Shown in pieces: positions 1-58,153 of a stretch of 58,153 nt of DNA; within the stretch, counting starts at the first letter, position 1, and each line of letters opens with the position of its first letter. Below the pieces are notes generated by a model. The model searched no databases. It was not told where the DNA came from and was given only the letters and a program-made list of their open reading frames with translations. Source of the stretch: Chloroflexota bacterium (GTDB lineage Bacteria > Chloroflexota > Anaerolineae > Anaerolineales > VGOW01); NCBI GenBank assembly GCA_016875735.1, contig VGOW01000020.1, positions 1 to 58,153 of the forward strand, written 5' to 3'. Position numbers and translations under genes: made by a program.

Positions 1-2241
1 CCGCCTGCCAAACCTCCTGCAACCCCAACGCCGCGCCCAGCGGCTCCTCCACCGCGTCCCGCCGCGCCGCCGCCGGCACGCCCCGCCGCCGTGCCCACGC
101 CTCCGCGTCCCGTTGCAGTGCCGCCGCGCGGCGCACCGACTCGGCCCGGAATGCCGCCCACGCGCAACGTCACGCGCCCCACAGCGCCGCCTCCCGCGCG
201 GCCCATGGGCGCGCCCGTTCGGCAAGCGCCGGTTGCGCCGCCGCGCCCCATCGCGCGAGTGGGCGGCAATCGGGCCGGGCTGGCCCCCGTCGTTTTGCCT
301 GCGCTCGGCGGCGGCGCTGTGGCGCAAGAGATTGCCAGCGACATCAGTTGGCTGCAGGGCGATGTTTCCACCCTGCAATCGAAAGCCTCGCTCAGCGATG
401 TGCAAGCCGACGTGTCTCAGCTCGATCAGCAGTTGAGCAAAATGGCCGCCACCCTCGAAGCCGTTCGCAAACAGGGATACGTTTACGGCGGGGACATCGA
501 CGCCAAACTGTACGACCTGATGAGTCAGTGGCAAACGGTGAAGCCGCAAGTGGACGACGCGATCTATCGGCACGGCTACTCGCTCTCGCAGAGCGCGGCC
601 AATTTGCACGGGCCGCTCTCGCAGTTGGCCGCCTATCAGGGCAACGCCGCGCAGGCTCGCTCGCTACTGCCGTCGGTGAAAGCGTCGGTCGATTCGCTGT
701 TGGCGAACGCCGGCCAAATCGAGAGCAACATTCAAGCGATGTATTCCAACATCGAGTCCGAAGCCGGAACGCTCAACGGTCGGCTGTGGCGAATCGAGAG
801 CACGATGAAATTGATCGCCGAAGCCAAATTCAGATTGGCCGACGGCGAAGCGGCGATTGTGGCGATGAAGGCCAAGTGGGATAAAGACGGCAAAGACGAT
901 CCCGAAGGCAATCTGTTCCTCACCGACAAGCGGCTTATTTATGAGCAGAGGCAAGAGATCGCCAAGAAGAAAGTGCTGTTCGTCGTCACCGAAAAGGAAT
1001 TGGTGCAACAGGTTTTGATCGACACGCCGCTATCGGCTGTGTCGTCGGTGAAGGCCAGCAAGAAGGGGTTGATGGGCCACGAGGATCATTTGGATGTGAG
1101 TTACGGCGGGCAGTCGGCGCACTTCCACATCGACGGCCAAGATTCGAATGAGTGGCAGAGCATGATCGAGCGCGCGAAGGCGGGTGGGTTCGAGAGCGAA
1201 CGCGCCGCGGCCGGAGCCGGAGTCTCCATCGCCGACATGACCGGCCCGGTGACTCAGGCCGACATCCTGCAAACGCAGAGCGAGTTCAACGATTTGCAGG
1301 GCCGGGCGATGCTGACCTTTGCCAAAGACGCGCTCGAAGATATGGAAAACAAAGTGAGCAACCTGCCGCGCCAGTTGAGCGACGTGCGCGCCAAAGGCTA
1401 TGCCTTCGAGAAGGCGCTCGAATCGCAGACGCAGAGTTTGGTGGAGCAATGGGGGCGGGTGAAAGAGTCGGTGCAGGCCGATGTGCGGCAACAATCTGCC
1501 GCGCTCTCGCAACTCATGCCCTCCATCCAAACCGAAATGGCGCACCTCATGGCCGGGTCAGCAGACCCGCAAGCGGCCCGCCGGCAGTATCTCGGAGTCA
1601 AGTCGCTCATTGCCAGCACCGAAGCGCAAGTGGCCGCCGCCGAGCAAGCCATCTTCGGGCAGTACGACGACTTTCAAGCGTCGGTGGAAACGCTGAGCGC
1701 GCATTTCGATTGGGTGGGGTGGATGCTGGAGGCTCTGGCCTCGGCCTCTTTCCATCTCATGGCTACCGAGGGCGGAGTGGCGGCGGCCTCCGCTAATTGG
1801 CAACGCCCCAGTTCCGATCCGATGGGCGGCGTTCTCTTTCTCACCGATCAGCGAATCATTTTCGAGGAGCGCGAGGGCGAGTTCAGCGTGCCGCTCGAAT
1901 CACCGGCGAGTCAGATTCAAACGGTGGACGCCGAGAGCGGGCAGGGGGCGAACAAAGATGAGGAGCACATCAAGATCATCTTTGCCTCCGGCGCGCCGAT
2001 GAGCTGGGCTTCGTTCCATTTGGTCGGCCCGACAGCGGAAGAATGGAAGACGATGATCGGGCGGGCGATGAAGGGCGATTACACCAGCGACCGCGCCGTG
2101 GCCATCGATCAGGCGGCGGTGGACAAAGTGTCGAACGCGCCGACGCAGTGCCCGTCGTGCGGCGCGGCCTTCACCAAGCCCGTGTTGAGGGGGCAGACCG
2201 AGATCAACTGTGAGTTTTGCGGGGCAGTGACGAGGTTGTGA
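1..2241 (+). CDS. Coiled-coil protein with two GRAM/PH-like modules and C-terminal zinc ribbon (5' partial)
   Basis: The reading frame is open to base 1, so the gene starts upstream; a GTG at 91 is only an internal candidate. The first ~85 residues are Pro/Ala/Arg-rich and disordered. Two copies of the same module follow: a long helical, probably coiled-coil stretch and then a GRAM/PH-like beta domain with the shared pattern LFLTDKRLIYEQR (residues ~275-400) and LFLTDQRIIFEER (residues ~584-700). Each copy ends with an E-W-(Q/K)-(S/T)-M-I helix. The last 30 residues form a CxxC...CxxC zinc ribbon (CPSCGAAF and CEFCGAV). No signal peptide or membrane segment is visible, so it is probably cytoplasmic. 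GRAM domains bind lipids or proteins. The role is unknown; the neighbouring kinase is convergent, not co-transcribed. Confidence 0.75.
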   Translation, partial: PPAKPPATPTPRPAAPPPRPAAPPPARPAAVPTPPRPVAVPPRGAPTRPGMPPTRNVTRPTAPPPARPMGAPVRQAPVAPPRPIARVGGNRAGLAPVVLPALGGGAVAQEIASDISWLQGDVSTLQSKASLSDVQADVSQLDQQLSKMAATLEAVRKQGYVYGGDIDAKLYDLMSQWQTVKPQVDDAIYRHGYSLSQSAANLHGPLSQLAAYQGNAAQARSLLPSVKASVDSLLANAGQIESNIQAMYSNIESEAGTLNGRLWRIESTMKLIAEAKFRLADGEAAIVAMKAKWDKDGKDDPEGNLFLTDKRLIYEQRQEIAKKKVLFVVTEKELVQQVLIDTPLSAVSSVKASKKGLMGHEDHLDVSYGGQSAHFHIDGQDSNEWQSMIERAKAGGFESERAAAGAGVSIADMTGPVTQADILQTQSEFNDLQGRAMLTFAKDALEDMENKVSNLPRQLSDVRAKGYAFEKALESQTQSLVEQWGRVKESVQADVRQQSAALSQLMPSIQTEMAHLMAGSADPQAARRQYLGVKSLIASTEAQVAAAEQAIFGQYDDFQASVETLSAHFDWVGWMLEALASASFHLMATEGGVAAASANWQRPSSDPMGGVLFLTDQRIIFEEREGEFSVPLESPASQIQTVDAESGQGANKDEEHIKIIFASGAPMSWASFHLVGPTAEEWKTMIGRAMKGDYTSDRAVAIDQAAVDKVSNAPTQCPSCGAAFTKPVLRGQTEINCEFCGAVTRL

Positions 2242-2284
2242 CGATTGCCCTTCGTCGCGTGTAGGGGCGACTCGCGAGTCGCCC

Positions 2285-4260
2285 CTACTTTCCGTTCGCG
2301 TAGTTCATCGCGGCGCAGGCTTCGGCGACCGCACCCGCCGGGCTACGTGTGCCTTCCATCACTTTCGTCCACGCATCGCCGAACGGACCCCAGAAGTTGC
2401 CGAACTCTTTGCTCTGCGGGCGCGGGAAGCCTTGCGTTGAGGCTTCAGCAAAAGTTGCGATCAACGGGTCGCCGCTTTTCACGTCACTGCGAATCGGGAT
2501 GTGGCCGCCAATGTCGGTGAATATTTGCGATGACTCGGCGTTGGTGAGAAACAGCGCGAGTTCCACTGCGAGCTCGATGTTTGCGCTGTTGGGGTTGACG
2601 TAGAAGCCATCGATCCCGTTGAACGGCCGAGCTGGGCCGCCGGGGCCGCGCGGCATGACCGCAACGCCGAGTTGATCTCCGAGAGCTGAACGGTAATGAT
2701 TGAGACTCCACGGTCCGTCGATTATCATGGCGGAGTTCCCGGCGCGAAACGATTCCATCATGCCCTCCACGGCGGCGGTCGAGTAGTTCTCCAATCGATC
2801 TTTGATCAGCGGAGTTAGCCTCAGCACTGCGCCATCGCGCGCCCATTGGCCGAGATTGTCGTTGGGGAAAATGATGAGATCGGGGCCGACACCGGCGGCA
2901 AAGGCCGTGAGATATTTTGCCTCGAAATCTTCGAATGGCACTTGTGTCGAAAGCACTTCCAAATCGGGGTTCATTACTTCCGCGCGAGTGACAATTTCCT
3001 GCAAAGCCGATTCTTCCGACGAGTCGGATCCATAGCCATACCAAAGGGTGAGCGTTCCGCTGATCGTTCCGGCGGCGGGCTGTTCGGGTAGAGGGGTGCG
3101 GGCGGGGGGTTTCGATTCTTCGGTTGGCTTTTCGGTAGCGGCGGCTTCTCGGGCAGTGGGGGCGAGCTGAGAAGGCGGCGCGACGCTAAGAACTATGAAT
3201 AGGCCAACGACTCCAACGGCGATGAGTCCGAGAACGCCGATGATTGCCAGAGCGACGATACTGCCCGCTCCGGTTTTCCTTGCAACGGCTGACTTGGCAA
3301 CGATTCGTTGCGGCGGCAGGACGGTGGACGCGGGGGATGCCGCAGGTTTCGGCGCGGCGCGAGTCGGCGGTGTGGGTTCGAGAGCGGCAGGAGGAGGAAC
3401 ACGAACGGTTGGCGGCATTGGCGTCTCGGCCCGTTTGGGTAGAGAGTGCCCGGAAGCGATGGTGTCGAGCGCGTGCGCCATCGCCACCGCTTTGGGGTAT
3501 CGGTCGTCGCGGCTCTTGGCCATCGCCATTTGAATCAGGTCTTCGCACGAGTCAGGCAGGCTGGCATTGGCTTCGCGCACGCTGGGCGCCGGCTCGGTGA
3601 TGTGTTTGAGGGCGATGCCCATCGGCGTGTCGGCGTCGAAGGGCAGTTTGCCGGTGAGCATCTGAAAGACGATCGCGCCCAGCGCATAAATGTCGCTTCG
3701 CCCGTCGATCTCGCGGTCGCCGCGCGCCTGCTCGGGACTCATGTAGGCGGGTGTGCCGACGATGGCCGTGCCGGTGAAGGCGGCGGTGGCCGCGGTGAGT
3801 TTGGCAATACCGAAATCGGAAATGTAGGGGTGGCCGTCTTCGTCGAAAAGAATGTTGCCGGGTTTGAGATCGCGGTGGATGATGCCTTTGGCGTGAGCGC
3901 GGTCGAGCGCGGGCGCGAGTTGGCCGAAGATGCGCGCCGACTCGGCCAGCGAGAGCGGGCCTTTGGCCAATCGGTCGGCCAGCGAGCCGCCGATCATGAG
4001 ACGCATGACGATGTAGGGTTGCCCTTCCTCTTCGCCGAAATCATAGACGGGCACGATGGCCGGGTGTTCGAGCGCGGCGATGGTGCGGGCCTCGCGCTCG
4101 AAGCGGGCGCGGAAGGTGGGGTCGTGCAAAAACTCGCGCGGCAAAACTTTGACGCCACATCGCGCATGAAGCGCGGATCGAATCCGCGAAACACGGTGGC
4201 CATGCCTCCGCGTCCGAGTTCGGCTTTAATTTCGTAACGGCCAATTTGGGTGGGGATCAT
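2285..4260 (-). CDS. Ser/Thr protein kinase - TM - solute-binding-protein fusion, frameshifted near its N-terminus
   Basis: The ATG at 4260 has a GGAG six bases upstream and begins [19 protein letters not shown], a Hanks kinase glycine loop. After [11 protein letters not shown] the frame breaks: one G is missing between 4152 and 4153, in the codons for the VAVK motif that holds the ATP-binding lysine. The other frame resumes as [11 protein letters not shown] and runs to 2285. Kinase motifs [15 protein letters not shown] and [13 protein letters not shown] are intact. A Pro-rich linker, one membrane segment (bases ~3180-3262) and a second Pro-rich linker follow. The C-terminal ~260 residues resemble ABC family-1 (MalE-like) sugar-binding proteins ([30 protein letters not shown]), but the central ~110 residues of that fold seem to be missing. 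The design implies a kinase sensing an extracellular ligand. The break may be a real lesion or a sequencing error. Confidence 0.8.
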
Positions 4261-4343
4261 GCTGGGCTCCGGTTGAACAGAGAACTACGGCGCGAGTCGC
4301 AAAGAGTGTATTACGGCCTGTGCGATTGCGCAACCGCCGATGC

Positions 4344-4373
4344 TTGACACTCCGCAAAGCCCCGTGTTATTCT
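4344..4373 (+). promoter_or_regulatory. Sigma-70-type promoter of dprA
   Basis: A perfect -35 TTGACA (4344-4349) is followed after 18 bases by TATTCT (4368-4373), 34 bases before the dprA ATG. It sits in the 147-base divergent gap between the kinase and dprA. Confidence 0.6.
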
Positions 4374-4407
4374 GTCCGCCGCTTTCCTGCAGGCGAAGGG
4401 GCGTTCC

Positions 4408-5532
4408 ATGATAAATGATCGGCGATATTGGATCGGCTTCAACAAAGTGAAGGGCATCGGCCCGGCCAAAGTGCGCGCGCTTCTCGATCACTTCGGCGAT
4501 CTCGACTCGGCGTGGATTGCGCCGCGCGACGAATTGGCCGCCGCCGGTTTGGATCGCCGCGCCATCGACTCGCTGGAGACGGCGCGCGCCGGACTCGATC
4601 TCGGCCGGATCGCCGACGAACTCGACAAAGCCGGAGTCACGGCGCTGTGTTGGGATGACGCCGAGTACCCGCGCCGCCTGCGAGAGATCGACAACCCGCC
4701 GCCGCTGATCTATTTGCGCGGCGAGTTGGCCGCCTCCGATGAATGGGCCGTTGCCATCGTGGGCACCCGGCGAGCCACCGCCTACGGAAAGGAAGCGGCT
4801 CGCGAATTGGCCTCAGCCATCGCCTCTGCCGGAGTGACCGTGGTGAGCGGGCTTGCGCGCGGAGTGGACGCTGCGGCGCACGTGGCCGCCGTGGAGGCCG
4901 GGGGGCGCACCATCGCCGTGCTCGGTTCAGGACTCGACAACCTGTACCCGCCCGAACACGCCGCGCTGGCCGAGAGGATCAGCGCGAACGGTGTGTTGAT
5001 CAGCGATTACCCGTTGGGCACGCCACCCGAAGCGGCCAACTTCCCGCCGCGCAATCGCATTATCAGCGGACTCTCGCTCGGCGTCATCGTCGTCGAAGCG
5101 GGCGACGACTCGGGCGCATTGATCACCGCCGAGTTTGCGATGGAGCAGGGGCGCGAAGTGTTCGCCGTGCCGGGCAACATTTTTAACCGGAGCAGCCGCG
5201 GCCCCAACCGACTGATCCAGCAGGGGGCGAAGATAGCGTTGAGCGCCGAGGATGTGCTGGAAGAATTGAATCTGAAAATGGCGGCGCAGCACGCCGAGGC
5301 CCGCGCGCAGCTGCCTCTGCTCGAAAGCGCCGACGACACCGAACGAAAATTGCTCGCGCAGCTCTCCGCCGAGCCACTGCACGCCGACGAATTGAGCGTG
5401 CTCACCAGCCTGCCCATCGCCGCCGTGTCGAGCGCCTTGGCGATGATGGAACTGAAAGGCATGGCCCGGCAAGTGGGCGGCATGATGTATGTGACCGCGC
5501 GGGAGACGCGGGCGGAATACAAGATCGAGTGA
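4408..5532 (+). CDS. dprA: DNA-processing protein DprA
   Basis: 374 residues, normal length. DprA/Smf binds incoming single-stranded DNA during natural transformation and loads RecA. The sequence has an N-terminal HhH/SAM-like region (GFNKVKGIGPAKVRALLDHFGDL), then the Rossmann-like DprA core with VAIVGTRRATAYG, VVSGLARGVDAAAH, IAVLGSGLDNLYPPEH, the FPPRNRIISGLS signature and SGALITAEFAMEQGREVFAVPG. A C-terminal winged-helix (DML1-like) domain covers residues ~300-365. The gene has its own promoter and is followed after 71 bases by manC across a short repeat. It suggests, but does not prove, competence for DNA uptake. Confidence 0.96.
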   Translation: MINDRRYWIGFNKVKGIGPAKVRALLDHFGDLDSAWIAPRDELAAAGLDRRAIDSLETARAGLDLGRIADELDKAGVTALCWDDAEYPRRLREIDNPPPLIYLRGELAASDEWAVAIVGTRRATAYGKEAARELASAIASAGVTVVSGLARGVDAAAHVAAVEAGGRTIAVLGSGLDNLYPPEHAALAERISANGVLISDYPLGTPPEAANFPPRNRIISGLSLGVIVVEAGDDSGALITAEFAMEQGREVFAVPGNIFNRSSRGPNRLIQQGAKIALSAEDVLEELNLKMAAQHAEARAQLPLLESADDTERKLLAQLSAEPLHADELSVLTSLPIAAVSSALAMMELKGMARQVGGMMYVTARETRAEYKIE

Positions 5533-5597
5533 ATTTCAAACTCCAAACTTCAAACTCCAAAGTTCGAAGTTTGAAATTTGAGATTTGGAGTTTGGAC
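5528..5597. repeat. Heptad-periodic inverted repeat between dprA and manC
   Basis: Seven-base units of the type TTCAAAC/TCCAAAC run four times, meet at TTCGAAG, and return as TTTGAAA/TTTGGAG, so the array can fold on itself. It begins in the dprA stop codon region and ends 6 bases before the manC ATG. Confidence 0.8.
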
Positions 5598-5603
5598 TGT
5601 AGA

Positions 5604-6680
5604 ATGCTTTTATACGCATTGATCATGGCTGGCGGCTCCGGCACGCGGCTGTGGCCGCTTTCGCGGCAGACCCGCCCCAAACAAGCGCTGAAGTTGTTCG
5701 GCGAGCGCACGATGTTTCAGCTGGCGGTGGATCGGTTGCTGCCGATTCTGCCGTCCGAACGAATCCTCGTCGTCACCACCGCCGATCTGGCCGACATGCT
5801 TTCGGCGCAATCGCCCAATCTCCCGCGCCAAAACTTTGTGATCGAACCCGAAGGGCGGGGCACGGCGCCGGTGATCGGGCTGGGCGCGTTGTGCGCCCGG
5901 CGCCTCGCGGGCGGCGAGGCGGTGATCGCTTGCCTCACCGCTGATCATTTCATTCGCGACGTGGAGCAGTTCCGGCGCGCGTTGTTGGCGGCGGCGGCAA
6001 CAGCCGAACGCGGGCACATCGTCACGCTCGGAATCAAACCATCGTTCCCCTCCACTGGCTTCGGATACATCGAGCGCGGCGAGGCGATGGAATCGGCGGA
6101 CGGGTTGGCGGTGTATCGGGCGGCGAGATTCAAAGAGAAGCCGAACGAAGAAACCGCCGTCGCCTTTGTGGCCGACGGCTGTCATTCATGGAATTCGGGC
6201 ATGTTCATTTGGACAACGAAGCGCGTGTCCGCCGAGTTCGAGCGGCAACTGCCCGACACATCGGCCAAACTACGCGAGGCGGCCCGAGCGTTCGGCACAA
6301 GCTCGTTCACGGAGACGCTGGCCCGCGTATGGCCGACGGTCGAAAAGCAAACGATTGACTATGCCATCATGGAAGGCGCGCGCGATGTGGCCGTGATCCC
6401 GGTGGACATTGGTTGGAGCGATGTGGGCAGTTGGGCATCGCTGTTGGAAATTCTGGAGCCGGATGAAAACGGCAACGTGGTGATCGGCGGTCAGCACATT
6501 GGGGTGGACACGACCGGCGCGTTGATCCGATCCGACAAACTGGTGGCGACGATTGGTTTGAGCAACGTGATCATCGTGGACACCGACGACGCAATCATGA
6601 TCTGCCAGCGAGATCGTTCGCAGGATGTGCGCCAAGTGGTGGAGCGATTGCAACAGCAAAAGGAGCAACGATACCTGTAG
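5604..6680 (+). CDS. manC: Mannose-1-phosphate guanylyltransferase
   Basis: 358 residues from ATG 5604 (MLLYALIMAGGSGTRLWPLSR). An in-frame start at 5529 would encode the upstream repeat and is rejected. The enzyme makes GDP-mannose from mannose-1-phosphate and GTP. The nucleotidyltransferase signature GGSGTRLWPLSR lies at residues 9-20; KEKP and GYIERGE are recognisable, and NSGMFIWTT and DYAIMEGA follow typical ManC order. It ends near residue 358, so it is the short single-domain form without the C-terminal cupin (isomerase) half of bifunctional ManC/AlgA proteins. No clear Shine-Dalgarno sequence precedes the ATG, since the heptad array occupies that space. Confidence 0.93.
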   Translation: MLLYALIMAGGSGTRLWPLSRQTRPKQALKLFGERTMFQLAVDRLLPILPSERILVVTTADLADMLSAQSPNLPRQNFVIEPEGRGTAPVIGLGALCARRLAGGEAVIACLTADHFIRDVEQFRRALLAAAATAERGHIVTLGIKPSFPSTGFGYIERGEAMESADGLAVYRAARFKEKPNEETAVAFVADGCHSWNSGMFIWTTKRVSAEFERQLPDTSAKLREAARAFGTSSFTETLARVWPTVEKQTIDYAIMEGARDVAVIPVDIGWSDVGSWASLLEILEPDENGNVVIGGQHIGVDTTGALIRSDKLVATIGLSNVIIVDTDDAIMICQRDRSQDVRQVVERLQQQKEQRYL

Positions 6681-6706
6681 CGCAAATTGTCAATTTGCGC
6701 TACAGG
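6674..6706. repeat. Perfect 16-bp palindrome overlapping the manC stop codon
   Basis: The arm CCTGTAGCGCAAATTG (6674-6689) is perfectly mirrored at 6691-6706 around one central T. It contains the manC TAG and ends 11 bases before the topA ATG. There is no T-tract, so it looks like a repetitive palindromic element rather than a terminator, though it may pause or protect the mRNA. Confidence 0.75.
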
Positions 6707-6717
6707 GCGTGAGGTTT

Positions 6718-9066
6718 ATGGAAGCATACTGTTTCAAGTGCAAAGCGAAACGCGACATCAAAGACCCGGTCGCCGAGTTCAATGCCAAAGGCAGTCCGGT
6801 GACGACCGGGACGTGCAGTGTGTGCGGCACGAAAATGTTCCGCATGGGCAACACCGACGCGCACGCCGGGCTGGAGCGGCCCGTGATTCAAAAAACGCCG
6901 GGCAACAAGCGCCCGGCGAAGCGCTCGGGCAAATTGGTCATCGTCGAATCTCCGGCCAAAGCCAAAACGGTGCAGAGGTTTTTGGGCAAGGGCTATCAAG
7001 TGCAGGCGTCGGTGGGGCATGTGCGCGATCTGCTCAAATCCACCCTCTCGGTGGACGTGCAGAATGATTTCGCGCCGAAGTATCGCGTGCCGAACGAAAA
7101 GAAGGCAGTGGTGAAGGAGATCAAAGCCAAAGCCGCCGCCGCCGAAGAAGTGTTCCTCGCCACCGACCCCGACCGCGAAGGGGAAGCCATCTCGTGGCAT
7201 TTGCTCGAGGCCGCCGAGATCGAGCCGGCTCTGGCGCGGCGAGTGGTGTTTCATGAGATCACCCGCCCGGCCATCGAGGAGGCGTTTTCGCATCCGCGCG
7301 AAATTGATATGCGCCTCGTCAATGCCCAGCAAACCCGGCGCATTCTCGACCGGCTGGTGGGCTATTCGCTCTCGCCGTTGTTGTGGGCCAAAGTGCGCGG
7401 GCGGCTCAGCGCCGGGCGGGTGCAGAGCGTGGCCGTGCGGCTGATTGTGGATCGCGAACGTGAGATCGAAGCCTTCGCGCCGCAAGAGTATTGGACGGTG
7501 GAAGCGGAACTGACGAAGCGCGGCGATACGGTGAAGAAGCATCACTTCTTTGCCCGCTTGCTGAAAGTGGACGAGAAAGATGTGGGGCTGGAAAAAGAGA
7601 TTCCGCTCGCCAACGAGTCCGAAGTCAAACCGCTGTTGGCCGATCTCGAAGGGGCGCAGTGGTCGGTGCTGAAAGTGAAGAAGGGCGAGCGCCGCCGCAG
7701 CCCGCCGCCGCCGTTCACCACCAGCACCCTTCAGCAAGAGGCGTCGCGGCGGCTGAACTTCACCGCCAAGCGCACGATGATGGTGGCGCAACAATTGTAT
7801 GAAGGGATCGGGTTGAACGGCGATAGCGCGGTTGGTTTGATCACGTACATGCGAACCGACAGCACCAACGTGTCGAAGATCGCGCAGAAAGAAGCGCGCG
7901 AGTTCGTGGCCGAGAAATATGGCGCCGACTTTTTGCCGCCCGAACCGCCGCAATACAAAACGCGAGCCAAAGGCGCGCAAGAGGCGCACGAGGCCATTCG
8001 GCCCACGTCGGCGATGCGCGAGCCGAAGGCGATTGAGGGCTTTCTGACCAAAGAGCAGTTCCGGTTGTATCAATTGATCTGGCAGCGGTTTGTGGCCAGC
8101 CAAATGGCGGCGGCGGTGTACGACACGGTGTCGGTGGACATCGAGGCGAAGCACGAGCGGACGTATCTTTTCCGCGCCGCCGGATCGGTGGTGAAGTTCC
8201 CTGGCTTTCTCGCCGTGTACGAAGAGGCGAAAGAGGAAGACGCCGCCGCGCCCGACCCGGCCGAGGGCGAGGGCAAACGTTTGCCGCCGCTGATCGACGG
8301 CGACCCGTTGAGTCTGATCCGGTTGATCCCGGAACAGCATTTCACTCAGCCTCCGCCGCGATACACCGAAGCGACTCTGGTGAAGGCGCTGGAGGAATAC
8401 GGTATCGGCCGCCCGTCCACGTATGCGCCGACGATTGCCACCATTCAACAGCGCGGCTACGTCCTCCGCGAGGAGAAACGGCTCGCCCCAACGGAAACCG
8501 GAATCATCGTCAACGATCTGTTGGTGGATCATTTCCCGGAGATCGTGGATGTGGGCTTTACGGCGCGCATGGAAGAGGAACTGGACGAAATTGCGGCGGG
8601 CGAGCGCGAGTGGACTCCGGTGCTACACGAGTTCTATGGGCCGTTTGCTCAGCAAGTGAAAGCCGCCGAGGCCGATATGCCGAACGTGAACGCCGGGCCG
8701 GAATTCGTTGGCCGCGATTGCCCGCTGTGCGGCAAGCCGCTGGTGATGCGCTACGGGCGATACGGGAAGTTCATCGGCTGTTCCGGCTTCCCCGAATGCC
8801 GCCACGTCGAGCCGCTGTTGGAAAAGGTGGGCGTGGCTTGCCCCAAAGACGGCGGCGACCTCATCGAGCGCAAGACGCGCAAAGGCCGCGTGTTCTACGG
8901 CTGCGCCAATTACCCGAACTGCGATTGGACTTCGTGGAAGAAGCCGGCGCCGCAGAAGTGCCCGGCGTGCGGCGGGCTGATGGTGGCCGCCAATAAGAAT
9001 ACGGCGGCGTGCACCGTGTGCGGCACACAAGCGCCGCTGGAAACGGCGGCGGCAGAGGCGGCATAA
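6718..9066 (+). CDS. topA: DNA topoisomerase I with N-terminal DUF5679-type zinc ribbon
   Basis: 782 residues from ATG 6718; an earlier frame-compatible start at 6625 would lie inside manC and read through the palindrome. Type IA topoisomerase relaxes negative supercoils. Residues 1-45 form a separate zinc ribbon (CFKCKAK...CSVCGTK) of the DUF5679 kind. A linker leads to the TOPRIM domain (LVIVESPAKAKTV; DPDREGEAI). The catalytic tyrosine lies in LITYMRTDST, near residue 377. Three C-terminal zinc ribbons follow (CPLCGKPL...CSGFPEC, CPKDGG...CANYPNC, CPACGG...CTVCG). The added N-terminal ribbon is the unusual part. It is downstream of manC and separated by only 37 bases. Confidence 0.96.
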   Translation: MEAYCFKCKAKRDIKDPVAEFNAKGSPVTTGTCSVCGTKMFRMGNTDAHAGLERPVIQKTPGNKRPAKRSGKLVIVESPAKAKTVQRFLGKGYQVQASVGHVRDLLKSTLSVDVQNDFAPKYRVPNEKKAVVKEIKAKAAAAEEVFLATDPDREGEAISWHLLEAAEIEPALARRVVFHEITRPAIEEAFSHPREIDMRLVNAQQTRRILDRLVGYSLSPLLWAKVRGRLSAGRVQSVAVRLIVDREREIEAFAPQEYWTVEAELTKRGDTVKKHHFFARLLKVDEKDVGLEKEIPLANESEVKPLLADLEGAQWSVLKVKKGERRRSPPPPFTTSTLQQEASRRLNFTAKRTMMVAQQLYEGIGLNGDSAVGLITYMRTDSTNVSKIAQKEAREFVAEKYGADFLPPEPPQYKTRAKGAQEAHEAIRPTSAMREPKAIEGFLTKEQFRLYQLIWQRFVASQMAAAVYDTVSVDIEAKHERTYLFRAAGSVVKFPGFLAVYEEAKEEDAAAPDPAEGEGKRLPPLIDGDPLSLIRLIPEQHFTQPPPRYTEATLVKALEEYGIGRPSTYAPTIATIQQRGYVLREEKRLAPTETGIIVNDLLVDHFPEIVDVGFTARMEEELDEIAAGEREWTPVLHEFYGPFAQQVKAAEADMPNVNAGPEFVGRDCPLCGKPLVMRYGRYGKFIGCSGFPECRHVEPLLEKVGVACPKDGGDLIERKTRKGRVFYGCANYPNCDWTSWKKPAPQKCPACGGLMVAANKNTAACTVCGTQAPLETAAAEAA

Positions 9067-9161
9067 ATCATCGCGCTAAAATTTGGGACGCTCCTTCCCC
9101 TGCCGCACGGCAGGGGGACAGTCGGAGAGGCGGCATAAATCATCGCGCTAAAATTTGGGAC
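9055..9161 (+). repeat. Duplicated 35-bp end of topA flanking a GC hairpin
   Basis: A 35-base sequence spanning the topA stop codon (9055-9089) recurs exactly 72 bases downstream (9127-9161). Between them lies a hairpin CCCCTGCCG/CGGCAGGGG (9097-9116). The pattern is that of a local tandem duplication. The hairpin lacks a T-run, so its role as a terminator is doubtful. Confidence 0.75.
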
Positions 9162-9327
9162 AGCGGATTCATGGAATTCAGCCGACGCGCAATCGGCCAG
9201 TTCGATGAATCCGTTGTTGCGTTTTTGCGCGGCACGCGATTTGCAACTTTAAGCGAATTGTGCCATATTACGCGCTTGAAACAGCGCGGGCGTTTGCCCG
9301 CCGCCGACAGATTTGGGAGACTGGAAT

Positions 9328-10368
9328 ATGAATGCAAAACCAAATGGAAGCAACCCGATGATGCTCACGGCTATTGTCGGTGTGGCGGCCTTCGTGGTTG
9401 GATTGATCATCGGCTTGGTGGTGTTGGGTTGGTGGCTGGCGCCGGTGCAATACACCGACGCCGGGCCACAGCATCTGAGCGATGTCTACAAAGTTCAATA
9501 CGTGCAAATGGTGGCCGATTCGTTTGTGCTGACGGGCAACATCGAGCAGGCCAAAGAACGGATGAGCAAACTGGGCGATGGCGCCGATGCGGCGATGGAA
9601 CTGGCGCTCAAGAACACATCGGGCGTTGACAATTTGCGCGTGAGCCAGCTGGCGACCGTGATGGGCGCGACCGCGCCGACTCCGGGCGAGCCGACCGCGA
9701 CTCCGGGTGGCGGCGGCGCCACCGGCGGCGGGTCGCTGTTGCAGACTCTGCTGCCCATCTGCGCCGCGGGGGTGTTAGTGGTGTTGCTGATCGGCGGCGG
9801 CGCGTTCGTATACTTCCGATTCTTGGCCATCCCCAAAGGCAAAGGCCCGGCCCGCGCCAAACCGGAAGTGACACAGGGCACGATGGCTACCCGCGTCGAA
9901 ACCCCCGCCGACATCACGGCAGTCGCCGGGCCAGAGCCGGTGACTACGTTCAAGACCACCTACATGCTGGGCAACGATCTCTTCGACGAGTCTTTCAGCA
10001 TCGACGATCAGGCCGGAGACTTTCTCGGCGAGTGCGGCGTGGGCATCGGCGAAACCATTGGCGTGGGCGACCCGAAGAAGGTGGCCGCCTTCGAGGTGTG
10101 GTTGTTCGACAAGAACGACATCCGCACGGTGACGAAGGTGCTGATGAGCGAGCACGCTTTTGGCGATGAAGGGTTGAAGAGCAAACTGGCGGCCAAAGGG
10201 GAGCCGGTGCTGGCCGCGTCGGGCAGGGCGGTGGAAATGGAAACCGCCACCCTCAAAGTGGTCGCCCGCGTAGTGGATATGCAGTACGGCAGCGGCGCTC
10301 TGCCGCCCAATTCCTTCTTCCAGCAGTTGACGCTAGAAATCTCAGCGTGGAAGAAGGCAGAAGGATAG
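9328..10368 (+). CDS. Membrane protein of unknown function with two TM segments
   Basis: 346 residues from ATG 9328, preceded by GGGAGA at a proper distance; an in-frame TTG at 9313 is less likely. A membrane segment near residues 15-38 is followed by an extracytoplasmic helical part, a Gly/Pro/Thr linker (TPGEPTATPGGGGATGGG), a second membrane segment (~135-158) and a ~180-residue C-terminal domain that should lie in the cytoplasm. That domain has LGNDLFDESFSIDD, GDFLGECGVGIGETIG and VWLFDKNDIRTVTKVLMSEHAF. I do not recognise a family with certainty. It stands alone between topA and greA; a short hairpin GCGGGC-GTTT-GCCCGC (9286-9301) lies in its upstream region. Confidence 0.75.
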   Translation: MNAKPNGSNPMMLTAIVGVAAFVVGLIIGLVVLGWWLAPVQYTDAGPQHLSDVYKVQYVQMVADSFVLTGNIEQAKERMSKLGDGADAAMELALKNTSGVDNLRVSQLATVMGATAPTPGEPTATPGGGGATGGGSLLQTLLPICAAGVLVVLLIGGGAFVYFRFLAIPKGKGPARAKPEVTQGTMATRVETPADITAVAGPEPVTTFKTTYMLGNDLFDESFSIDDQAGDFLGECGVGIGETIGVGDPKKVAAFEVWLFDKNDIRTVTKVLMSEHAFGDEGLKSKLAAKGEPVLAASGRAVEMETATLKVVARVVDMQYGSGALPPNSFFQQLTLEISAWKKAEG

Positions 10369-10375
10369 CAAAACA

Positions 10376-10401
10376 AAAGACCCGGCGCTGGCCGGGTCTT
10401 T
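10376..10401. terminator. Bidirectional intrinsic terminator between the membrane protein gene and greA
   Basis: An 11-bp perfect stem AAAGACCCGGC/GCCGGGTCTTT with loop GCTG, A-run on one side and T-run on the other, placed between two convergent genes. Confidence 0.9.
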
Positions 10402-10415
10402 CGTTTCAGCAATCG

Positions 10416-10880
10416 TTACTCAATCTTCAGTATCTTGAACTTGATCTCGCCTGCGGGGGTTTCGGCGCTGGCGCTGTCGCCCACTCGCTTGCCCAACAGC
10501 GCCTTGCCAATCGGCGACTCGTTGGAGATTTTGCCCTCGCGCGGGCTGGCCTCTTTTGCGCCCACGAGGATAAAGGTTTCGGGATCCTCGCCCGCCTCTT
10601 GCGCCGTCACCCGGCTTCCCATTTGAACCGTGTCGGACGGACCGCCGTTGCCGTCAATGATGATGGCTCGCTTCAGCGTGTCCTGCAATTCGAGAATGCG
10701 CCCTTCGAGGAAGGCCTGATCTTCTTTGGCCGAATGGTAGTCGGCGTTCTCGGAGAGATCGCCCTGCTGGATCGCATCGCGCAAGCGTTTGGCGAGCGCA
10801 ATGCGTTTGACATTGATCAACTCATCCAATTCTGCGGCGAGTTTGGTTTTGCCTTCGGGGGTGAGATAAGTGTCGGTCAT
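10416..10880 (-). CDS. greA: Transcription elongation factor GreA
   Basis: 154 residues, standard length. GreA enters the RNA polymerase secondary channel and stimulates cleavage of backtracked RNA. The N-terminal coiled coil carries the acidic tip (GDLSENADYHSAKEDQAF) and the C-terminal FKBP-like domain has SNESPIGKALLGKRVGD. The ATG at 10880 has GAGGC upstream, and a TATAAT (10901-10906 on this strand) lies 20 bases before it. It is convergent with the preceding membrane protein gene and shares its terminator. Confidence 0.97.
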   Translation of the reverse strand: MTDTYLTPEGKTKLAAELDELINVKRIALAKRLRDAIQQGDLSENADYHSAKEDQAFLEGRILELQDTLKRAIIIDGNGGPSDTVQMGSRVTAQEAGEDPETFILVGAKEASPREGKISNESPIGKALLGKRVGDSASAETPAGEIKFKILKIE

Positions 10881-10905
10881 ACTGTTCTGCCTCGAAGCGA
10901 ATTAT

Positions 10906-10979
10906 AAAGGATGAAGGCAGAAGGATGAAGGATGAAAATTTTGGAATTCATCCTTCGCCTTTCATCCTTCATCCTTTGT
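10906..10979. repeat. Heptad-periodic inverted repeat between greA and dgt
   Basis: Units GATGAAG/GCAGAAG/GATGAAG run in one direction and TCATCCT/TCGCCTT/TCATCCT in the other, around the centre AAAATTTTGGAATT. The whole greA-dgt gap is made of it. Confidence 0.8.
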
Positions 10980-12130
10980 CATGGTCGTTCGTGCGGGTCG
11001 AAGAGTTTGGCGTGCTCGTCGAGGGCGAAGCGGTCGGTCATGCCGGCGATGTAATCGCACACGGCGCGGTGCAGGCCCACGTCGTCGATTCGCTGGCGCG
11101 CCGAAGGCGGCAGTTGCGCTGGTTCGGAAACGTAGGCGTTGAACAGATCGGAGATGAACTTTTCGGCTTTGGTTTGCATGCGCACTACCCGGTAGTGGCG
11201 GTACATGTTTTTGTAGAGCAGAGTCTTGAGTTCGCGGTTCATGGCGGCGAACTCCGGCGACCAGCCGATGACATTGTGATTGAGTCTCTGCAAGTCGAGC
11301 GCCGACTGCGCGCCGCTGGCTTCGATGCGCGCCGAAGCGGCGTTGACCAGATCGGTGACCTCGAGGCCGATGAGGCGGCGGATGATGCGATGGCGGGTGA
11401 GGTCGTCGAGGCCGTCCCCCTTCCAGCCGATGGAGGCTTTGGTCTGCTCCCAGAGTCCGCTTCCATCCACGATGGCGGTGGAGATCAATCCGGAGCGCAG
11501 GCCGTCGTCGAGATCGTGAGCGGTGTAAGCCAGTTCGTCGGCCACGTTGCAAATCTGCGCTTCGAGGTGCCCGCGCAGGTGCGGGTCGTAGTCGGAGGCG
11601 TCGGCGGTGTCGTATTCGGTTTCGTGTTTGACGATGCCTTCGCGCGTTTCCCACGTGAGGTTGAGTCCGAGAAAGTCGGGAAAGCGGCGCTCGAGTTTGG
11701 TGACGATACGCAAACTTTGTTTGTTGTGATCGAAGCCGTTGTTGCCGGCCATGAGTTTGTTGAGCGCCACTTCGCCCGAATGGCCGAAGGGCGGGTGGCC
11801 GAGATCGTGGGCGAGGCAGATGGCTTCCACGAGGTCTTCGTTGGCTCCCAGCGCGCGGGCCACCGTGCGGCCAATCTGCGCCACTTCGAGCGTGTGTGTG
11901 AGGCGGGTGCGATAGTAGTCGCCTTCGTAATTGACGAAGACTTGCGTTTTGTATTCGAGGCGGCGAAAGGCGGTGGTGTGGATGATGCGATCGCGGTCGC
12001 GCTGGAAGGCGGTGCGGTAGGGGTGTTCGTCTTCGGGATGAGCGCGGCCTTTCGAGTCCCGGCTTTTGAGTCCGTAGGGGGCGAGGGTGTGGGCTTCGTT
12101 GTCCTCGAGGCGCTGGCGAGTGAAGATCAT
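10979..12130 (-). CDS. dgt: dGTP triphosphohydrolase-like HD protein
   Basis: 383 residues; the dGTPase family hydrolyses dNTPs to nucleosides and triphosphate. Family signatures are present: SRDSKGRA near the N-terminus, RDRDRIIHTTAFRRLEYKTQVF, and the HD metal motif (RLTHTLEVAQI with AICLAHDLGHPPFGHSGE), followed by DDLDDGLRSG-type residues (AHDLDDGLRSG). The ATG at 12130 lies six bases after a TATACT on this strand, which implies a leaderless mRNA. A ~90-base copy of the first codons recurs at 13256-13345 as a remnant. Confidence 0.93.
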   Translation of the reverse strand: MIFTRQRLEDNEAHTLAPYGLKSRDSKGRAHPEDEHPYRTAFQRDRDRIIHTTAFRRLEYKTQVFVNYEGDYYRTRLTHTLEVAQIGRTVARALGANEDLVEAICLAHDLGHPPFGHSGEVALNKLMAGNNGFDHNKQSLRIVTKLERRFPDFLGLNLTWETREGIVKHETEYDTADASDYDPHLRGHLEAQICNVADELAYTAHDLDDGLRSGLISTAIVDGSGLWEQTKASIGWKGDGLDDLTRHRIIRRLIGLEVTDLVNAASARIEASGAQSALDLQRLNHNVIGWSPEFAAMNRELKTLLYKNMYRHYRVVRMQTKAEKFISDLFNAYVSEPAQLPPSARQRIDDVGLHRAVCDYIAGMTDRFALDEHAKLFDPHERP

Positions 12131-12136
12131 GCTGAA

Positions 12137-12142
12137 AGTATA
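12137..12142 (-). promoter_or_regulatory. -10 element of dgt, leaderless start
   Basis: TATACT on the minus strand lies 6 bases from the dgt ATG, so transcription should begin at or next to the start codon. No good -35 is visible. Confidence 0.5.
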
Positions 12143-12229
12143 CCTGAATTAGAAACGGTGTGATTCGTTTGCTCGTGACTCGCAATTGTAGTAGACTTCG
12201 CGCCGTCACATTTTTGAGAGGAGGTTTGG

Positions 12230-12850
12230 GTGATGGCAACCGCGAAGAAAACGAAGAAGGCGAAGACGGGGAAGAGCGCGGCGAAAAAGACCGCGCCGAA
12301 GAGACCGTTGCGAACGGCCAAATCGAAAAGGCCGGTCGAGCGCGTGAGGGTGATCAAACTGGGTGACAAATCAGCGACGGTGATTGGGAAGGAGGTTGTG
12401 GTGGGGCAGACCGCGCCCGAGTTCACCGCGCGGGCCAACGATTGGTCGCCGGTGCGCGGGCTGGCCGACACGACGGGCAAGGTGCGCATCTTTGCCGCCG
12501 TGCCCTCGCTGAGCACCAGCGTGTGCGACAAAGAGACGCGCACCTTCAACGAGCGCGCGGCGGAGTTGGGCGATGAGGTGCGGGTGTGGGTGATCAGCAC
12601 CGACTTGCCGCCGACGCAGAAGCATTGGTGCGGCCACGCGCGAGTGGATCGGGTGCAAACTGTCTCCGATCACATGGACACGGACTTCGGGATCAAATAC
12701 GGCACACTGATCAAAGAACGCCGCTGGCATCGCCGCGCGGTGTTTGTGGTGGACAGGGACAATAAGGTGACGTACGCGGCGTATATGCCCGCGCTGGGCA
12801 TGGAGCCAAACTACGATGAAGTGCTGGCGGCGGCCAAAGCGGCGCTGTGA
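12230..12850 (+). CDS. tpx: Thiol peroxidase (Tpx-type peroxiredoxin) with Lys-rich N-terminal tail
   Basis: 206 residues if GTG 12230 is used, or one less from the ATG at 12233; GAGAGGAGG precedes both. Tpx reduces peroxides. The catalytic segment AVPSLSTSVCDKETR contains the peroxidatic Cys, and the resolving Cys is in KHWCGHARV, followed by VQTVSDHMDTDFGIKYG. Standard Tpx is ~165 residues. The extra ~40 residues are a Lys/Ala/Thr-rich tail like histone H1 or other nucleic-acid-binding tails (KKTKKAKTGKSAAKKTAPKR). The gene is divergent from dgt. The tail may keep the enzyme near DNA; that is inference. Confidence 0.88.
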   Translation: MMATAKKTKKAKTGKSAAKKTAPKRPLRTAKSKRPVERVRVIKLGDKSATVIGKEVVVGQTAPEFTARANDWSPVRGLADTTGKVRIFAAVPSLSTSVCDKETRTFNERAAELGDEVRVWVISTDLPPTQKHWCGHARVDRVQTVSDHMDTDFGIKYGTLIKERRWHRRAVFVVDRDNKVTYAAYMPALGMEPNYDEVLAAAKAAL

Positions 12851-12864
12851 GATCGAGTTGAATC

Positions 12865-12898
12865 AAAAGCCGGATGCGAGGAGCGCCCGGCTTTTTTC
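12865..12898 (+). terminator. Intrinsic terminator of tpx
   Basis: Stem AAAAGCCGG/CCGGCTTTT with a 13-base loop followed by a T-run, 15 bases after the tpx stop codon. A near copy of the stem recurs at 13371-13401. Confidence 0.85.
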
Positions 12899-12973
12899 TT
12901 CCACGAATTGACACGAAGGCGCACGAAGTAATAATCGTATAGGCATTGTGTTTCTTCGTGCCCGTTCGTGGAT
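12899..12973. repeat. Inverted repeat with CCACGAA...TTCGTGG arms
   Basis: ACACGAAGG/GCACGAAG-type direct units on the left are mirrored by CTTCGTG/TTCGTGG on the right. The same family occurs at 19114-19178. Confidence 0.7.
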
Positions 12974-12984
12974 CAATCTTCAGC

Positions 12985-13166
12985 CGGAATCCTCGCCGAT
13001 ATGCCCCAACCAACAGTTGCTGGAGGATGGTTTGCCGTTCGGGTGCGTCTTCGGTCAGATTGTAAAGCCGGAGCAATTTCTCGACCTTTTGGCGCTCAGA
13101 TTCCAGGTCGGCATCCAGGCAGTTATAGCGTTCCCCCGCTAGCATTTTCTCTTTTTCAGTCTTCAT
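12985..13166 (-). pseudogene. N-terminal remnant of a maltose/sugar O-acetyltransferase
   Basis: The first ~55 codons from ATG 13166 (MKTEKEKMLAGERYNCLDAD, then ERQKVEKLLRLYNLTEDAPERQTILQQLL) match the Mac domain that opens Maa/NodL-type acetyltransferases. After about 12985 similarity stops and the frame runs into the CCACGAA repeat, then antisense to tpx. The left-handed beta-helix catalytic part is absent, so this is a remnant. Confidence 0.7.
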
Positions 13167-13197
13167 GGGTATGTCATGACTCCTGTTCGGATCTGCC

Positions 13198-13258
13198 GCC
13201 CAACGTTCGCGTTCACCGGCGGCGAGCCGAAGCCGTCCGGTGGATGTCGGGGTTGGGC
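13198..13258. other. attC-like recombination site
   Basis: GCCCAAC (13198-13204, RYYYAAC) and GTTGGGC (13252-13258, GTTRRRY) are perfectly complementary outer boxes 61 bases apart. Inside, after symmetric 9-base unpaired spacers, CACCGG-CGGC (13214-13223) pairs with GCCG-T-CCGGTG (13232-13242), leaving one extrahelical T. Outer R boxes, unpaired spacer, inner stem and an extrahelical base are the recognised architecture of integron attC sites. No integrase gene is in the window. Confidence 0.55.
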
Positions 13259-13345
13259 GCGGCCTTTCGAGTCCCGGCTATTCAATGCGTAGGGGGCGAG
13301 AGTGTGGGTTTCACTACCTTCGATGCGCTGGCGGGTGAAAATCAT
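13256..13345 (-). pseudogene. Remnant copy of the dgt 5' end
   Basis: About 30 codons from ATG 13345 (MIFTRQRIEGSETHTLAPYA, then LNSRDSKGRAQP) closely match the first codons of dgt at 12130. Similarity stops at the right-hand GTTGGGC box of the attC-like element. The rest of dgt is missing. Confidence 0.8.
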
Positions 13346-13370
13346 GTATGGGGGTACACATGAGTTGCCA

Positions 13371-13401
13371 AAAAGCCGGACACAGCAAGCACCCGGCTTT
13401 T
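13371..13401. terminator. Terminator-like hairpin downstream of the toxin-antitoxin pair
   Basis: AAAAGCCGG/CCGGCTTTT with a 13-base loop, nearly the same stem as the tpx terminator. It lies 28 bases past the antitoxin stop on the minus strand, with A/T runs on both sides. Confidence 0.75.
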
Positions 13402-13429
13402 GATTCTCCTGGAGCGGTTTTCTGATTAA

Positions 13430-13678
13430 CTATGCCAAGCCAAGTTTTGCCCTGACCTCAGCCGCCGTATAAGTTTTGGTTTGTTTGCCGCGCTCGTCTA
13501 ACAACTTCATCAGCTTCTTGTTCTTCCGCGTCAATTCGATTTCGCGGTTGAAGTCGTCGATCTCTGCCAGAATGAACTCGCGCCCCTCTGGAGAGCGCAG
13601 TATCAATCCACCGCGTTGGGCTTTCTTGAGCAAAGCGCTCAGGGCTTTCGCCCGCGTTGAAACGATCACCGTTTTCAT
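13430..13678 (-). CDS. Putative antitoxin of a type II toxin-antitoxin pair
   Basis: 82 residues. The N-terminus MKTVIVSTRAKALSALLKKA and the LRSPEGREFILAEIDDFNREI segment look like the small antitoxins of prevent-host-death type, followed by a charged helix (ELTRKNKKLMKLLDERG) that could wrap around a toxin. Its ATG overlaps the stop codon of the upstream toxin by 4 bases (13675-13678), so the toxin comes first, as in HigBA-type pairs. Base composition here is lower in GC than in the flanks. The family assignment is by context as much as by sequence. Confidence 0.7.
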   Translation of the reverse strand: MKTVIVSTRAKALSALLKKAQRGGLILRSPEGREFILAEIDDFNREIELTRKNKKLMKLLDERGKQTKTYTAAEVRAKLGLA

Positions 13679-13977
13679 AGTTCGTACTCCTCGCCATGAA
13701 CAAATAGCTTGCCGCCCGCTTTGTAACCTATGGCTTCAACTTTGACGATACTCACTTCCTCACGAACATCATAAAAGACTCGAAACCTTCCAACCCGTAA
13801 TTCCCATTCGGCTATATCGTTTGGGCGAAGCCGCTTCCGATTGCGCGTTTCCACGTTGGGCTCGTATGTAAGTTGAGCGTCAATCTCATCTAAGACCTGC
13901 TTCTGCTCAAATTTCCTGAGCGACTCCAAGTCTTCAACAGCCTCAGCAGTGTATTCGATCCCGTACATGAGGGTCAT
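13675..13977 (-). CDS. RelE/ParE-superfamily toxin
   Basis: 100 residues; alternative ATG at 13968. The sequence YGIEYTAEAVEDLESL, then NRKRLRPNDIAEWELRVGRFRVFYDV and VKVEAIGYK, follows the RelE/ParE fold: N-terminal helices, then R-VG-RVFY strands and a final strand. Such toxins cleave mRNA at the ribosome or poison gyrase; which one applies cannot be told. It overlaps the antitoxin gene. Located next to the attC-like element, it is a typical cargo type of integron cassettes, but no second attC-like site was found downstream. Confidence 0.85.
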   Translation of the reverse strand: MTLMYGIEYTAEAVEDLESLRKFEQKQVLDEIDAQLTYEPNVETRNRKRLRPNDIAEWELRVGRFRVFYDVREEVSIVKVEAIGYKAGGKLFVHGEEYEL

Positions 13978-14066
13978 TGTCGTTTACAGCGGGCCTTCTG
14001 TAATTCGCCGATTCAGACTATAGCCAGCTGTACTTTGTGACAGTTCTGAAAATCAGTTACGCCGTT

Positions 14067-14480
14067 TCATGCATGGATTGTGCTCAGTGGCTGGCCACCC
14101 GACCGGCAGAATTTGTCTTCCGCCAGTACAGGCACTCCACATTTCTCACATAGGTATTGAATCTTCGTGCCGCAACCTCGACAAAATAGGTCCCGCGATT
14201 CATTGGAACGTTTGCATTTGGGGCAAATCACACGCTTCTGTTCGCTTTCATTAATTGGCTGCACATCTCTACCACAATATCTGCATAGCTTTGCTTCCGG
14301 CATTATCAATTCAGCGCAATAGGGGCACTTAACATAGTCGTCATCATGCCTGCACAACTGCGCCATAAGATCTTGATGACGCGTCTCCTCTAATTTCTGT
14401 TGTTGGCGGTGCCTTGCAGGTGCTCCTATTATCGAAATGATCACCAGTATGATCAATCCTCCGATAATCCATTCCATCAT
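14067..14480 (-). CDS. Membrane-anchored zinc-ribbon protein
   Basis: 137 residues from ATG 14480; GGGAGG lies just upstream, favouring this or the next codon (ATG 14477) over the in-frame start at 14513. One N-terminal membrane segment (WIIGGLIILVIISIIGA) is followed by a short helical region and three zinc-ribbon motifs: CPYCAELI...CRYCG, CPKCKRS...CRGCG, and CEKCGVPV...CRSGG. The third has lost its fourth cysteine. The function is unknown. GC is lower than in the surrounding genes, suggesting it belongs to the acquired pocket with the toxin-antitoxin pair. Confidence 0.75.
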   Translation of the reverse strand: MMEWIIGGLIILVIISIIGAPARHRQQQKLEETRHQDLMAQLCRHDDDYVKCPYCAELIMPEAKLCRYCGRDVQPINESEQKRVICPKCKRSNESRDLFCRGCGTKIQYLCEKCGVPVLAEDKFCRSGGQPLSTIHA

Positions 14481-14774
14481 GACCTCCCAATATTCAAGAT
14501 GAAACCTGTCCATTCAGCGTTCAGCTCATGTGCTACGACCAAACGGATTAAGGATTGCGGTAGTGGAAGGATAGAAATCAGGCACAGATTACACCGCGCC
14601 GCCGCACCAATCCGAGAAAGGCGGCAGGGGCCGTCGCGTAAAGTTTGGGTTGGCTATCGTCTGGGGGTGTTTGTCTCCAACTCACCGCGATCAGTGTATG
14701 ACTCTTTTCGCCGCAATGCAACGGCCAATTTTCAGTGCCCGGTGCGTGGCAGCGGCGGGGCGGTGGGTGTAGTG

Positions 14775-16820
14775 TCACTCCACCTCTTCCGCCAAAAACT
14801 TTGCCCGCTCCCATGCCGGCGCATCCTCTTTGTCGGCCAGCGCCTGCCGCAACTCGAAGATTTGATCGCGCAATAGCGCCGCCTTCTCGAACTCGAGGGC
14901 TTGCGCCGCCTCTTTCATCTCTTTCTCCAATTGCTTGATCAGTTTCGCCAGTTCGGCCTTGGGCAATTGCGCGGGCGGGATGGCGCGATACTCGCCCTTC
15001 TCTTCGGCCACCGCCGCCGAGCGGACGCGCTCGGTGAGATCGCGCACGCCTTTGACGATGCTGGCCGGGACGATGCCGTGATCCTCGTTGTACTTCTTCT
15101 GAATTGCCCGCCGTCGGTTCGTCTCGTCAATCGCCGATTTCATCGAGTCGGTCATCCGGTCGGCGTACATGATCACCGTGCCGTTGATGTGCCGCGCGGC
15201 GCGGCCCACCGTCTGCAACAGCGAAGTGTGACTGCGGAGAAAGCCCTCTTTGTCCGCATCGAGGATGGCGACGAGCGACACTTCGGGCAAGTCGAGCCCT
15301 TCGCGCAACAGGTTGATGCCCACGACGACATCGAACACACCCAGTCGCAAATCGCGCAAAATCTCTACCCGCTCCAGCGTCTCCACTTCCGAATGCAAAT
15401 AGTGAACTTTGGTGCCGAGTTCGAGCAAATAGTCTGAAAGATTCTCGGCCATCTTTTTGGTCAGCGTCGTCACCAGCGCGCGCTCGCCGCGCCCCACTCG
15501 TTTTCGAATCTCTTTCACCAAATCGTCCACTTGCCCCTTCGAGGGCCGGATGTGAATCTCCGGATCGACGAGGCCGGTGGGGCGGATGATCTGCTGGGCG
15601 ACCCATTCCTTCGGCGCGTGCCCCAACTCGTACGGGCCGGGGGTGGCCGACGTGTAAATCGCCAACCCCATTCTGTCTTCGAACTCCTCGAAACTGAGCG
15701 GGCGGTTATCGAGCGCCGAAGGGAGCCGGAAGCCGAAATCGGCCAGCACCGTTTTGCGCGAGCGGTCGCCGCCGAACATGCCCCGAATCTGCGGCACGGT
15801 CATATGGCTCTCGTCAATCACCAGCAGATAATCGGCGGGGAAGTAGTCGATGAGCGTCCACGGCGGCGTGCCCGGCCCGCGCCGATCCATGTGCCGCGAA
15901 TAGTTTTCGATGCCGGAGCAGTAGCCCACCTCTTTCAGCATTTCGAGATCGTAACGGGTGCGCTGTTCGATGCGCTGGGCTTCGAGAAACTTCTCGCCGC
16001 TCTTGAAGAACTTGATTCGCTCCTCAAGTTCAGTCTCGATGTCGGTAATGGCCTCTTTCAACTTTTCTTCTTCGGTGATGAAGTGGCGGGCCGGGAAGAT
16101 GTCGAGCGTTTCGCGCGCGGCCAGCACTTCGCCGGTGAGCGAGTCGATGTCGAGAATGCGCTCGATGTCGTCGCCGAACATTTCGATCCGGTGCACCGTC
16201 TCCACGTAGGCAGGCATCACCTCCAGCGTGTCGCCGCGCACACGGAAGGCGCCAAGTTTCAGTTCGGTGTCGTTGCGAGTGTAATGAATCTCCACGAGGC
16301 GGCGGAGCAGGGTGTTGCGCCGAATCGATTCACCCACTTTGAGATTGATGACCACTTTGCCGTAGGCTTCGGGCGAGCCCAGCCCATAGATGCACGAGAC
16401 CGAGGCGACGATGATCACGTCGCGCCGCGAGAGGAGCGCGGTGGTGGCGGCCAACCGCAGGCGCTCGATTTCTTCGTTGACTTCCGTTTCCTTTTCGATG
16501 TACAGATCGTGGCGGGGAACGTAGGCTTCGGGCTGATAGTAATCGTAATAGGAGACGAAATACTCGACGGCGTTTTTCGGGAAGAAGTCTTTGAACTCGG
16601 CGTACAACTGCGCGGCCAGTGTTTTGTTGTGGGCCATGATCAGCGCCGGGCGCTGGGTTTGGGCAATGACGTTGGCGATGGTGAACGTTTTGCCCGTGCC
16701 CGTTGCGCCGAGCAGCACTTGATGCTTTTGGCCCGATGCGACTCCCTCGATCAATCTGGCGATGGCTTCGGGCTGATCGCCGGTGGGCGCAAAGTTGGAA
16801 ACAAGTTCGAATGGGGGCAT
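14775..16820 (-). CDS. uvrB: Excinuclease ABC subunit UvrB
   Basis: 681 residues, normal length. UvrB is the damage-verifying helicase of nucleotide excision repair. Walker [11 protein letters not shown], the beta-hairpin segment [16 protein letters not shown], the TSATPG motif, and helicase motifs [19 protein letters not shown] and QTVGRAARH are clear. A UVR motif ([27 protein letters not shown]) ends the protein. It is 15 bases downstream of atl on the same strand, forming a lesion-recognition and repair operon. Confidence 0.98.
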
Positions 16821-16835
16821 GATGAGAATTGAAGT

Positions 16836-17219
16836 TCAGAGTAGAGTCAGTTGGCCGGGATCGCCAGCCGACTCGTTCCAGCCGAACTTTTTCAAATCCA
16901 CACGATCGTGATCGTCGAATTCGACTCCCTCGTCTTCGAGCAGTTGACGTTGCAGAAGGGAGCCGCCTCCGCGCCGCTCGCTGATCTTGCCCTGCGCGTT
17001 GATCACCCTCTGCCACGGAACGTCGTCGGGGCAGGCGGCCATCGCTGCGCCCACCCATCGCCCACCGGCGGCTTTGTATTCCTCCGCGCTCACGTCGTCG
17101 GGCAGGGGGATCATCGCGGCGATGCGGCCATAAGTGGTCACGCGCCCGCGCGGAATATGTTTGGCGATCTCCCACACGGCGAGGTTGAACGCGAGGGGAT
17201 CGGGAGGGGAAGAGCGCAT
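16836..17219 (-). CDS. atl: Alkyltransferase-like (ATL) protein
   Basis: 127 residues resembling the DNA-binding domain of O6-methylguanine-DNA methyltransferase: WEIAKHIPRGRVTTYGRIAA and VPWQRVINAQGKIS. The active-site motif PCHR is PWQR, so the alkyl-accepting Cys is Trp, the defining feature of ATL proteins. ATLs bind O6-alkylguanine without removing the group and hand it to nucleotide excision repair. The next gene downstream is uvrB, 15 bases away, which fits that role directly. Confidence 0.9.
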   Translation of the reverse strand: MRSSPPDPLAFNLAVWEIAKHIPRGRVTTYGRIAAMIPLPDDVSAEEYKAAGGRWVGAAMAACPDDVPWQRVINAQGKISERRGGGSLLQRQLLEDEGVEFDDHDRVDLKKFGWNESAGDPGQLTLL

Positions 17220-17220
17220 G

Positions 17221-17290
17221 GGTCGAGTAGTCGGGTAGTCAGGTAGTCGAGTGGTCGGGTGGTCGGGTGGTCGACCAATCGACTGCCCGA
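17221..17290. repeat. Octad-periodic repeat with inverted end
   Basis: Eight-base units GTCGAGTA, GTCGGGTA, GTCAGGTA, GTCGAGTG, GTCGGGTG (twice), then GTCGACCA and the mirrored ATCGACTG/CCCGACTA. It fills the gap between the PHP gene stop and the atl start. Confidence 0.75.
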
Positions 17291-18364
17291 CTATCGGACG
17301 TAGATCGGGTTGCTGAAAATCCAGCCGCGCTTCGCGCCTTTGTGCTCGATGGATGCTTCGACGCGATACGCGCCGGGTTTGGTGGCGATGTGCATGAGGT
17401 GCGTGTCGGCCTCCCGTTTGGCGACGACGCGGCCATTGTGCACCATACGAATCTCGGCTGGCTTGGGCGCCGACACTTGCAGAGTGACTCCGCCTTCGCC
17501 GTTGACCTCATCGCCCATGATGGCAGTGCCGCGCATGGCCTGCGCCGAAAAGCGGAAGCCGCGCGTGGAAGCGGGCGCGTCGTAGCCCACGAAACAGTGG
17601 CCGTTGCGAATCGCAGTGAAGATCAGATCGCAATCGTGTTCGTAGTTTCCATTGAGCGGCTCGTCGGCAATGAGGTGCGTGTTGACGGCGCGGAAGCAGT
17701 GCTCGTACGGAAAGATGACGGCAGTGCGCCCAAACTTCTTGACGGTGGTCGCGTGCGCATCCGAATTGCCAATGGCAACCACGCGCTGGCCGGACGCCGT
17801 CAACTCGTCCCACTTCGCCAGCGTTTCCGGGTTGGGGCCGCTGATGCCCAGCGCCGGATCGGTGGCATAATGGATGGCGGCGGCGGGCGTGGTCACCAGC
17901 CGCACGAACTCGCTCATGTAATTCCACAATTCAATGCCCGTAAAGCCGGTCACGTCCCATCGCCGCCAATGAATCGGTTGATAGTTGATCAGTTTGGATT
18001 CGTAATCGAAGGGATGGGCAAGGAAGGAAAGGCCGCCTGAAGCGTTCACTTCGTCGAGCAGACGTTGCGGGTCGTGGGCGCAGGCGGCCAACTCGCGGCG
18101 CGTGTTGAAGGCCAGAAGATGATTGCTTTGCGGTTGCAGAGCCTGATCGTGAATCTCCTCGCCGGTGATCACCAGCACGCGCTGTTTGCCGTCGCCGCCG
18201 TATTGATATGGCGGGATGCCGTCCACCCAAACATTGTGATCGGTGACGACGACAAAATCCAGCCCGGCGCGGAGGGCCGCTTGGGCGATGTCGGCGTGCG
18301 TGCCTTCGCCGTCGCTGTACACGGTGTGCATATGCAGGTTGCCGACGATTTCGTGGGAAGGCAC
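17291..18364 (-). CDS. PHP-domain phosphoesterase
   Basis: 357 residues from GTG 18364. An upstream ATG at 18412 is in frame but lies beyond the -10 element and inside the divergent gene. Metal-binding motifs of PHP hydrolases are present: HMHTVYSDGEG, TDHNVW, GEEIHD, LAHPFD and GNSDAHA. The last ~90 residues form a beta-rich domain (FRFSAQAMRGTAIMGDEV, then EIRMVHNGRVVAKRE). PHP proteins hydrolyse phosphomono- or diesters; the substrate is unknown. It is divergent from a CAP-domain lipoprotein across a 20-base shared promoter. Confidence 0.85.
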   Translation of the reverse strand: MPSHEIVGNLHMHTVYSDGEGTHADIAQAALRAGLDFVVVTDHNVWVDGIPPYQYGGDGKQRVLVITGEEIHDQALQPQSNHLLAFNTRRELAACAHDPQRLLDEVNASGGLSFLAHPFDYESKLINYQPIHWRRWDVTGFTGIELWNYMSEFVRLVTTPAAAIHYATDPALGISGPNPETLAKWDELTASGQRVVAIGNSDAHATTVKKFGRTAVIFPYEHCFRAVNTHLIADEPLNGNYEHDCDLIFTAIRNGHCFVGYDAPASTRGFRFSAQAMRGTAIMGDEVNGEGGVTLQVSAPKPAEIRMVHNGRVVAKREADTHLMHIATKPGAYRVEASIEHKGAKRGWIFSNPIYVR

Positions 18365-18369
18365 GGTCC

Positions 18370-18379
18370 AATTATAATT
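18370..18379. promoter_or_regulatory. Symmetric bidirectional -10 element with two leaderless GTG starts
   Basis: AATTATAATT is a perfect palindrome that reads TATAAT on both strands (18373-18378 plus; 18371-18376 minus). Each hexamer is followed after exactly 6 bases by a GTG: 18385 for the lipoprotein and 18364 for the PHP gene. Confidence 0.65.
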
Positions 18380-18384
18380 TAGGA

Positions 18385-19107
18385 GTGAAACGATTGCCGT
18401 TTTTGATTGCATTATTGTTGGCCGCCTGCGCCTCCACCGCGCCCGAACCGACTCACGCGCCGGAGATTGTGTTCATCACCGCAACACCGACTCCGTCGGG
18501 GGAAGCGATGCCCACCGACGAGCCGCTTCCCTTCCGTGATCTCTCCACTGCGACTCCAACAGCCACCGCCACCGTTCCCAGCCCCACTCCACTCCCGGCC
18601 ACTCCCACCCTCTCACCCACCGCCACACCCATCCGCCCTCCAGCCACCCAACCACCAATCCGCCCAACCGCCCAACCACCAATCCGCCCAACCGCCCAAC
18701 CCGCCGCCGACACGTCCAGCGCCGAGCAAGCCGTCATCGATCTATCGAACGCATATCGCGCGCAGAGCGGATTGCCGCCGCTCGCCCGCGACGAAAGCAT
18801 TATGAGCATCGCCCGCTCGCGCTCTGCCGATATGGTTGCGCGCGGTTACTTCGGCCACAACGATCCGGTGACGGGCGCGTTGATGGCGAAACCTCAAGTA
18901 TTGGCTCTGGGCTATGGCCGCGCTGGAGAGAACATCTATTGGAGCGGCACATCGCTGACGAATCTCCCTTCGCAGTCGGTGGATTGGTTTATGGGTGACC
19001 CGCCGCACCGTGCCAACATCCTCAATTCCGGCTATACTGCCATTGGAGTCGGCATCGTGTGGAACGGCTTGGGCTGGACGCTCACTCAAAATTTCGGCGG
19101 GCCATGA
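18385..19107 (+). CDS. CAP/SCP-domain lipoprotein
   Basis: 240 residues. MKRLPFLIALLLAAC is a lipoprotein signal peptide with the lipidated Cys at 15. A long Thr/Pro-rich linker (residues ~20-115) contains two exact 24-bp repeats. The CAP (YkwD-like) domain fills residues ~118-240, with AVIDLSNAYRAQSGLPPL, SRSADMVARGYFGHNDP, GRAGENIYW and HRANILNSGYTAIGVG; the family His and Glu residues (GHND, GENI, HRAN) are present. It sits outside the membrane; CAP proteins are often cell-wall associated. GTG 18385 follows the -10 by 6 bases; TTG 18394 has a better AGGAG spacing and is an alternative. Confidence 0.88.
   Translation: MKRLPFLIALLLAACASTAPEPTHAPEIVFITATPTPSGEAMPTDEPLPFRDLSTATPTATATVPSPTPLPATPTLSPTATPIRPPATQPPIRPTAQPPIRPTAQPAADTSSAEQAVIDLSNAYRAQSGLPPLARDESIMSIARSRSADMVARGYFGHNDPVTGALMAKPQVLALGYGRAGENIYWSGTSLTNLPSQSVDWFMGDPPHRANILNSGYTAIGVGIVWNGLGWTLTQNFGGP
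18647..18702 (+). repeat. Octad-based tandem repeat inside the lipoprotein linker
   Basis: CCCAACCA-CCAATCCG-CCCAACCG is repeated twice as a 24-bp unit and then CCCAACC again, encoding the repeated PPIRPTAQ segment. Confidence 0.85.
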
Positions 19108-19113
19108 TTCGGA

Positions 19114-19178
19114 TTCCACGAAGGAACACGAAGACATTCATAAAGGCTTTCGTGATTCCTCGCGCCCCTTCGTGGATC
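19114..19178. repeat. Inverted repeat with CCACGAAGG...CCTTCGTGG arms
   Basis: Second copy of the family seen at 12899-12973, here filling the gap between the lipoprotein gene and nfeD. Confidence 0.7.
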
Positions 19179-19184
19179 AGGTGA

Positions 19185-20483
19185 ATGAGTAAAACGATTC
19201 GTTTCATTGCTATTTGCATCCTTATTGCGCTGGGGTCTGCCGCCGCCGCGCAGAGCGGACGCACCGTCATCATCATCACCGCCGAGGGGCCGGTGACGCC
19301 GGTGATGGTCAGCCACATCCAGCGCGCCATCGGCACGGCAGACGAACGCGGCGCCGAAGCCCTCATCATCCGCCTCAACACGCCCGGCGGCCAAGTCGAT
19401 TTGATGGATCGCATCGTCACCGCCATGCTGGAGAGTCCGATCCCGATCGTCGTGTACGTTTCGCCGCGCGGCGCGATTGCCGGGAGCGCCGGCACGGTGA
19501 TCACCCTCGCCGCGCACGCCAACGCCATGGCCCCCGAAACCGCCATCGGCGCGGCCAGCCCGGTGGGCGGGCAGGGCGAAGATGTGGGCGAAACGCTCGA
19601 AGCGAAAATCAAAAATGTGTTGAAGGCGCAAGTGCGCAACCTCGCCAGCGAGCGCGGCCCGGCGGCGATTGCGCTGGCCGAATCCACCATCGAAGAAGCG
19701 AAGGCCGCCACCGCCGATGAAGCCAAAGCCGTTGGCCTCACCGATTTCATCGCCGCCGATCTCGACGACCTCCTCGCTCAACTCGATGGCTTCACCGTGA
19801 TGGTGCGCGGGGAGCCGGTCACCCTTCACACGGGGGACGCCGCCGTGGTCGAACTCGACGTGACTCTGCTCGAAGAAATTCTCGCCATTCTCACCAATCC
19901 CAATGTGGTGTTTCTTTTGCTCGCCGTCGGCGCGCAAGCCATTCTTATCGAACTCTCCAGCCCCGGCGGATGGGTGGCCGGTTTCACCGGAGCGATCTGT
20001 CTCGCGTTGGCCTTTTACGGACTCGGCGTCCTTCCGGTGAATTGGTTCGGGATCGTGTTCATCGTCCTCGCCTTCGTGCTGTTCATTCTCGATATTCAAG
20101 CCACGAGTCACGGCGCGCTCACTGCCGCCGCCGTCGGCTCGCTCATCGTCGGGGCGTTGGTGCTGTTCAACTCGCCCGGCTCACTGCCGTATCTTCGCGT
20201 GTCGGTGCCGTTGGTGATCGGCACCTCGGCAGTGCTGGGCGGCGCGTTCTTTGCCCTGCTCGTGTTCGCCCTGCGAACGCGGCGGCTCCCGGCGGCGATG
20301 GGCGCGGCCTCACTCGTGGGCAAAGTGGGCGAAGTGAAGCAGACCCTCGCGCCCAAAGGTATCGTGCAACTTGAAAGCGAAGAGTGGAGCGCCGAAACCG
20401 ACGGCGAGACGATTGAAGCCGGGCAAAGCGTGGTAGTGGTGGAAGTGAGAGGGGTGCGGCTGAAAGTGAGGAGGAAAGCATGA
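19185..20483 (+). CDS. nfeD: NfeD-family membrane serine protease (long form)
   Basis: 432 residues. A signal peptide (MSKTIRFIAICILIALGSAAAA) is followed by a ClpP-like Ser/Lys protease domain (VIIITAEGPVTPVMVSHIQRAI, RLNTPGGQVDLMDRIV, SPRGAIAGSAGTVITLAA with the likely Ser, then KAQVRNLASERGPAA with the Lys region). Several membrane segments (residues ~245-365) and a C-terminal OB-like NfeD domain (VGKVGEVKQTLAPKGIVQLESEEW) complete it. Long NfeD proteins work with SPFH/stomatin-type scaffolds; none is adjacent here. Its stop overlaps the polX start by 4 bases. Confidence 0.92.
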   Translation: MSKTIRFIAICILIALGSAAAAQSGRTVIIITAEGPVTPVMVSHIQRAIGTADERGAEALIIRLNTPGGQVDLMDRIVTAMLESPIPIVVYVSPRGAIAGSAGTVITLAAHANAMAPETAIGAASPVGGQGEDVGETLEAKIKNVLKAQVRNLASERGPAAIALAESTIEEAKAATADEAKAVGLTDFIAADLDDLLAQLDGFTVMVRGEPVTLHTGDAAVVELDVTLLEEILAILTNPNVVFLLLAVGAQAILIELSSPGGWVAGFTGAICLALAFYGLGVLPVNWFGIVFIVLAFVLFILDIQATSHGALTAAAVGSLIVGALVLFNSPGSLPYLRVSVPLVIGTSAVLGGAFFALLVFALRTRRLPAAMGAASLVGKVGEVKQTLAPKGIVQLESEEWSAETDGETIEAGQSVVVVEVRGVRLKVRRKA

Positions 20484-22288
20484 CCAACAAAGACCTCGCC
20501 GAAGTTTTCACCTCCATTGCCGATCTGCTCGAAATCAAGGGCGAGATCATTTACAAGACTCTCGCCTATCGCAAGGCCGCCGAAACGCTCTCGGAATATG
20601 GCCGCGACGTGAACGACGTGTGGCGCGAGGGCGGGCAAAAAGCCTTGCGTGAGATCCCCGGCGTGGGGCAAGCCATCGCCGAGAAGATCGACGAACTACT
20701 CTCCACCGGCAAACTCGAATTTTTTGAGAAGCTCAAACTCGAAGTGCCGCCGTCGCTGATCGACGTGCTGAAAATTTCGGGCGTGGGGCCGAAGAAGGCC
20801 GCCCTCTTTTGGAAGCAGCTCGACATCATCACTGTTGAGGGAGTGAAGGCGGCGGCGCAGGCGGGCAAACTGCGCGGCCTGCCCGGCATGGGCGAAAAGA
20901 GCGAGCAGAAGATTCTCGAAGGCATCGAAGCCCTCTCGCGGCGCAGTGGCCGTGCGCCGTTGGGCAACGCTCTGCCGCTGGCGCGCGATATTCTCAACGT
21001 CCTTCGCGGCGTCAAAGGCGTGGTCGCCGCCGAAATGGCCGGAAGCCTGCGGCGCATGAAAGCCACCGTCGGCGACCTCGATCTGCTGGTGGCCTCCGCC
21101 GACCCCGCGCCGGTGATGCGCGCCTTCACTTCGCTCAAAGGCGTTGTCCGCGTGTTGGGGCAGGGCGAAACAAAATCGAGCATCGAGTTCGCCAGCGGAA
21201 TGCGCGCCCAGTTGTGGGTGCATCCGCCGCAGAGGTTCGGCACCGCTCTGCAATACGCCACCGGATCGAAAGATCACAACGTGCGCCTGCGCGAACTCGC
21301 GCTCGATAAAGGCCTCTCACTTTCGGATCAATCGTTCACCAAAAAGAACGGCAAAGAGATTCTGTGCGCCGCCGAAGAGGAAGTGTACGCCACGCTCGGC
21401 CTGCCGTTCATCCCGCCCGAACTGCGCGAAGATCGCGGCGAAGTGCAGGCCGCGCTCAAAAAGCAGCTGCCCGATCTCATCACTCTCGCCGACATCCGCG
21501 CCGACCTGCATTCGCATTCGACGTGGAGCGATGGCCGCGCCTCGATCCGGCAAATGGCCGACGCGGCGATGGCGCGCGGACTCAAAACGCTGGCCGTCAC
21601 CGATCACTCACAGAGTCTCGGAGTGACCGGCGGCCTCACCCCCGAACGACTCCGCGCCCAACGGAAAGAGATCGACAAAGTTCAGAAAGAGCTGGGCGAC
21701 AAGATCACGCTGTTGCAGGGAGCCGAAGTGGAGATCAAAGCCGACGGCTCGCTCGATTACGACGACGATGTGCTGGCCTCGCTCGACGTCGTCATCGCTT
21801 CACTGCACACCAGTTTGCGGCAACCGCGCGCGCAAGTCACTCAACGTTTGCTCAATGCGATCCGCAATCCGCAGGTGGACATCATCGGCCACCCCACGGG
21901 CCGCCTCATTCCCGATCGCGAGGGCGCAGACCTTGACATGGATGCCGCGCTGGCCGCCGCCAAAGAGAGCGGCGTCGCGCTCGAAATCAACGCCCACCCG
22001 GCGCGGCTCGACTTGGATGATGTATACTCTCGCCGGGCGATGGACATGAGCATCCCGCTTTCGATCAACACCGACGCGCACCACCCGAACGATTTTGCGT
22101 TGATGGATTACGGAATCGCCAGCGCTCGCCGGGGTTGGGTGACGGCGTCCAACGTGATCAATGTGTGGGATGCGACTCGGCTGCGCCGCTGGTTGGCCCG
22201 TCGTTCCGAAATCACTGTTCGTTCTCCAGCGGCGCCGCCTCGATCCAAACCCAAACCGTCGCCGAAGAAGAAATCCAAAACAAGGTGA
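20480..22288 (+). CDS. polX: Family X DNA polymerase/3'-5' exonuclease (PolX)
   Basis: 602 residues. N-terminal helix-hairpin-helix elements (IPGVGQAIAEKIDELL; ISGVGPKKAALFWKQL) precede the nucleotidyltransferase core with GDLDLLVAS holding the catalytic Asp pair. A C-terminal PHP domain begins at DLHSHSTWSDGRASI and continues with TDHS, EVEIKADG, IGHPTGR and INTDAHHPND. PolX fills gaps in base excision repair and the PHP part gives exonuclease activity. The ATG overlaps the nfeD stop (ATGA). The C-terminus is Lys/Pro/Ser-rich and its stop lies in a palindromic repeat. Confidence 0.96.
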   Translation: MTNKDLAEVFTSIADLLEIKGEIIYKTLAYRKAAETLSEYGRDVNDVWREGGQKALREIPGVGQAIAEKIDELLSTGKLEFFEKLKLEVPPSLIDVLKISGVGPKKAALFWKQLDIITVEGVKAAAQAGKLRGLPGMGEKSEQKILEGIEALSRRSGRAPLGNALPLARDILNVLRGVKGVVAAEMAGSLRRMKATVGDLDLLVASADPAPVMRAFTSLKGVVRVLGQGETKSSIEFASGMRAQLWVHPPQRFGTALQYATGSKDHNVRLRELALDKGLSLSDQSFTKKNGKEILCAAEEEVYATLGLPFIPPELREDRGEVQAALKKQLPDLITLADIRADLHSHSTWSDGRASIRQMADAAMARGLKTLAVTDHSQSLGVTGGLTPERLRAQRKEIDKVQKELGDKITLLQGAEVEIKADGSLDYDDDVLASLDVVIASLHTSLRQPRAQVTQRLLNAIRNPQVDIIGHPTGRLIPDREGADLDMDAALAAAKESGVALEINAHPARLDLDDVYSRRAMDMSIPLSINTDAHHPNDFALMDYGIASARRGWVTASNVINVWDATRLRRWLARRSEITVRSPAAPPRSKPKPSPKKKSKTR

Positions 22289-22315
22289 CAGCCACTTTCA
22301 AAGTGACTGTCACCT
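22283..22315. repeat. GTGACAGTCAC-type palindromic element, copy 1
   Basis: AGGTGACAG...CTGTCACCT arms with internal CACTT/AAGTG pairing and small bulges, overlapping the polX stop codon. A perfect copy is at 57814-57846. Confidence 0.75.
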
Positions 22316-22330
22316 GGGAAAGTAGATGCC

Positions 22331-23572
22331 ATGACCGATCCTGCCGACATTGTCCGCAGTGTGTTCGACGGACTGGATGATCACGCAGTGGCGACGGTGT
22401 GCGCCAACGCCGTGCAGAAAACGTATCCGGTGGGCGCGGTGCTGTGCCGCGAGGGCGCGGTGGAGCACACCTTTTACATTGTGATGGATGGTCTCGTGGC
22501 GGTGACGCTTCGTTTGCAGGATGGCGGCACGCGGCAGTTGAGCCAGCGCGGCGCGGGACAATTCTTCGGCGAGATGGCGCTCATCGAACGCAGGCCGCGC
22601 GCGGCGACGGTGGTGACAACGGCGGAGACCACCGTGCTGGAAATCTCCGAGCACGACTTCAATCAGTTGGTGATGAAGAATCCGAAGGTGGCGATGTCGG
22701 TTCTGCGCGGCATCACTGCCAATCTGCGCGCCTCCGATCAGGCGGCCATCACCGACCTCTCGCGGAAGAATGTGGAACTGGCGAAGGCTTACGCCGATCT
22801 CAAAGCGGCGCAGGAGCAAATTGTGGCGAAGGAAAAACTGGAGCACGAGTTGGACATCGCCGCGCGCCTGCAACAAAGTTTGTTGCCGAACGTCTTCCCC
22901 AAAGTGTCGGGCTGGTCGTTCTCCGGGCGTAATGTTCCGGCGCGCACCATCGGCGGCGATCTGTTCGACGTGATCCCGGTAGACGATGAGCACGTCGGCC
23001 TGCTCATGGCCGATGTCTCCGATAAATCGATTCACGCCGCGCTGTTCATGGCCGTCACTCGCTCGCTGTTCCTGCCCGAGTCGCGGCGCACGCTTTCGCC
23101 GCGCGGCGTTGCGCTCGGTGTGCATCGCTGGCTGTTGGAAGTATCATCGGACTCGAACATGTTTGTGACGGCGTTTTACGGTGTGCTCACTCCGGCCACG
23201 GGCCGCTTGCGCTACGTGCGCGCCGGGCAGGATAAACCGATCTGGCTTCAGCGCGGCGCGGAAGGCCACACCGAGTTGGACGGGGCCGGGCGCTTTTTGG
23301 GAATGTTGGAGGAACTCGAACTCGAAGAGCGCGAAGTGATCATGTCGCCGGGCGACATACTGGTGATGTGCAGCGACGGCGTGCCCGATGCGGTGAACGA
23401 CAGCGGCGACAATTACGGGCAACAGCGATTGACGACTCTTCTCGAAGAGCACCGCGCCGACTCGGCCAAACAAATCTGCGATGCGATCTTCGGCGATGTG
23501 TTTGCCTTTCGCGGCGCGGCGTCGGCTTTCGACGACATTACCGTGCTGATCGCCAAAGCCGATGAACGATGA
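22331..23572 (+). CDS. Cyclic-nucleotide-binding domain - SpoIIE-type phosphatase
   Basis: 413 residues. Residues ~10-130 form a CAP/cNMP-binding domain (GAVLCREGAVEHTFYIVMDG, FFGEMALIERRPRAATV). A coiled-coil linker (LSRKNVELAKAYADLKAAQEQI) leads to a PP2C-like SpoIIE/RsbU domain: ARLQQSLLPNVFP, GGDLFDVIPVDDEHVGLLMADVSDKSI, YVRAGQDKPIWL, VMCSDGVPDAVN and DDITVLIAK. Such proteins dephosphorylate anti-sigma-factor antagonists in partner-switching pathways; no such partner is in the window. The next gene overlaps its 3' end by 11 bases. Confidence 0.9.
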   Translation: MTDPADIVRSVFDGLDDHAVATVCANAVQKTYPVGAVLCREGAVEHTFYIVMDGLVAVTLRLQDGGTRQLSQRGAGQFFGEMALIERRPRAATVVTTAETTVLEISEHDFNQLVMKNPKVAMSVLRGITANLRASDQAAITDLSRKNVELAKAYADLKAAQEQIVAKEKLEHELDIAARLQQSLLPNVFPKVSGWSFSGRNVPARTIGGDLFDVIPVDDEHVGLLMADVSDKSIHAALFMAVTRSLFLPESRRTLSPRGVALGVHRWLLEVSSDSNMFVTAFYGVLTPATGRLRYVRAGQDKPIWLQRGAEGHTELDGAGRFLGMLEELELEEREVIMSPGDILVMCSDGVPDAVNDSGDNYGQQRLTTLLEEHRADSAKQICDAIFGDVFAFRGAASAFDDITVLIAKADER

Positions 23573-24086
23573 CACGGTTCCGGTGGGGCGCCGCCGCGCG
23601 CGCGACGCTTCGATCCCAATTTGGGCGCTGGCCTTCGTGGCGATGTTGTTCGTCGTCACCTGCCTGTCGTTGTGGGCCTACATCGCCGTCTCCCGGCCCA
23701 CCGTGCCGCTGGCAACCTCCTCCGCCGTGTTCATCGTGATCACGCCAATCACATCGCCTGAAGCGCCCACGCTCGATCCTCTGCTGGCCACACTCACCGC
23801 CGCGCCGCCCACCGCCACCGTGCCGCCGAATGTGAATCCCGGCTTCATCAATCTCGGCAGTTTTGTGCAAGTGGTGCGCACCGACGGCGACCCGCTCAAA
23901 CTTCGGCAAGCGCCCTCGCTCACCGCCGAAGTCAACTATTTGGCTTTGCCCAACGAAGTGCTCAAAGTGGAGAACGGCCCCACCATCGCCGACGGCTTCA
24001 CGTGGTGGTTTCTCGTTGACCTCACCAATGACACTCGCAACGGCTGGGCGGTGGAGAACTACTTGCAAGCGACGACAGCTCCATGA
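23562..24086 (+). CDS. Membrane-anchored SH3-like protein
   Basis: 174 residues. A cytoplasmic Arg-rich start (VGRRRARDA) and one membrane segment (WALAFVAMLFVVTCLSLWAYIAV) are followed by a Thr/Pro-rich linker and a bacterial SH3-type domain (VQVVRTDGDPLKLRQAPSLT, WWFLVDLTNDTRNGWAVENYL). SH3b domains commonly bind peptidoglycan. The 11-base overlap with the upstream phosphatase gene indicates co-transcription. Confidence 0.82.
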   Translation: MNDDTVPVGRRRARDASIPIWALAFVAMLFVVTCLSLWAYIAVSRPTVPLATSSAVFIVITPITSPEAPTLDPLLATLTAAPPTATVPPNVNPGFINLGSFVQVVRTDGDPLKLRQAPSLTAEVNYLALPNEVLKVENGPTIADGFTWWFLVDLTNDTRNGWAVENYLQATTAP

Positions 24087-24092
24087 ATCTCA

Positions 24093-24175
24093 AACTCCCA
24101 ACTCCCAACTCCCAACTCCCAACTCCCAACTTCAAAGTCTTCAATCTGCGATCTGAAATCTGCAATCTGCAATCC
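24093..24175. repeat. Heptad repeat array running up to the DUF971 start codon
   Basis: AACTCCC occurs five times exactly (24093-24127), followed by CAATCTG/CGATCTG/AAATCTG/CAATCTG/CAATCCC. The array ends directly at the ATG of 24177, leaving no Shine-Dalgarno sequence. Confidence 0.9.
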
Positions 24176-24176
24176 C

Positions 24177-24509
24177 ATGAAGCCCACCACCATCCAAATC
24201 TCTAAATCTCGGCGCGTGCTGATCGTCCCGTGGGATGACGGGCACAGAAGCGAGTATCCGTGGGATGGACTCCGACTCGCCTGCCCGTGCGCCGAATGCA
24301 AAGGCGGCCACGAAAACATGGGCACGCCCCCCGACCCCGCCGTGTTCGATCTCACTCCGACTCAGCGTTACGACCTCATCGGCGCAGACCTTGTGGGCAA
24401 CTATGCCCTGCAACCGCTGTGGGCCGACGAACACCGTTATGGGTTGTACTCGTGGGAGTATCTGCGCGGGCTGTGCCCGTGCGATGAATGCAGGCGCGGA
24501 AGAGAATGA
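24177..24509 (+). CDS. DUF971-domain protein
   Basis: 110 residues. The DUF971 (gamma-butyrobetaine hydroxylase N-terminal-like) fold is indicated by IQISKSRRVLIVPWDDGHRSEYPWDGLRLACPC and YALQPLWADEHRYGLYSWEYLRGLC. Such stand-alone proteins are small zinc/iron-type binding proteins of unclear role. Paired Cys (CPCAEC and CPCDEC) could bind metal. Downstream is a strong terminator. Confidence 0.85.
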   Translation: MKPTTIQISKSRRVLIVPWDDGHRSEYPWDGLRLACPCAECKGGHENMGTPPDPAVFDLTPTQRYDLIGADLVGNYALQPLWADEHRYGLYSWEYLRGLCPCDECRRGRE

Positions 24510-24523
24510 GTCGCCGCAAACAC

Positions 24524-24558
24524 AAACGCCCCAGAGACCACAACCTCTGGGGCGTTTT
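24524..24558. terminator. Bidirectional terminator between DUF971 and hsp20
   Basis: 13-bp perfect stem AAACGCCCCAGAG/CTCTGGGGCGTTT with an 8-base loop between two convergent genes. Confidence 0.92.
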
Positions 24559-24600
24559 GCTGACTTCTGACTTCTGGCTACTGACTTCTGACCTCTACTT
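24559..24600. repeat. Short heptad array (TGACTTC units)
   Basis: TGACTTC, TGACTTC, TGGCTAC, TGACTTC, TGACCTC, then TACTTCG at the hsp20 3' end, all in a seven-base register. Confidence 0.75.
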
Positions 24601-25032
24601 CGCCTTCACTTTGATCTGCTTCGGCTTCACGGCTTCGGCTTTGGGCAGGCGCAGGGTGAGCAGGCCGTTGTCGAACTGGGCTTCGGCTTTGTCGGATTCC
24701 ACCGGCACATTGAGCATCAGCGTGCGGCTGTAGCGGCCATGCGCGCGCTCGGCAAAGGTGTAATCCACGTTTTCTAACTTGGCCGGAAGTTCGGCGCTGA
24801 TCTTGAGCGTGTCGCCTTCGACGCTGATCTCGACGCTCTCCGGCTTCACGCCGGGCAGGCCGGCCTGCACGATGATCTCGCCATCGGTGGCGTAGGCATC
24901 GATGGGCAGGCGGAACTCGTCGCTGGCGTAATCGCGGGTGGGGCCGAAGCTTTCCTCGAACATGCGCTCCATCAGATCGCGGATGGTGAGGAAATCGCGG
25001 GCGGGTTTGGTGTAGCGGATAAGGGTTGTCAT
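24595..25032 (-). CDS. hsp20: Small heat shock protein (Hsp20 family)
   Basis: 145 residues from ATG 25032, which has a perfect AGGAGG eight bases upstream; the longer frame to 25227 has no support. Hsp20 proteins hold unfolding proteins. The alpha-crystallin domain runs from LPIDAYATDGEIIVQAGLPGVKPESVEISVEGDTLKI to FDNGLLTLRLPKAEAVKPKQI, with the usual A-x-x-x-n-G-v-L-like motif (FDNGLLTLRLPK). No CIRCE or ROSE-like element was recognised in the 350-base upstream gap. Confidence 0.95.
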   Translation of the reverse strand: MTTLIRYTKPARDFLTIRDLMERMFEESFGPTRDYASDEFRLPIDAYATDGEIIVQAGLPGVKPESVEISVEGDTLKISAELPAKLENVDYTFAERAHGRYSRTLMLNVPVESDKAEAQFDNGLLTLRLPKAEAVKPKQIKVKAK

Positions 25033-25389
25033 GGGTGTGTCCTCCTGATTGAGTAGAGTTGTTTTTGATTTACAACCAGAAGGATACGCGCCCTGCGTAA
25101 GAGGGCCGCAAGCGCGGGGTATGAGGAAAGTTAACGCAGAACTGCGCGAGCCCCCGCAACCCAAATGTAAAGCAACCACGGATTGCAGAGATTTCACTGA
25201 TGAGGATGGAAAGTTCCGTGACTCCACTGCAAAAAGCCCTTCTCACCGCTGAGAACGCAGAGAAAAACAAGGAGAAAACTCAGCGTACTCTGCGCGCTCT
25301 GCGGTTGAAAACGAGTTCTTTCAGTGCAGTCCTCCCTCTAATCCGTAAAATCGGTGGTTCCTGTCAGCCTCAACTGTGCAAGCCCTGAA
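25033..25389. repeat. Non-coding gap upstream of hsp20 with nested inverted repeats
   Basis: No credible gene. An outer inverted repeat pairs AACCACGGATT (25173 on) with AATCCGTAAAATCGGTGGTT (to 25358). An inner one pairs CCGCTGAGAACGCAGAG with CTCTGCGCGCTCTGCGG (about 25247-25306). These are interspersed repetitive palindromes; the hsp20 promoter must lie in the left part. Confidence 0.6.
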
Positions 25390-25905
25390 CTACTGGATCA
25401 TCTCAGCCAATTGGCTCAGCACCATCTTCACGCTGGTTTTGCGCGAGGCCACGCAGGGCATCACCAGCGCGTGCCGGTCGAGAGCGAGCGCCTTGCGAAC
25501 TTTGTCGGGGTGAAGGGCGTCGTCGCGGTCTTGTTTGTTGGCGGCCACCACGAAGGGAACGGGGCGGGGGGAAAGCATGTCGTCCAGCATGGTGCGCGCA
25601 TCGTCGAAAGACTCTTTCACGGTGGCGTCCACCACCATCACCAATCCGTGCATCTCGCGGCCAAGAATCTCCCACATGAAATCGAAGCGGGCTTGGCCGG
25701 GCGTGCCGTTGAGGTGAAGGACATCGTCGCCCAGCTGCACGCGGCCATAATCCATGGCCACCGTCGTCTGCGGCTTCATCCCCTTTTCGCGCAGGCTGAT
25801 CTTGCGCTCAGTCGAGACGACGGGAATATCGCTGATGGTTTTGACGAATAGACTCTTGCCTGCGCTGAACGGCCCGGTGACGACGATTTTGAGAATGCGG
25901 GGCAT
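25390..25905 (-). CDS. Small Ras-like GTPase
   Basis: 171 residues from ATG 25905; longer frames read through a repeat. G1 is GPFSAGKS, the G3 region is LNGTPGQARFDFMWEILGRE in place of DxxG, and G4 is NKQD; these are features of the stand-alone bacterial GTPases found in conservon-type and gliding/polarity loci. It is the last gene of the kinase/phosphatase/FHA operon. A heptad array fills the 77 bases between it and the response regulator and ends at its start codon, so no Shine-Dalgarno sequence is present. Confidence 0.88.
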   Translation of the reverse strand: MPRILKIVVTGPFSAGKSLFVKTISDIPVVSTERKISLREKGMKPQTTVAMDYGRVQLGDDVLHLNGTPGQARFDFMWEILGREMHGLVMVVDATVKESFDDARTMLDDMLSPRPVPFVVAANKQDRDDALHPDKVRKALALDRHALVMPCVASRKTSVKMVLSQLAEMIQ

Positions 25906-25986
25906 AGGGAATGACGAATGGCAAATGACGAATGACGAATGCAGATGCGTTCGTCGTCGGTCTATCGCCAGTCGTCCATCGTCTAT
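25906..25986. repeat. Heptad array between the GTPase and response regulator genes
   Basis: ATGACGA/ATGGCAA/ATGACGA/ATGACGA units and, further on, CTATCGC/CAGTCGT/CCATCGT, all in seven-base register. The same array type precedes moeZ at 41820-41888. Confidence 0.85.
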
Positions 25987-26693
25987 TTCTTGAAGTCCAC
26001 GAATCGGTATCCCACGCCGCGCTCGGTGAGGACGTATTTGGGATGCGCGGGATCGGCTTCGAGTTTTTGGCGCAGGTAGTTGATGTAGAGACGCAGGTAG
26101 TGAGTCTCTTCGCGGTACTCGTAACCCCACACTTTGGCCAGGAGTTGATCGTGCGGCACGACCCATCCGGCGTTGCTCACGAGGTGATAAAGCAACCGGA
26201 ATTCGGTGGGGCGCAGTTTGACCAATTTGCCTTCGACGAAAATTTCGCGGCGGTCGAAATCGATCTGCAAACGATCGTCGATCTTGAGCGGGCCTTTTTC
26301 GGCGGGGGCCGGCGACTCGGCGCGGCGCAGGACGGCCTTGACTCGGCTGACGAGTTCGCGCGGGGAAAACGGTTTGGTCACGTAATCGTCGGCGCCCAGT
26401 TCGAGTCCGCGCACCCGGTCGTCCTCCTCGCCGCGCGCGGTGAGCATGATCACCGGCACGCTGGAGATTTCACGCAGATCGCGCAGAGTCTCGAAGCCAT
26501 CGAGTTCGGGCATCATCACATCGAGGATGACGAGGTCGGGCAGGGTGTCGCGCACTTGCGCCAGCGCCTGCACGCCGTCGGCGGCCTCGAAGACGCTGTA
26601 GCCTTCGAGTTCGAGATTCATGCGGATGAATCGAATCATCCGCGGCTCGTCATCGACGACGAGAATGCGGTGCGACTCACGCGGTTCGGGCAT
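25983..26693 (-). CDS. OmpR/PhoB-family response regulator
   Basis: 236 residues. Receiver domain with acidic DD near the start ([10 protein letters not shown]), phosphoacceptor in [14 protein letters not shown], the Thr in [11 protein letters not shown] and Lys in [11 protein letters not shown]. The C-terminal winged helix is [23 protein letters not shown] to [13 protein letters not shown] and [10 protein letters not shown]. No histidine kinase is in the operon; the neighbours are an FHA protein, PP2C and a Ser/Thr kinase, so cross-talk between phosphorylation systems is possible. Confidence 0.95.
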
Positions 26694-26738
26694 GGAGTTG
26701 TGAGGCAGTGGAGCTGTCGGCCTGCGGCGCTGCTTCGG

Positions 26739-26981
26739 CTATTCGCGCACGAAGGAAATGACTTTGTCTTCTTCCTCGGTGGGAATGATCTCCACGAAGT
26801 TCATGCGGTTCATCGGCCAGATGACGGTGGTGACGTTGGGCTGAACGTTGTTGAGGTCTTTGCCGTCGCGGCGGCGCGGGTTCTTGCCGACGATCACGGT
26901 GTCGGCGGGGGTGATCATCTGATCGACCTCGCAGAGGATCGGGTCTTCATTATTGATGTGCAGAAGGAGGGTGATTGCCAT
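26739..26981 (-). CDS. Small conserved-looking protein of unknown function
   Basis: 80 residues, no Cys pair, membrane segment or known motif. It begins MAITLLLHINNEDPILCEVDQMITPADTVIVGKNPRRRDGKDL and ends in a strand-rich part (VTTVIWPMNRMNFVEIIPTEEEDKVISFVRE). Its ATG lies 31 bases inside the 3' end of the FHA gene, so it is translationally linked. The beta-rich pattern could form a compact barrel. It is placed within a phospho-signalling operon. Confidence 0.7.
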   Translation of the reverse strand: MAITLLLHINNEDPILCEVDQMITPADTVIVGKNPRRRDGKDLNNVQPNVTTVIWPMNRMNFVEIIPTEEEDKVISFVRE

Positions 26982-27513
26982 AGCCTGAATTCCTGTGACT
27001 CAGAAAGTTGAGGTGAGGAAAAATGTTCAACACGAGTTTGCCGAGTCGGACTTCGTCGCCGTCTTTCAGCGGGCATCTCTCGTTTGGATTCAAGAGCCGG
27101 CCGTTGACCTGTGTGCCGTTGGTGCTGCCGAGATCCTGAACGGTGAGGCCGGTGTCGGTGACGGCGAAACTGGCGTGGCGGCGCGAGACTCCCAAGTGTT
27201 GGCCGCCGTACGGGCCGAGGTCGAGATCGGGGATCACATCGTGCTTCGGATCCGCGCGGCCCAGCATGTATTCGGTTTTGCCGCTGAGCTGCACCGGTTC
27301 GGCGGCGCCGGTGATGCGAACGGTGATGCCGGTGACGACCGATTGGGGCGGGATGACGAGCGCCCCGATTGTTTCGGTTCGGGGAAGATCGCGGCCAAGG
27401 CTGAAGGAGGCCGTCTCGTCGGCGAAGGCGTCGCCCCACAGGCGCGATCCGCATTCACTGCAGAAGAGTGTGCCGTCGAGTTCGGAGTGTTTGCAAACGG
27501 GGCAGGTGATCAC
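26950..27513 (-). CDS. Zinc-ribbon and FHA-domain protein
   Basis: 187 residues from GTG 27513, whose GTGA overlaps the stop of the upstream J-vWA gene. The first 30 residues form a zinc ribbon (ITCPVCKHSELDGTLFCSECGSRLWG). The FHA domain covers residues ~75-170, with YMLGRADPKHDVIPDLDL, VSRRHASFAV and LGSTNGTQVNGRLL, keeping the Arg, Ser-Arg-Arg-His and Asn-Gly residues that read phosphothreonine. It is likely the reader of phosphorylation made by the operon's kinase. The last ~20 residues overlap the next gene. Confidence 0.93.
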   Translation of the reverse strand: MITCPVCKHSELDGTLFCSECGSRLWGDAFADETASFSLGRDLPRTETIGALVIPPQSVVTGITVRITGAAEPVQLSGKTEYMLGRADPKHDVIPDLDLGPYGGQHLGVSRRHASFAVTDTGLTVQDLGSTNGTQVNGRLLNPNERCPLKDGDEVRLGKLVLNIFPHLNFLSHRNSGYGNHPPSAHQ

Positions 27514-28970
27514 GGCGTTGATTTGGGCGGTGGGATGAGGGCGCGAGTGCCGTATTTGATTCGCTTGCGGTTCTCTGCCGAGAGCTGCCGGGTTTGGCTG
27601 AGACGCGTGGCTTCGTTGATGGCGATGTTCGCCAATTCTCTCTGGCCGGTGGCGATCAGGCGCGAAGCCAAAGTTTGAAGTCGTTGGGTGGCTCTCGGTA
27701 TGTTGCCTTCCTCCACATCGGCCCAAGCCTTTTCTTGCAGGCGGTACAGAGTCAGTTTGTCGAGCGCGGCCACGATGTTGGGGTGTGGCGGCGTGTTGTC
27801 CGGGGTGTCGGTTTGGGCCAGGCGCAGGTCGATGGATAATCGCTCTTTGGCCTGGCTTCTATTGAGTAGATCACCGATGACCCACACACGGGCAAGGGGG
27901 CGCTCTTCGTCGGCGGTTGCCGTGACGACGAACTCAAACAGAATCGAGATGGTCTCTTGCCGCGCGAGGTTGCCGACACTCATGGGCTGGTTGTCGGCGG
28001 CGAGGGCTTGGGCGTCGGGCGCAACGCGGAAGGCGGATTTTAGTTTTACGCCGGAGTCGCAGATCGTTCGTAGACGCACGTGTTTGGCCAACGTGTCGCC
28101 CAAGCCGCGCACTTGCTTGGAAAGCAGGCGGGCGACGACGGCAGGCGAGGCGACATATTGCGATTTGCCGCCGGTGCTGGCCGTCAGTGTATCCATAAAA
28201 GCATCGTTCCATTCATCGCCGATGCCCAGCCCGCTGATGGTGATGCCGTCGCTTTCGGCGAGCATTGCCAGCAGCAGGCAGTCGTCCTCGTCGCCGTAGG
28301 TGCGGCCATCGGTGAGCAAAATGAGGTGACTCACCGAACGCAGGCTGATGTTGCGCTGAATCTCCAACAGGCCGCAGAGCAGGCCTTGTAAAATTTCGGT
28401 GCCGCCGCCAGCGCCGATCGCGCCGATCTTGTTGATGATGGACGGTTTGTTGGCGCACGGTTGCGCCGGGAGCACGACTTCGGCGCGGTCGCTGAAGGTG
28501 ACGATGGAGAAGATGTCGCTTTCGTTGAGGCTCTCGACGATTTGCCGCGCGGCAGCTTTGATTTGATCGAGCCGGGCGCCCTGCATCGAGGTGGAGCGGT
28601 CGATGACGAGGCAGAGGTTGAGCGGGGGCTGGGGGCCGGTGGGCAAGCGCTGAGTCGAAATGTCGGCCAGCACGTAAATGATTTGCGGTTGGGGCAGGCG
28701 GAGGAGTTTGCCCCGACTGCTGACAGTGACGGTGGAAAACAGAGGGCGATAGTCGGCGGGGAAACTGGCGTCGTATTGGGCGCGGCGCAGCGGATCGCTC
28801 AGGGTTTCGTAGGCTTGGGCGAGGAGTTTGAATTCTTCGTGCGCTTGCGGATCCGGGTTGACATCGGGGTGAAACCGCCGCGCCGTTTGCCTAAATGTGA
28901 CTCGGATGTCTTCAGGGGTGGCTGTGCGCTTGAGTCCGAGATAAGCGTACAGGTCTTGCGCAGACTGCAT
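27510..28970 (-). CDS. J-domain and von Willebrand A domain protein
   Basis: 486 residues. Residues 1-70 are a J domain with the HPD tripeptide (RRFHPDVNPD), which would stimulate DnaK ATPase. A vWA domain follows (residues ~95-290) with an intact MIDAS: LCLVIDRSTSMQGARL, IVTFSDRAEVV, GGTEILQGL and LLTDGRTYGDEDD. A C-terminal helical region (~400-486) is typical of vWA/TerY-like proteins. The combination of J domain and vWA in one chain is uncommon. It overlaps the FHA gene by 4 bases and follows the PP2C gene by 62 bases. Confidence 0.93.
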   Translation of the reverse strand: MQSAQDLYAYLGLKRTATPEDIRVTFRQTARRFHPDVNPDPQAHEEFKLLAQAYETLSDPLRRAQYDASFPADYRPLFSTVTVSSRGKLLRLPQPQIIYVLADISTQRLPTGPQPPLNLCLVIDRSTSMQGARLDQIKAAARQIVESLNESDIFSIVTFSDRAEVVLPAQPCANKPSIINKIGAIGAGGGTEILQGLLCGLLEIQRNISLRSVSHLILLTDGRTYGDEDDCLLLAMLAESDGITISGLGIGDEWNDAFMDTLTASTGGKSQYVASPAVVARLLSKQVRGLGDTLAKHVRLRTICDSGVKLKSAFRVAPDAQALAADNQPMSVGNLARQETISILFEFVVTATADEERPLARVWVIGDLLNRSQAKERLSIDLRLAQTDTPDNTPPHPNIVAALDKLTLYRLQEKAWADVEEGNIPRATQRLQTLASRLIATGQRELANIAINEATRLSQTRQLSAENRKRIKYGTRALIPPPKSTP

Positions 28971-29032
28971 GAAACCGTTTCCGCTCCCCTCGCCGGATGC
29001 CGGGGCGCAATTCGATCTGTTGCGCTTGAATG

Positions 29033-29932
29033 CTACGGCGAGTATTCAACCATCAATGCTGTGATGTTGTCGGGTCCGCCAGCGATGTTGGCGGCCTCCA
29101 CCAATCGGTTGCAGGCTTCTTGCAGGTTGGCCGATTTCCACACAATATCGAGTATGAGTTTGTCGTTCACCAGTCCCCACAGGCCATCGGAGCAGAGGAG
29201 AATCTTCATGCCGGGCACAAGGCGGTACATGTTCACATCCACTTCCAAACCGTCGCCCTGCCCGATAGCTCGGTAGAGCACGTTGCGCTGAGGGTGAACG
29301 GCGGCTTCTTGCGGGGTGAGCTGCCCCAGCTCCTGCAATCGTTGCACCAGCGAGTGATCGCGGGTGATCTGTTCGAGGCCGGTGTTGGTGATGATGTAGG
29401 CGCGGCTGTCGCCGACGTGCCCGACGATCAGTTGATCGTTGAAGATGAGGGCGACGGTGCCGGTGGTGCCGCCTTCGCCGACGGCCTTGCCCACTGCCTG
29501 ATTGGCTCCGGTGAGCGCCTCGGCCACAAGATCCTGCAAGGGAGCGCGGTCGTCGGAGGCGTCTTCATCGAGGAGGCTCATGTAAACTTTGCCGGTGATT
29601 TTGTGCGCCACACTCCGCGCCGCCACTGCGCTGGCTCGTTCGCCGAGGTTGTGGCCGCCCATACCATCGGCCACGATGTAAATGCCGACGGTGGGGATGC
29701 GTTCGTCGCCTTCGAACGTGCCGGTCATGGTGAGCAACACATCTTCGTTGTGATCGCGGAGTCGGCCCACGCTCTGCGCATGCGCCACTTTGAGCGGAAG
29801 GGCTCCGGCCACCACGTCCTTCCCCCGACCCTCGATCGGACTCGGCAAGGGGGCTGTGGCCGCAGGATCGGGCGGAGGGATGGGCTTGGTTTTGGCTCGT
29901 GTAATAAAAAAGCGTTTTATGAAATCGAACAC
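29033..29932 (-). CDS. PP2C-type Ser/Thr phosphatase
   Basis: 299 residues from GTG 29932 (AGGAT seven bases upstream); an in-frame GTG at 29977 lacks a ribosome-binding site. Metal-binding motifs of the PPM family are complete: HNEDVLL, VADGMGGHNLGE, GTTGTVALI, VGDSRAYII, LLCSDGLWGLV and GGPDNITALMV. The N-terminus is basic/hydrophobic (VFDFIKRFFITRAK) and may associate with membrane. It should reverse phosphorylation by the upstream kinase, which ends 60 bases before it. Confidence 0.95.
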   Translation of the reverse strand: MFDFIKRFFITRAKTKPIPPPDPAATAPLPSPIEGRGKDVVAGALPLKVAHAQSVGRLRDHNEDVLLTMTGTFEGDERIPTVGIYIVADGMGGHNLGERASAVAARSVAHKITGKVYMSLLDEDASDDRAPLQDLVAEALTGANQAVGKAVGEGGTTGTVALIFNDQLIVGHVGDSRAYIITNTGLEQITRDHSLVQRLQELGQLTPQEAAVHPQRNVLYRAIGQGDGLEVDVNMYRLVPGMKILLCSDGLWGLVNDKLILDIVWKSANLQEACNRLVEAANIAGGPDNITALMVEYSP

Positions 29933-29992
29933 GATAATGATCCTAAACTGCTGTGATTGGAGCCGCTCGCGGGCCACTGTTGGCCGGCGGCG

Positions 29993-31990
29993 TCAGATCG
30001 GCAAAGCATAGAGATTGCGATCGGCCGAGCCAATGTACACGGCATCGTCCACAACAGACGGCGACGAGATGACCGGGCCGTCGGTCTTGAATTTCCAGCG
30101 GAGTTTGCCGGTGGCGGCCTCCACGCAGTACACGTACCCATCCACCGATCCAAAGTAGATTGCGCCTTTGTAAACGGCCGGGCTGGAGGCTACCTGATCG
30201 CCGGTCTCGAATTTCCAAAGCACTCGGCCGGAGCGGACGTCGAAGGCGTACATGTTGCCGTCGGCGGATCCGACGTAGGCCGCTTTGTCGCTGATGGCTG
30301 GCGACGAGACGACCGGTTTGTTGGTGCGTGTCTTCCACACCGCCCAACCCGAATTGGCCTCGAGGCCGTACACACTGCAATCGGAACTGCCGACGATGAC
30401 CAGCCCTTCGGTGAGCGCCGGCGAGGCGGTGATGGCCCGCTTGGCGCGGAACCGCCACTTCAACGAGCTGCTGAAATCAACAGCATAGAATTCGCCCGCC
30501 TCACAGCCGAAGTACACGCGGCTGTCTTTTTCGACGATGGCCGGGCGCGAGCGGATGGGGGCGACGGCCTCGAAGCGCCACGCGCGCCGCCCCGACTGCA
30601 AATTGACGGCATGGAGGTGAGAGTCGTCGGAGCCGAAGAAGATGTGCCCCTGCGAGATGCGGGCTGTGCATCGAATGGGCCCGCTGGTTTCGTATGTCCA
30701 AATGAGGCGGCCGCTTTCGCCGGTGAGGGCGTAGAGTTTGCCATCTTCGGAGCCGATGTAAATGTTCTGCCCTTCGGCGACGGGAGAGGCGGCGAAGCCG
30801 CCCTGCGCGGCGTACTTCCACACGAACTTGCCTTCGGCGCGAGTGACGGTGTAAACGTTGTTGTCGTACACGCCGACGTGAATGTGCTTTCCGGCCACGA
30901 GCGGTTGGCCGCGCATTTCATCTTCGCATTTGAACACCCACAGCGGCACGATACTCGCGCCGCCCGGTGCGCTCACCGATTTGTCTTCGGGCGCGACGGC
31001 GATGGGCGTGGGCATGGCGATGGGCATCGCCGCCGGGCGATCACCGGGCGAGAGGGGATTGGTGAGCAATGCGGTGCGCTGAACCACGTCGGGCGTGGCC
31101 GGCCGCGCCGTGCCGTGGCGAATGGCAAGCAATGCTTCCTTCATCAACTTCGCCGATTGGAAACGGTCGGTGGGGCTGTAGGCGAGCGAGGTGTTTATGG
31201 CGATTTCGAACTCGGGCGTCACTGCCGGGTTCAGTTTTCGGATGGGGCGGTCGGAGAAAGAGAACGGCGGCTCGATGCGCGGGTCTCGTTTGGTGAGCAG
31301 ATGGTGAAGGGTTGCGCCGAGCGCGTAAATGTCGCCCGCCGGGCCGGCTTCGCCGCGATACTGCTCGGGCGGCGAGTAGCCCTCGGTGCCGATCATTGTT
31401 CCCTTCTGCCCCGATTGAAATCCTTTGGCGATGCCGAAATCGATCAGCCGGACGTTTTCGTGCTGATCGATCATGACATTGGAGGGCTTCATGTCGCGGA
31501 AGACGATGGGCTCCGGCTCGTGCGAATGAATGTACGTGAGAACATCGCACAACTGAATGGCCCACGTGAGCACCTGTGGTTCGGGCAGGAAGCCCGGCGT
31601 GTCGTTGAGCACGGCTTCGAGGTCTTTGCCCTCAATGTATTCCATCACCAAATACGAGCGGTCTTCGCGATTGATGAGATCGTATATCTTTGGAATGGAG
31701 GGGTGATTGACGGTGGCCAGCAAGTTGGCTTCGCGTTCGAAGTTGCGGATGATCATCTGGCGCAGGCTGGGGTCGGGCGCCAGATTTATCATCTCTTTGA
31801 CGGCGACGAGTTTGGTGACATTGGGGAAACGCAGGTCGCGGGCTTTATACACCGCGCCCATGCCGCCGACTCCGAGAATGCCAATGACCGCATATCGATC
31901 CTGCAAAACGGAGCTGGCTCGCAACGTGGCTCCAACTTGTTGTCCGCTGCTCAATGCGCTGGTGATTTGCCGCGTTCGGAAGTCCGTCAT
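29993..31990 (-). CDS. Ser/Thr kinase with C-terminal PQQ-like beta-propeller
   Basis: 665 residues. Kinase domain (residues ~30-300): GILGVGGMGAVYKA, LVAVKEMI, VFRDMKPSNVMI, LIDFGIAKG and GTEGYSPPEQY; HRD is FRD, as seen in a subgroup of bacterial kinases. After a Pro/Ala linker there are about eight propeller repeats of the form GSxDGxxYAxxxxSGxxxWxF (residues ~345-665). No membrane segment separates the two parts, so the propeller should be cytoplasmic, unlike the many kinases with extracellular propellers. A TATAAT 11 bases before the ATG (32002-32007, minus) predicts a very short leader. First gene of the seven-gene operon. Confidence 0.95.
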   Translation of the reverse strand: MTDFRTRQITSALSSGQQVGATLRASSVLQDRYAVIGILGVGGMGAVYKARDLRFPNVTKLVAVKEMINLAPDPSLRQMIIRNFEREANLLATVNHPSIPKIYDLINREDRSYLVMEYIEGKDLEAVLNDTPGFLPEPQVLTWAIQLCDVLTYIHSHEPEPIVFRDMKPSNVMIDQHENVRLIDFGIAKGFQSGQKGTMIGTEGYSPPEQYRGEAGPAGDIYALGATLHHLLTKRDPRIEPPFSFSDRPIRKLNPAVTPEFEIAINTSLAYSPTDRFQSAKLMKEALLAIRHGTARPATPDVVQRTALLTNPLSPGDRPAAMPIAMPTPIAVAPEDKSVSAPGGASIVPLWVFKCEDEMRGQPLVAGKHIHVGVYDNNVYTVTRAEGKFVWKYAAQGGFAASPVAEGQNIYIGSEDGKLYALTGESGRLIWTYETSGPIRCTARISQGHIFFGSDDSHLHAVNLQSGRRAWRFEAVAPIRSRPAIVEKDSRVYFGCEAGEFYAVDFSSSLKWRFRAKRAITASPALTEGLVIVGSSDCSVYGLEANSGWAVWKTRTNKPVVSSPAISDKAAYVGSADGNMYAFDVRSGRVLWKFETGDQVASSPAVYKGAIYFGSVDGYVYCVEAATGKLRWKFKTDGPVISSPSVVDDAVYIGSADRNLYALPI

Positions 31991-32117
31991 ACTTGGAGCG
32001 AATTATAGCGGGGAGAGAGGCGCGGCGCAATTGCAGTTCTGACGCCGTCCAGCGAGGCCGACTGGGCTATTGGTACTTGTGGCAAAGATTCCGATAGCGT
32101 GGAAGAAAATAAGCGCC

Positions 32118-32123
32118 TATAAT
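32118..32123 (+). promoter_or_regulatory. -10 element, leaderless start of histidine kinase
   Basis: TATAAT ends 7 bases before the ATG at 32131; no -35 consensus is evident. Confidence 0.55.
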
Positions 32124-32130
32124 TTCATGC

Positions 32131-33714
32131 ATGGCCCACCCCCTGTCGCTTCCCGCGTCGGCCCGGGCGAACACGGCGGCCCTCGCCCCCGATTGGGTCG
32201 AATTGCTGTATGAAGTCACTCGCCAGTTCGCCTCGTCGCTGGAATTGGACGACGTTCTCGGCAAGGTGCTCCGACTCACGGTGCTGGCCGTGAAGGCCGA
32301 CGCCGGGAGCATCTTTTTGCTCGACTCCGGCGGACGAGTCATCCGCAGCATTCTTGCCCGAGGCGACCTTCCGCCCGACATCAAACGCCCCCTTGTGCTC
32401 ACGACGATGACCAAAGGATTTGCCGGATGGGTGTATCAACGACGGGAAGCCGGGATCATCGCCGACACAGCGGCGGATGGGCGCTGGCACTTCTTCCCCG
32501 ACGACGCCATCGTGACCCGCTCGGCCATCGGCGTGCCGCTCATTCGCCGGGACATCGTCATCGGCGTCATGACTCTCATGCACCCCGAACGGAACTGGTT
32601 CAACCAGCGCCAACTGAAATTGCTGGAAGCTATCGCGGCGCAAGCCGCCTCGGCTATCGAAAACGCCGCCCTCTACACCAATGCCTCCAACGAGCGATCC
32701 ACTTTGCAAGCCATCATCGCCGGAGCGCGCGATAACGTCATCGTCACCGATCTGAAGGACATGCTGCTGCTGGTGAACCCGATGGCGCAGCGCAGCTTGG
32801 GCCTCAGCGAGCAAGAGGTAGGCCGTCCGCTGATCGAGGCTCTTAAAGAGCCGGCGCTGGCAGAATTCTACAACGCGGCGGGCAACGCCGAGCAGGCTTT
32901 GCGCGAAGTGCGCTTCGACGACGGGCGTGTGTTCGATTGCGCGCTGGCGAGAGTGCCCAACGTGGGCAAAGTGCTCACCATGCACGAGATCACTCCGCTC
33001 AAACAATTGGACGCATTGAAAAGCGAATTCGTTTCGCATGTGGCTCACGATCTCAACGCGCCGCTCGGCGTCATTCAGGGCTACACCTGGCTCCTCAAAG
33101 AAGACCCCGCGCTCAACGACGAGGCGCACTCCTACGTTCAACAAATCGCCGACTCGATCACTCGAATGCGCGGGCTGATCGATAACATTCTCGACATTGG
33201 CCGAATCGAAATGGGAATCCAAAATGAGTTTCAGCCGGTGTCCATCGCTTCGGTTGTGCACGAGTCGATCAAAAATATGCAGGCGCTGGCAAGCGGCAAA
33301 CAAATCGCGCTGACGGCCAGAGTGGCTCCGGCGACGCCGCCGGTGAACGGCTCGGCGCTGAGGCTGGGGCAGGCGGTGGCAAATTTGGTGGGCAACGCGC
33401 TCAAGTTCACGCCGCCGGGCGGAACGGTGACGGTTCACGCCTCGCTCGAGGCCGGGCAAGTGACGGTGAAAGTGATCGACAGCGGGCCCGGCATCCCGCC
33501 GCACTTGCAAGCCAAACTGTTCCAAAAGTTCTCGCGGCTGGGGCAGGGCGCGACTCAAAAGAATGAGGGGCACGGGCTCGGACTGGCAATTGTCAAGTCG
33601 GTGGCGGAAGTGCACGGCGGGCGCGTGTGGGTCGAGTCACAGCAAGGCAAAGGCAGCACCTTTGCTTTCTCACTGCCGCCGATGACTGCGCCGCCCGCTT
33701 CTTCGGCAAGTTGA
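32131..33714 (+). CDS. GAF-PAS sensor histidine kinase
   Basis: 527 residues, no membrane segment. A GAF domain (residues ~20-185: VLRLTVLAVKADAGSIFLLD, RSAIGVPLIRRDIVIGVMTL) is followed by a PAS domain (~195-295) and the HisKA domain with phosphoacceptor His306 in FVSHVAHDLNAPLGVIQGY. ATP-binding motifs are VANLVGNALKF, DSGPGIPPH and GHGLGLAIVKSV. It is a soluble sensor. No regulator gene is adjacent; the nearest orphan OmpR-type regulator is the divergent operon's 25983-26693 gene. Confidence 0.95.
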   Translation: MAHPLSLPASARANTAALAPDWVELLYEVTRQFASSLELDDVLGKVLRLTVLAVKADAGSIFLLDSGGRVIRSILARGDLPPDIKRPLVLTTMTKGFAGWVYQRREAGIIADTAADGRWHFFPDDAIVTRSAIGVPLIRRDIVIGVMTLMHPERNWFNQRQLKLLEAIAAQAASAIENAALYTNASNERSTLQAIIAGARDNVIVTDLKDMLLLVNPMAQRSLGLSEQEVGRPLIEALKEPALAEFYNAAGNAEQALREVRFDDGRVFDCALARVPNVGKVLTMHEITPLKQLDALKSEFVSHVAHDLNAPLGVIQGYTWLLKEDPALNDEAHSYVQQIADSITRMRGLIDNILDIGRIEMGIQNEFQPVSIASVVHESIKNMQALASGKQIALTARVAPATPPVNGSALRLGQAVANLVGNALKFTPPGGTVTVHASLEAGQVTVKVIDSGPGIPPHLQAKLFQKFSRLGQGATQKNEGHGLGLAIVKSVAEVHGGRVWVESQQGKGSTFAFSLPPMTAPPASSAS

Positions 33715-33717
33715 ATC

Positions 33718-33750
33718 AACAACCCGGCCTCGTTCGAGGCCGGGTTGTTT
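33718..33750. terminator. Bidirectional terminator between histidine kinase and metal permease
   Basis: 15-bp perfect stem AACAACCCGGCCTCG/CGAGGCCGGGTTGTT with short loop and T-run, between convergent genes. Confidence 0.93.
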
Positions 33751-33759
33751 TCCAGCGAC

Positions 33760-34590
33760 TCATGCTCGCCGCCGCTGTCGAATCTGAACGCTGGCCCAAA
33801 CGGCGATGAAGCAGGCCGTTGCCACCAACACAATGGCCGCTCCCGAAGCAACAGAAACGTAATATGAAATGTAGAGTCCCACGACGCCCGATGCCGCGCC
33901 GATGACAGCCGCGATGAGGATCATGCGCGAGAGTCGGCGGGCGAGGAGAGAGGCAGTGGCGGCGGGGGTGATGATCATCGCCGTCATCAACCCCGCGCCG
34001 ATGGTTTGCAGTGACACCACCACCGTGACGGCAACCAGCACCAGCAAAAGATAGCGCAGTGGCTCGGCGGGCAGGCGCAGGGTGGCGGCGTGTATAGGAT
34101 CGAATGAGATGACGACAAGTTCTTTATACAGCGCGGCGATGGCAATCAGCACGAGCAATCCGAATCCACCGATGAGCAGCAAATCATAATTTGTGATGGC
34201 CAGAATGTTGCCGAAAAGAATGTGCGCGAGATCGACGCTGTAACTGCGGATGGCGCTGATGAGAGCGATGCCCAGCGCAAACGCTCCGGCGAAGATCACC
34301 CCAATGGCCGTGTCCTCGCGCAGACGCCCGCCCCGTGTGATGGCGCCGATGCCCAACGCGGTGGCGACCGCCGCCGCCATTGCGCCCCAAAACAACGGGC
34401 CGCTCGATCCGCCTACGAGATAGGCAACGGCCACGCCGGGCAAGATGGCGTGGGCCAGCGCATCGCCGAAGAAGGCCATGCCCCGCAGAACGACAAACGA
34501 TCCGATCACGGCGCACACCACGCCCACCATCGCCGCGGCGGCCAAGCCGCGAAGCATGAATGAGTATTGCAGAGGCTCGAACAAAAACAT
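33760..34590 (-). CDS. Metal ABC transporter permease (ZnuB/MntB family)
   Basis: 276 residues with about eight hydrophobic segments. Family-typical elements include FVVLRGMAFFGDALAHAILPGVAVAYL, IGVIFAGAFALGIAL, DLAHILFGNILAI and LQTIGAGLMTAMIITPAATASLLARRL. It imports Zn2+ or Mn2+ with the binding protein and ATPase encoded at 37853-38749 and 37048-37818. Its ATG directly abuts the serA-like stop codon (TAAATG), so it is co-transcribed although two serine-type genes separate it from its partners. Confidence 0.95.
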   Translation of the reverse strand: MFLFEPLQYSFMLRGLAAAAMVGVVCAVIGSFVVLRGMAFFGDALAHAILPGVAVAYLVGGSSGPLFWGAMAAAVATALGIGAITRGGRLREDTAIGVIFAGAFALGIALISAIRSYSVDLAHILFGNILAITNYDLLLIGGFGLLVLIAIAALYKELVVISFDPIHAATLRLPAEPLRYLLLVLVAVTVVVSLQTIGAGLMTAMIITPAATASLLARRLSRMILIAAVIGAASGVVGLYISYYVSVASGAAIVLVATACFIAVWASVQIRQRRRA

Positions 34591-36174
34591 TTATAGTTTG
34601 ACCAGTCTCGCGTCGGTGATCTGCGGCAGCTGCCGCAGGCTTTCCATCGCCGCTGATGAGGGAGGCGAATCCAAATTGATGAAGGACACGGCGCGGCCAC
34701 CGGGTTTGTCGCGCCCGTAGCGCCATTCGCCGATGTTGACATGGTGCGCGCCCAACAGTGTGCCCACTTTGCCGATCACGCCCGGCACGTCGTTGTTGCA
34801 CAACACCAGCACAAACCCCGTCGGGTTGGCGTCGATGCGAAACGAGTCGTACTGCACCAATCGGGGCTCGCCCCCGGCGAAGATCACTCCGGCCATGGTG
34901 CGCGAGCCTCCGGGCCAATGCACCCGGCACGAAATCAGATTCGGATAATCCACCAACTCCAAGACGCGGGTTTGCGACGTTTGGATGCCCTGCTCGTAGG
35001 CGATGACCGGCGCGCTCACGTAATTCACCGGGCGCTCGTCCACCGGCCGGAGCATTCCTTTGAGCAGTGCGGCGGCAACCGGGCGAACCAACCCCTGCAA
35101 GCCGTCGCCCAGCACCTCAATCTCCACTCGGTTGATCACGCCCGCGGCCAGCTGCCCCTGCACTCGACCCAACTTTTCGGCCAACAGCAAATAGGGTTTG
35201 GCGGACGCGTATTCGGTGCCGGGGCGGAAGGGCAAGTTGACCACGTTGCGGTAGTCTTCGCCGCGCAATGCCGCCAGCACATCTTCGGCCACTTGGCGCG
35301 ATGTTGCCGCCTGTGAGTCGATTGTATTCTGATTGAGATGCGGGGTGACGATGACTCGCGGGTGACAGACGAGAGGGTGATTTGGCAGAGGCGGCTCGGC
35401 CTTGAGCACATCGAGGGCCGCCCCGGCCACTTTCCCGCAGTCGAGCGCGTCGAGCAGCGCCGCTTCGTCGATCAGATCGGCGTGAGTGCAATTGATGATG
35501 CGCGCGCCGTCTTTCACCTTCTCGAAGGCCTCACGACTCAGAAGGTTGGCCGTCTCCGGCGTGAGCGCCGTGTTGAGGGAGATGAAGTCGGAGCGGGCCA
35601 GCAGTTCGTCGATGCCCACAATGCTCACTTGTTGGGCGCGGGCGTAGCCTTCATCGATGTACGGGTCATAAGCCAGCGTGGCCATGCCAAACGCTTGAGC
35701 GCGAGCGGCCACTTCGCGGCCATGCCGCCCGTAGCCGATGATGCCCAGCGTCTTGCCGTGCAACTGTGCGCCGATCAAATCGAATCGCCGCCATTCCCCG
35801 TTTCGCAGACTGGCATAACCGAGAGGGATGTGGCGAGCCAGCGCCAGCATCATGCCGATCGTGTGTTCGGAGACGGCGATGACGTTGGCATCCGGTACAT
35901 TGATGACCATGATGCCGCGCCGGGTGCATTCGTCGAGATCGATGTTCTCCAGCATGGCTCCGGCCCGCGCCGCCACTCGCAAGGTGGGCGCGCCATCCAA
36001 CAATTCCCGATCCACTCGCGTGCTGGAGCGGACGATGATGGCCTGCGCGTCGCGCGCCGCGCCGAGAATGGCTGAGCGTTCGGCGAACGGCCCGGCGAGT
36101 TGCGCATCTTCTGCCGCGCGGAATACTGCCCAACCGGAGTCGCTGAGATGATCGGAGATGAGAATCTTGAGCAT
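34591..36174 (-). CDS. serA: D-3-phosphoglycerate dehydrogenase-like protein with altered active site
   Basis: 527 residues from ATG 36174 (MLKILISDHLSDSGWAVF). Three-part long SerA: NAD-binding core (TLGIIGYGRHGREVA), an intervening ASB-like domain (~320-450) and a C-terminal ACT domain (VLVLCNNDVPGVIGKVGTLLGAHHVNI). In the catalytic segment the usual N-A-x-R-G is NCTHADLIDEAAL, so the substrate-binding Arg is His. The Glu-containing DVLKAEPP is kept. The His-bearing loop is TPHLNQNTIDSQ instead of TPHLGAST. Activity or substrate may therefore differ. It follows a phosphoserine-phosphatase-like gene by 16 bases, supporting a serine link. Confidence 0.88.
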   Translation of the reverse strand: MLKILISDHLSDSGWAVFRAAEDAQLAGPFAERSAILGAARDAQAIIVRSSTRVDRELLDGAPTLRVAARAGAMLENIDLDECTRRGIMVINVPDANVIAVSEHTIGMMLALARHIPLGYASLRNGEWRRFDLIGAQLHGKTLGIIGYGRHGREVAARAQAFGMATLAYDPYIDEGYARAQQVSIVGIDELLARSDFISLNTALTPETANLLSREAFEKVKDGARIINCTHADLIDEAALLDALDCGKVAGAALDVLKAEPPLPNHPLVCHPRVIVTPHLNQNTIDSQAATSRQVAEDVLAALRGEDYRNVVNLPFRPGTEYASAKPYLLLAEKLGRVQGQLAAGVINRVEIEVLGDGLQGLVRPVAAALLKGMLRPVDERPVNYVSAPVIAYEQGIQTSQTRVLELVDYPNLISCRVHWPGGSRTMAGVIFAGGEPRLVQYDSFRIDANPTGFVLVLCNNDVPGVIGKVGTLLGAHHVNIGEWRYGRDKPGGRAVSFINLDSPPSSAAMESLRQLPQITDARLVKL

Positions 36175-36190
36175 GGAAGGGTGGCAGAGA

Positions 36191-37051
36191 TTATTTTGTG
36201 TTTTGGCGCGCAACGGTGTTGGCGAAATCTTTTTGCCGATCGGAATCGTTGAAGTGAACATCGCCGCGCTCGATCTGCGCCAGCCCCGCCGAATATAATT
36301 CGGCCCAGCGCTGGCCGCGCCGCGCCGCTAACCGCCCCAGCGCCAGCGGCAACAGCGGCGCGAGGCCGCCGCGCAGAATATACACCGGAGAGTCGCGGGC
36401 CACACGCTCGCGGTACACCGCGCCGCCGAAACCGACGAACAGCTCCACTTCGGCGCGGGCTTCGAGATCGGAGAGGCCGTCGCCCACCAGAATCGCGCGC
36501 CCCCGATGTTGGGCGCGGATGGATTGGATCATCAAATTTTTGCCGCCGGTGCCCGTGAGCGGATTCTCCTGCACGGCCAGATAATTGGCGTTCGGGTTGT
36601 TGCCGCCGGGCTGTTCCCAATAGCGCCACCACTGCCCCGACAGTTGATCGTAATCCATATCCACCGCGTAAATGTTTTCGCGCGGGATGCCGAGCCACAT
36701 GCCGAAGTCGCGCACCGGCTCGATGAGGCCGCCGCTGACGATGAACACTTTGCAGTCGAGTTCCTGCAGGGCCTCGATCACTTGCGGCGCATCGGGGATG
36801 ACGTGCTCACGATAAACCCGCCGGATGTAGTTGACCTGCGCGCGAGTGGGGTTGGAAATATCGAGCCGGTGGCTGTACACCGACTCCAGCGGAATTTCGC
36901 CGTCCATCGCTTTCTTCGTCAGCGCGGCCACATCTTCCACGCTGTCGGTGAGACGGGCCAGTTCGTCGATGCCCTCGACGCGAGTGAGGGTGCTGTCGCA
37001 GTCGAAGATGATCAGATCGGCCACGGGCCAAACGGAGGGAAGTTGAGTCAT
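36191..37051 (-). CDS. serB: HAD phosphatase, phosphoserine phosphatase-like
   Basis: 286 residues from ATG 37051, overlapping the stop of the ABC ATPase gene (ATGA). HAD motifs: DLIIFDCDSTLTRVEG (nucleophile Asp), VFIVSGGLIEPV (motif II Ser), KNLMIQSI (Lys region) and AILVGDGLSDLEA (motif III/IV). The cap region ELARLTDSVEDVAALTKKAMDGEIPLESVYSHRL matches SerB-type phosphatases. Together with the serA-like gene downstream it suggests serine biosynthesis, but the surrounding metal transporter is odd. The C-terminus extends beyond the usual SerB length with an Arg/Asp-rich tail. Confidence 0.82.
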   Translation of the reverse strand: MTQLPSVWPVADLIIFDCDSTLTRVEGIDELARLTDSVEDVAALTKKAMDGEIPLESVYSHRLDISNPTRAQVNYIRRVYREHVIPDAPQVIEALQELDCKVFIVSGGLIEPVRDFGMWLGIPRENIYAVDMDYDQLSGQWWRYWEQPGGNNPNANYLAVQENPLTGTGGKNLMIQSIRAQHRGRAILVGDGLSDLEARAEVELFVGFGGAVYRERVARDSPVYILRGGLAPLLPLALGRLAARRGQRWAELYSAGLAQIERGDVHFNDSDRQKDFANTVARQNTK

Positions 37052-37818
37052 GGGCAACAATCGTCCGCCGTCACCGTCATCGGTTGGCCGTCGCGCCAAA
37101 AGGTGAGGCGGCCCCCGTAGGCGGCGGCGAGTCGTTCGGGCGTGAGCGCCGAGTCGGCGGGCCCGTCGGCATAGAGGGTGCGGTTGAGCAACAGCAATCG
37201 GTCGAACCGAGTCGTCGCCATTTCGAGATCGTGAGTCGAGATCAGCACGGTGACATTGCGCTGGCGAAGATCGTCGAGGATGCCGAAGATGGCGCTCTGC
37301 GCTTCCACGTCCACGCCGCCGAAAGGCTCGTCGAGCAACAGCACGTCGGCGCGTTGGGTGAGGGCGCGGGCGATGAATACGCGCTGTTGTTGCCCGCCGG
37401 AAAGATCGCCGATGGGGCGCGAGGCCAGATCGGTCAAGCCCACTTGCGCCAACGCCTCGCGCGCCGCTTCGCGATCCGATTTAGCCGGACGCCTCAGCCA
37501 ACCGATTTCTTTCACCCGGCCCATCAACGCCACGTCCATCACCGTCACCGGAAAATTCCAATCCACCTCTTCGCGTTGCGGCACGTAGCCAATGGACGGG
37601 CAATCGCCTGCGTGATGCGAATGGCCGTGCACCATCACATCACCAGTGAGGTGCGGCATGAGGCCGACGATCACTTTGAACAGCGTGGACTTGCCCGCGC
37701 CGTTCGGCCCGACGATGGCCGCGCGCTCGCCGCGAGAGATCATGAACGTCACGCTGTCGAGCGCGCGTTTGCCGCTGTAGGCGGCGGAGATGTCGGTGAG
37801 GGAGAGGGCGGAGGGCAC
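37048..37818 (-). CDS. Metal ABC transporter ATP-binding protein (ZnuC/MntA family)
   Basis: 256 residues. Walker A GPNGAGKST, Q-loop region YVPQREEVDWNFPVTVMDVALMG, signature LSGGQQQRVFIARAL, Walker B VLLLDEPFGGVD and the H-loop His in LISTHDLEMA. The VPQREEVDWxFPVTVxDVVxMG pattern is typical of Zn/Mn importers. It lies 34 bases after the binding-protein gene and overlaps the serB-like gene by 4 bases. Confidence 0.96.
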   Translation of the reverse strand: MPSALSLTDISAAYSGKRALDSVTFMISRGERAAIVGPNGAGKSTLFKVIVGLMPHLTGDVMVHGHSHHAGDCPSIGYVPQREEVDWNFPVTVMDVALMGRVKEIGWLRRPAKSDREAAREALAQVGLTDLASRPIGDLSGGQQQRVFIARALTQRADVLLLDEPFGGVDVEAQSAIFGILDDLRQRNVTVLISTHDLEMATTRFDRLLLLNRTLYADGPADSALTPERLAAAYGGRLTFWRDGQPMTVTADDCCP

Positions 37819-37852
37819 GGAAAGGAGGAAGGATGAATGCGGGGTGGGGTCG

Positions 37853-38749
37853 CTATTTGCTGAGTTCGCGCACGATGGTGGCTACATTGTATTGCATCAT
37901 CTTGAGATACGTGTCGCTGTCGGAGCCGGGAGGGCCGAGGGCGTCGGTGTAAAGTGAAGCGACGACGGCAATACCGGCTTCGGCGGCGATCTGATTCAGC
38001 AGTGAATTCGATGACACATTCTCGGCGAACACGGCTGGGACTCCGACACTCCTGACGGCCTCCACCAACGCCGCCACCTCTTGCGCCGAGGGCGACGCGC
38101 CTTCGGTGGACGAAGGCAGAACCGCGCCCACGATTTCGAAACCGTATCGCTCGGCGAAATAGCCAAAGGTGTCGTGAGTGGTCACGAGTTTCCGGCGTTC
38201 CTCCGGCACGCGCTCCACTTCATCGAACACCCACGCATCCAGTGTTTGCAGTTCGGCAATGTACGACTCGGCGTTGGATCGATAAGTTGCGGCGTTGGCC
38301 GGGTCGGCGGCGGCCAATGCGTCGCGGATGTTTTCCGCCATTCGAATCGCGTTGGCGACGTTGTGCCACGCATGGGGATCGGTTTCGCCGTCGGCTTCCA
38401 ACGGCGCGATGCCGTCGGTCACGACAACCCGCGCCGCTTTCGATCCGGATGCGCTGTACAAATCGTCGAGCCAGCCCTCGAACCCCAACCCGTTTTCTAA
38501 AACGAGCGCGGCTTCGGCCAGCGCGCGGTTATCGGCGGGGCTGGGGGCAAAGGTGTGGGTGTCGATGCCCGGCCCCACCAGCGTGCGCAGCTCGATCTTG
38601 TCGCCGCCGACATTCTGCGCGATGTCGCCCAGCACGCTGAACGTGGCAACGACTTTCAGTGGGCCGGCCACCGTTGGGCTGCCATCCGCGCCGCCGCAAG
38701 CGGCGATCATCAGCGCAACCATTATCGCAAAAGCCAACCTTTGGATCAT
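37853..38749 (-). CDS. Metal ABC transporter substrate-binding lipoprotein (ZnuA/TroA family)
   Basis: 298 residues from ATG 38749; the longer frame to 39172 is antisense-like to fur and rejected. Signal peptide with lipobox MIAACGG. Metal ligands expected of cluster A-I proteins are present: His in GIDTHTFAPSP, His in TDPHAWHN, His in TTHDTFGYFAERYG and the acidic residue region VASLYTDALGPPGSDSDTYL. No His-rich loop, so Mn2+ or Zn2+ cannot be decided. It is 17 bases downstream of the Fur-family gene. Confidence 0.94.
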   Translation of the reverse strand: MIQRLAFAIMVALMIAACGGADGSPTVAGPLKVVATFSVLGDIAQNVGGDKIELRTLVGPGIDTHTFAPSPADNRALAEAALVLENGLGFEGWLDDLYSASGSKAARVVVTDGIAPLEADGETDPHAWHNVANAIRMAENIRDALAAADPANAATYRSNAESYIAELQTLDAWVFDEVERVPEERRKLVTTHDTFGYFAERYGFEIVGAVLPSSTEGASPSAQEVAALVEAVRSVGVPAVFAENVSSNSLLNQIAAEAGIAVVASLYTDALGPPGSDSDTYLKMMQYNVATIVRELSK

Positions 38750-38766
38750 AGTAAGGATCTCCTTCG

Positions 38767-39210
38767 TCACTTCCGGCAATCTTCGCACAGCCCAAAGAAT
38801 TGAAGCCAATGCTCTTTGATGATATATCCAGTGTCGCGGCCAATGTTTGCCATCAGCGGGTCGAGATTGTCGCCAGAGAAGTATTCGGCGAGGCCGCATT
38901 GTTGGCAAATGAGCAAGTGTTGGTGTCCTTCGGCGGCGGCAATGAAGGCGTGACATCCACCCGGCTGGTGCACACGCTGAATGAGGCTGAGTTCTTCCAA
39001 TTTCTCCAGTGTGCGATACACCGTCACCAACCCTATGGCAGGGTAGCGTTTGCGCGCCAGTCGGTGCACTTCTGCCGGGCTGAGCACGCGCTGACTCTGC
39101 GCCACAATGTCGATAACGATTCGGCGTGGTGCGGTCAGCCGATAGCCATTGGCGTGCAATTGCGAGAGCCAATCGTCGGTGCTTGAGGTGGTCATCCCTC
39201 TAAATTCCAT
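38767..39210 (-). CDS. Fur-family metalloregulator (Zur/PerR-like)
   Basis: 147 residues from ATG 39210, seven bases after a TATACT, so leaderless; ATG 39195 is an alternative. Winged helix (YRLTAPRRIVIDIVAQSQRVLSPAEVHRLA, GLVTVYRTLEKLEELSLIQRV) followed by the metal-binding domain (GHQHLLICQQCG) and the structural zinc site with two CxxC pairs (CQQC and CEDC). First gene of the metal-uptake operon, which it most likely represses when metal is plentiful. Confidence 0.93.
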   Translation of the reverse strand: MEFRGMTTSSTDDWLSQLHANGYRLTAPRRIVIDIVAQSQRVLSPAEVHRLARKRYPAIGLVTVYRTLEKLEELSLIQRVHQPGGCHAFIAAAEGHQHLLICQQCGLAEYFSGDNLDPLMANIGRDTGYIIKEHWLQFFGLCEDCRK

Positions 39211-39217
39211 TTCCGCG

Positions 39218-39249
39218 AGTATAGCCTTATTGAAAACAATTGTCAATAA
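39218..39249 (-). promoter_or_regulatory. Promoter and operator of the Fur/metal transporter operon
   Basis: On the minus strand TTGACA (39246-39241), a 17-base spacer and TATACT (39223-39218) form a near-perfect promoter, 7 bases from ATG 39210. The dyad TTATTGA...TCAATAA (39227-39249) covers the -35 and spacer, a suitable autoregulatory Fur-type operator. Confidence 0.75.
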
Positions 39250-39323
39250 TGGCGGCGTGCAATGTCGGCGGTTTTTACTACATTTTTACTACAATTGAGG
39301 AACGAACCAAAGGAGCGCCGCAA

Positions 39324-40130
39324 ATGACTCTACGACTGATGTGTGTGTTGGCCCACCCCGACGACGAGAGTCTCGGCGCGGGCGGAATACTGGCGCGATA
39401 TGCTAGCGAAGGAGTGGAAACGTCTTTGGTGATGGCCACGCGCGGCGAACGCGGCTGGGCGGGAGAGGAAAAGGACAACCCGGGCTTGACCGCGTTGGGC
39501 AAGATTCGCGAAGCCGAATTGATGGCGGCGGCGGAAATCTTGGGACTGCGCGAAGTAGTCTTTCTCGATTACATCGACGGCGACCTCGACCGCGCTGATC
39601 CGGTGGAGGCCATCACCAAAATTGCGGCGCACATCCGGCGGCGCAGGCCGCAGGTTGTCGTCACCTTCGGGCCGGAGGGCGCATACGGTCACCCCGATCA
39701 CATTGCCATCAGCCAATTCACGACGGCGGCCGCCCTCGCCGCCGCCGACCCCGAATATCCCACCCTGCCGCCGTCGTCGTGGCATCGCGTATCGAAACTC
39801 TATTTCCTCGAGGACTCGGAGGAGATGATCGCTCTATACGAAAGACTCTTCGGCGAGATTACGATGCATGTGGATGGCATAGTTCGCCGCGCGCTGGTGT
39901 GGCCGAAGTGGATGCTCACCACTCAAGTGGACGCCGAAGCGCACTGGCCCACGGTGTGGCGCGCGGCGCAATGCCGCCGCACCCAACTTGCCCCGCTGGC
40001 CGACAAACTACACACCCTCACCGAAGAAGATCACAAAGTGCTGTGGGGCAGGCCGTCATTCTATCGCGCGTACAGCCTCGTCAACGGCGGGCGGGCAGTG
40101 GAGCGCGATCTGTTCGAGGGGCTGAGGTGA
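39324..40130 (+). CDS. LmbE/PIG-L family deacetylase
   Basis: 268 residues from ATG 39324, with AAGGAG eight bases upstream; an in-frame start at 39240 lies in the operator. Zinc site motifs AHPDDESLGAGG near the N-terminus and GAYGHPDHIAIS about residue 115 define the family, which deacetylates N-acetylglucosaminyl substrates in mycothiol, bacillithiol or antibiotic pathways. TRGERGW is also typical. The specific substrate is unknown. Divergent from the Fur gene. Confidence 0.92.
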   Translation: MTLRLMCVLAHPDDESLGAGGILARYASEGVETSLVMATRGERGWAGEEKDNPGLTALGKIREAELMAAAEILGLREVVFLDYIDGDLDRADPVEAITKIAAHIRRRRPQVVVTFGPEGAYGHPDHIAISQFTTAAALAAADPEYPTLPPSSWHRVSKLYFLEDSEEMIALYERLFGEITMHVDGIVRRALVWPKWMLTTQVDAEAHWPTVWRAAQCRRTQLAPLADKLHTLTEEDHKVLWGRPSFYRAYSLVNGGRAVERDLFEGLR

Positions 40131-40136
40131 GAGCCC

Positions 40137-40228
40137 ATGTCGGTTGAGGGTGTTTCGCAGATCATTGGCCGGGCCATCGTCGATCCGGAGTTTCGGGAGA
40201 TGCTGTTCGGGGACTCGGAGACGGTGTT
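40137..40228 (+). pseudogene. N-terminal remnant resembling a Franean1_4349-type RiPP precursor leader
   Basis: MSVEGVSQIIGRAIVDPEFR followed by EMLFGDSETV resembles the leader of the proposed Franean1_4349 RiPP precursor family (IGRA...DPEFRxxLF...). After about codon 30 similarity ends and the sequence passes out of frame into a prmA-like stretch. As it stands it encodes no plausible core peptide. The identification is from memory of the motif. Confidence 0.45.
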
Positions 40229-40594
40229 GTTGGAACGGGAAGCGGGATTTTGGCGATTGCGGCGGCGCGATTGGGAGCGCGCGCGGTGTTGGCGGTGGAT
40301 ATTGACTCGGAAGCGGTGGAGGCCGCCACTGAGAATGTGCGGCTCAACGGAGTCGAAAGCGTCGTGCGCGTTGAGCGCGGATCGGTGGTGAGCGCGCTGC
40401 TCGGTCAAGGCTTGCGCGAGGCGGTGAGGCCGGGTGGGGCGCTGATCACTTCGGCGATCAAAGCCAAAGAATCGCAAGCCGCCGAGTCGCAACTGCAATC
40501 GGCGGGCTTTGCGATTGTCGAGCGAATGAAGCAGGGGGATTGGGTGGCGGTGGCGGCGCGGGCAATTACCCATTACCGATCGCCGATTCAGTGA
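40229..40594 (+). pseudogene. prmA: Internally deleted remnant of ribosomal protein L11 methyltransferase
   Basis: The frame containing GTGSGILAIAAARLGARAVLAVDIDSEAVEAA and NVRLNGVESVV is the SAM-binding core of PrmA. The end (AVRPGGALITSAI, LQSAGFAIVERMKQGDWVAVAAR) is PrmA's C-terminus. The N-terminal half and the DLVVANIL catalytic segment between them are absent, so the protein cannot be a working methyltransferase. The last codons read into a heptad repeat. It is joined out of frame to the RiPP-leader-like remnant. Confidence 0.75.
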
Positions 40595-40628
40595 TCGGTA
40601 ATGGGTAATCAGTAATTGGTGATCAGTA
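40565..40628. repeat. Heptad-periodic inverted repeat between prmA remnant and moeZ
   Basis: ATTACCC/ATTACCG/ATCGCCG on the left and ATCGGTA/ATGGGTA/ATCAGTA/ATTGGTG/ATCAGTA on the right, in seven-base register. It ends inside the last codons of moeZ. Confidence 0.8.
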
Positions 40629-41819
40629 CATGGGCACTTTGGGGTCGATCTCGCGCGCCCAAGCCATGATGCCGCCCTTGAGGTTCTTGAGTTTGCGGAA
40701 GCCCGCGCCGCGCAGAAGTTCGAGCGCGCGCGCCGAGCGGATGCCGGTGCGGCACAACAGCACAATGTCCTCTGCGGAGTCGAGCTCGTTCATGTGCGCC
40801 GGGAGCGTGCCCAGCGGAATCAACTCCGAGCCGTTGAGGTGAGTGATCTCCCACTCGTGCGGCTCGCGCACATCGATGAGGCGGAAGTGTTTGACGCCGC
40901 CGCTGGTGTCGATTCGCTCCTTCAACTCCTTCACCGTCATATCCCAACCCTCGCCCGATCCCACGTCCTCTTGATGATCGTTCATGGGCATGCCGCAGAA
41001 TTGCTCGTAGTCGATCAGTTCGGTGATGGTGGGATGATCGGAGCAGACGACGCAATTGGGATTCTTTCGCAGTTTCACTTCGTCGATGGTCATCGCCAGC
41101 GCGTCGTATAGCAGCAAACGGCCCACCAGCGGCTCGCCGATGCCGGTGATGAGTTTGATGGCTTCGGTGGCTTGAATGGTGCCCACCGTGCCGGGCAGGA
41201 CGCCGAAGACTCCGCCTTCGGCGCACGAGGGCACGAGGCCGGGCGGCGGCGGCTCGGGGAACAGACAGCGATAGCACGGCCCGTGTTCGGCCCAAAACAC
41301 CGAGGCCTGCCCCTCGAAGCGGAAGATCGATCCGTACACGTTGGGTTTGCCCAACAGCACGCACACATCGTTGACGAGGTAGCGCGTGGGGAAGTTGTCG
41401 GTGCCGTCGATGATGATGTCATAGGGGCGGGCGATGTCGAAGGCGGTGGCCGAGGTGAACAGTTCGTTGTACGTGTCCACTTGAATATCGGGATTGATGT
41501 CGAGAATCCGATCCCGCGCCGATTCCACTTTCAACTTGCCCACCGTGGATGTGCCGTGCACGACTTGCCGTTGCAGGTTGCTGTTGTCCACCACATCGTA
41601 ATCCACCAGCCCGATGCGGCCCACTCCGGCGGCGGCGAGATACATGGCCAGCGGCGAGCCGAGCCCGCCCGTGCCAATGAGCAGAACCGAGGCGGCTTTC
41701 AATTTCTTCTGCCCGCTCAATCCCACTTCGGGCATGATGAGGTGGCGCGAGTAGCGTTTGATTTCTTCGTTGCTCAACTCCACCGAGTTGGGGTCAATGT
41801 GTGCGAGTGCGATGCTCAT
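40623..41819 (-). CDS. moeZ: MoeZ-type adenylyltransferase-sulfurtransferase
   Basis: 398 residues. N-terminal E1-like domain (RYSRHLIMPEVGLSGQKKL, IGTGGLGSPLAMYLAAAGVG, GTDNFPTRYLVND) with a Cys4 zinc site (CYRC and CVVC), and a C-terminal rhodanese domain with active Cys in LLCRTGIRSARAL. It activates the C-terminus of a MoaD/ThiS-like carrier and converts it to a thiocarboxylate. In this operon the carrier is CysO (42122-42403), as in the mycobacterial CysO pathway. A heptad array ends at its ATG, leaving no Shine-Dalgarno sequence. Confidence 0.95.
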   Translation of the reverse strand: MSIALAHIDPNSVELSNEEIKRYSRHLIMPEVGLSGQKKLKAASVLLIGTGGLGSPLAMYLAAAGVGRIGLVDYDVVDNSNLQRQVVHGTSTVGKLKVESARDRILDINPDIQVDTYNELFTSATAFDIARPYDIIIDGTDNFPTRYLVNDVCVLLGKPNVYGSIFRFEGQASVFWAEHGPCYRCLFPEPPPPGLVPSCAEGGVFGVLPGTVGTIQATEAIKLITGIGEPLVGRLLLYDALAMTIDEVKLRKNPNCVVCSDHPTITELIDYEQFCGMPMNDHQEDVGSGEGWDMTVKELKERIDTSGGVKHFRLIDVREPHEWEITHLNGSELIPLGTLPAHMNELDSAEDIVLLCRTGIRSARALELLRGAGFRKLKNLKGGIMAWAREIDPKVPMY

Positions 41820-41888
41820 AGGGAATGAGGCGAATGGCGAATGACGAATGACGAATTATCGTCCATTGTCTATCGTCCACCGTCTTTC
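41820..41888. repeat. Heptad array upstream of moeZ
   Basis: ATGACGA/ATGGCGA units followed by TCGTCCA/TTGTCTA/TCGTCCA/CCGTCTT in seven-base register. It overlaps the last codons of the small gene at 41870. The first units match those before the GTPase gene. Confidence 0.82.
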
Positions 41889-42115
41889 GTCGTCGGCCGG
41901 CGGATGTTGGGCGAGCCGTGCGCGCACCATAGAATGCGATCGGGGATGCGCCAGCCGTTGCTCGAAAACACGTCGGCGGTGAATTGAATGGCCGCCATGC
42001 GGTGATCGGCTTCCACCACCGTGCCGGTCAACCAATCTTCCACCACTCTTCCGTTGGCGAGATGGGCGCATTTCACTTCGGCCTTCTCGCCCACCACGAA
42101 CTTCTCTTTCGGCAT
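41870..42115 (-). CDS. Small protein of unknown function in the CysO operon
   Basis: 81 residues from ATG 42115, six bases after the cysO stop. MPKEKFVVGEKAEVKCAHLA and VVEDWLTGTVVEADHRMAAIQF suggest a small beta-barrel (Tudor/KOW-like turn pattern), but I do not recognise a family. The last ~10 residues are encoded by the heptad array and are probably not conserved. Confidence 0.7.
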   Translation of the reverse strand: MPKEKFVVGEKAEVKCAHLANGRVVEDWLTGTVVEADHRMAAIQFTADVFSSNGWRIPDRILWCAHGSPNIRRPTTKDGGR

Positions 42116-42121
42116 TGGCTC

Positions 42122-42403
42122 TCACCCCATCGCGCCGCCGGCCACCGAAGGCACGATGCGAAGCTGATCATTTTCTTTCAGCGCCGTGTTCTCGCCCTGC
42201 ATGTGCCGCACATCTTCCTGCCCGAGAAAAACATTGACGAAAGCGCGCAATTCGCCGCTGTCGGTGTAAAGGTGCTTGCGCAGATCGGGGTGGCGGGCGG
42301 TGAGATCGTTGAGCGCCGCGCCGACGGTGTTGCCGGAAACGGGAACTTCGGCGTTGCCTCCGGCGTAGGGCCGGAGCGGGGTGGGGATACGGATGGTTGC
42401 CAT
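42122..42403 (-). CDS. cysO: CysO/MoaD-like sulfur carrier protein
   Basis: 93 residues from ATG 42403. Ubiquitin-like fold: MATIRIPTPLRPYAGGNAEV, VGAALNDLTARHPDLRKHL and FVNVFLGQEDVRHMQGENTALKENDQLRIVPSVAGGAMG. The carrier Gly-Gly is followed by AMG, so three residues would have to be removed before thiocarboxylation; the JAMM peptidase encoded upstream is the obvious candidate. It would carry sulfur as a thiocarboxylate from MoeZ to CysM. Confidence 0.93.
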   Translation of the reverse strand: MATIRIPTPLRPYAGGNAEVPVSGNTVGAALNDLTARHPDLRKHLYTDSGELRAFVNVFLGQEDVRHMQGENTALKENDQLRIVPSVAGGAMG

Positions 42404-42420
42404 TCGAGAAAAGTCTCCTT

Positions 42421-42480
42421 CAATTCTGAACTTCAAATTCCAAACTCCAAACTTCCAAACGGGTTATCAAGTTTGGGCGC
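42421..42480. repeat. Heptad array between mec and cysO
   Basis: CAAATTC/CAAACTC/CAAACTT/CCAAACG units in seven-base register, with a short mirrored CAAGTTTGGG. Confidence 0.7.
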
Positions 42481-42486
42481 TTCGCG

Positions 42487-42915
42487 TTATGAAGCAAGTT
42501 GGAAAGTTTCTTCATTAAACTTGCTTCGGTCATCGCTCAACACCCACGAGCGGGCGTTGGCGGCTTTGCCTTTTTGCACCGAGACGATGAGATACGAATA
42601 CCACGGGAGCGCGTATTCGCGATCATATTCCGAAGCCTGCGCCGGGTGATCGGGGTGCGAATGAAAGACGCCGATCACGTCGAGGCCGAGCCGCTCGGCT
42701 TCCATTTCGCCGTCGAGCATATCCTGCGCGGTGATGAGGTAGCGATGATACTGCTCGCCGGACTCGAAGTTGTTGGCGAAGGGCCTGATGGCCTGCGCGG
42801 TTTTGCTTTCGCCGTTGGCCGCGCCGATGAGAATGCCCGCCCCTTCGTTGGGGTAGGCGGCCTCGAGGTGCGCGGAGATTTGAGAATAGAGGTTGGACGG
42901 GAGGATGAGGGCCAT
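42487..42915 (-). CDS. mec: JAMM/M67 metallopeptidase (Mec)
   Basis: 142 residues from ATG 42915. The JAMM zinc motif is complete: Glu in PNEGAGILIG and GVFHSHPDHPAQASEYD (HxHP...SxxD). In mycobacteria Mec releases cysteine from the CysO-cysteine adduct. Related enzymes also trim residues after Gly-Gly of the carrier, which the AMG tail of CysO here would require. It is located between cysM and cysO, separated by heptad arrays on each side. Confidence 0.93.
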   Translation of the reverse strand: MALILPSNLYSQISAHLEAAYPNEGAGILIGAANGESKTAQAIRPFANNFESGEQYHRYLITAQDMLDGEMEAERLGLDVIGVFHSHPDHPAQASEYDREYALPWYSYLIVSVQKGKAANARSWVLSDDRSKFNEETFQLAS

Positions 42916-42916
42916 G

Positions 42917-43020
42917 AAGGCGAGTAGCAGGCGGCAAGTTGCAAGTCGACTGTGGCAAGTGGCAAGTGCTCGTTCTCCTACCTGCCACCCGCTACCTGCC
43001 ACTTGCTACTTGTTGCTCCA
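42917..43020. repeat. Heptad-periodic inverted repeat between cysM and mec
   Basis: AGTAGCA/GGCGGCA/AGTTGCA ... TGTGGCA/AGTGGCA on one side and CTACCTG/CCACCCG/CTACCTG/CCACTTG/CTACTTG on the other, all in seven-base register. It includes the end of cysM. Confidence 0.82.
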
Positions 43021-43959
43021 GAATCTTTCCGAAAGGTATTTGAACCCGGCATCGGGGAAGATGGCGACGACGACGCCTTCGTCGAGCGTGCGCGCTACGT
43101 CGAGGGCGGCCACTGCCGCCGCGCCGGCCGAGATGCCCACGAACAACCCTTCTTCGCGCGCCAGCCGCAGAGTCATGCGTTGAGCCTCCTCGGTGTTCAC
43201 GCTCAAGTTTACATCGGCCAGCGTCTCATCGTAAATGGCCGGTTTGATCGCCGTGTCCATGTGTTTGAGGCCTTCGAGTCCGTGAAACGGCGCGTCGGGT
43301 TGGACGGCCACGAGTTGAATGGCCGGGTTGTATTCTTTGAGTCGGCGCCCCGTGCCGGTGAGCGTGCCGCTCGTTCCCAGTCCGGCCACGAAGTGAGTCA
43401 CTTGCCCGTCGGTCTGCTCGATGATCTCCGGGCCGGTGCTGAGATAGTGCGCCTGCCAGTTGGCCGGGTTGCTGTATTGATTGGCGTAATAGTAGCGGTC
43501 AGGGCGTTCGTGGGCGAGGCGGCGGGCTTCGAGGATCGCGCCATCGGAGCCTTCGAGCGGATCGGTGAGCACAATCTCCGCGCCGAGCGCGCGCAGGATG
43601 GAAAGGCGTTCGGGGCTGGCGTTGGCCGGGACGGCCAACGTGATTCCGATTCCGCGCGTCGCGCCGAAGGTGGCGTAGGCGATGCCCATGTTGCCGGAGG
43701 TGGAGTCGAGGAGGCGGCGCTCTCCCGATGAGTCGAGGTCGCCGTTCTCGAAGGCGGCGCGCAGGATGTTGGCGGCGGGGCGGTCTTTCACCGATCCGCT
43801 GGGGTTGAACCATTCGGCTTTGGCGAACACCTGCACGGCGGGGGCCAAATCGGCGGCGAGGCGGCTCAGGCGGATGAGCGGGGTGTTGCCCACCCGCGAT
43901 TCGAGCGTGGCCGGTTCGCTGTAAAGGAAGTTGAGTTTGGGTTGGGTGAGCATAGGCAT
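43006..43959 (-). CDS. cysM: CysM-type cysteine synthase (PLP-dependent)
   Basis: 317 residues from ATG 43959 (ATG 43953 possible). PLP-fold signatures: VGNTPLIRLSRLA, the PLP Lys in NPSGSVKDRPA, STSGNMGIAYA (substrate loop) and GLGTSGTLTGTGRRL. The carrier-dependent CysM enzymes use O-phosphoserine and CysO thiocarboxylate. Linkage to mec, cysO and moeZ supports that; the serA/serB-like genes 6 kb away could make phosphoserine. A structured leader precedes it. Confidence 0.95.
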   Translation of the reverse strand: MPMLTQPKLNFLYSEPATLESRVGNTPLIRLSRLAADLAPAVQVFAKAEWFNPSGSVKDRPAANILRAAFENGDLDSSGERRLLDSTSGNMGIAYATFGATRGIGITLAVPANASPERLSILRALGAEIVLTDPLEGSDGAILEARRLAHERPDRYYYANQYSNPANWQAHYLSTGPEIIEQTDGQVTHFVAGLGTSGTLTGTGRRLKEYNPAIQLVAVQPDAPFHGLEGLKHMDTAIKPAIYDETLADVNLSVNTEEAQRMTLRLAREEGLFVGISAGAAAVAALDVARTLDEGVVVAIFPDAGFKYLSERFWSNK

Positions 43960-43970
43960 CGAGTCTCTGG

Positions 43971-44069
43971 AAAACAAAAAGGCCAAATAGCGAAAAAAAA
44001 GAGCGGAACGCAATAGCACCGTCGGAAAACTGAATTTCCGGGGTTGCGCCCACTCTTCGCTATTTGGCC
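43971..44069 (-). terminator. Attenuator-like terminator in the cysM leader
   Basis: On the minus strand GGCCAAATAGCGAA (44069-44056) pairs perfectly over 14 bases with TTCGCTATTTGGCC (43994-43981), followed by TTTTTGTTTT. The enclosed 61 bases hold a further hairpin. It lies 12 bases before the cysM ATG. An upstream CTTCGCT (44105-44099) can pair with AGCGAAG (44061-44055) and would block the stem. Confidence 0.8.
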
Positions 44070-44110
44070 TTCGGTGTTTTGGTCAGGCTAGGGTACGAAG
44101 CGAAGGTGGG

Positions 44111-44158
44111 TCAGCGCCCCCGCTCCATACACATACAAGCCAGCATGATATTTCTCAT
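44111..44158 (-). CDS. Cys/Met-rich leader peptide of the cysM operon
   Basis: 15 codons and a TGA: MRNIMLACMCMERGR. It has two Cys codons (TGT) and four Met codons in total, with the ACMCM core just before the stop. The ATG lies 10 bases after a TATAAT, so it should be translated from a nearly leaderless RNA. Position between promoter and terminator matches amino-acid attenuation leaders. Too short for gene finders. Confidence 0.6.
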   Translation of the reverse strand: MRNIMLACMCMERGR

Positions 44159-44168
44159 AGTTATCTGG

Positions 44169-44196
44169 ATTATATCGCTCTGAGTTGGACTGTCAA
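44169..44196 (-). promoter_or_regulatory. Promoter of the cysM leader
   Basis: On the minus strand TTGACA (44196-44191), 16-base spacer, TATAAT (44174-44169); both hexamers are perfect. Start of transcription expected near 44162, four bases before the leader-peptide ATG. Confidence 0.85.
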
Positions 44197-44240
44197 GCCC
44201 GAAATCCTGAGAAGTTTATGAGCAGGGTTGCACAACCCGG

Positions 44241-44246
44241 TATAAT
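44241..44246 (+). promoter_or_regulatory. -10 element, leaderless start of the LysM-glycosidase gene
   Basis: TATAAT ends 6 bases before ATG 44253. A small dyad GGGTTG-CA-CAACCC (44225-44238) lies just upstream and could be an operator. Confidence 0.55.
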
Positions 44247-44252
44247 CGCCAC

Positions 44253-45800
44253 ATGAACTCGAATCAAAATCGGTTGATGCTCGCGGTGCTCGTCGGCGGG
44301 GTGGTGGTGTTCAGTTTCATCCTGTGGCAGATCACGCGCTTCGCCGTCGAGCCACTGCCGCCCACTGCCAGTGTGGACACGGCGCTCACGGAAATTGGGG
44401 CGGCGACTCAGAGCGCGACGGCCCCTTCGATCACAGCCGAACCCACCGGGACGCCGCCGCCGACTCTGCCCACCGAGCCGACTCTGGCCGCCACCGATGC
44501 GACGCCGACTCTCGCCCCCACCGAGACTCCGGTGCTGGCGATTGCCTCGCCCACCCTCCCGCCCACCGTCACTCCCACTCAACTCGGAACGTACATCGTT
44601 CAGCCCGGCGACACATTGTTCGGCATCTCGCTCCGCACCGGCGTATCGGTCGAAGAGATCAAAGGCGCGAACGGGCTGACGAGCAACATTATTTTTCCGG
44701 GACAGGTCCTCACCATTCTCGGCGTGTCGGGCACGTTCGCCACTTCCACGCCGCGCCCGACGACGGCGGCCACTGCAACGAAATCAGCCAGCGGCACGTT
44801 TGGCGCGGCGGCCATTCCGGGCCCGAGTCCCACATGGTCAGTGTATTCTTTTCCGGCGCGCGTTCCGGCGAGCGGCCCGAGCAAACTCGGCTTTCATGTC
44901 ACCCTCAATTCGGGCGGCGTGCTTGATTACGTTGCCGCCGTTCATCCGGCGGTGATGAAGGGCGTTGACGATATTGGCTTCCTCAAAGATGTGAAGACGC
45001 TCTCGCCGAACACGATCACCATCGGGCGATATGTAGTGGATCAGCCGGATATTGGCGGGGGCGACCCGGCGCAGAGGGCGGTTGATTTTGTGAACGCGTG
45101 GCTGCCGAAATATCAGGCCGCGCCGTATGTGGATTATTGGGAGGGTTGGAACGAGGTGACGTATCCAAACTATGAGTGGTACGCGGCCTTCGAGGCGGCG
45201 CGCGCTTGCGAAATGCAGAAGTATGGATTGAAGGCGGCCATCGGCGGATTCTCCACCGGCACACCGGAGCCGTGGCAATTCGAGGCGTTCATTCCGGCGA
45301 TAGAGACGGGCATTCGCTGTGGCGCGATTCTCACCACGCACGAGTACGGCGCGCCGACGATGTATTTGTGGTGGTCACAAGGCCTGCCAGAGAGTTATGG
45401 GCATCCGCCCGTTCCGGCCTACCCGGATCGCGGCCCGTTGATGGGGCGTTATCGTTTTCTGTATTACAACATGCTTCTGCCGCGCGGGCTGTACATCCCG
45501 CTGGTGATTTCGGAGACGGGCATCGACGGGGGCGCAGGCGCGGGACAGAGGCCCGGTTATTCCAACGCGCAGGGGTGGATGGGCTTTTGGGATTATTGGG
45601 GCGCGGAGTTGGGCCGCAACGACTCGATCAATTTCTACGTGGAACAGCTGGCGTGGTACGACAGTTTGCTGAGGCAAGACTCATTTGTCATCGGCGCGAC
45701 AATTTTCAACATTGCCGGTGGGAGCAATCCCACATGGGCTTCGTTCGAGGCTTCCAGCATCATTCCGAGTCTCACGGCGTACGCGCAGTCGTTGCGGTGA
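44253..45800 (+). CDS. Membrane-anchored LysM protein with glycoside-hydrolase-like domain
   Basis: 515 residues. One N-terminal membrane anchor (LMLAVLVGGVVVFSFILW), a ~80-residue Thr/Pro-rich linker, a LysM domain (GTYIVQPGDTLFGISLRTGVSVEEIKGAN... at ~110-155), another linker, and a ~310-residue TIM-barrel-like domain. The barrel has WEGWNEVTYPNYEW (candidate acid/base Glu) and PLVISETGIDGG (candidate nucleophile Glu), the spacing expected of clan-A retaining glycosidases. LysM targets peptidoglycan or chitin-like glycans, so it probably acts at the cell surface. Divergent from the cysM leader. Confidence 0.87.
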   Translation: MNSNQNRLMLAVLVGGVVVFSFILWQITRFAVEPLPPTASVDTALTEIGAATQSATAPSITAEPTGTPPPTLPTEPTLAATDATPTLAPTETPVLAIASPTLPPTVTPTQLGTYIVQPGDTLFGISLRTGVSVEEIKGANGLTSNIIFPGQVLTILGVSGTFATSTPRPTTAATATKSASGTFGAAAIPGPSPTWSVYSFPARVPASGPSKLGFHVTLNSGGVLDYVAAVHPAVMKGVDDIGFLKDVKTLSPNTITIGRYVVDQPDIGGGDPAQRAVDFVNAWLPKYQAAPYVDYWEGWNEVTYPNYEWYAAFEAARACEMQKYGLKAAIGGFSTGTPEPWQFEAFIPAIETGIRCGAILTTHEYGAPTMYLWWSQGLPESYGHPPVPAYPDRGPLMGRYRFLYYNMLLPRGLYIPLVISETGIDGGAGAGQRPGYSNAQGWMGFWDYWGAELGRNDSINFYVEQLAWYDSLLRQDSFVIGATIFNIAGGSNPTWASFEASSIIPSLTAYAQSLR

Positions 45801-45803
45801 GTC

Positions 45804-46046
45804 TCAGTATGTGAGTTTGCGGGCAGGGCAGGCGGGGAGTTGTGGAGCGGGATGAGGTGGTTGCGGCTGGGCAACCCTCTCGCGCGAGCCAGAGTCGCTC
45901 GGGCTGGTTCGAGCGCGGGCTTTCAGGATATGCAATAGTTCTTGCACGGCTTGTTGGTAGGCGGGGTGATCGATCTGCCGCTCGCTTTCGTAAGCGGCGA
46001 TGAGTTTGGCGAGACAGATGATCTGGGCTTGGGTCAGGAATTCCAT
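45804..46046 (-). CDS. Small hypothetical protein
   Basis: 80 residues. The first 45 (MEFLTQAQIICLAKLIAAYESERQ, then DHPAYQQAVQELLHIL) form a plausible amphipathic helical domain; the rest is Ser/Pro/Arg-rich. It is convergent with the LysM gene by 4 bases. No family recognised; it may be a real small gene because codon use and the helix pattern look natural, but support is thin. Confidence 0.4.
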   Translation of the reverse strand: MEFLTQAQIICLAKLIAAYESERQIDHPAYQQAVQELLHILKARARTSPSDSGSRERVAQPQPPHPAPQLPACPARKLTY

Positions 46047-46062
46047 AGTCTCTCAGTGAATC

Positions 46063-46099
46063 ACTGGCCGGAGGAAGAGTCTTTCCCCCGGCCAGTTTT
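46063..46099 (+). terminator. Terminator-like hairpin
   Basis: ACTGGCCGG/CCGGCCAGT stem followed by TTTTG on the plus strand; could end transcripts from the LysM gene 260 bases upstream. Confidence 0.65.
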
Positions 46100-46179
46100 G
46101 CTTCCCCCCACAGGCGGATCGCTTCAGAGTTTCCTCGCGCCCCGGCGGAGCCGAGAGCGCGAGGAATGACATCCATCTC

Positions 46180-49100
46180 CTATCTTCGAGTCGTGCCGGC
46201 CACTGTCCCGCTGTATCCCGAAACGCCGTCCGCGTTGTAGGCTTGCACGCGATACCAGTAGGTGGTGTTGCGAGTCAGGCCGGTGTTGATGAAGCGGGTG
46301 GTGTTGCGCGGCAGGGCGGCGATGCGTATCCATGTCGCGCCGCCATTGAGACTGCGTTCGACGTAGAAGCCTGTCTCGTTCGTGGCGTTGTCGCGCCAGC
46401 GGATGGTGATCGAGTTCCGGGTTCTATCGGAGACGCGCAGGTTGGAGGGCGCTTGCGGGACTTCGCCCGGCGTTACGACGCTCACGCTGAGGGTGTACGG
46501 CGAGGCGTCGATGGCGTTGTAGGCTCGCACGCGATACCAATAAGTTGCCTTCGGCGCAACGCCACTGTCAACATAGGTCGTTGTGTTCGCGGCCACCGAT
46601 GGGGCGATGACGGCGAACGTTCCGGGCACGCCTGCGTTATCGGGCGCGCGTTCCACTGTGAAGCCCTGCTCGTTGTTGGCATTGTCCGTCCATGTGAGGG
46701 TGACAGTGGGCGGGTTGGGGCCGGGCGCCGAGGGCACGGCGGGCGGAATATCGGGCGTGGTCACGTTCACGATGGTCGTCTGCTGTGAGTCGCCTGCGCC
46801 GTTGTAGGCGAACACGCGGTAGTAATACGTGGTGGCCGGAGCCACGGTGTTGTCGGTGTACGAGATGGGGGCTGGCGCAACCGCCACACTCCGCGCGACG
46901 TTGAAGGTCGTCAGGCCGGTGGTGAAGGCGGCGTCGAGCGCGCGCTCCACACGGAAGCCGTTCTCGGTTCCGGCGTTGTCTGTCCATGCCAGATCGACTT
47001 GATAGGCGTTGACCGCAACAGCCGAGAGCGCAGTCGGATCGTTCGGCGGGCCCTGCGTGCACATCTGCACCGGCCCGTTGACGTTCCAGCCGGAACTGCC
47101 GGCCGAGTTGGCCGCCTCGACCACGTAGTTGTAGCATTTTCCGAGAACCGGCGGGGTGTACGGGGTGGTGGGGTTCCCCCAGATCACGTCGACCTGAGTG
47201 AAGTCGCCATCGGTGAACGAGACGCCGCCAAAGCCGGTGGTGCTGGGGAATTCGGCGATCTTGGTGAGAGTGGCGCCCACCGCCGCATCGGCGCGGAAGA
47301 CGAGCCACTTGGTTTCATTGTCGCTGCCGTCGTACCACGACATCTGAATCCAGTTCGGGCCGCTGTTCACGTAACGCAGATTCTCTGGCAACAGGGGCAA
47401 GTCCCACGGCGTCTTGGCAATCACTTCCACCGAAGCCGGGCCGTAGCCCGCGCCGTTGAAGGCTTCCACTTTGTAGGTGTAGCTCTTGTTGACGTTGATG
47501 GCTGTGTTGACCAGTTGAGTGTTGTTCGCGCCCAACACGATGGCGAGTTTGTCCCACGAGGCGGCGGTCGCGCCAACACCGTATCTGATCCACACGCGGT
47601 AACCCTCAGCGCCGGCCACTGCATCCCATGTGATGGTTTGGGTGTAGGCTTCAATCACGCCTGTGGCGGGGTTGATCATGCCGCCCACACATGCGCCGGT
47701 GACGGGATCGCATTCCGGTGAGACGCGGACTCCGGTCACTTGGGCGGGCAGGGCGGCGGTGGTGTCGGCCACAGCCACAGGGTAGGGCGCGCCCATACCG
47801 GTGGTGTGCCACACTGCGTAGGAGAGGCCGCCCCAGTTATCGCGCAGAGGCTCGGTGATGAAACCGGCCAACTCCAACTCAGCCGAGACTTCGGCCAGCC
47901 CGAACTCGTCGCTCAGGTAGTTCGGTTCGAGCGGGTAGTTGGCGCTCCACGGGCGCGGCGGGCCTTCGGGCCGCACGGTGGAATTATCGTTTTCGCGCAG
48001 GTGTTCCATGAACTCGCGGGTGTGAGTTTGCCATAGGGCTTCGGCGCGAACGCTGAGCGTGGCTGACGGATCGGCGGTGAACCGATAGGTCACTTCATCC
48101 CAGTTGCGGCCATTGGGGTAGCGCGTGGATTGGCCGGTGGCCGAGTTGTATTCCTCGTAGGGAACGAAGGTGGCCGGGTCGTAGTTCCAGAATTTGACGC
48201 CCGACTGGCGATACTTGGAGTAGTCGAAGCCGCGAGGCGGGATGCGGTTGTCGAAGAGGATGAAGTCGTTCAGCACATCCAGCGAGGGCGTGCAGGCGGT
48301 CACATCATCGTTGTTGCAGGCGCCGGTGATGCGCTGATAGATCATCACGGCGTTGCTGCCTGTCGCGGTGGCGTCGATCACCGGCGATTGCGCCAATTGC
48401 AAACCGGCTTGGGGGCTGGCGTCGGTATGCAGGGTGGCGGTGGCGCTGTCGTAGTAGCCGGATTGATAGACGACTTTGCCGTTGCCATCCTTCACCGCCA
48501 AGTTGATCCAGAGGCGGCGCCCATCGGGGTAGCCGGAGGGGACGCGGTGGCCGGTGTTGTTGATCACTTTGACTTTGACTTCCCAGATGCCGTTGGTTGC
48601 ATCCACCAAAGTCGGGGCTTGGCTGATCTCCACATCCACGCCGTCTTGCATCATGATCTCGGTGTTGCGCTGGTTGCGATCCCACATCGAGTCGCGGTTG
48701 GAGAGCATGCCGGGGAAGATGCGCGGGTCGTTGCCGGTGCCCACCCAGAATCCGCCAGCGCCTTCGCCGCCGACTTCGATGTCCACTTCGGGGTACAGCT
48801 CTTTCATGATCATCGGCAGGTCGCGGTTGGCGCCGGCCAGTTTGTGGACGGCGGTGTTGGTGCGCGTCTTCGAGTACGGCCAGCCGCCCGGCTCGCCGTA
48901 GGGGTCGGAGTTGAAGCTGCCGGTCACAGCGTCGCTGTATTCATGCGAGAGGCGCGGCATGTGGCAGTCTTGGCAGGTTTTGGCCTCGGCCCCGGCGCTG
49001 TAGGCGCTGTACTTCCATTCGGTGTACGTGCGCTGTTCGGGCATGCCGTGATTGAGAATCGGGATGGTCACTTTGTGGCATGCGCCGCAGAACTCGGAGG

Positions 49101-51348
49101 TTTGGATGAAGGCCTTGCCCGGCGGGCTGTTAGGGTACATGGCCGTCGAGTGTTCGGGCGAGACCGATTGGCACTGATAGCACGGCGTCCCGTTGGGGTT
49201 GAGCGGCACGCCAGCGGGAACGTCGAGCTGGATGAGCAGTTCGCCCAACAGACCGATGGCCGGTTGGCCGCCGATGTCGTTGCCCCATATGTCGATCCAG
49301 CCGGGCGGATACACGCCGTAAGTTTGGCCGGTGTAATCGCCGCCCACACTGTAACCGCCCGGGGCGGTCGGGTTTTCGACGAGAGGCAGATCGGACATGT
49401 AGATGTTGGCCGTGCCGGGGTAGCGCCCGACATACATCATGCCATCGGCGAATTGCAGTGAGGCGTTGCCGTAGGGGTTGCCTTCGGCCAGAGTGAGGTC
49501 GCCTTCTTGATCGACGAACGGGTTGCCGCTGTGCGGCCAATCGTCGATTCCGGCCATGAGATTCCACACCGGGTCGTTCGGATCGAGATCGGCTCGTTTG
49601 TAGGTGACGGCGCCAATGGCGCGGTGGCACATTTCGCAGGGGATGCCTTCGTCGTCGGTGGAGAGCAGGATCGAGTGAAGCATTTGGCTTCCGTCACCGG
49701 ATCCATTCAATGCCGGGTCGAAGCGGCCCGAATACCAGCCGTTGGGGCTGTGACAGCGGAAGCACATGTTGCCGCCGCCGTCTTGGCCGGTGGCGCTTTG
49801 CAGGGCCGAGTTGACGATGATCTCGTTGGCGCGGAAGATGGGATCGCGCGCGGTGTTGGCGCTGTAGCCGCCGACGTAGTCGCTGTGGCACTGCGCGCAC
49901 TGGGCGATGATCTGATCTTGGCGCGAGGCTTGATTGAAACCGTGAATCTGGCTGCCGGTGGGCGAGTAGGGGTTGATGCCGCGCACGGCAATGGCTTCGA
50001 TGAGCGACTTCTTGATGATGCGCGGTTTGCCGGAGTGCGAGTTGTGGCATTGGTTGCACAGCTCACCCGATTGGATGGAGGGCCAGTTTGGTCCCGAGCC
50101 GCTGAAGTGCGTTTCGTACGCGCCGCTCGCCAGAATGTATTTCGTGTCCGGGTTCTCCACCAATGGATCGAATTGATAATCCAATCCATCGAAGGCCATG
50201 GCTTCCATCGCCGCGTAAATCCAGATGCGGGCCAGGTTGGCCGTTCCGGTGGTCAAAGTGCACGTCAGACTTCCGGCCTTGCATCCCGACACGCCGTTGA
50301 TGTCGGCTCCCGCTTCGGGGTAGCTGGCCAGTGTTTGGAAGGTGACTGTGCCGAGCGAGTCGCCGAGGTTGGCCGGGTTGGGCACGGTCACCGTGACCGG
50401 GGCGGGCAGGGTGACGAGTGTCTTGACTTGATAGGGGAATGCCAGATCGAGCGCGTCAATATACGTGGCGACCGTTGTGCCGTTGGGGATGAAGGTGACG
50501 GCGACGGCCTCTTCCCAGATGCCGGGTGCGCCGGGAATTGGGGAAGTAGGATTCGGATTCTTGTACGAAGTGCCGTCGTAAATGAGGTGGCCGGTTCCAG
50601 CCGTTGCCGGGTCGTTGCCCCACGTGCCGCCCTGTGGGTAGCCGGGTGTGCTGATGGCCGGAGGAACATACGTGCCGCCTTTGATGAGCACGACCCGAGG
50701 CGCAAAGACACCGGGCGATGTCTCCGTCATCTGGTCGGCTTTGATCTGGCCGTTGGCATCTTTGTAGATGATGCCTTGATAGTAGGCCAGTTTGGTTCCA
50801 TGTCAGGCCATACAACTTTCGGAGCCGGGGCGGATCGTTTCTTGATGCTCGATCTGATTCACCGACATGGGCCGGTCTTCGTAGGTTTCGAGCACGAAGG
50901 GGTGGCCGTCGATCAGCACGTTCCAATAAGGCAGGTCTTGAGTCTTCGACCAGCCTTTGGGCGCGTGAGCGCCGCCGTCACTGCCGCCGTACACTGTGCG
51001 GTTCCCAGCGGCGATCATGAAGGAGTTGTACTGATCGGTGTGACAGCCCTTGCACACTTCCATATCGAAGTGCACTTTGGGGTAGAGCATCGGATTCTTT
51101 GGCGATGCCGCATCGGCCACGTGCGCCGCCGCCCCCTCGTGGCAGGTCACGCATTCGAGGCCGGAGTGCCCTCCGGCTTCCGCCTCGGTCACGCTGGCCG
51201 CATGGCAGCCCACGCAATCGGCCCCGATGGTTGTGGCCGCCGCTCGGGCGTTGGCCTTCGGCGCCGCCGCCGCGGTGGCGGCCAGCGCCAGGCTAATGGC
51301 GAGCACTGCGATTGCAGTTGCGATGAAGAGCAGTTTTTTATCTCGCAT
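46180..51348 (-). CDS. Secreted multiheme c-type cytochrome with FnIII repeats, interrupted by in-frame TGA
   Basis: 1722 codons from ATG 51348 (GGGAG eight bases upstream) to 46180. Signal peptide residues 1-29. CXXCH motifs: CVGCH (45), CVTCH (66), CKGCH (99), CMA-TGA-H (179), CNQCH (431), CAQCH, CFRCH, CEMCH, CGACH and CQDCH, giving nine intact motifs, one interrupted by TGA and one CYQCQ lacking His. The frame on both sides of the TGA (50803-50805) is the same, and the sequence after it (HGTKLAYYQGIIYKDANG) is a sensible continuation. Residues ~1200-1722 hold about five fibronectin III domains. Probably an extracytoplasmic electron-transfer or redox enzyme. The TGA may encode selenocysteine or be a nonsense mutation. 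Divergent from a NarL-type regulator. Confidence 0.8.
50746..50805 (-). other. In-frame TGA with downstream nested hairpin
   Basis: The TGA at 50805-50803 replaces the second Cys codon of CXXCH. Downstream, CTGGCC/GGCCAG (50790-50785 with 50751-50746) encloses GGCATC/GATGCC (50775-50770 with 50760-50755) and a 9-base loop. This lies in the zone where bacterial SECIS elements occur, but the loop lacks the usual GU-containing signature, so it is only suggestive. Confidence 0.3.
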
Positions 51349-51428
51349 TGTGCATTCTCCCTTTCTAAGATTAGCGAAATCTTCTAACTCTTATGGGGGA
51401 TGCGCCCCAGAGATGACAGGGGTACGAT

Positions 51429-52082
51429 ATGACCATTCGAGTATTGATTGCCGATGACCACAGCGTTGTACGACAGGGACTGCGCATGTTTCTGGCCGCC
51501 GATTCTGAACTTGAAGTGATCGGGGAGGCCGCCGACGGCGGCGAAGCCTTGCAGCTGGCCCGCAGTCTCAAACCGGATGTGGTGCTGATGGATTTGCTGA
51601 TGCCGGTGATGGACGGCGTGCAGGCCATCGGCATCATTCGCCGCGAACTGCCCGACACCGAAGTGGTGGCGGTGACCCGCGTGCTCGAAGATACGTCGGT
51701 CGTCGAAGCGATCTGCGCCGGCGCGATTGGCTACCTTCTTAAAGACACCGAGGCGCACGAATTGCGCCGCGCCATTCGAGCCGCCGCCGCCGGGCAAGTG
51801 CAAATGTCGCCGCAGGCCGCCGCGCGGCTCATTCGTGAAGTGGCCGCGCCCACTCAAGCGCCGGCCGCCCTCACCGAGCGCGAAACGGATGTCCTTCGGC
51901 AAATCGCGCAAGGGAAGTCGAACAAAGAAATCGCTCACAACCTTAGCATTGGCGAGCAAACAGTGAAAACTCACGTGGCGCGCATTCTCGACAAGTTGGG
52001 CGTGGCCAGCCGCACGCAGGCGGCGTTATACGCGGTGCGAGTCGGCTTGGTGTCCGCTGAATCGCAGAAGCCCGCTGGATAG
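51429..52082 (+). CDS. NarL/FixJ-family response regulator
   Basis: 217 residues. Receiver domain: VLIADDHSVVRQGLRMFL, phosphoacceptor Asp in VVLMDLLMPVMDG, and the Lys in GYLLKDTEA. LuxR-type HTH at the C-terminus: LTERETDVLRQIAQGKSNKEIAHNLSIGEQTVKTHVARILDKL. The cognate kinase gene is 29 bases downstream but broken. Being divergent from the cytochrome gene, it is a likely regulator of it. Confidence 0.96.
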   Translation: MTIRVLIADDHSVVRQGLRMFLAADSELEVIGEAADGGEALQLARSLKPDVVLMDLLMPVMDGVQAIGIIRRELPDTEVVAVTRVLEDTSVVEAICAGAIGYLLKDTEAHELRRAIRAAAAGQVQMSPQAAARLIREVAAPTQAPAALTERETDVLRQIAQGKSNKEIAHNLSIGEQTVKTHVARILDKLGVASRTQAALYAVRVGLVSAESQKPAG

Positions 52083-52111
52083 CAGATTGGAAACAATCAA
52101 TAGGTGATCCG

Positions 52112-53037
52112 ATGATAGATCAACCGACAACTCAGGGCCAGCCGGCGACGCTCCATCCCGCAACACCGCCCTCGCGCCTTCTCGTCATCGTCACGGTCTC
52201 GGTATTCATTGCCGAAGCGCTGGTGATGATTCTGCTGGCCGTTCTGCCGCCGCTGCCCCGATTAATGAGCGCCATTGTGGATGCCTCGCTGTTGACCGTT
52301 GTCGTGATCCCGACCCTGCACCTCTTCCTCCAGCGCCCTATGTCTCTGGAAATCGCCGAACGCAAACAGGCCGAGAGGGCGCTCCAACGCTCCCACGACG
52401 AAATGGAACAGCGCGTTCATGATCGAACACGGGCCTTGACGCGGGCCAATGAAGCCCTGCAAGCCGAAATTGCCGAGCGGCAGCAACGCGAGCAAGAGAT
52501 CGCCGCGCTCCTCGCCGGCTCGCGGGCGGTGTTGGCTAACAATGACTTCGAGAAGACGGCCAAAGAACTATTTGAGATCTGCAAAGGCGTGCTGGGGGCG
52601 ACCGCCGGATACGTATCGCTGATCAACGAACGCAACGAACACAACACGCCGATCTTTCACGACACCGGCGACCAGAAGTGCGCCGTCACCGCGAGAACTC
52701 AAATGAGCATTCGCGGTTTCCGTGAGCAGGCTTATGCCACCGGAAAGAAGCCATCTATCGCATTGCCATCGAGTCGCTGAACAACGCTGTCAAACACGCC
52801 AAAGCCAACACGATGGGCATGCGACTCTGCCTCCGCGATCACAGCCTCGTGCTGGAAGTGATCGACGACGGCGTTGGTTTTGATCCGGACGGGTCGTATC
52901 CCGGCCATTTGGGCCTGCAATCCATGCGCGAGCGGGCGGCGCGATTGGGCGGCTCGCTGGAGATCGAAAGCGCACCGGGTCTCGGCTGTCGGCTTCGGGC
53001 GCAATTCGCCGCCGCGCACGAGCCCGTGTTCGGCTGA
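52112..53037 (+). pseudogene. Broken NarX-type sensor histidine kinase
   Basis: The first frame (52112-52780) encodes two membrane segments, a coiled coil (ALQRSHDEMEQRVHDRTRALTRANEALQAEI) and the first part of a GAF domain ending IRGFREQAYATGKK. It then leaves frame near 52755. Another frame continues EAIYRIAIESLNNAVKHAKA to LEVIDDGVGFDPDGSYPGHLGLQSMRERA, the HATPase of NarX-type kinases, to 53037. The rest of the GAF and the HisKA_3 domain with its phosphoacceptor His are deleted. The regulator upstream is therefore probably without its native kinase, unless this is an assembly artefact. Confidence 0.82.
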
Positions 53038-53110
53038 CGTTGGCGTCATTCTTCTCCCCGTTTCGCAACTCGAATAATCGCGCTCCGTGATTTGGTGTGC
53101 AGTTTTGTCG

Positions 53111-53138
53111 TTGACGCTCAGGGGTCGAGCGATATAAT
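53111..53138 (+). promoter_or_regulatory. Promoter of the GntR-family gene
   Basis: TTGACG (53111-53116), 16 bases, TATAAT (53133-53138); a second TATAAT is at 53142-53147. The leader of about 40 bases ends in AAGGGA before ATG 53186. Confidence 0.7.
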
Positions 53139-53185
53139 TCCTATAATCCAATTTATCCGATGAATACGATGATAAGGGACGCCGA

Positions 53186-53884
53186 ATGAATCTCAACGAG
53201 CTTGATTCTGATTTTCTGCGCTATATCGTCAGCCGTCAGTTTCAATCCGGAGACCGCATCCCGGCGTTGAGCGAATTGAGCGCGGAGATGGGCATCAGCA
53301 TCGGCAAGCTGCGTGAGCAGATGGAAGTGGCGCGCACGCTCGGCTTGATTGACGTGCGCCCGCGCACCGGCATCCGACTCGAACCGTACGACTTCTTGCC
53401 CGCCGTGCGCTTCAGTTTGCTGTTTGTCCTTGCCCAAGACCCGGCGCTGTTCGACTCGTTCGGCGATCTGCGCAACCACATCGAAGCGGCGTTTTGGGGA
53501 GAAGCGGCGCCCCGCCTCACCGATCAAGACAAGCGCGACTTGCAGGATTTGATGCGCGCGGCATGGGCCAAACTCAACGGCCCGTCGATTCAGATTCCGC
53601 ACGCCGAACACCGCGAACTGCATCTCACCCTCTTCCGCCGACTCGACAACCCGTTCGTGCGCGGACTGCTCGAAGCATACTGGGAAGCGTATGAAGCGGT
53701 GGAGTTGAATCTTTATTCCGACTACGAATACTTGCGCGAAGTGTGGACGTATCATCAGCGCATTGTCGATTCGATCCTCGAAGGCAGACTCGACGATGGG
53801 CGCGCGTTATTGATCGAGCACGCCAATCTGCTGCGGCATCGCCTGTCGCCTCAAGCGCGCGCCGAGCCGGAAAGGACAGGCTGA
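53186..53884 (+). CDS. GntR-family regulator with FCD domain
   Basis: 232 residues. N-terminal winged helix (FLRYIVSRQFQSGDRIPALSELSAEMGISIGKLREQMEVARTLGLIDVRPRTG) and an all-helical FadR C-terminal domain (FGDLRNHIEAAFWGEAA, AEHRELHLTLFRRL, YHQRIVDSILEGRLDDGRALLIEH), which binds an acyl or organic-acid ligand. It precedes a membrane protein and korAB on the same strand and may control them. Confidence 0.93.
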   Translation: MNLNELDSDFLRYIVSRQFQSGDRIPALSELSAEMGISIGKLREQMEVARTLGLIDVRPRTGIRLEPYDFLPAVRFSLLFVLAQDPALFDSFGDLRNHIEAAFWGEAAPRLTDQDKRDLQDLMRAAWAKLNGPSIQIPHAEHRELHLTLFRRLDNPFVRGLLEAYWEAYEAVELNLYSDYEYLREVWTYHQRIVDSILEGRLDDGRALLIEHANLLRHRLSPQARAEPERTG

Positions 53885-53887
53885 CCT

Positions 53888-54877
53888 ATGCAACTCATAC
53901 TCTCGGCCATCTCGGCTGGCGGAATGGTGGGCGCGGCCGATCAATATCTGTGTTTGCTCATCGTGTCGCTGGCCGCCCGGTTCGGAATCGTGACCCTCAT
54001 GCCGCCGATGCAGTTCATGACGAATGGGTGGTTCATCGGCGTTGTGGCCGTGCTATGGATTCTCACGGTGGCTCCGGCTTACGGCTCGCTGCTTGCGCCG
54101 GGCGTGATGAACTTCATCAACACCGCCGTCAACTTCGTCAGCGGTTTCGTCGTGCCCATCTCGTCGGCCATTCTCTCGCTGGCCTCGGTCGGCGTCATCG
54201 TCAACCTCAACCCTGAACTGAGCGCCGCGTTGGAAACTATGCGCCTCTTCAACGGCGATGGCAGTGTGGGGCCGGGCGGGGTGATGGTGGCCGGAGCGAG
54301 CGCGGCGGCGGCGGTGTCGCTCACGGCCATGAAAGGGTTGGCGAAACCGGCCATTGGCGCGTCCACCGGCACGGCGGGGCACGCCGCCGCTCCGGCCTTC
54401 GCAACGTATGAAGCCATCGCTTCCCTCGTGCTCATGGGCATCGGGTATGCGCTGAGCAAAATCGATCCGATGCTATTGGTGGGACTGCTCATCATCGTGT
54501 TCATCATCACTGCGGCCATGCTCGGCTATGCTGTGTATCAGTTGTGGCGGCTCAAACGCGGGCTGGGGCGGGTGCTGAGGATGGCGCAGGAGAATCCGCG
54601 CGCCGGGCTGGCGGTCGCCGTCGAGTTTTTTGTGTGGGGACTCGGCTGGCTGGTGTGGGGCAAATATGGCCGCGCCGCCATCATGCTGTGCGCGTGGGCG
54701 ATGGCTGTAGCGGCGATATTCGCCGTCCCTTCCCTTTTCGCTTTCTTCCCGCCGCTCTCGCTCGTTGCCCTGTCGATCATGCTGGCCCTCTTCGCCGGAG
54801 TCGGCTTCAGCACATCGGGCGCGTTGATGAAATTGTTGGAGACTTCAGCAGTCAGCGTTCAGCCATCATCAATCTGA
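53888..54877 (+). CDS. Multi-pass membrane protein, DUF4126-like
   Basis: 329 residues with about eight hydrophobic segments. ISAGGMVGAADQYLCLLIVSLAAR, FMTNGWFIGVVAVLWILTVAPAY and INTAVNFVSGFVVPISSAILSLA resemble DUF4126 membrane proteins. A Gly/Ala-rich loop (ASTGTAGHAAAPAFATYEAI) joins two halves. The role is unknown. It starts 3 bases after the GntR-family gene. The last ~10 codons are encoded by a heptad array. Confidence 0.8.
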   Translation: MQLILSAISAGGMVGAADQYLCLLIVSLAARFGIVTLMPPMQFMTNGWFIGVVAVLWILTVAPAYGSLLAPGVMNFINTAVNFVSGFVVPISSAILSLASVGVIVNLNPELSAALETMRLFNGDGSVGPGGVMVAGASAAAAVSLTAMKGLAKPAIGASTGTAGHAAAPAFATYEAIASLVLMGIGYALSKIDPMLLVGLLIIVFIITAAMLGYAVYQLWRLKRGLGRVLRMAQENPRAGLAVAVEFFVWGLGWLVWGKYGRAAIMLCAWAMAVAAIFAVPSLFAFFPPLSLVALSIMLALFAGVGFSTSGALMKLLETSAVSVQPSSI

Positions 54878-54892
54878 AATCTGCAATCAAAT
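54858..54892. repeat. Heptad array at the end of the DUF4126-like gene
   Basis: CAGTCAG/CGTTCAG/CCATCAT, then CAATCTG/AAATCTG/CAATCAA in seven-base register, contributing the protein's last codons and the spacer to korA. Confidence 0.7.
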
Positions 54893-54906
54893 TAAGGAGC
54901 ATTGAA

Positions 54907-56739
54907 ATGAGTGTTGTCGAATCCAAAGCCAGCCCGGCCCCTGTGGGATCGGGCCAACCCATCGTGAACGACTTTTCGATCACGATCGGCACCAAAAACG
55001 GATCGGGCAGTCAAACGGCCAACGCCACCGTCCTGCGCGCTTTGTTCAAGATGGGCATTCCGGTCAGCGGCAAGAATCTGTTCCCCTCGAACATTCAAGG
55101 CTTGCCTACGTGGTACACCATTCGCGCCAGCAAAGACGGTTTTGTTGCTCGCCGCGTGCGCGCCGAAATTCTCATCGCCATGAATAAAGCCACCGTCATC
55201 GAAGACGCGCAGAAACTCGAATCGGGCGGCGTGTGCATCTATTCCGACGCGCTCGGTTACACGCCGATGCGCGACGACGTGACGTTCTATCCCATCCCCG
55301 TCGGCAAACTGTCGAGCGCTTCGGGGCTGGAGGGCAAACTCAAAGGGTACGCCGAGAACATGGTGTATGTGGGCGTGCTGGCCTCTCTGCTCGGCATCGA
55401 ATTGGACGAATTGAAGAACGCGCTGATGTGGCAGTTCAAAGGCAAAGCCAAAGCCGTCGAGCCGAACTATCAGACCATCGTCGCCGCCTTCGAGTGGGCC
55501 AAAGAGAATCTGGTCAAGGCCGATCCCTTCCGCGTTGAGCGGATGGATAAAACGACCGGTATGATCATGATCGACGGCAACACCGCCGCCGCGCTCGGCG
55601 CGATCTATGGCGGCGTGTCGTTCGTCGGTTGGTATCCCATCACCCCCGCCACCAGCCTCGCCGAAGCGCTCGACTTTTATCTGCCCCGCCTGCGCACCGA
55701 TCCCGAAACGAAGCAGCCGACGTACAGCGTGGTGCAGGCCGAAGACGAGCTCGCGGCGTTGGGCATGGTGCTCGGCGCGGGCTGGGCTGGCTGCCGCGCC
55801 ATGACTTCCACCTCCGGGCCGGGCATCTCGCTCATGTCCGAGTTCGCCGGCTACGGATACTTCGCCGAAATCCCCGCCGTGATTTGGGATGTGCAACGCA
55901 TGGGACCCAGCACCGGCCTGCCCACTCGCGTTTCGCAGGGCGACGTGCTCAAAACGTATTGGCTGGGGCACGGCGACACGAAACATCCCGTGCTGCTTCC
56001 CGGCTCGGTGAAAGAATGTTTCGAGTTTGGCTGGCGCGCATTCGATCTCGCCGAACGTGTGCAGACTCCGGTGTTCGTGCTCAGCGATCTCGACATCGGC
56101 ATGAATCAGTGGATGAGCGATCCGTTCGATTACCCCGACGCGCCGATGGATCGCGGCAAAGTGCTGACCCAAGAAGACCTCGAACGACTTGGCGGCAAGT
56201 GGGGGCGGTACCGGGATTTGGAGGGCGACGGGGTCGGGTGGCGGACTCTGCCGGGCACCGATCATCCGCTGGCCGCCTATTTCACGCGCGGCACGGGCCA
56301 CAACGAAAACGCTCAATACACCGAGCGCCCCGACGATTGGGAGACAAACATGGAGCGCCTCAATCGCAAGTTCGAGACGGCGCGGGCGTTGGCGCCGGCG
56401 CCCATCGAAGATCGAGTCGAGGGCGCAGAAATCGCTTTCATCGGCTACGGCTCGGTCGATTCGGCCATCATCGAAGCGCGGAGTCGGTTGGCGGCCAAAG
56501 GGATCAAAACGTCGTATCTTCGCCTGCGCGCTCTGCCCCTCTCCGAATCGGTGGGCGACTTCGTGCGCGCCCATGATCGAACCTATGTTGTCGAACTGAA
56601 CACCGACGCGCAGATGCTTCAGCTTTTGCGGCTCGACACGCCCGAACTCGCCACGCGACTCTTCGCTCTCAACCACAACGACGGCCTGCCGCTCACCGCG
56701 CGCTGGATCACCGAAGCCGTCGAAAAGATGGAGGCCTAA
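54907..56739 (+). CDS. korA: 2-oxoacid:ferredoxin oxidoreductase, fused gamma-alpha subunit
   Basis: 610 residues from ATG 54907 with AAGGAG upstream; the longer frame to 54544 overlaps the previous gene. Residues ~20-205 are the gamma domain (FSITIGTKNGSGSQTANATVLRALFKMGIPV). Residues ~225-480 are the alpha/PYR domain (GNTAAALGAIYGGVSFVGWYPITPATSLAE, VQAEDELAALGMVLGAGWAG, TSTSGPGISLMSEFAGYG). A C-terminal transketolase-like domain follows (EIAFIGYGSVDSAIIEA). With KorB it oxidatively decarboxylates a 2-oxoacid (2-oxoglutarate most likely) to the acyl-CoA, reducing ferredoxin. Two bases separate it from korB. Confidence 0.95.
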   Translation: MSVVESKASPAPVGSGQPIVNDFSITIGTKNGSGSQTANATVLRALFKMGIPVSGKNLFPSNIQGLPTWYTIRASKDGFVARRVRAEILIAMNKATVIEDAQKLESGGVCIYSDALGYTPMRDDVTFYPIPVGKLSSASGLEGKLKGYAENMVYVGVLASLLGIELDELKNALMWQFKGKAKAVEPNYQTIVAAFEWAKENLVKADPFRVERMDKTTGMIMIDGNTAAALGAIYGGVSFVGWYPITPATSLAEALDFYLPRLRTDPETKQPTYSVVQAEDELAALGMVLGAGWAGCRAMTSTSGPGISLMSEFAGYGYFAEIPAVIWDVQRMGPSTGLPTRVSQGDVLKTYWLGHGDTKHPVLLPGSVKECFEFGWRAFDLAERVQTPVFVLSDLDIGMNQWMSDPFDYPDAPMDRGKVLTQEDLERLGGKWGRYRDLEGDGVGWRTLPGTDHPLAAYFTRGTGHNENAQYTERPDDWETNMERLNRKFETARALAPAPIEDRVEGAEIAFIGYGSVDSAIIEARSRLAAKGIKTSYLRLRALPLSESVGDFVRAHDRTYVVELNTDAQMLQLLRLDTPELATRLFALNHNDGLPLTARWITEAVEKMEA

Positions 56740-56740
56740 C

Positions 56741-57781
56741 ATGACCGCCGTAAGCGCGCCCAAAGGCAAGACCAACAAACTCGGCCTCGAAAAGACGGCC
56801 TATCGCGGACTCGAATCGACGCTGTGCAACGGCTGCGGCCACGATTCGATTTCCTCGCGCATCATCGACGCCTGCTTCGAACTTTCGATCCCCTCCGAAC
56901 GAGTCGCCAAATTCAGCGGCATCGGTTGCTCCAGCAAAAGCCCGGCCTACTTTTTGAGCCGCTCGCACGGCTTCAACTCACTGCACGGGCGCATGCCGGC
57001 TGTGGCCACCGGCGCGGTGATGGCCAATCGCACGCTCATCGGCATCGGCGTGAGCGGTGACGGCGATACCGGCAGTATCGGCATCGGGCAGTTCAAACAC
57101 CTCATCCGCCGAAATGTGCCGATGGTGTACATCATCGAAAACAACGGTGTGTACGGACTCACCAAAGGCCAGTTCTCGGCCACCGCCGATATGGGGCAGG
57201 AACTGAAGCACGCCGGAGTGAACGAACTGCCGCCCATCGATCTGTGCCTCGAAGCCCTGGCCGCCAATTGCGGCTTTGTGGCCCGCTCGTTCGCTGGCGA
57301 CCCGAAGCAAGTGACGACGCTGGTGAAGGCGGCGCTCTCGTACAAAGGCACGGCGGTCATCGACATCATCAGCCCGTGCGTCACCTTCAACGACCGCGAC
57401 GAATCGACCAAGTCGTATTCGTGGGGCAAGTCGCACGCCGAGCGCATCATCGACGCGACGTTCATTCCGTATTACGAAGAGATCACGGTGGATTACGAGC
57501 CGGATGTGGCCACCGAGGTGGAATTGCACGACGGCTCGCACATCGTGTTGAAGAAACTTGGCCGCGAGCATGATTCCACCAATCGCCTCGCCGCCATTCA
57601 ACTGCTCGAAGAGGCCAAAGCCAAACAGCAATTCATCACCGGGCTGATTTACATTGACGAGCATCGCGCCGACCTGCGCGACATCGAACGCCTGCCCGAA
57701 ACCCCGCTCGCTCATCTGCCCGAATCGAGCCTGCGGCCCTCGAAAGACTCGCTGGCGAAGTTGATGGAAGCGATGAAGTAG
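56741..57781 (+). CDS. korB: 2-oxoacid:ferredoxin oxidoreductase beta subunit
   Basis: 346 residues. TPP-binding domain: STLCNGCGHDSISSRI, SGIGCSSKSPAYFLSRSHGFNSLHGRMPAVATGAVMAN, GVSGDGDTGSIGIGQFKHLIRRN and IENNGVYGLTKGQFSATAD (GDG...NN). CxxC and a further Cys near the N-terminus can hold the [4Fe-4S] cluster. It completes the enzyme with KorA and points to ferredoxin-linked central metabolism. Confidence 0.96.
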   Translation: MTAVSAPKGKTNKLGLEKTAYRGLESTLCNGCGHDSISSRIIDACFELSIPSERVAKFSGIGCSSKSPAYFLSRSHGFNSLHGRMPAVATGAVMANRTLIGIGVSGDGDTGSIGIGQFKHLIRRNVPMVYIIENNGVYGLTKGQFSATADMGQELKHAGVNELPPIDLCLEALAANCGFVARSFAGDPKQVTTLVKAALSYKGTAVIDIISPCVTFNDRDESTKSYSWGKSHAERIIDATFIPYYEEITVDYEPDVATEVELHDGSHIVLKKLGREHDSTNRLAAIQLLEEAKAKQQFITGLIYIDEHRADLRDIERLPETPLAHLPESSLRPSKDSLAKLMEAMK

Positions 57782-57813
57782 GGGGCGGGAGTCAGGAGCC
57801 AGGAGTCAGACGA

Positions 57814-57846
57814 AAGTGACTGTCACCTTTGAGGTGACAGTCACTT
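57814..57846. repeat. GTGACAGTCAC-type palindromic element, copy 2
   Basis: AAGTGACTGTCACCT and its exact mirror separated by TTG: a perfect 15-bp inverted repeat 32 bases after korB. No T-run. Preceded by a small heptad run GGAGTCA/GGAGCCA/GGAGTCA (57789-57809). Confidence 0.85.
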
Positions 57847-57857
57847 GGACTGCCTGC

Positions 57858-57925
57858 AAATCTCAAATCTCAAATCTCAAACCTCAAATCTCAAATCTCA
57901 AATCTCAAATCTCAAATCTCAAACC
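57858..57925 (+). repeat. AAATCTC heptad tandem repeat
   Basis: Nine units (57858-57920) of AAATCTC, the fourth being AAACCTC, followed by a partial AAACC. It fills the gap between korB and the methyltransferase and ends 13 bases before its ATG. Confidence 0.95.
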
Positions 57926-57938
57926 ACCATTCACCCCT

Positions 57939-58153
57939 ATGCGCCTCCCACGCAACACCCTCTTCTACGGCGACAACCTCGACATTCTGCGCGAGTATAT
58001 CGAAACGGAATCGGTGGATTTGATTTATCTCGACCCGCCGTTCAATTCCAACCGCTCGTACAACGTGCTGTTCAAAGACGAAAGCGGGCGGGAAGCCGAC
58101 GCGCAGATCACCGCCTTCGAGGACACCTGGCACTGGAACGCCAAAACCGAGCA
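57939..58153 (+). CDS. Site-specific DNA methyltransferase (3' partial)
   Basis: The first 71 codons are visible: MRLPRNTLFYGDNLDILREY, then ESVDLIYLDPPFNSNRSYNVLFK. DPPF is the catalytic motif IV of adenine-N6/cytosine-N4 amino-methyltransferases, and the early GDNLDIL followed closely by DPPFNSNRSYN indicates the beta-class arrangement. Whether it belongs to a restriction-modification system lies beyond the window. No Shine-Dalgarno sequence is seen between the heptad array and the ATG. Confidence 0.88.
   Translation, partial: MRLPRNTLFYGDNLDILREYIETESVDLIYLDPPFNSNRSYNVLFKDESGREADAQITAFEDTWHWNAKTE

Follow-up and report, generated by a model that had tools for sequence, protein, structure and literature searches.

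The DNA between a consensus promoter and cysM in the window (the whole stretch of 58,153 nucleotides of Chloroflexota DNA that was analysed) very probably encodes a cysteine-specific, ribosome-mediated transcription attenuator of the classical kind; judged from sequence, we place the probability of this reading at about 0.9. It rests on the sequence elements themselves, on their conservation and covariation among relatives, and on a regular association with cysteine genes. An initial annotation of this DNA had proposed a Cys-codon attenuator ahead of a CysO cysteine operon, and the Cys leaders, the covariation, the terminators and the cysteine-gene regulon all agree with that proposal.

Organization of the leader region and the cysM operon

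The elements of the candidate attenuator and the genes behind it are as follows:

44169-44196, minus strand: sigma-70-type promoter TTGACA-N16-TATAAT, 12 of 12 consensus matches (-35 element 44196-44191, -10 element 44174-44169, 16-nt spacer)
44111-44158, minus strand: leader peptide ORF of 15 codons, MRNIMLACMCMERGR followed by a stop, with Cys codons at 44137-44135 and 44131-44129
44092-44132, minus strand: protector hairpin of 16 bp (44132-44115 with 44108-44092), from the MFE structure of the free RNA
44099-44122, minus strand: 5' arm of the antiterminator (arm A), comprising the last codons CGG GGG CGC TGA and CCCACCTTCGCT; A:B duplex of -34.8 kcal/mol, with covariation over 46 relatives
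44037-44061, minus strand: arm B, AGCGAAGAGTGGGCGCAACCCCGG, common to the antiterminator (as its 3' arm) and the terminator (as its 5' arm)
43993-44056, minus strand: inner intrinsic terminator, B (44056-44044) with C (44013-44000) followed by T8 (44000-43993), from folding under ribosome masks
43976-44069, minus strand: outer perfect 14-bp stem GGCCAAATAGCGAA/TTCGCTATTTGGCC (44069-44056 with 43994-43981) followed by TTTTT, a second terminator
43006-43959, minus strand: cysM (cysteine synthase), the first structural gene; Pfam PALP
42487-42906, minus strand: mec-like JAB/JAMM metalloprotease; Pfam Prok-JAB, 2kcq
42122-42436, minus strand: cysO-like ThiS/MoaD sulfur carrier with the C-terminus VPSVAGGAMG; Pfam ThiS
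40623-41819, minus strand: moeZ/moeB-like adenylyltransferase-rhodanese; Pfam ThiF and Rhodanese, NCBIfam best matches MoeB/MoeZ

The promoter and the 15-codon leader with two Cys codons near its end were both recovered as first annotated. No second promoter-like site was found in the scanned stretch of the window, where shuffles predict 0.3. The leader could start equally plausibly at the ATG at 44158 or at an in-frame ATG at 44146 (giving MLACMCMERGR), so that the 5' untranslated region would be ~4 nt long if the first ATG is used (10 nt past the -10 element) and ~16 nt long if the second is; leaderless translation of this ORF is therefore possible. The two Cys codons are separated by a Met codon (C-M-C) and form no consecutive run. 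Given local Cys usage, the chance of at least two Cys codons in 14 codons is ~0.009, an enrichment that is weak alone and decisive when combined with the conservation described below. A search of NCBIfam returned no match for the leader, which was queried solely as a doubled peptide, so that this result is little informative.

The antiterminator, which had also been proposed initially, consists of 12 bp between CCCACCTTCGCT (44110-44099) and AGCGAAGAGTGGG (44061-44049), and its pairing reaches into the end of the leader ORF (CGGGG with CCCCG). The 14-bp stem and T-run before cysM likewise hold up, as a perfect stem followed by T5, although the inner B:C terminator with its T8 had been overlooked. 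The last stem ends ~20 nt upstream of the cysM start. The protector hairpin, whose strength differs among relatives, may hide arm A when the leader ORF is not translated.

The genes behind the attenuator are ordered cysM-mec-cysO-(81-aa ORF)-moeZ on the minus strand, and the joint presence of cysM, mec (JAB), cysO and moeZ identifies a CysO-type cysteine operon by gene content. The best NCBIfam matches of the cysM product are cysM/cysKM (under their cut-offs, however), and it is related to M. tuberculosis CysM (3dwg_A); the best solved relative of the CysO-like protein is M. tuberculosis CysO (3dwg_C, E=5e-18). Three residues follow the GG of VPSVAGGAMG in the latter protein, which suggests that it would need trimming before sulfur loading, perhaps by the adjoining JAB protease. 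The 81-aa ORF (41870-42115, minus strand), situated between cysO and moeZ, has no Pfam or NCBIfam match and, among the loci compared, is present only in close relatives (L002 and L031). Elsewhere in the window, a 1516-aa ORF (46180-50730, minus strand) combines several CxxCH motifs with fibronectin-like repeats and may encode a fusion between a multihaem cytochrome and FN3-like repeats.

Conservation of the leader and its alternative structures

The initial annotation had suggested a comparison of the DNA upstream of cysM among relatives, and there both the Cys codons and the alternative stems are conserved. We assembled 110 cysM loci by searching the proteins of 61 genomes, almost all of them from the same order as the window, and by scanning GTDB contigs; where labels are given, nearly all are Chloroflexota or Anaerolineae. 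Upstream DNA could be read at 107 of these loci, and 103 of the 107 carry a Cys-codon leader; the three left out are L003, L026 and L031, in which contig ends cut the leader region. The leader is truly absent from L013, L046, L103 and L110, the last two of which are labelled Acidobacteria. Relatives that kept the terminator without a Cys-codon ORF would speak against attenuation, and L013 alone has that appearance. Upstream of cysM at L013, a promoter, start codon and T-run remain while the usual Cys leader and arms A and B are gone; this may represent a natural loss of the attenuator by deletion.

The leaders typically end in the pattern C-x-C-x-x-R-G-[SRL]-stop. Counting codons back from the stop in 98 distinct leaders, Cys occupies position -8 in 87 and position -6 in 87, Arg position -3 in 81 and Gly position -2 in 82, and the residues upstream of C-x-C are variable. 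Between the two Cys the leaders carry Leu, Met, Ile, Thr, Ser or another residue, and Met is therefore no control codon: of the Cys and Met codons to which a regulatory role had originally been given, only Cys is conserved. In a few lineages (L030, L097, L104, L105 and L108) runs of Cys replace C-x-C, as in MFVQFCCCCCCEMGR, MQTCLCCCCLKKGR and MFTYLCCCVCHQPGR (each followed by a stop), so that the leaders remain rich in Cys although their precise sequence differs. One further leader, MCNKCMCNKRGH (upstream of cysM at L020), contains an internal CNK duplication and encodes its Arg as AGG rather than CGG.

We considered the mixture of TGT and TGC among the leaders (127 and 91 overall) as synonymous variation and rejected that interpretation, since codon choice is position-specific. 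The first Cys codon is TGC in 76 of 86 canonical leaders and the second (codon -6) is TGT in 85 of 86; the window's genes prefer TGC over TGT (41 vs 7). With codon choice nearly constant at each position, it is the lineages with Cys runs and the regulon that argue for selection acting on the amino acid.

A promoter with at least 11 of 12 consensus matches precedes 84 of the 98 leaders, with a 16-nt spacer in nearly all. The ORF starts 5-11 nt past the -10 element in 11 of the 98, and 32 have a Shine-Dalgarno-like start; the remainder mostly have a short untranslated region lacking a Shine-Dalgarno sequence. Leaderless translation appears likely from the sequences of L018, L019, L151, L153 and L156. 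Leaderless translation of the leader, as initially annotated, is thus possible in the window but is no defining property of the attenuator family.

The antiterminator was examined with 15 hand-assigned A:B pairs in 46 aligned relatives. These pairs are formed in 84.9% of alignment cells, compared with 37-59% when slid by 1-3 columns, an advantage that is partly expected because the structure was drawn by hand from per-sequence duplexes, and the sequences tested thereby helped to define it. Stronger evidence comes from compensatory (two-sided) changes, which occur in 11 of the 15 pairs, and from shuffling: none of 500 shuffles matched the real paired fraction, number of compensated pairs or covariation score. 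The z-scores of the A:B duplexes are modest (median -1.85), as the region is GC-rich, and RNAalifold applied to a MAFFT alignment returned no consensus structure, because arms A and B sit at a variable distance from each other. Intrinsic terminators (at least 6 T in 8, with a hairpin at or below -12 kcal/mol) were found in 82 of 86 leaders and in 53 of 258 shuffles (20%), and tandem terminators in 46 of 86 leaders and 7 of 258 shuffles.

These last figures bear on whether the Cys ORF might instead govern ribosome access to cysM or the loading of Rho, as in mycobacteria, with the hairpins incidental. Cys-rich short ORFs upstream of cys genes in Mycobacterium are described as acting without an evident intrinsic terminator (PMC1262725; Canestrari 2020, as related in PMC9094748 and PMC9031893), and the last stem in the window lies only ~20 nt from the cysM start. 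T-run terminators are nonetheless far more frequent in the leaders than in shuffles, the covarying antiterminator uses the same arm B as the terminator, and the distance from leader to cysM ranges from ~150 to 410 nt, a variation that fits transcriptional control better than translational. We therefore regard translational or Rho-type control as very unlikely.

The near-constant placement of C-x-C at codons -8 and -6 from the stop, with a single residue between, could also reflect a peptide (C-x-C-x-x-R-G) that itself stalls the ribosome by nascent-chain arrest, or by metal or thiol sensing, rather than a response to Cys-tRNA. The conservation of the Arg-Gly-Ser codons, however, lies at the nucleotide level (CGG-GGN-TCG): they belong to arm A, which runs on beyond the stop and forms the duplex with arm B. 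When they change, arm B changes with them: RG to RS is accompanied by CGGAGTTCG:CGACTCCG, RG to QG by CAGGG:CCCTG and RG to RN by CGGAATTCG:CGAACTCCG, and other variants occur in the lineages with Cys runs. Together with the variable residues before C-x-C and the replacement of C-x-C by Cys runs, these observations make an arrest peptide highly improbable. A T-box or a metabolite riboswitch (such as one for SAM) in place of a peptide leader is extremely improbable: the sequence GGGTGGTTGCGACCCCGC in some relatives looks like a T-box core by virtue of its GGGTGG stretch, but that stretch covaries with arm A (in L012 and L016 it is GGGTAG, opposite CTACC) and is therefore a pairing arm, and Rfam yielded no match at the gathering threshold or up to E=10.

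A proposed switch and its behavior in folding calculations

From the leader codons and the genes controlled, we infer that scarcity of Cys-tRNA is the signal, and that it would be read through ribosome stalling and converted into termination or read-through. Transcription would begin at about 44162 and a ribosome would start on the short ORF. With plentiful Cys-tRNA, the ribosome would reach the stop codon and cover arm A, leaving B free for C; the B:C hairpin and T8, backed by the outer stem and T5, would then halt RNA polymerase before cysM. With scarce Cys-tRNA, stalling would occur on the UGU codons, which lie six to eight codons upstream of the stop, and the ribosome would leave most of arm A free to capture B before C is made. 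Pairing of A with B would preclude the terminator and the operon would be transcribed.

We represented the ribosome by masking the RNA that it would cover, with a footprint of assumed size. For the RNA of the window ending at T8, a ribosome on either Cys codon is predicted to give the antiterminator, and a ribosome on the stop codon, or none at all, to give the terminator. Among 86 leaders folded at the point where B had just been transcribed, an A:B pairing of at least 8 bp was predicted in 84 for a ribosome on the first Cys codon, in 85 for one on the second, in 11 for one on the stop codon and in 80 when no ribosome was present. The terminator is the most stable fold of the full-length RNA even with a stalled ribosome, and the switch must therefore be kinetic, decided during transcription. 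Kinetic switching is likewise assumed for the trp attenuator. Equilibrium MFE switching at full length did not favour the real leaders (8 of 86, vs 81 of 258 shuffles) and is uninformative.

Since the antiterminator is predicted in 80 of 86 untranslated leaders, behavior in the absence of translation is uncertain and, in these models, seems to differ from that of E. coli trp. One could extend the attenuation model by supposing that the fixed C-x-C and near-invariant second UGU make a tuned sensor, which might also report the thiol or metal state of the nascent chain, and that termination needs leader translation, with untranslated leaders reading through, unlike in E. coli trp. We consider that extension very unlikely.

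The regulon and its relation to known cysteine leaders

A covariance model (R2), built solely from cysM leaders, was run over genomes irrespective of their gene content. It matched 178 of 301 genomes in the order of the window genome, representing 76 of 112 genera. Of 400 genomes drawn evenly across the phylum, it matched 37, all from the same class as the window genome, a number that is an underestimate given the strict filters used. The DNA downstream of 55 matches (mostly second copies or matches outside the best-scoring group) was read, and one of these was cut by a contig end; all 54 that were readable precede genes for cysteine supply, sulfur or sulfur transfer.

The targets comprise cysM-mec, cysK-cysE, DUF4395-thioredoxin-cysK and cysE alone; cystathionine beta-synthase (CBS), once with gamma-lyase (CBS-CGL); and sseA-sufE, yedE-sseA, sulfite reductase-cysH (sir-cysH) and a rhodanese/ThiF/cysM cluster. 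Searches support the names cysK, cysE, sulfurtransferase and SufE, while CBS, gamma-lyase, YedE, DUF4395, sulfite reductase and CysH were assigned by reading the sequences alone. No cysS was present among the 54 targets read. The window genome has one convincing copy of the attenuator, and a simple C-x-C...CGGGG pattern occurs there at close to the chance level (22 matches, vs 17 in a reversed control).

Leaders with Cys codons have been predicted upstream of cys operons in Mycobacterium and Propionibacterium acnes and of cbs in Bifidobacterium longum (Seliverstov et al. 2005, PMC1262725). The mycobacterial leaders resemble the Chloroflexota family in having a short Cys-codon ORF immediately upstream of cysteine biosynthesis operons, with Cys as the control codon. 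They have Cys runs, are leaderless and lack conserved terminators (PMC1262725), and those of M. smegmatis respond to cysteine through what is termed translational control (Canestrari et al. 2020, via PMC9094748 and PMC9031893); the Chloroflexota family, in contrast, has a terminator and an antiterminator, usually a C-x-C spacing, and a leaderless start only in a minority. The uORFC-8-2 motif, predicted upstream of cysS in Rhodobacterales (PMC8632094), shares predicted ribosome-mediated Cys attenuation with an intrinsic terminator. Its tandem Cys codons are usually at positions 14-15 and it is confined to cysS and to Rhodobacterales, whereas the present family carries C-x-C before cysM and precedes biosynthesis and sulfur-transfer operons in Anaerolineae.

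The trp/his/leu-type attenuators of Proteobacteria share with it the use of control codons, the logic of protector, antiterminator and terminator, and coupled transcription and translation. The Chloroflexota family differs in its amino acid and sequences, in an antiterminator arm that overlaps the last leader codons and stop, and in the read-through predicted by folding for most relatives when translation is absent. No match to the family was found in Rfam 15, and the open-access literature searched yielded no account of a cysteine attenuator from Chloroflexota. Although the mechanism belongs to a known type, the family appears to be new, as do its host group and regulon.

A single cis-acting switch would accordingly span many routes to cysteine in Anaerolineae: the CysO pathway, CysK/CysE, reverse transsulfuration, sulfurtransferases, sulfite and sulfate reduction, and thiosulfate import. 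Its regulon offers a means of annotating cysteine genes in the largely uncultured Chloroflexota, and the family constitutes a terminator-type counterpart of the mycobacterial cysteine leaders. Its members also provide a natural series for attenuator tuning, extending from C-x-C to six Cys in a row and from leaderless-like to Shine-Dalgarno starts.

In one locus of reversed arrangement (L180), a second Cys leader, MNNYPVHSFRCICMRRGRL, lies downstream of the yedE and sseA genes, which suggests either that another gene is under attenuation or that two attenuators follow one another.
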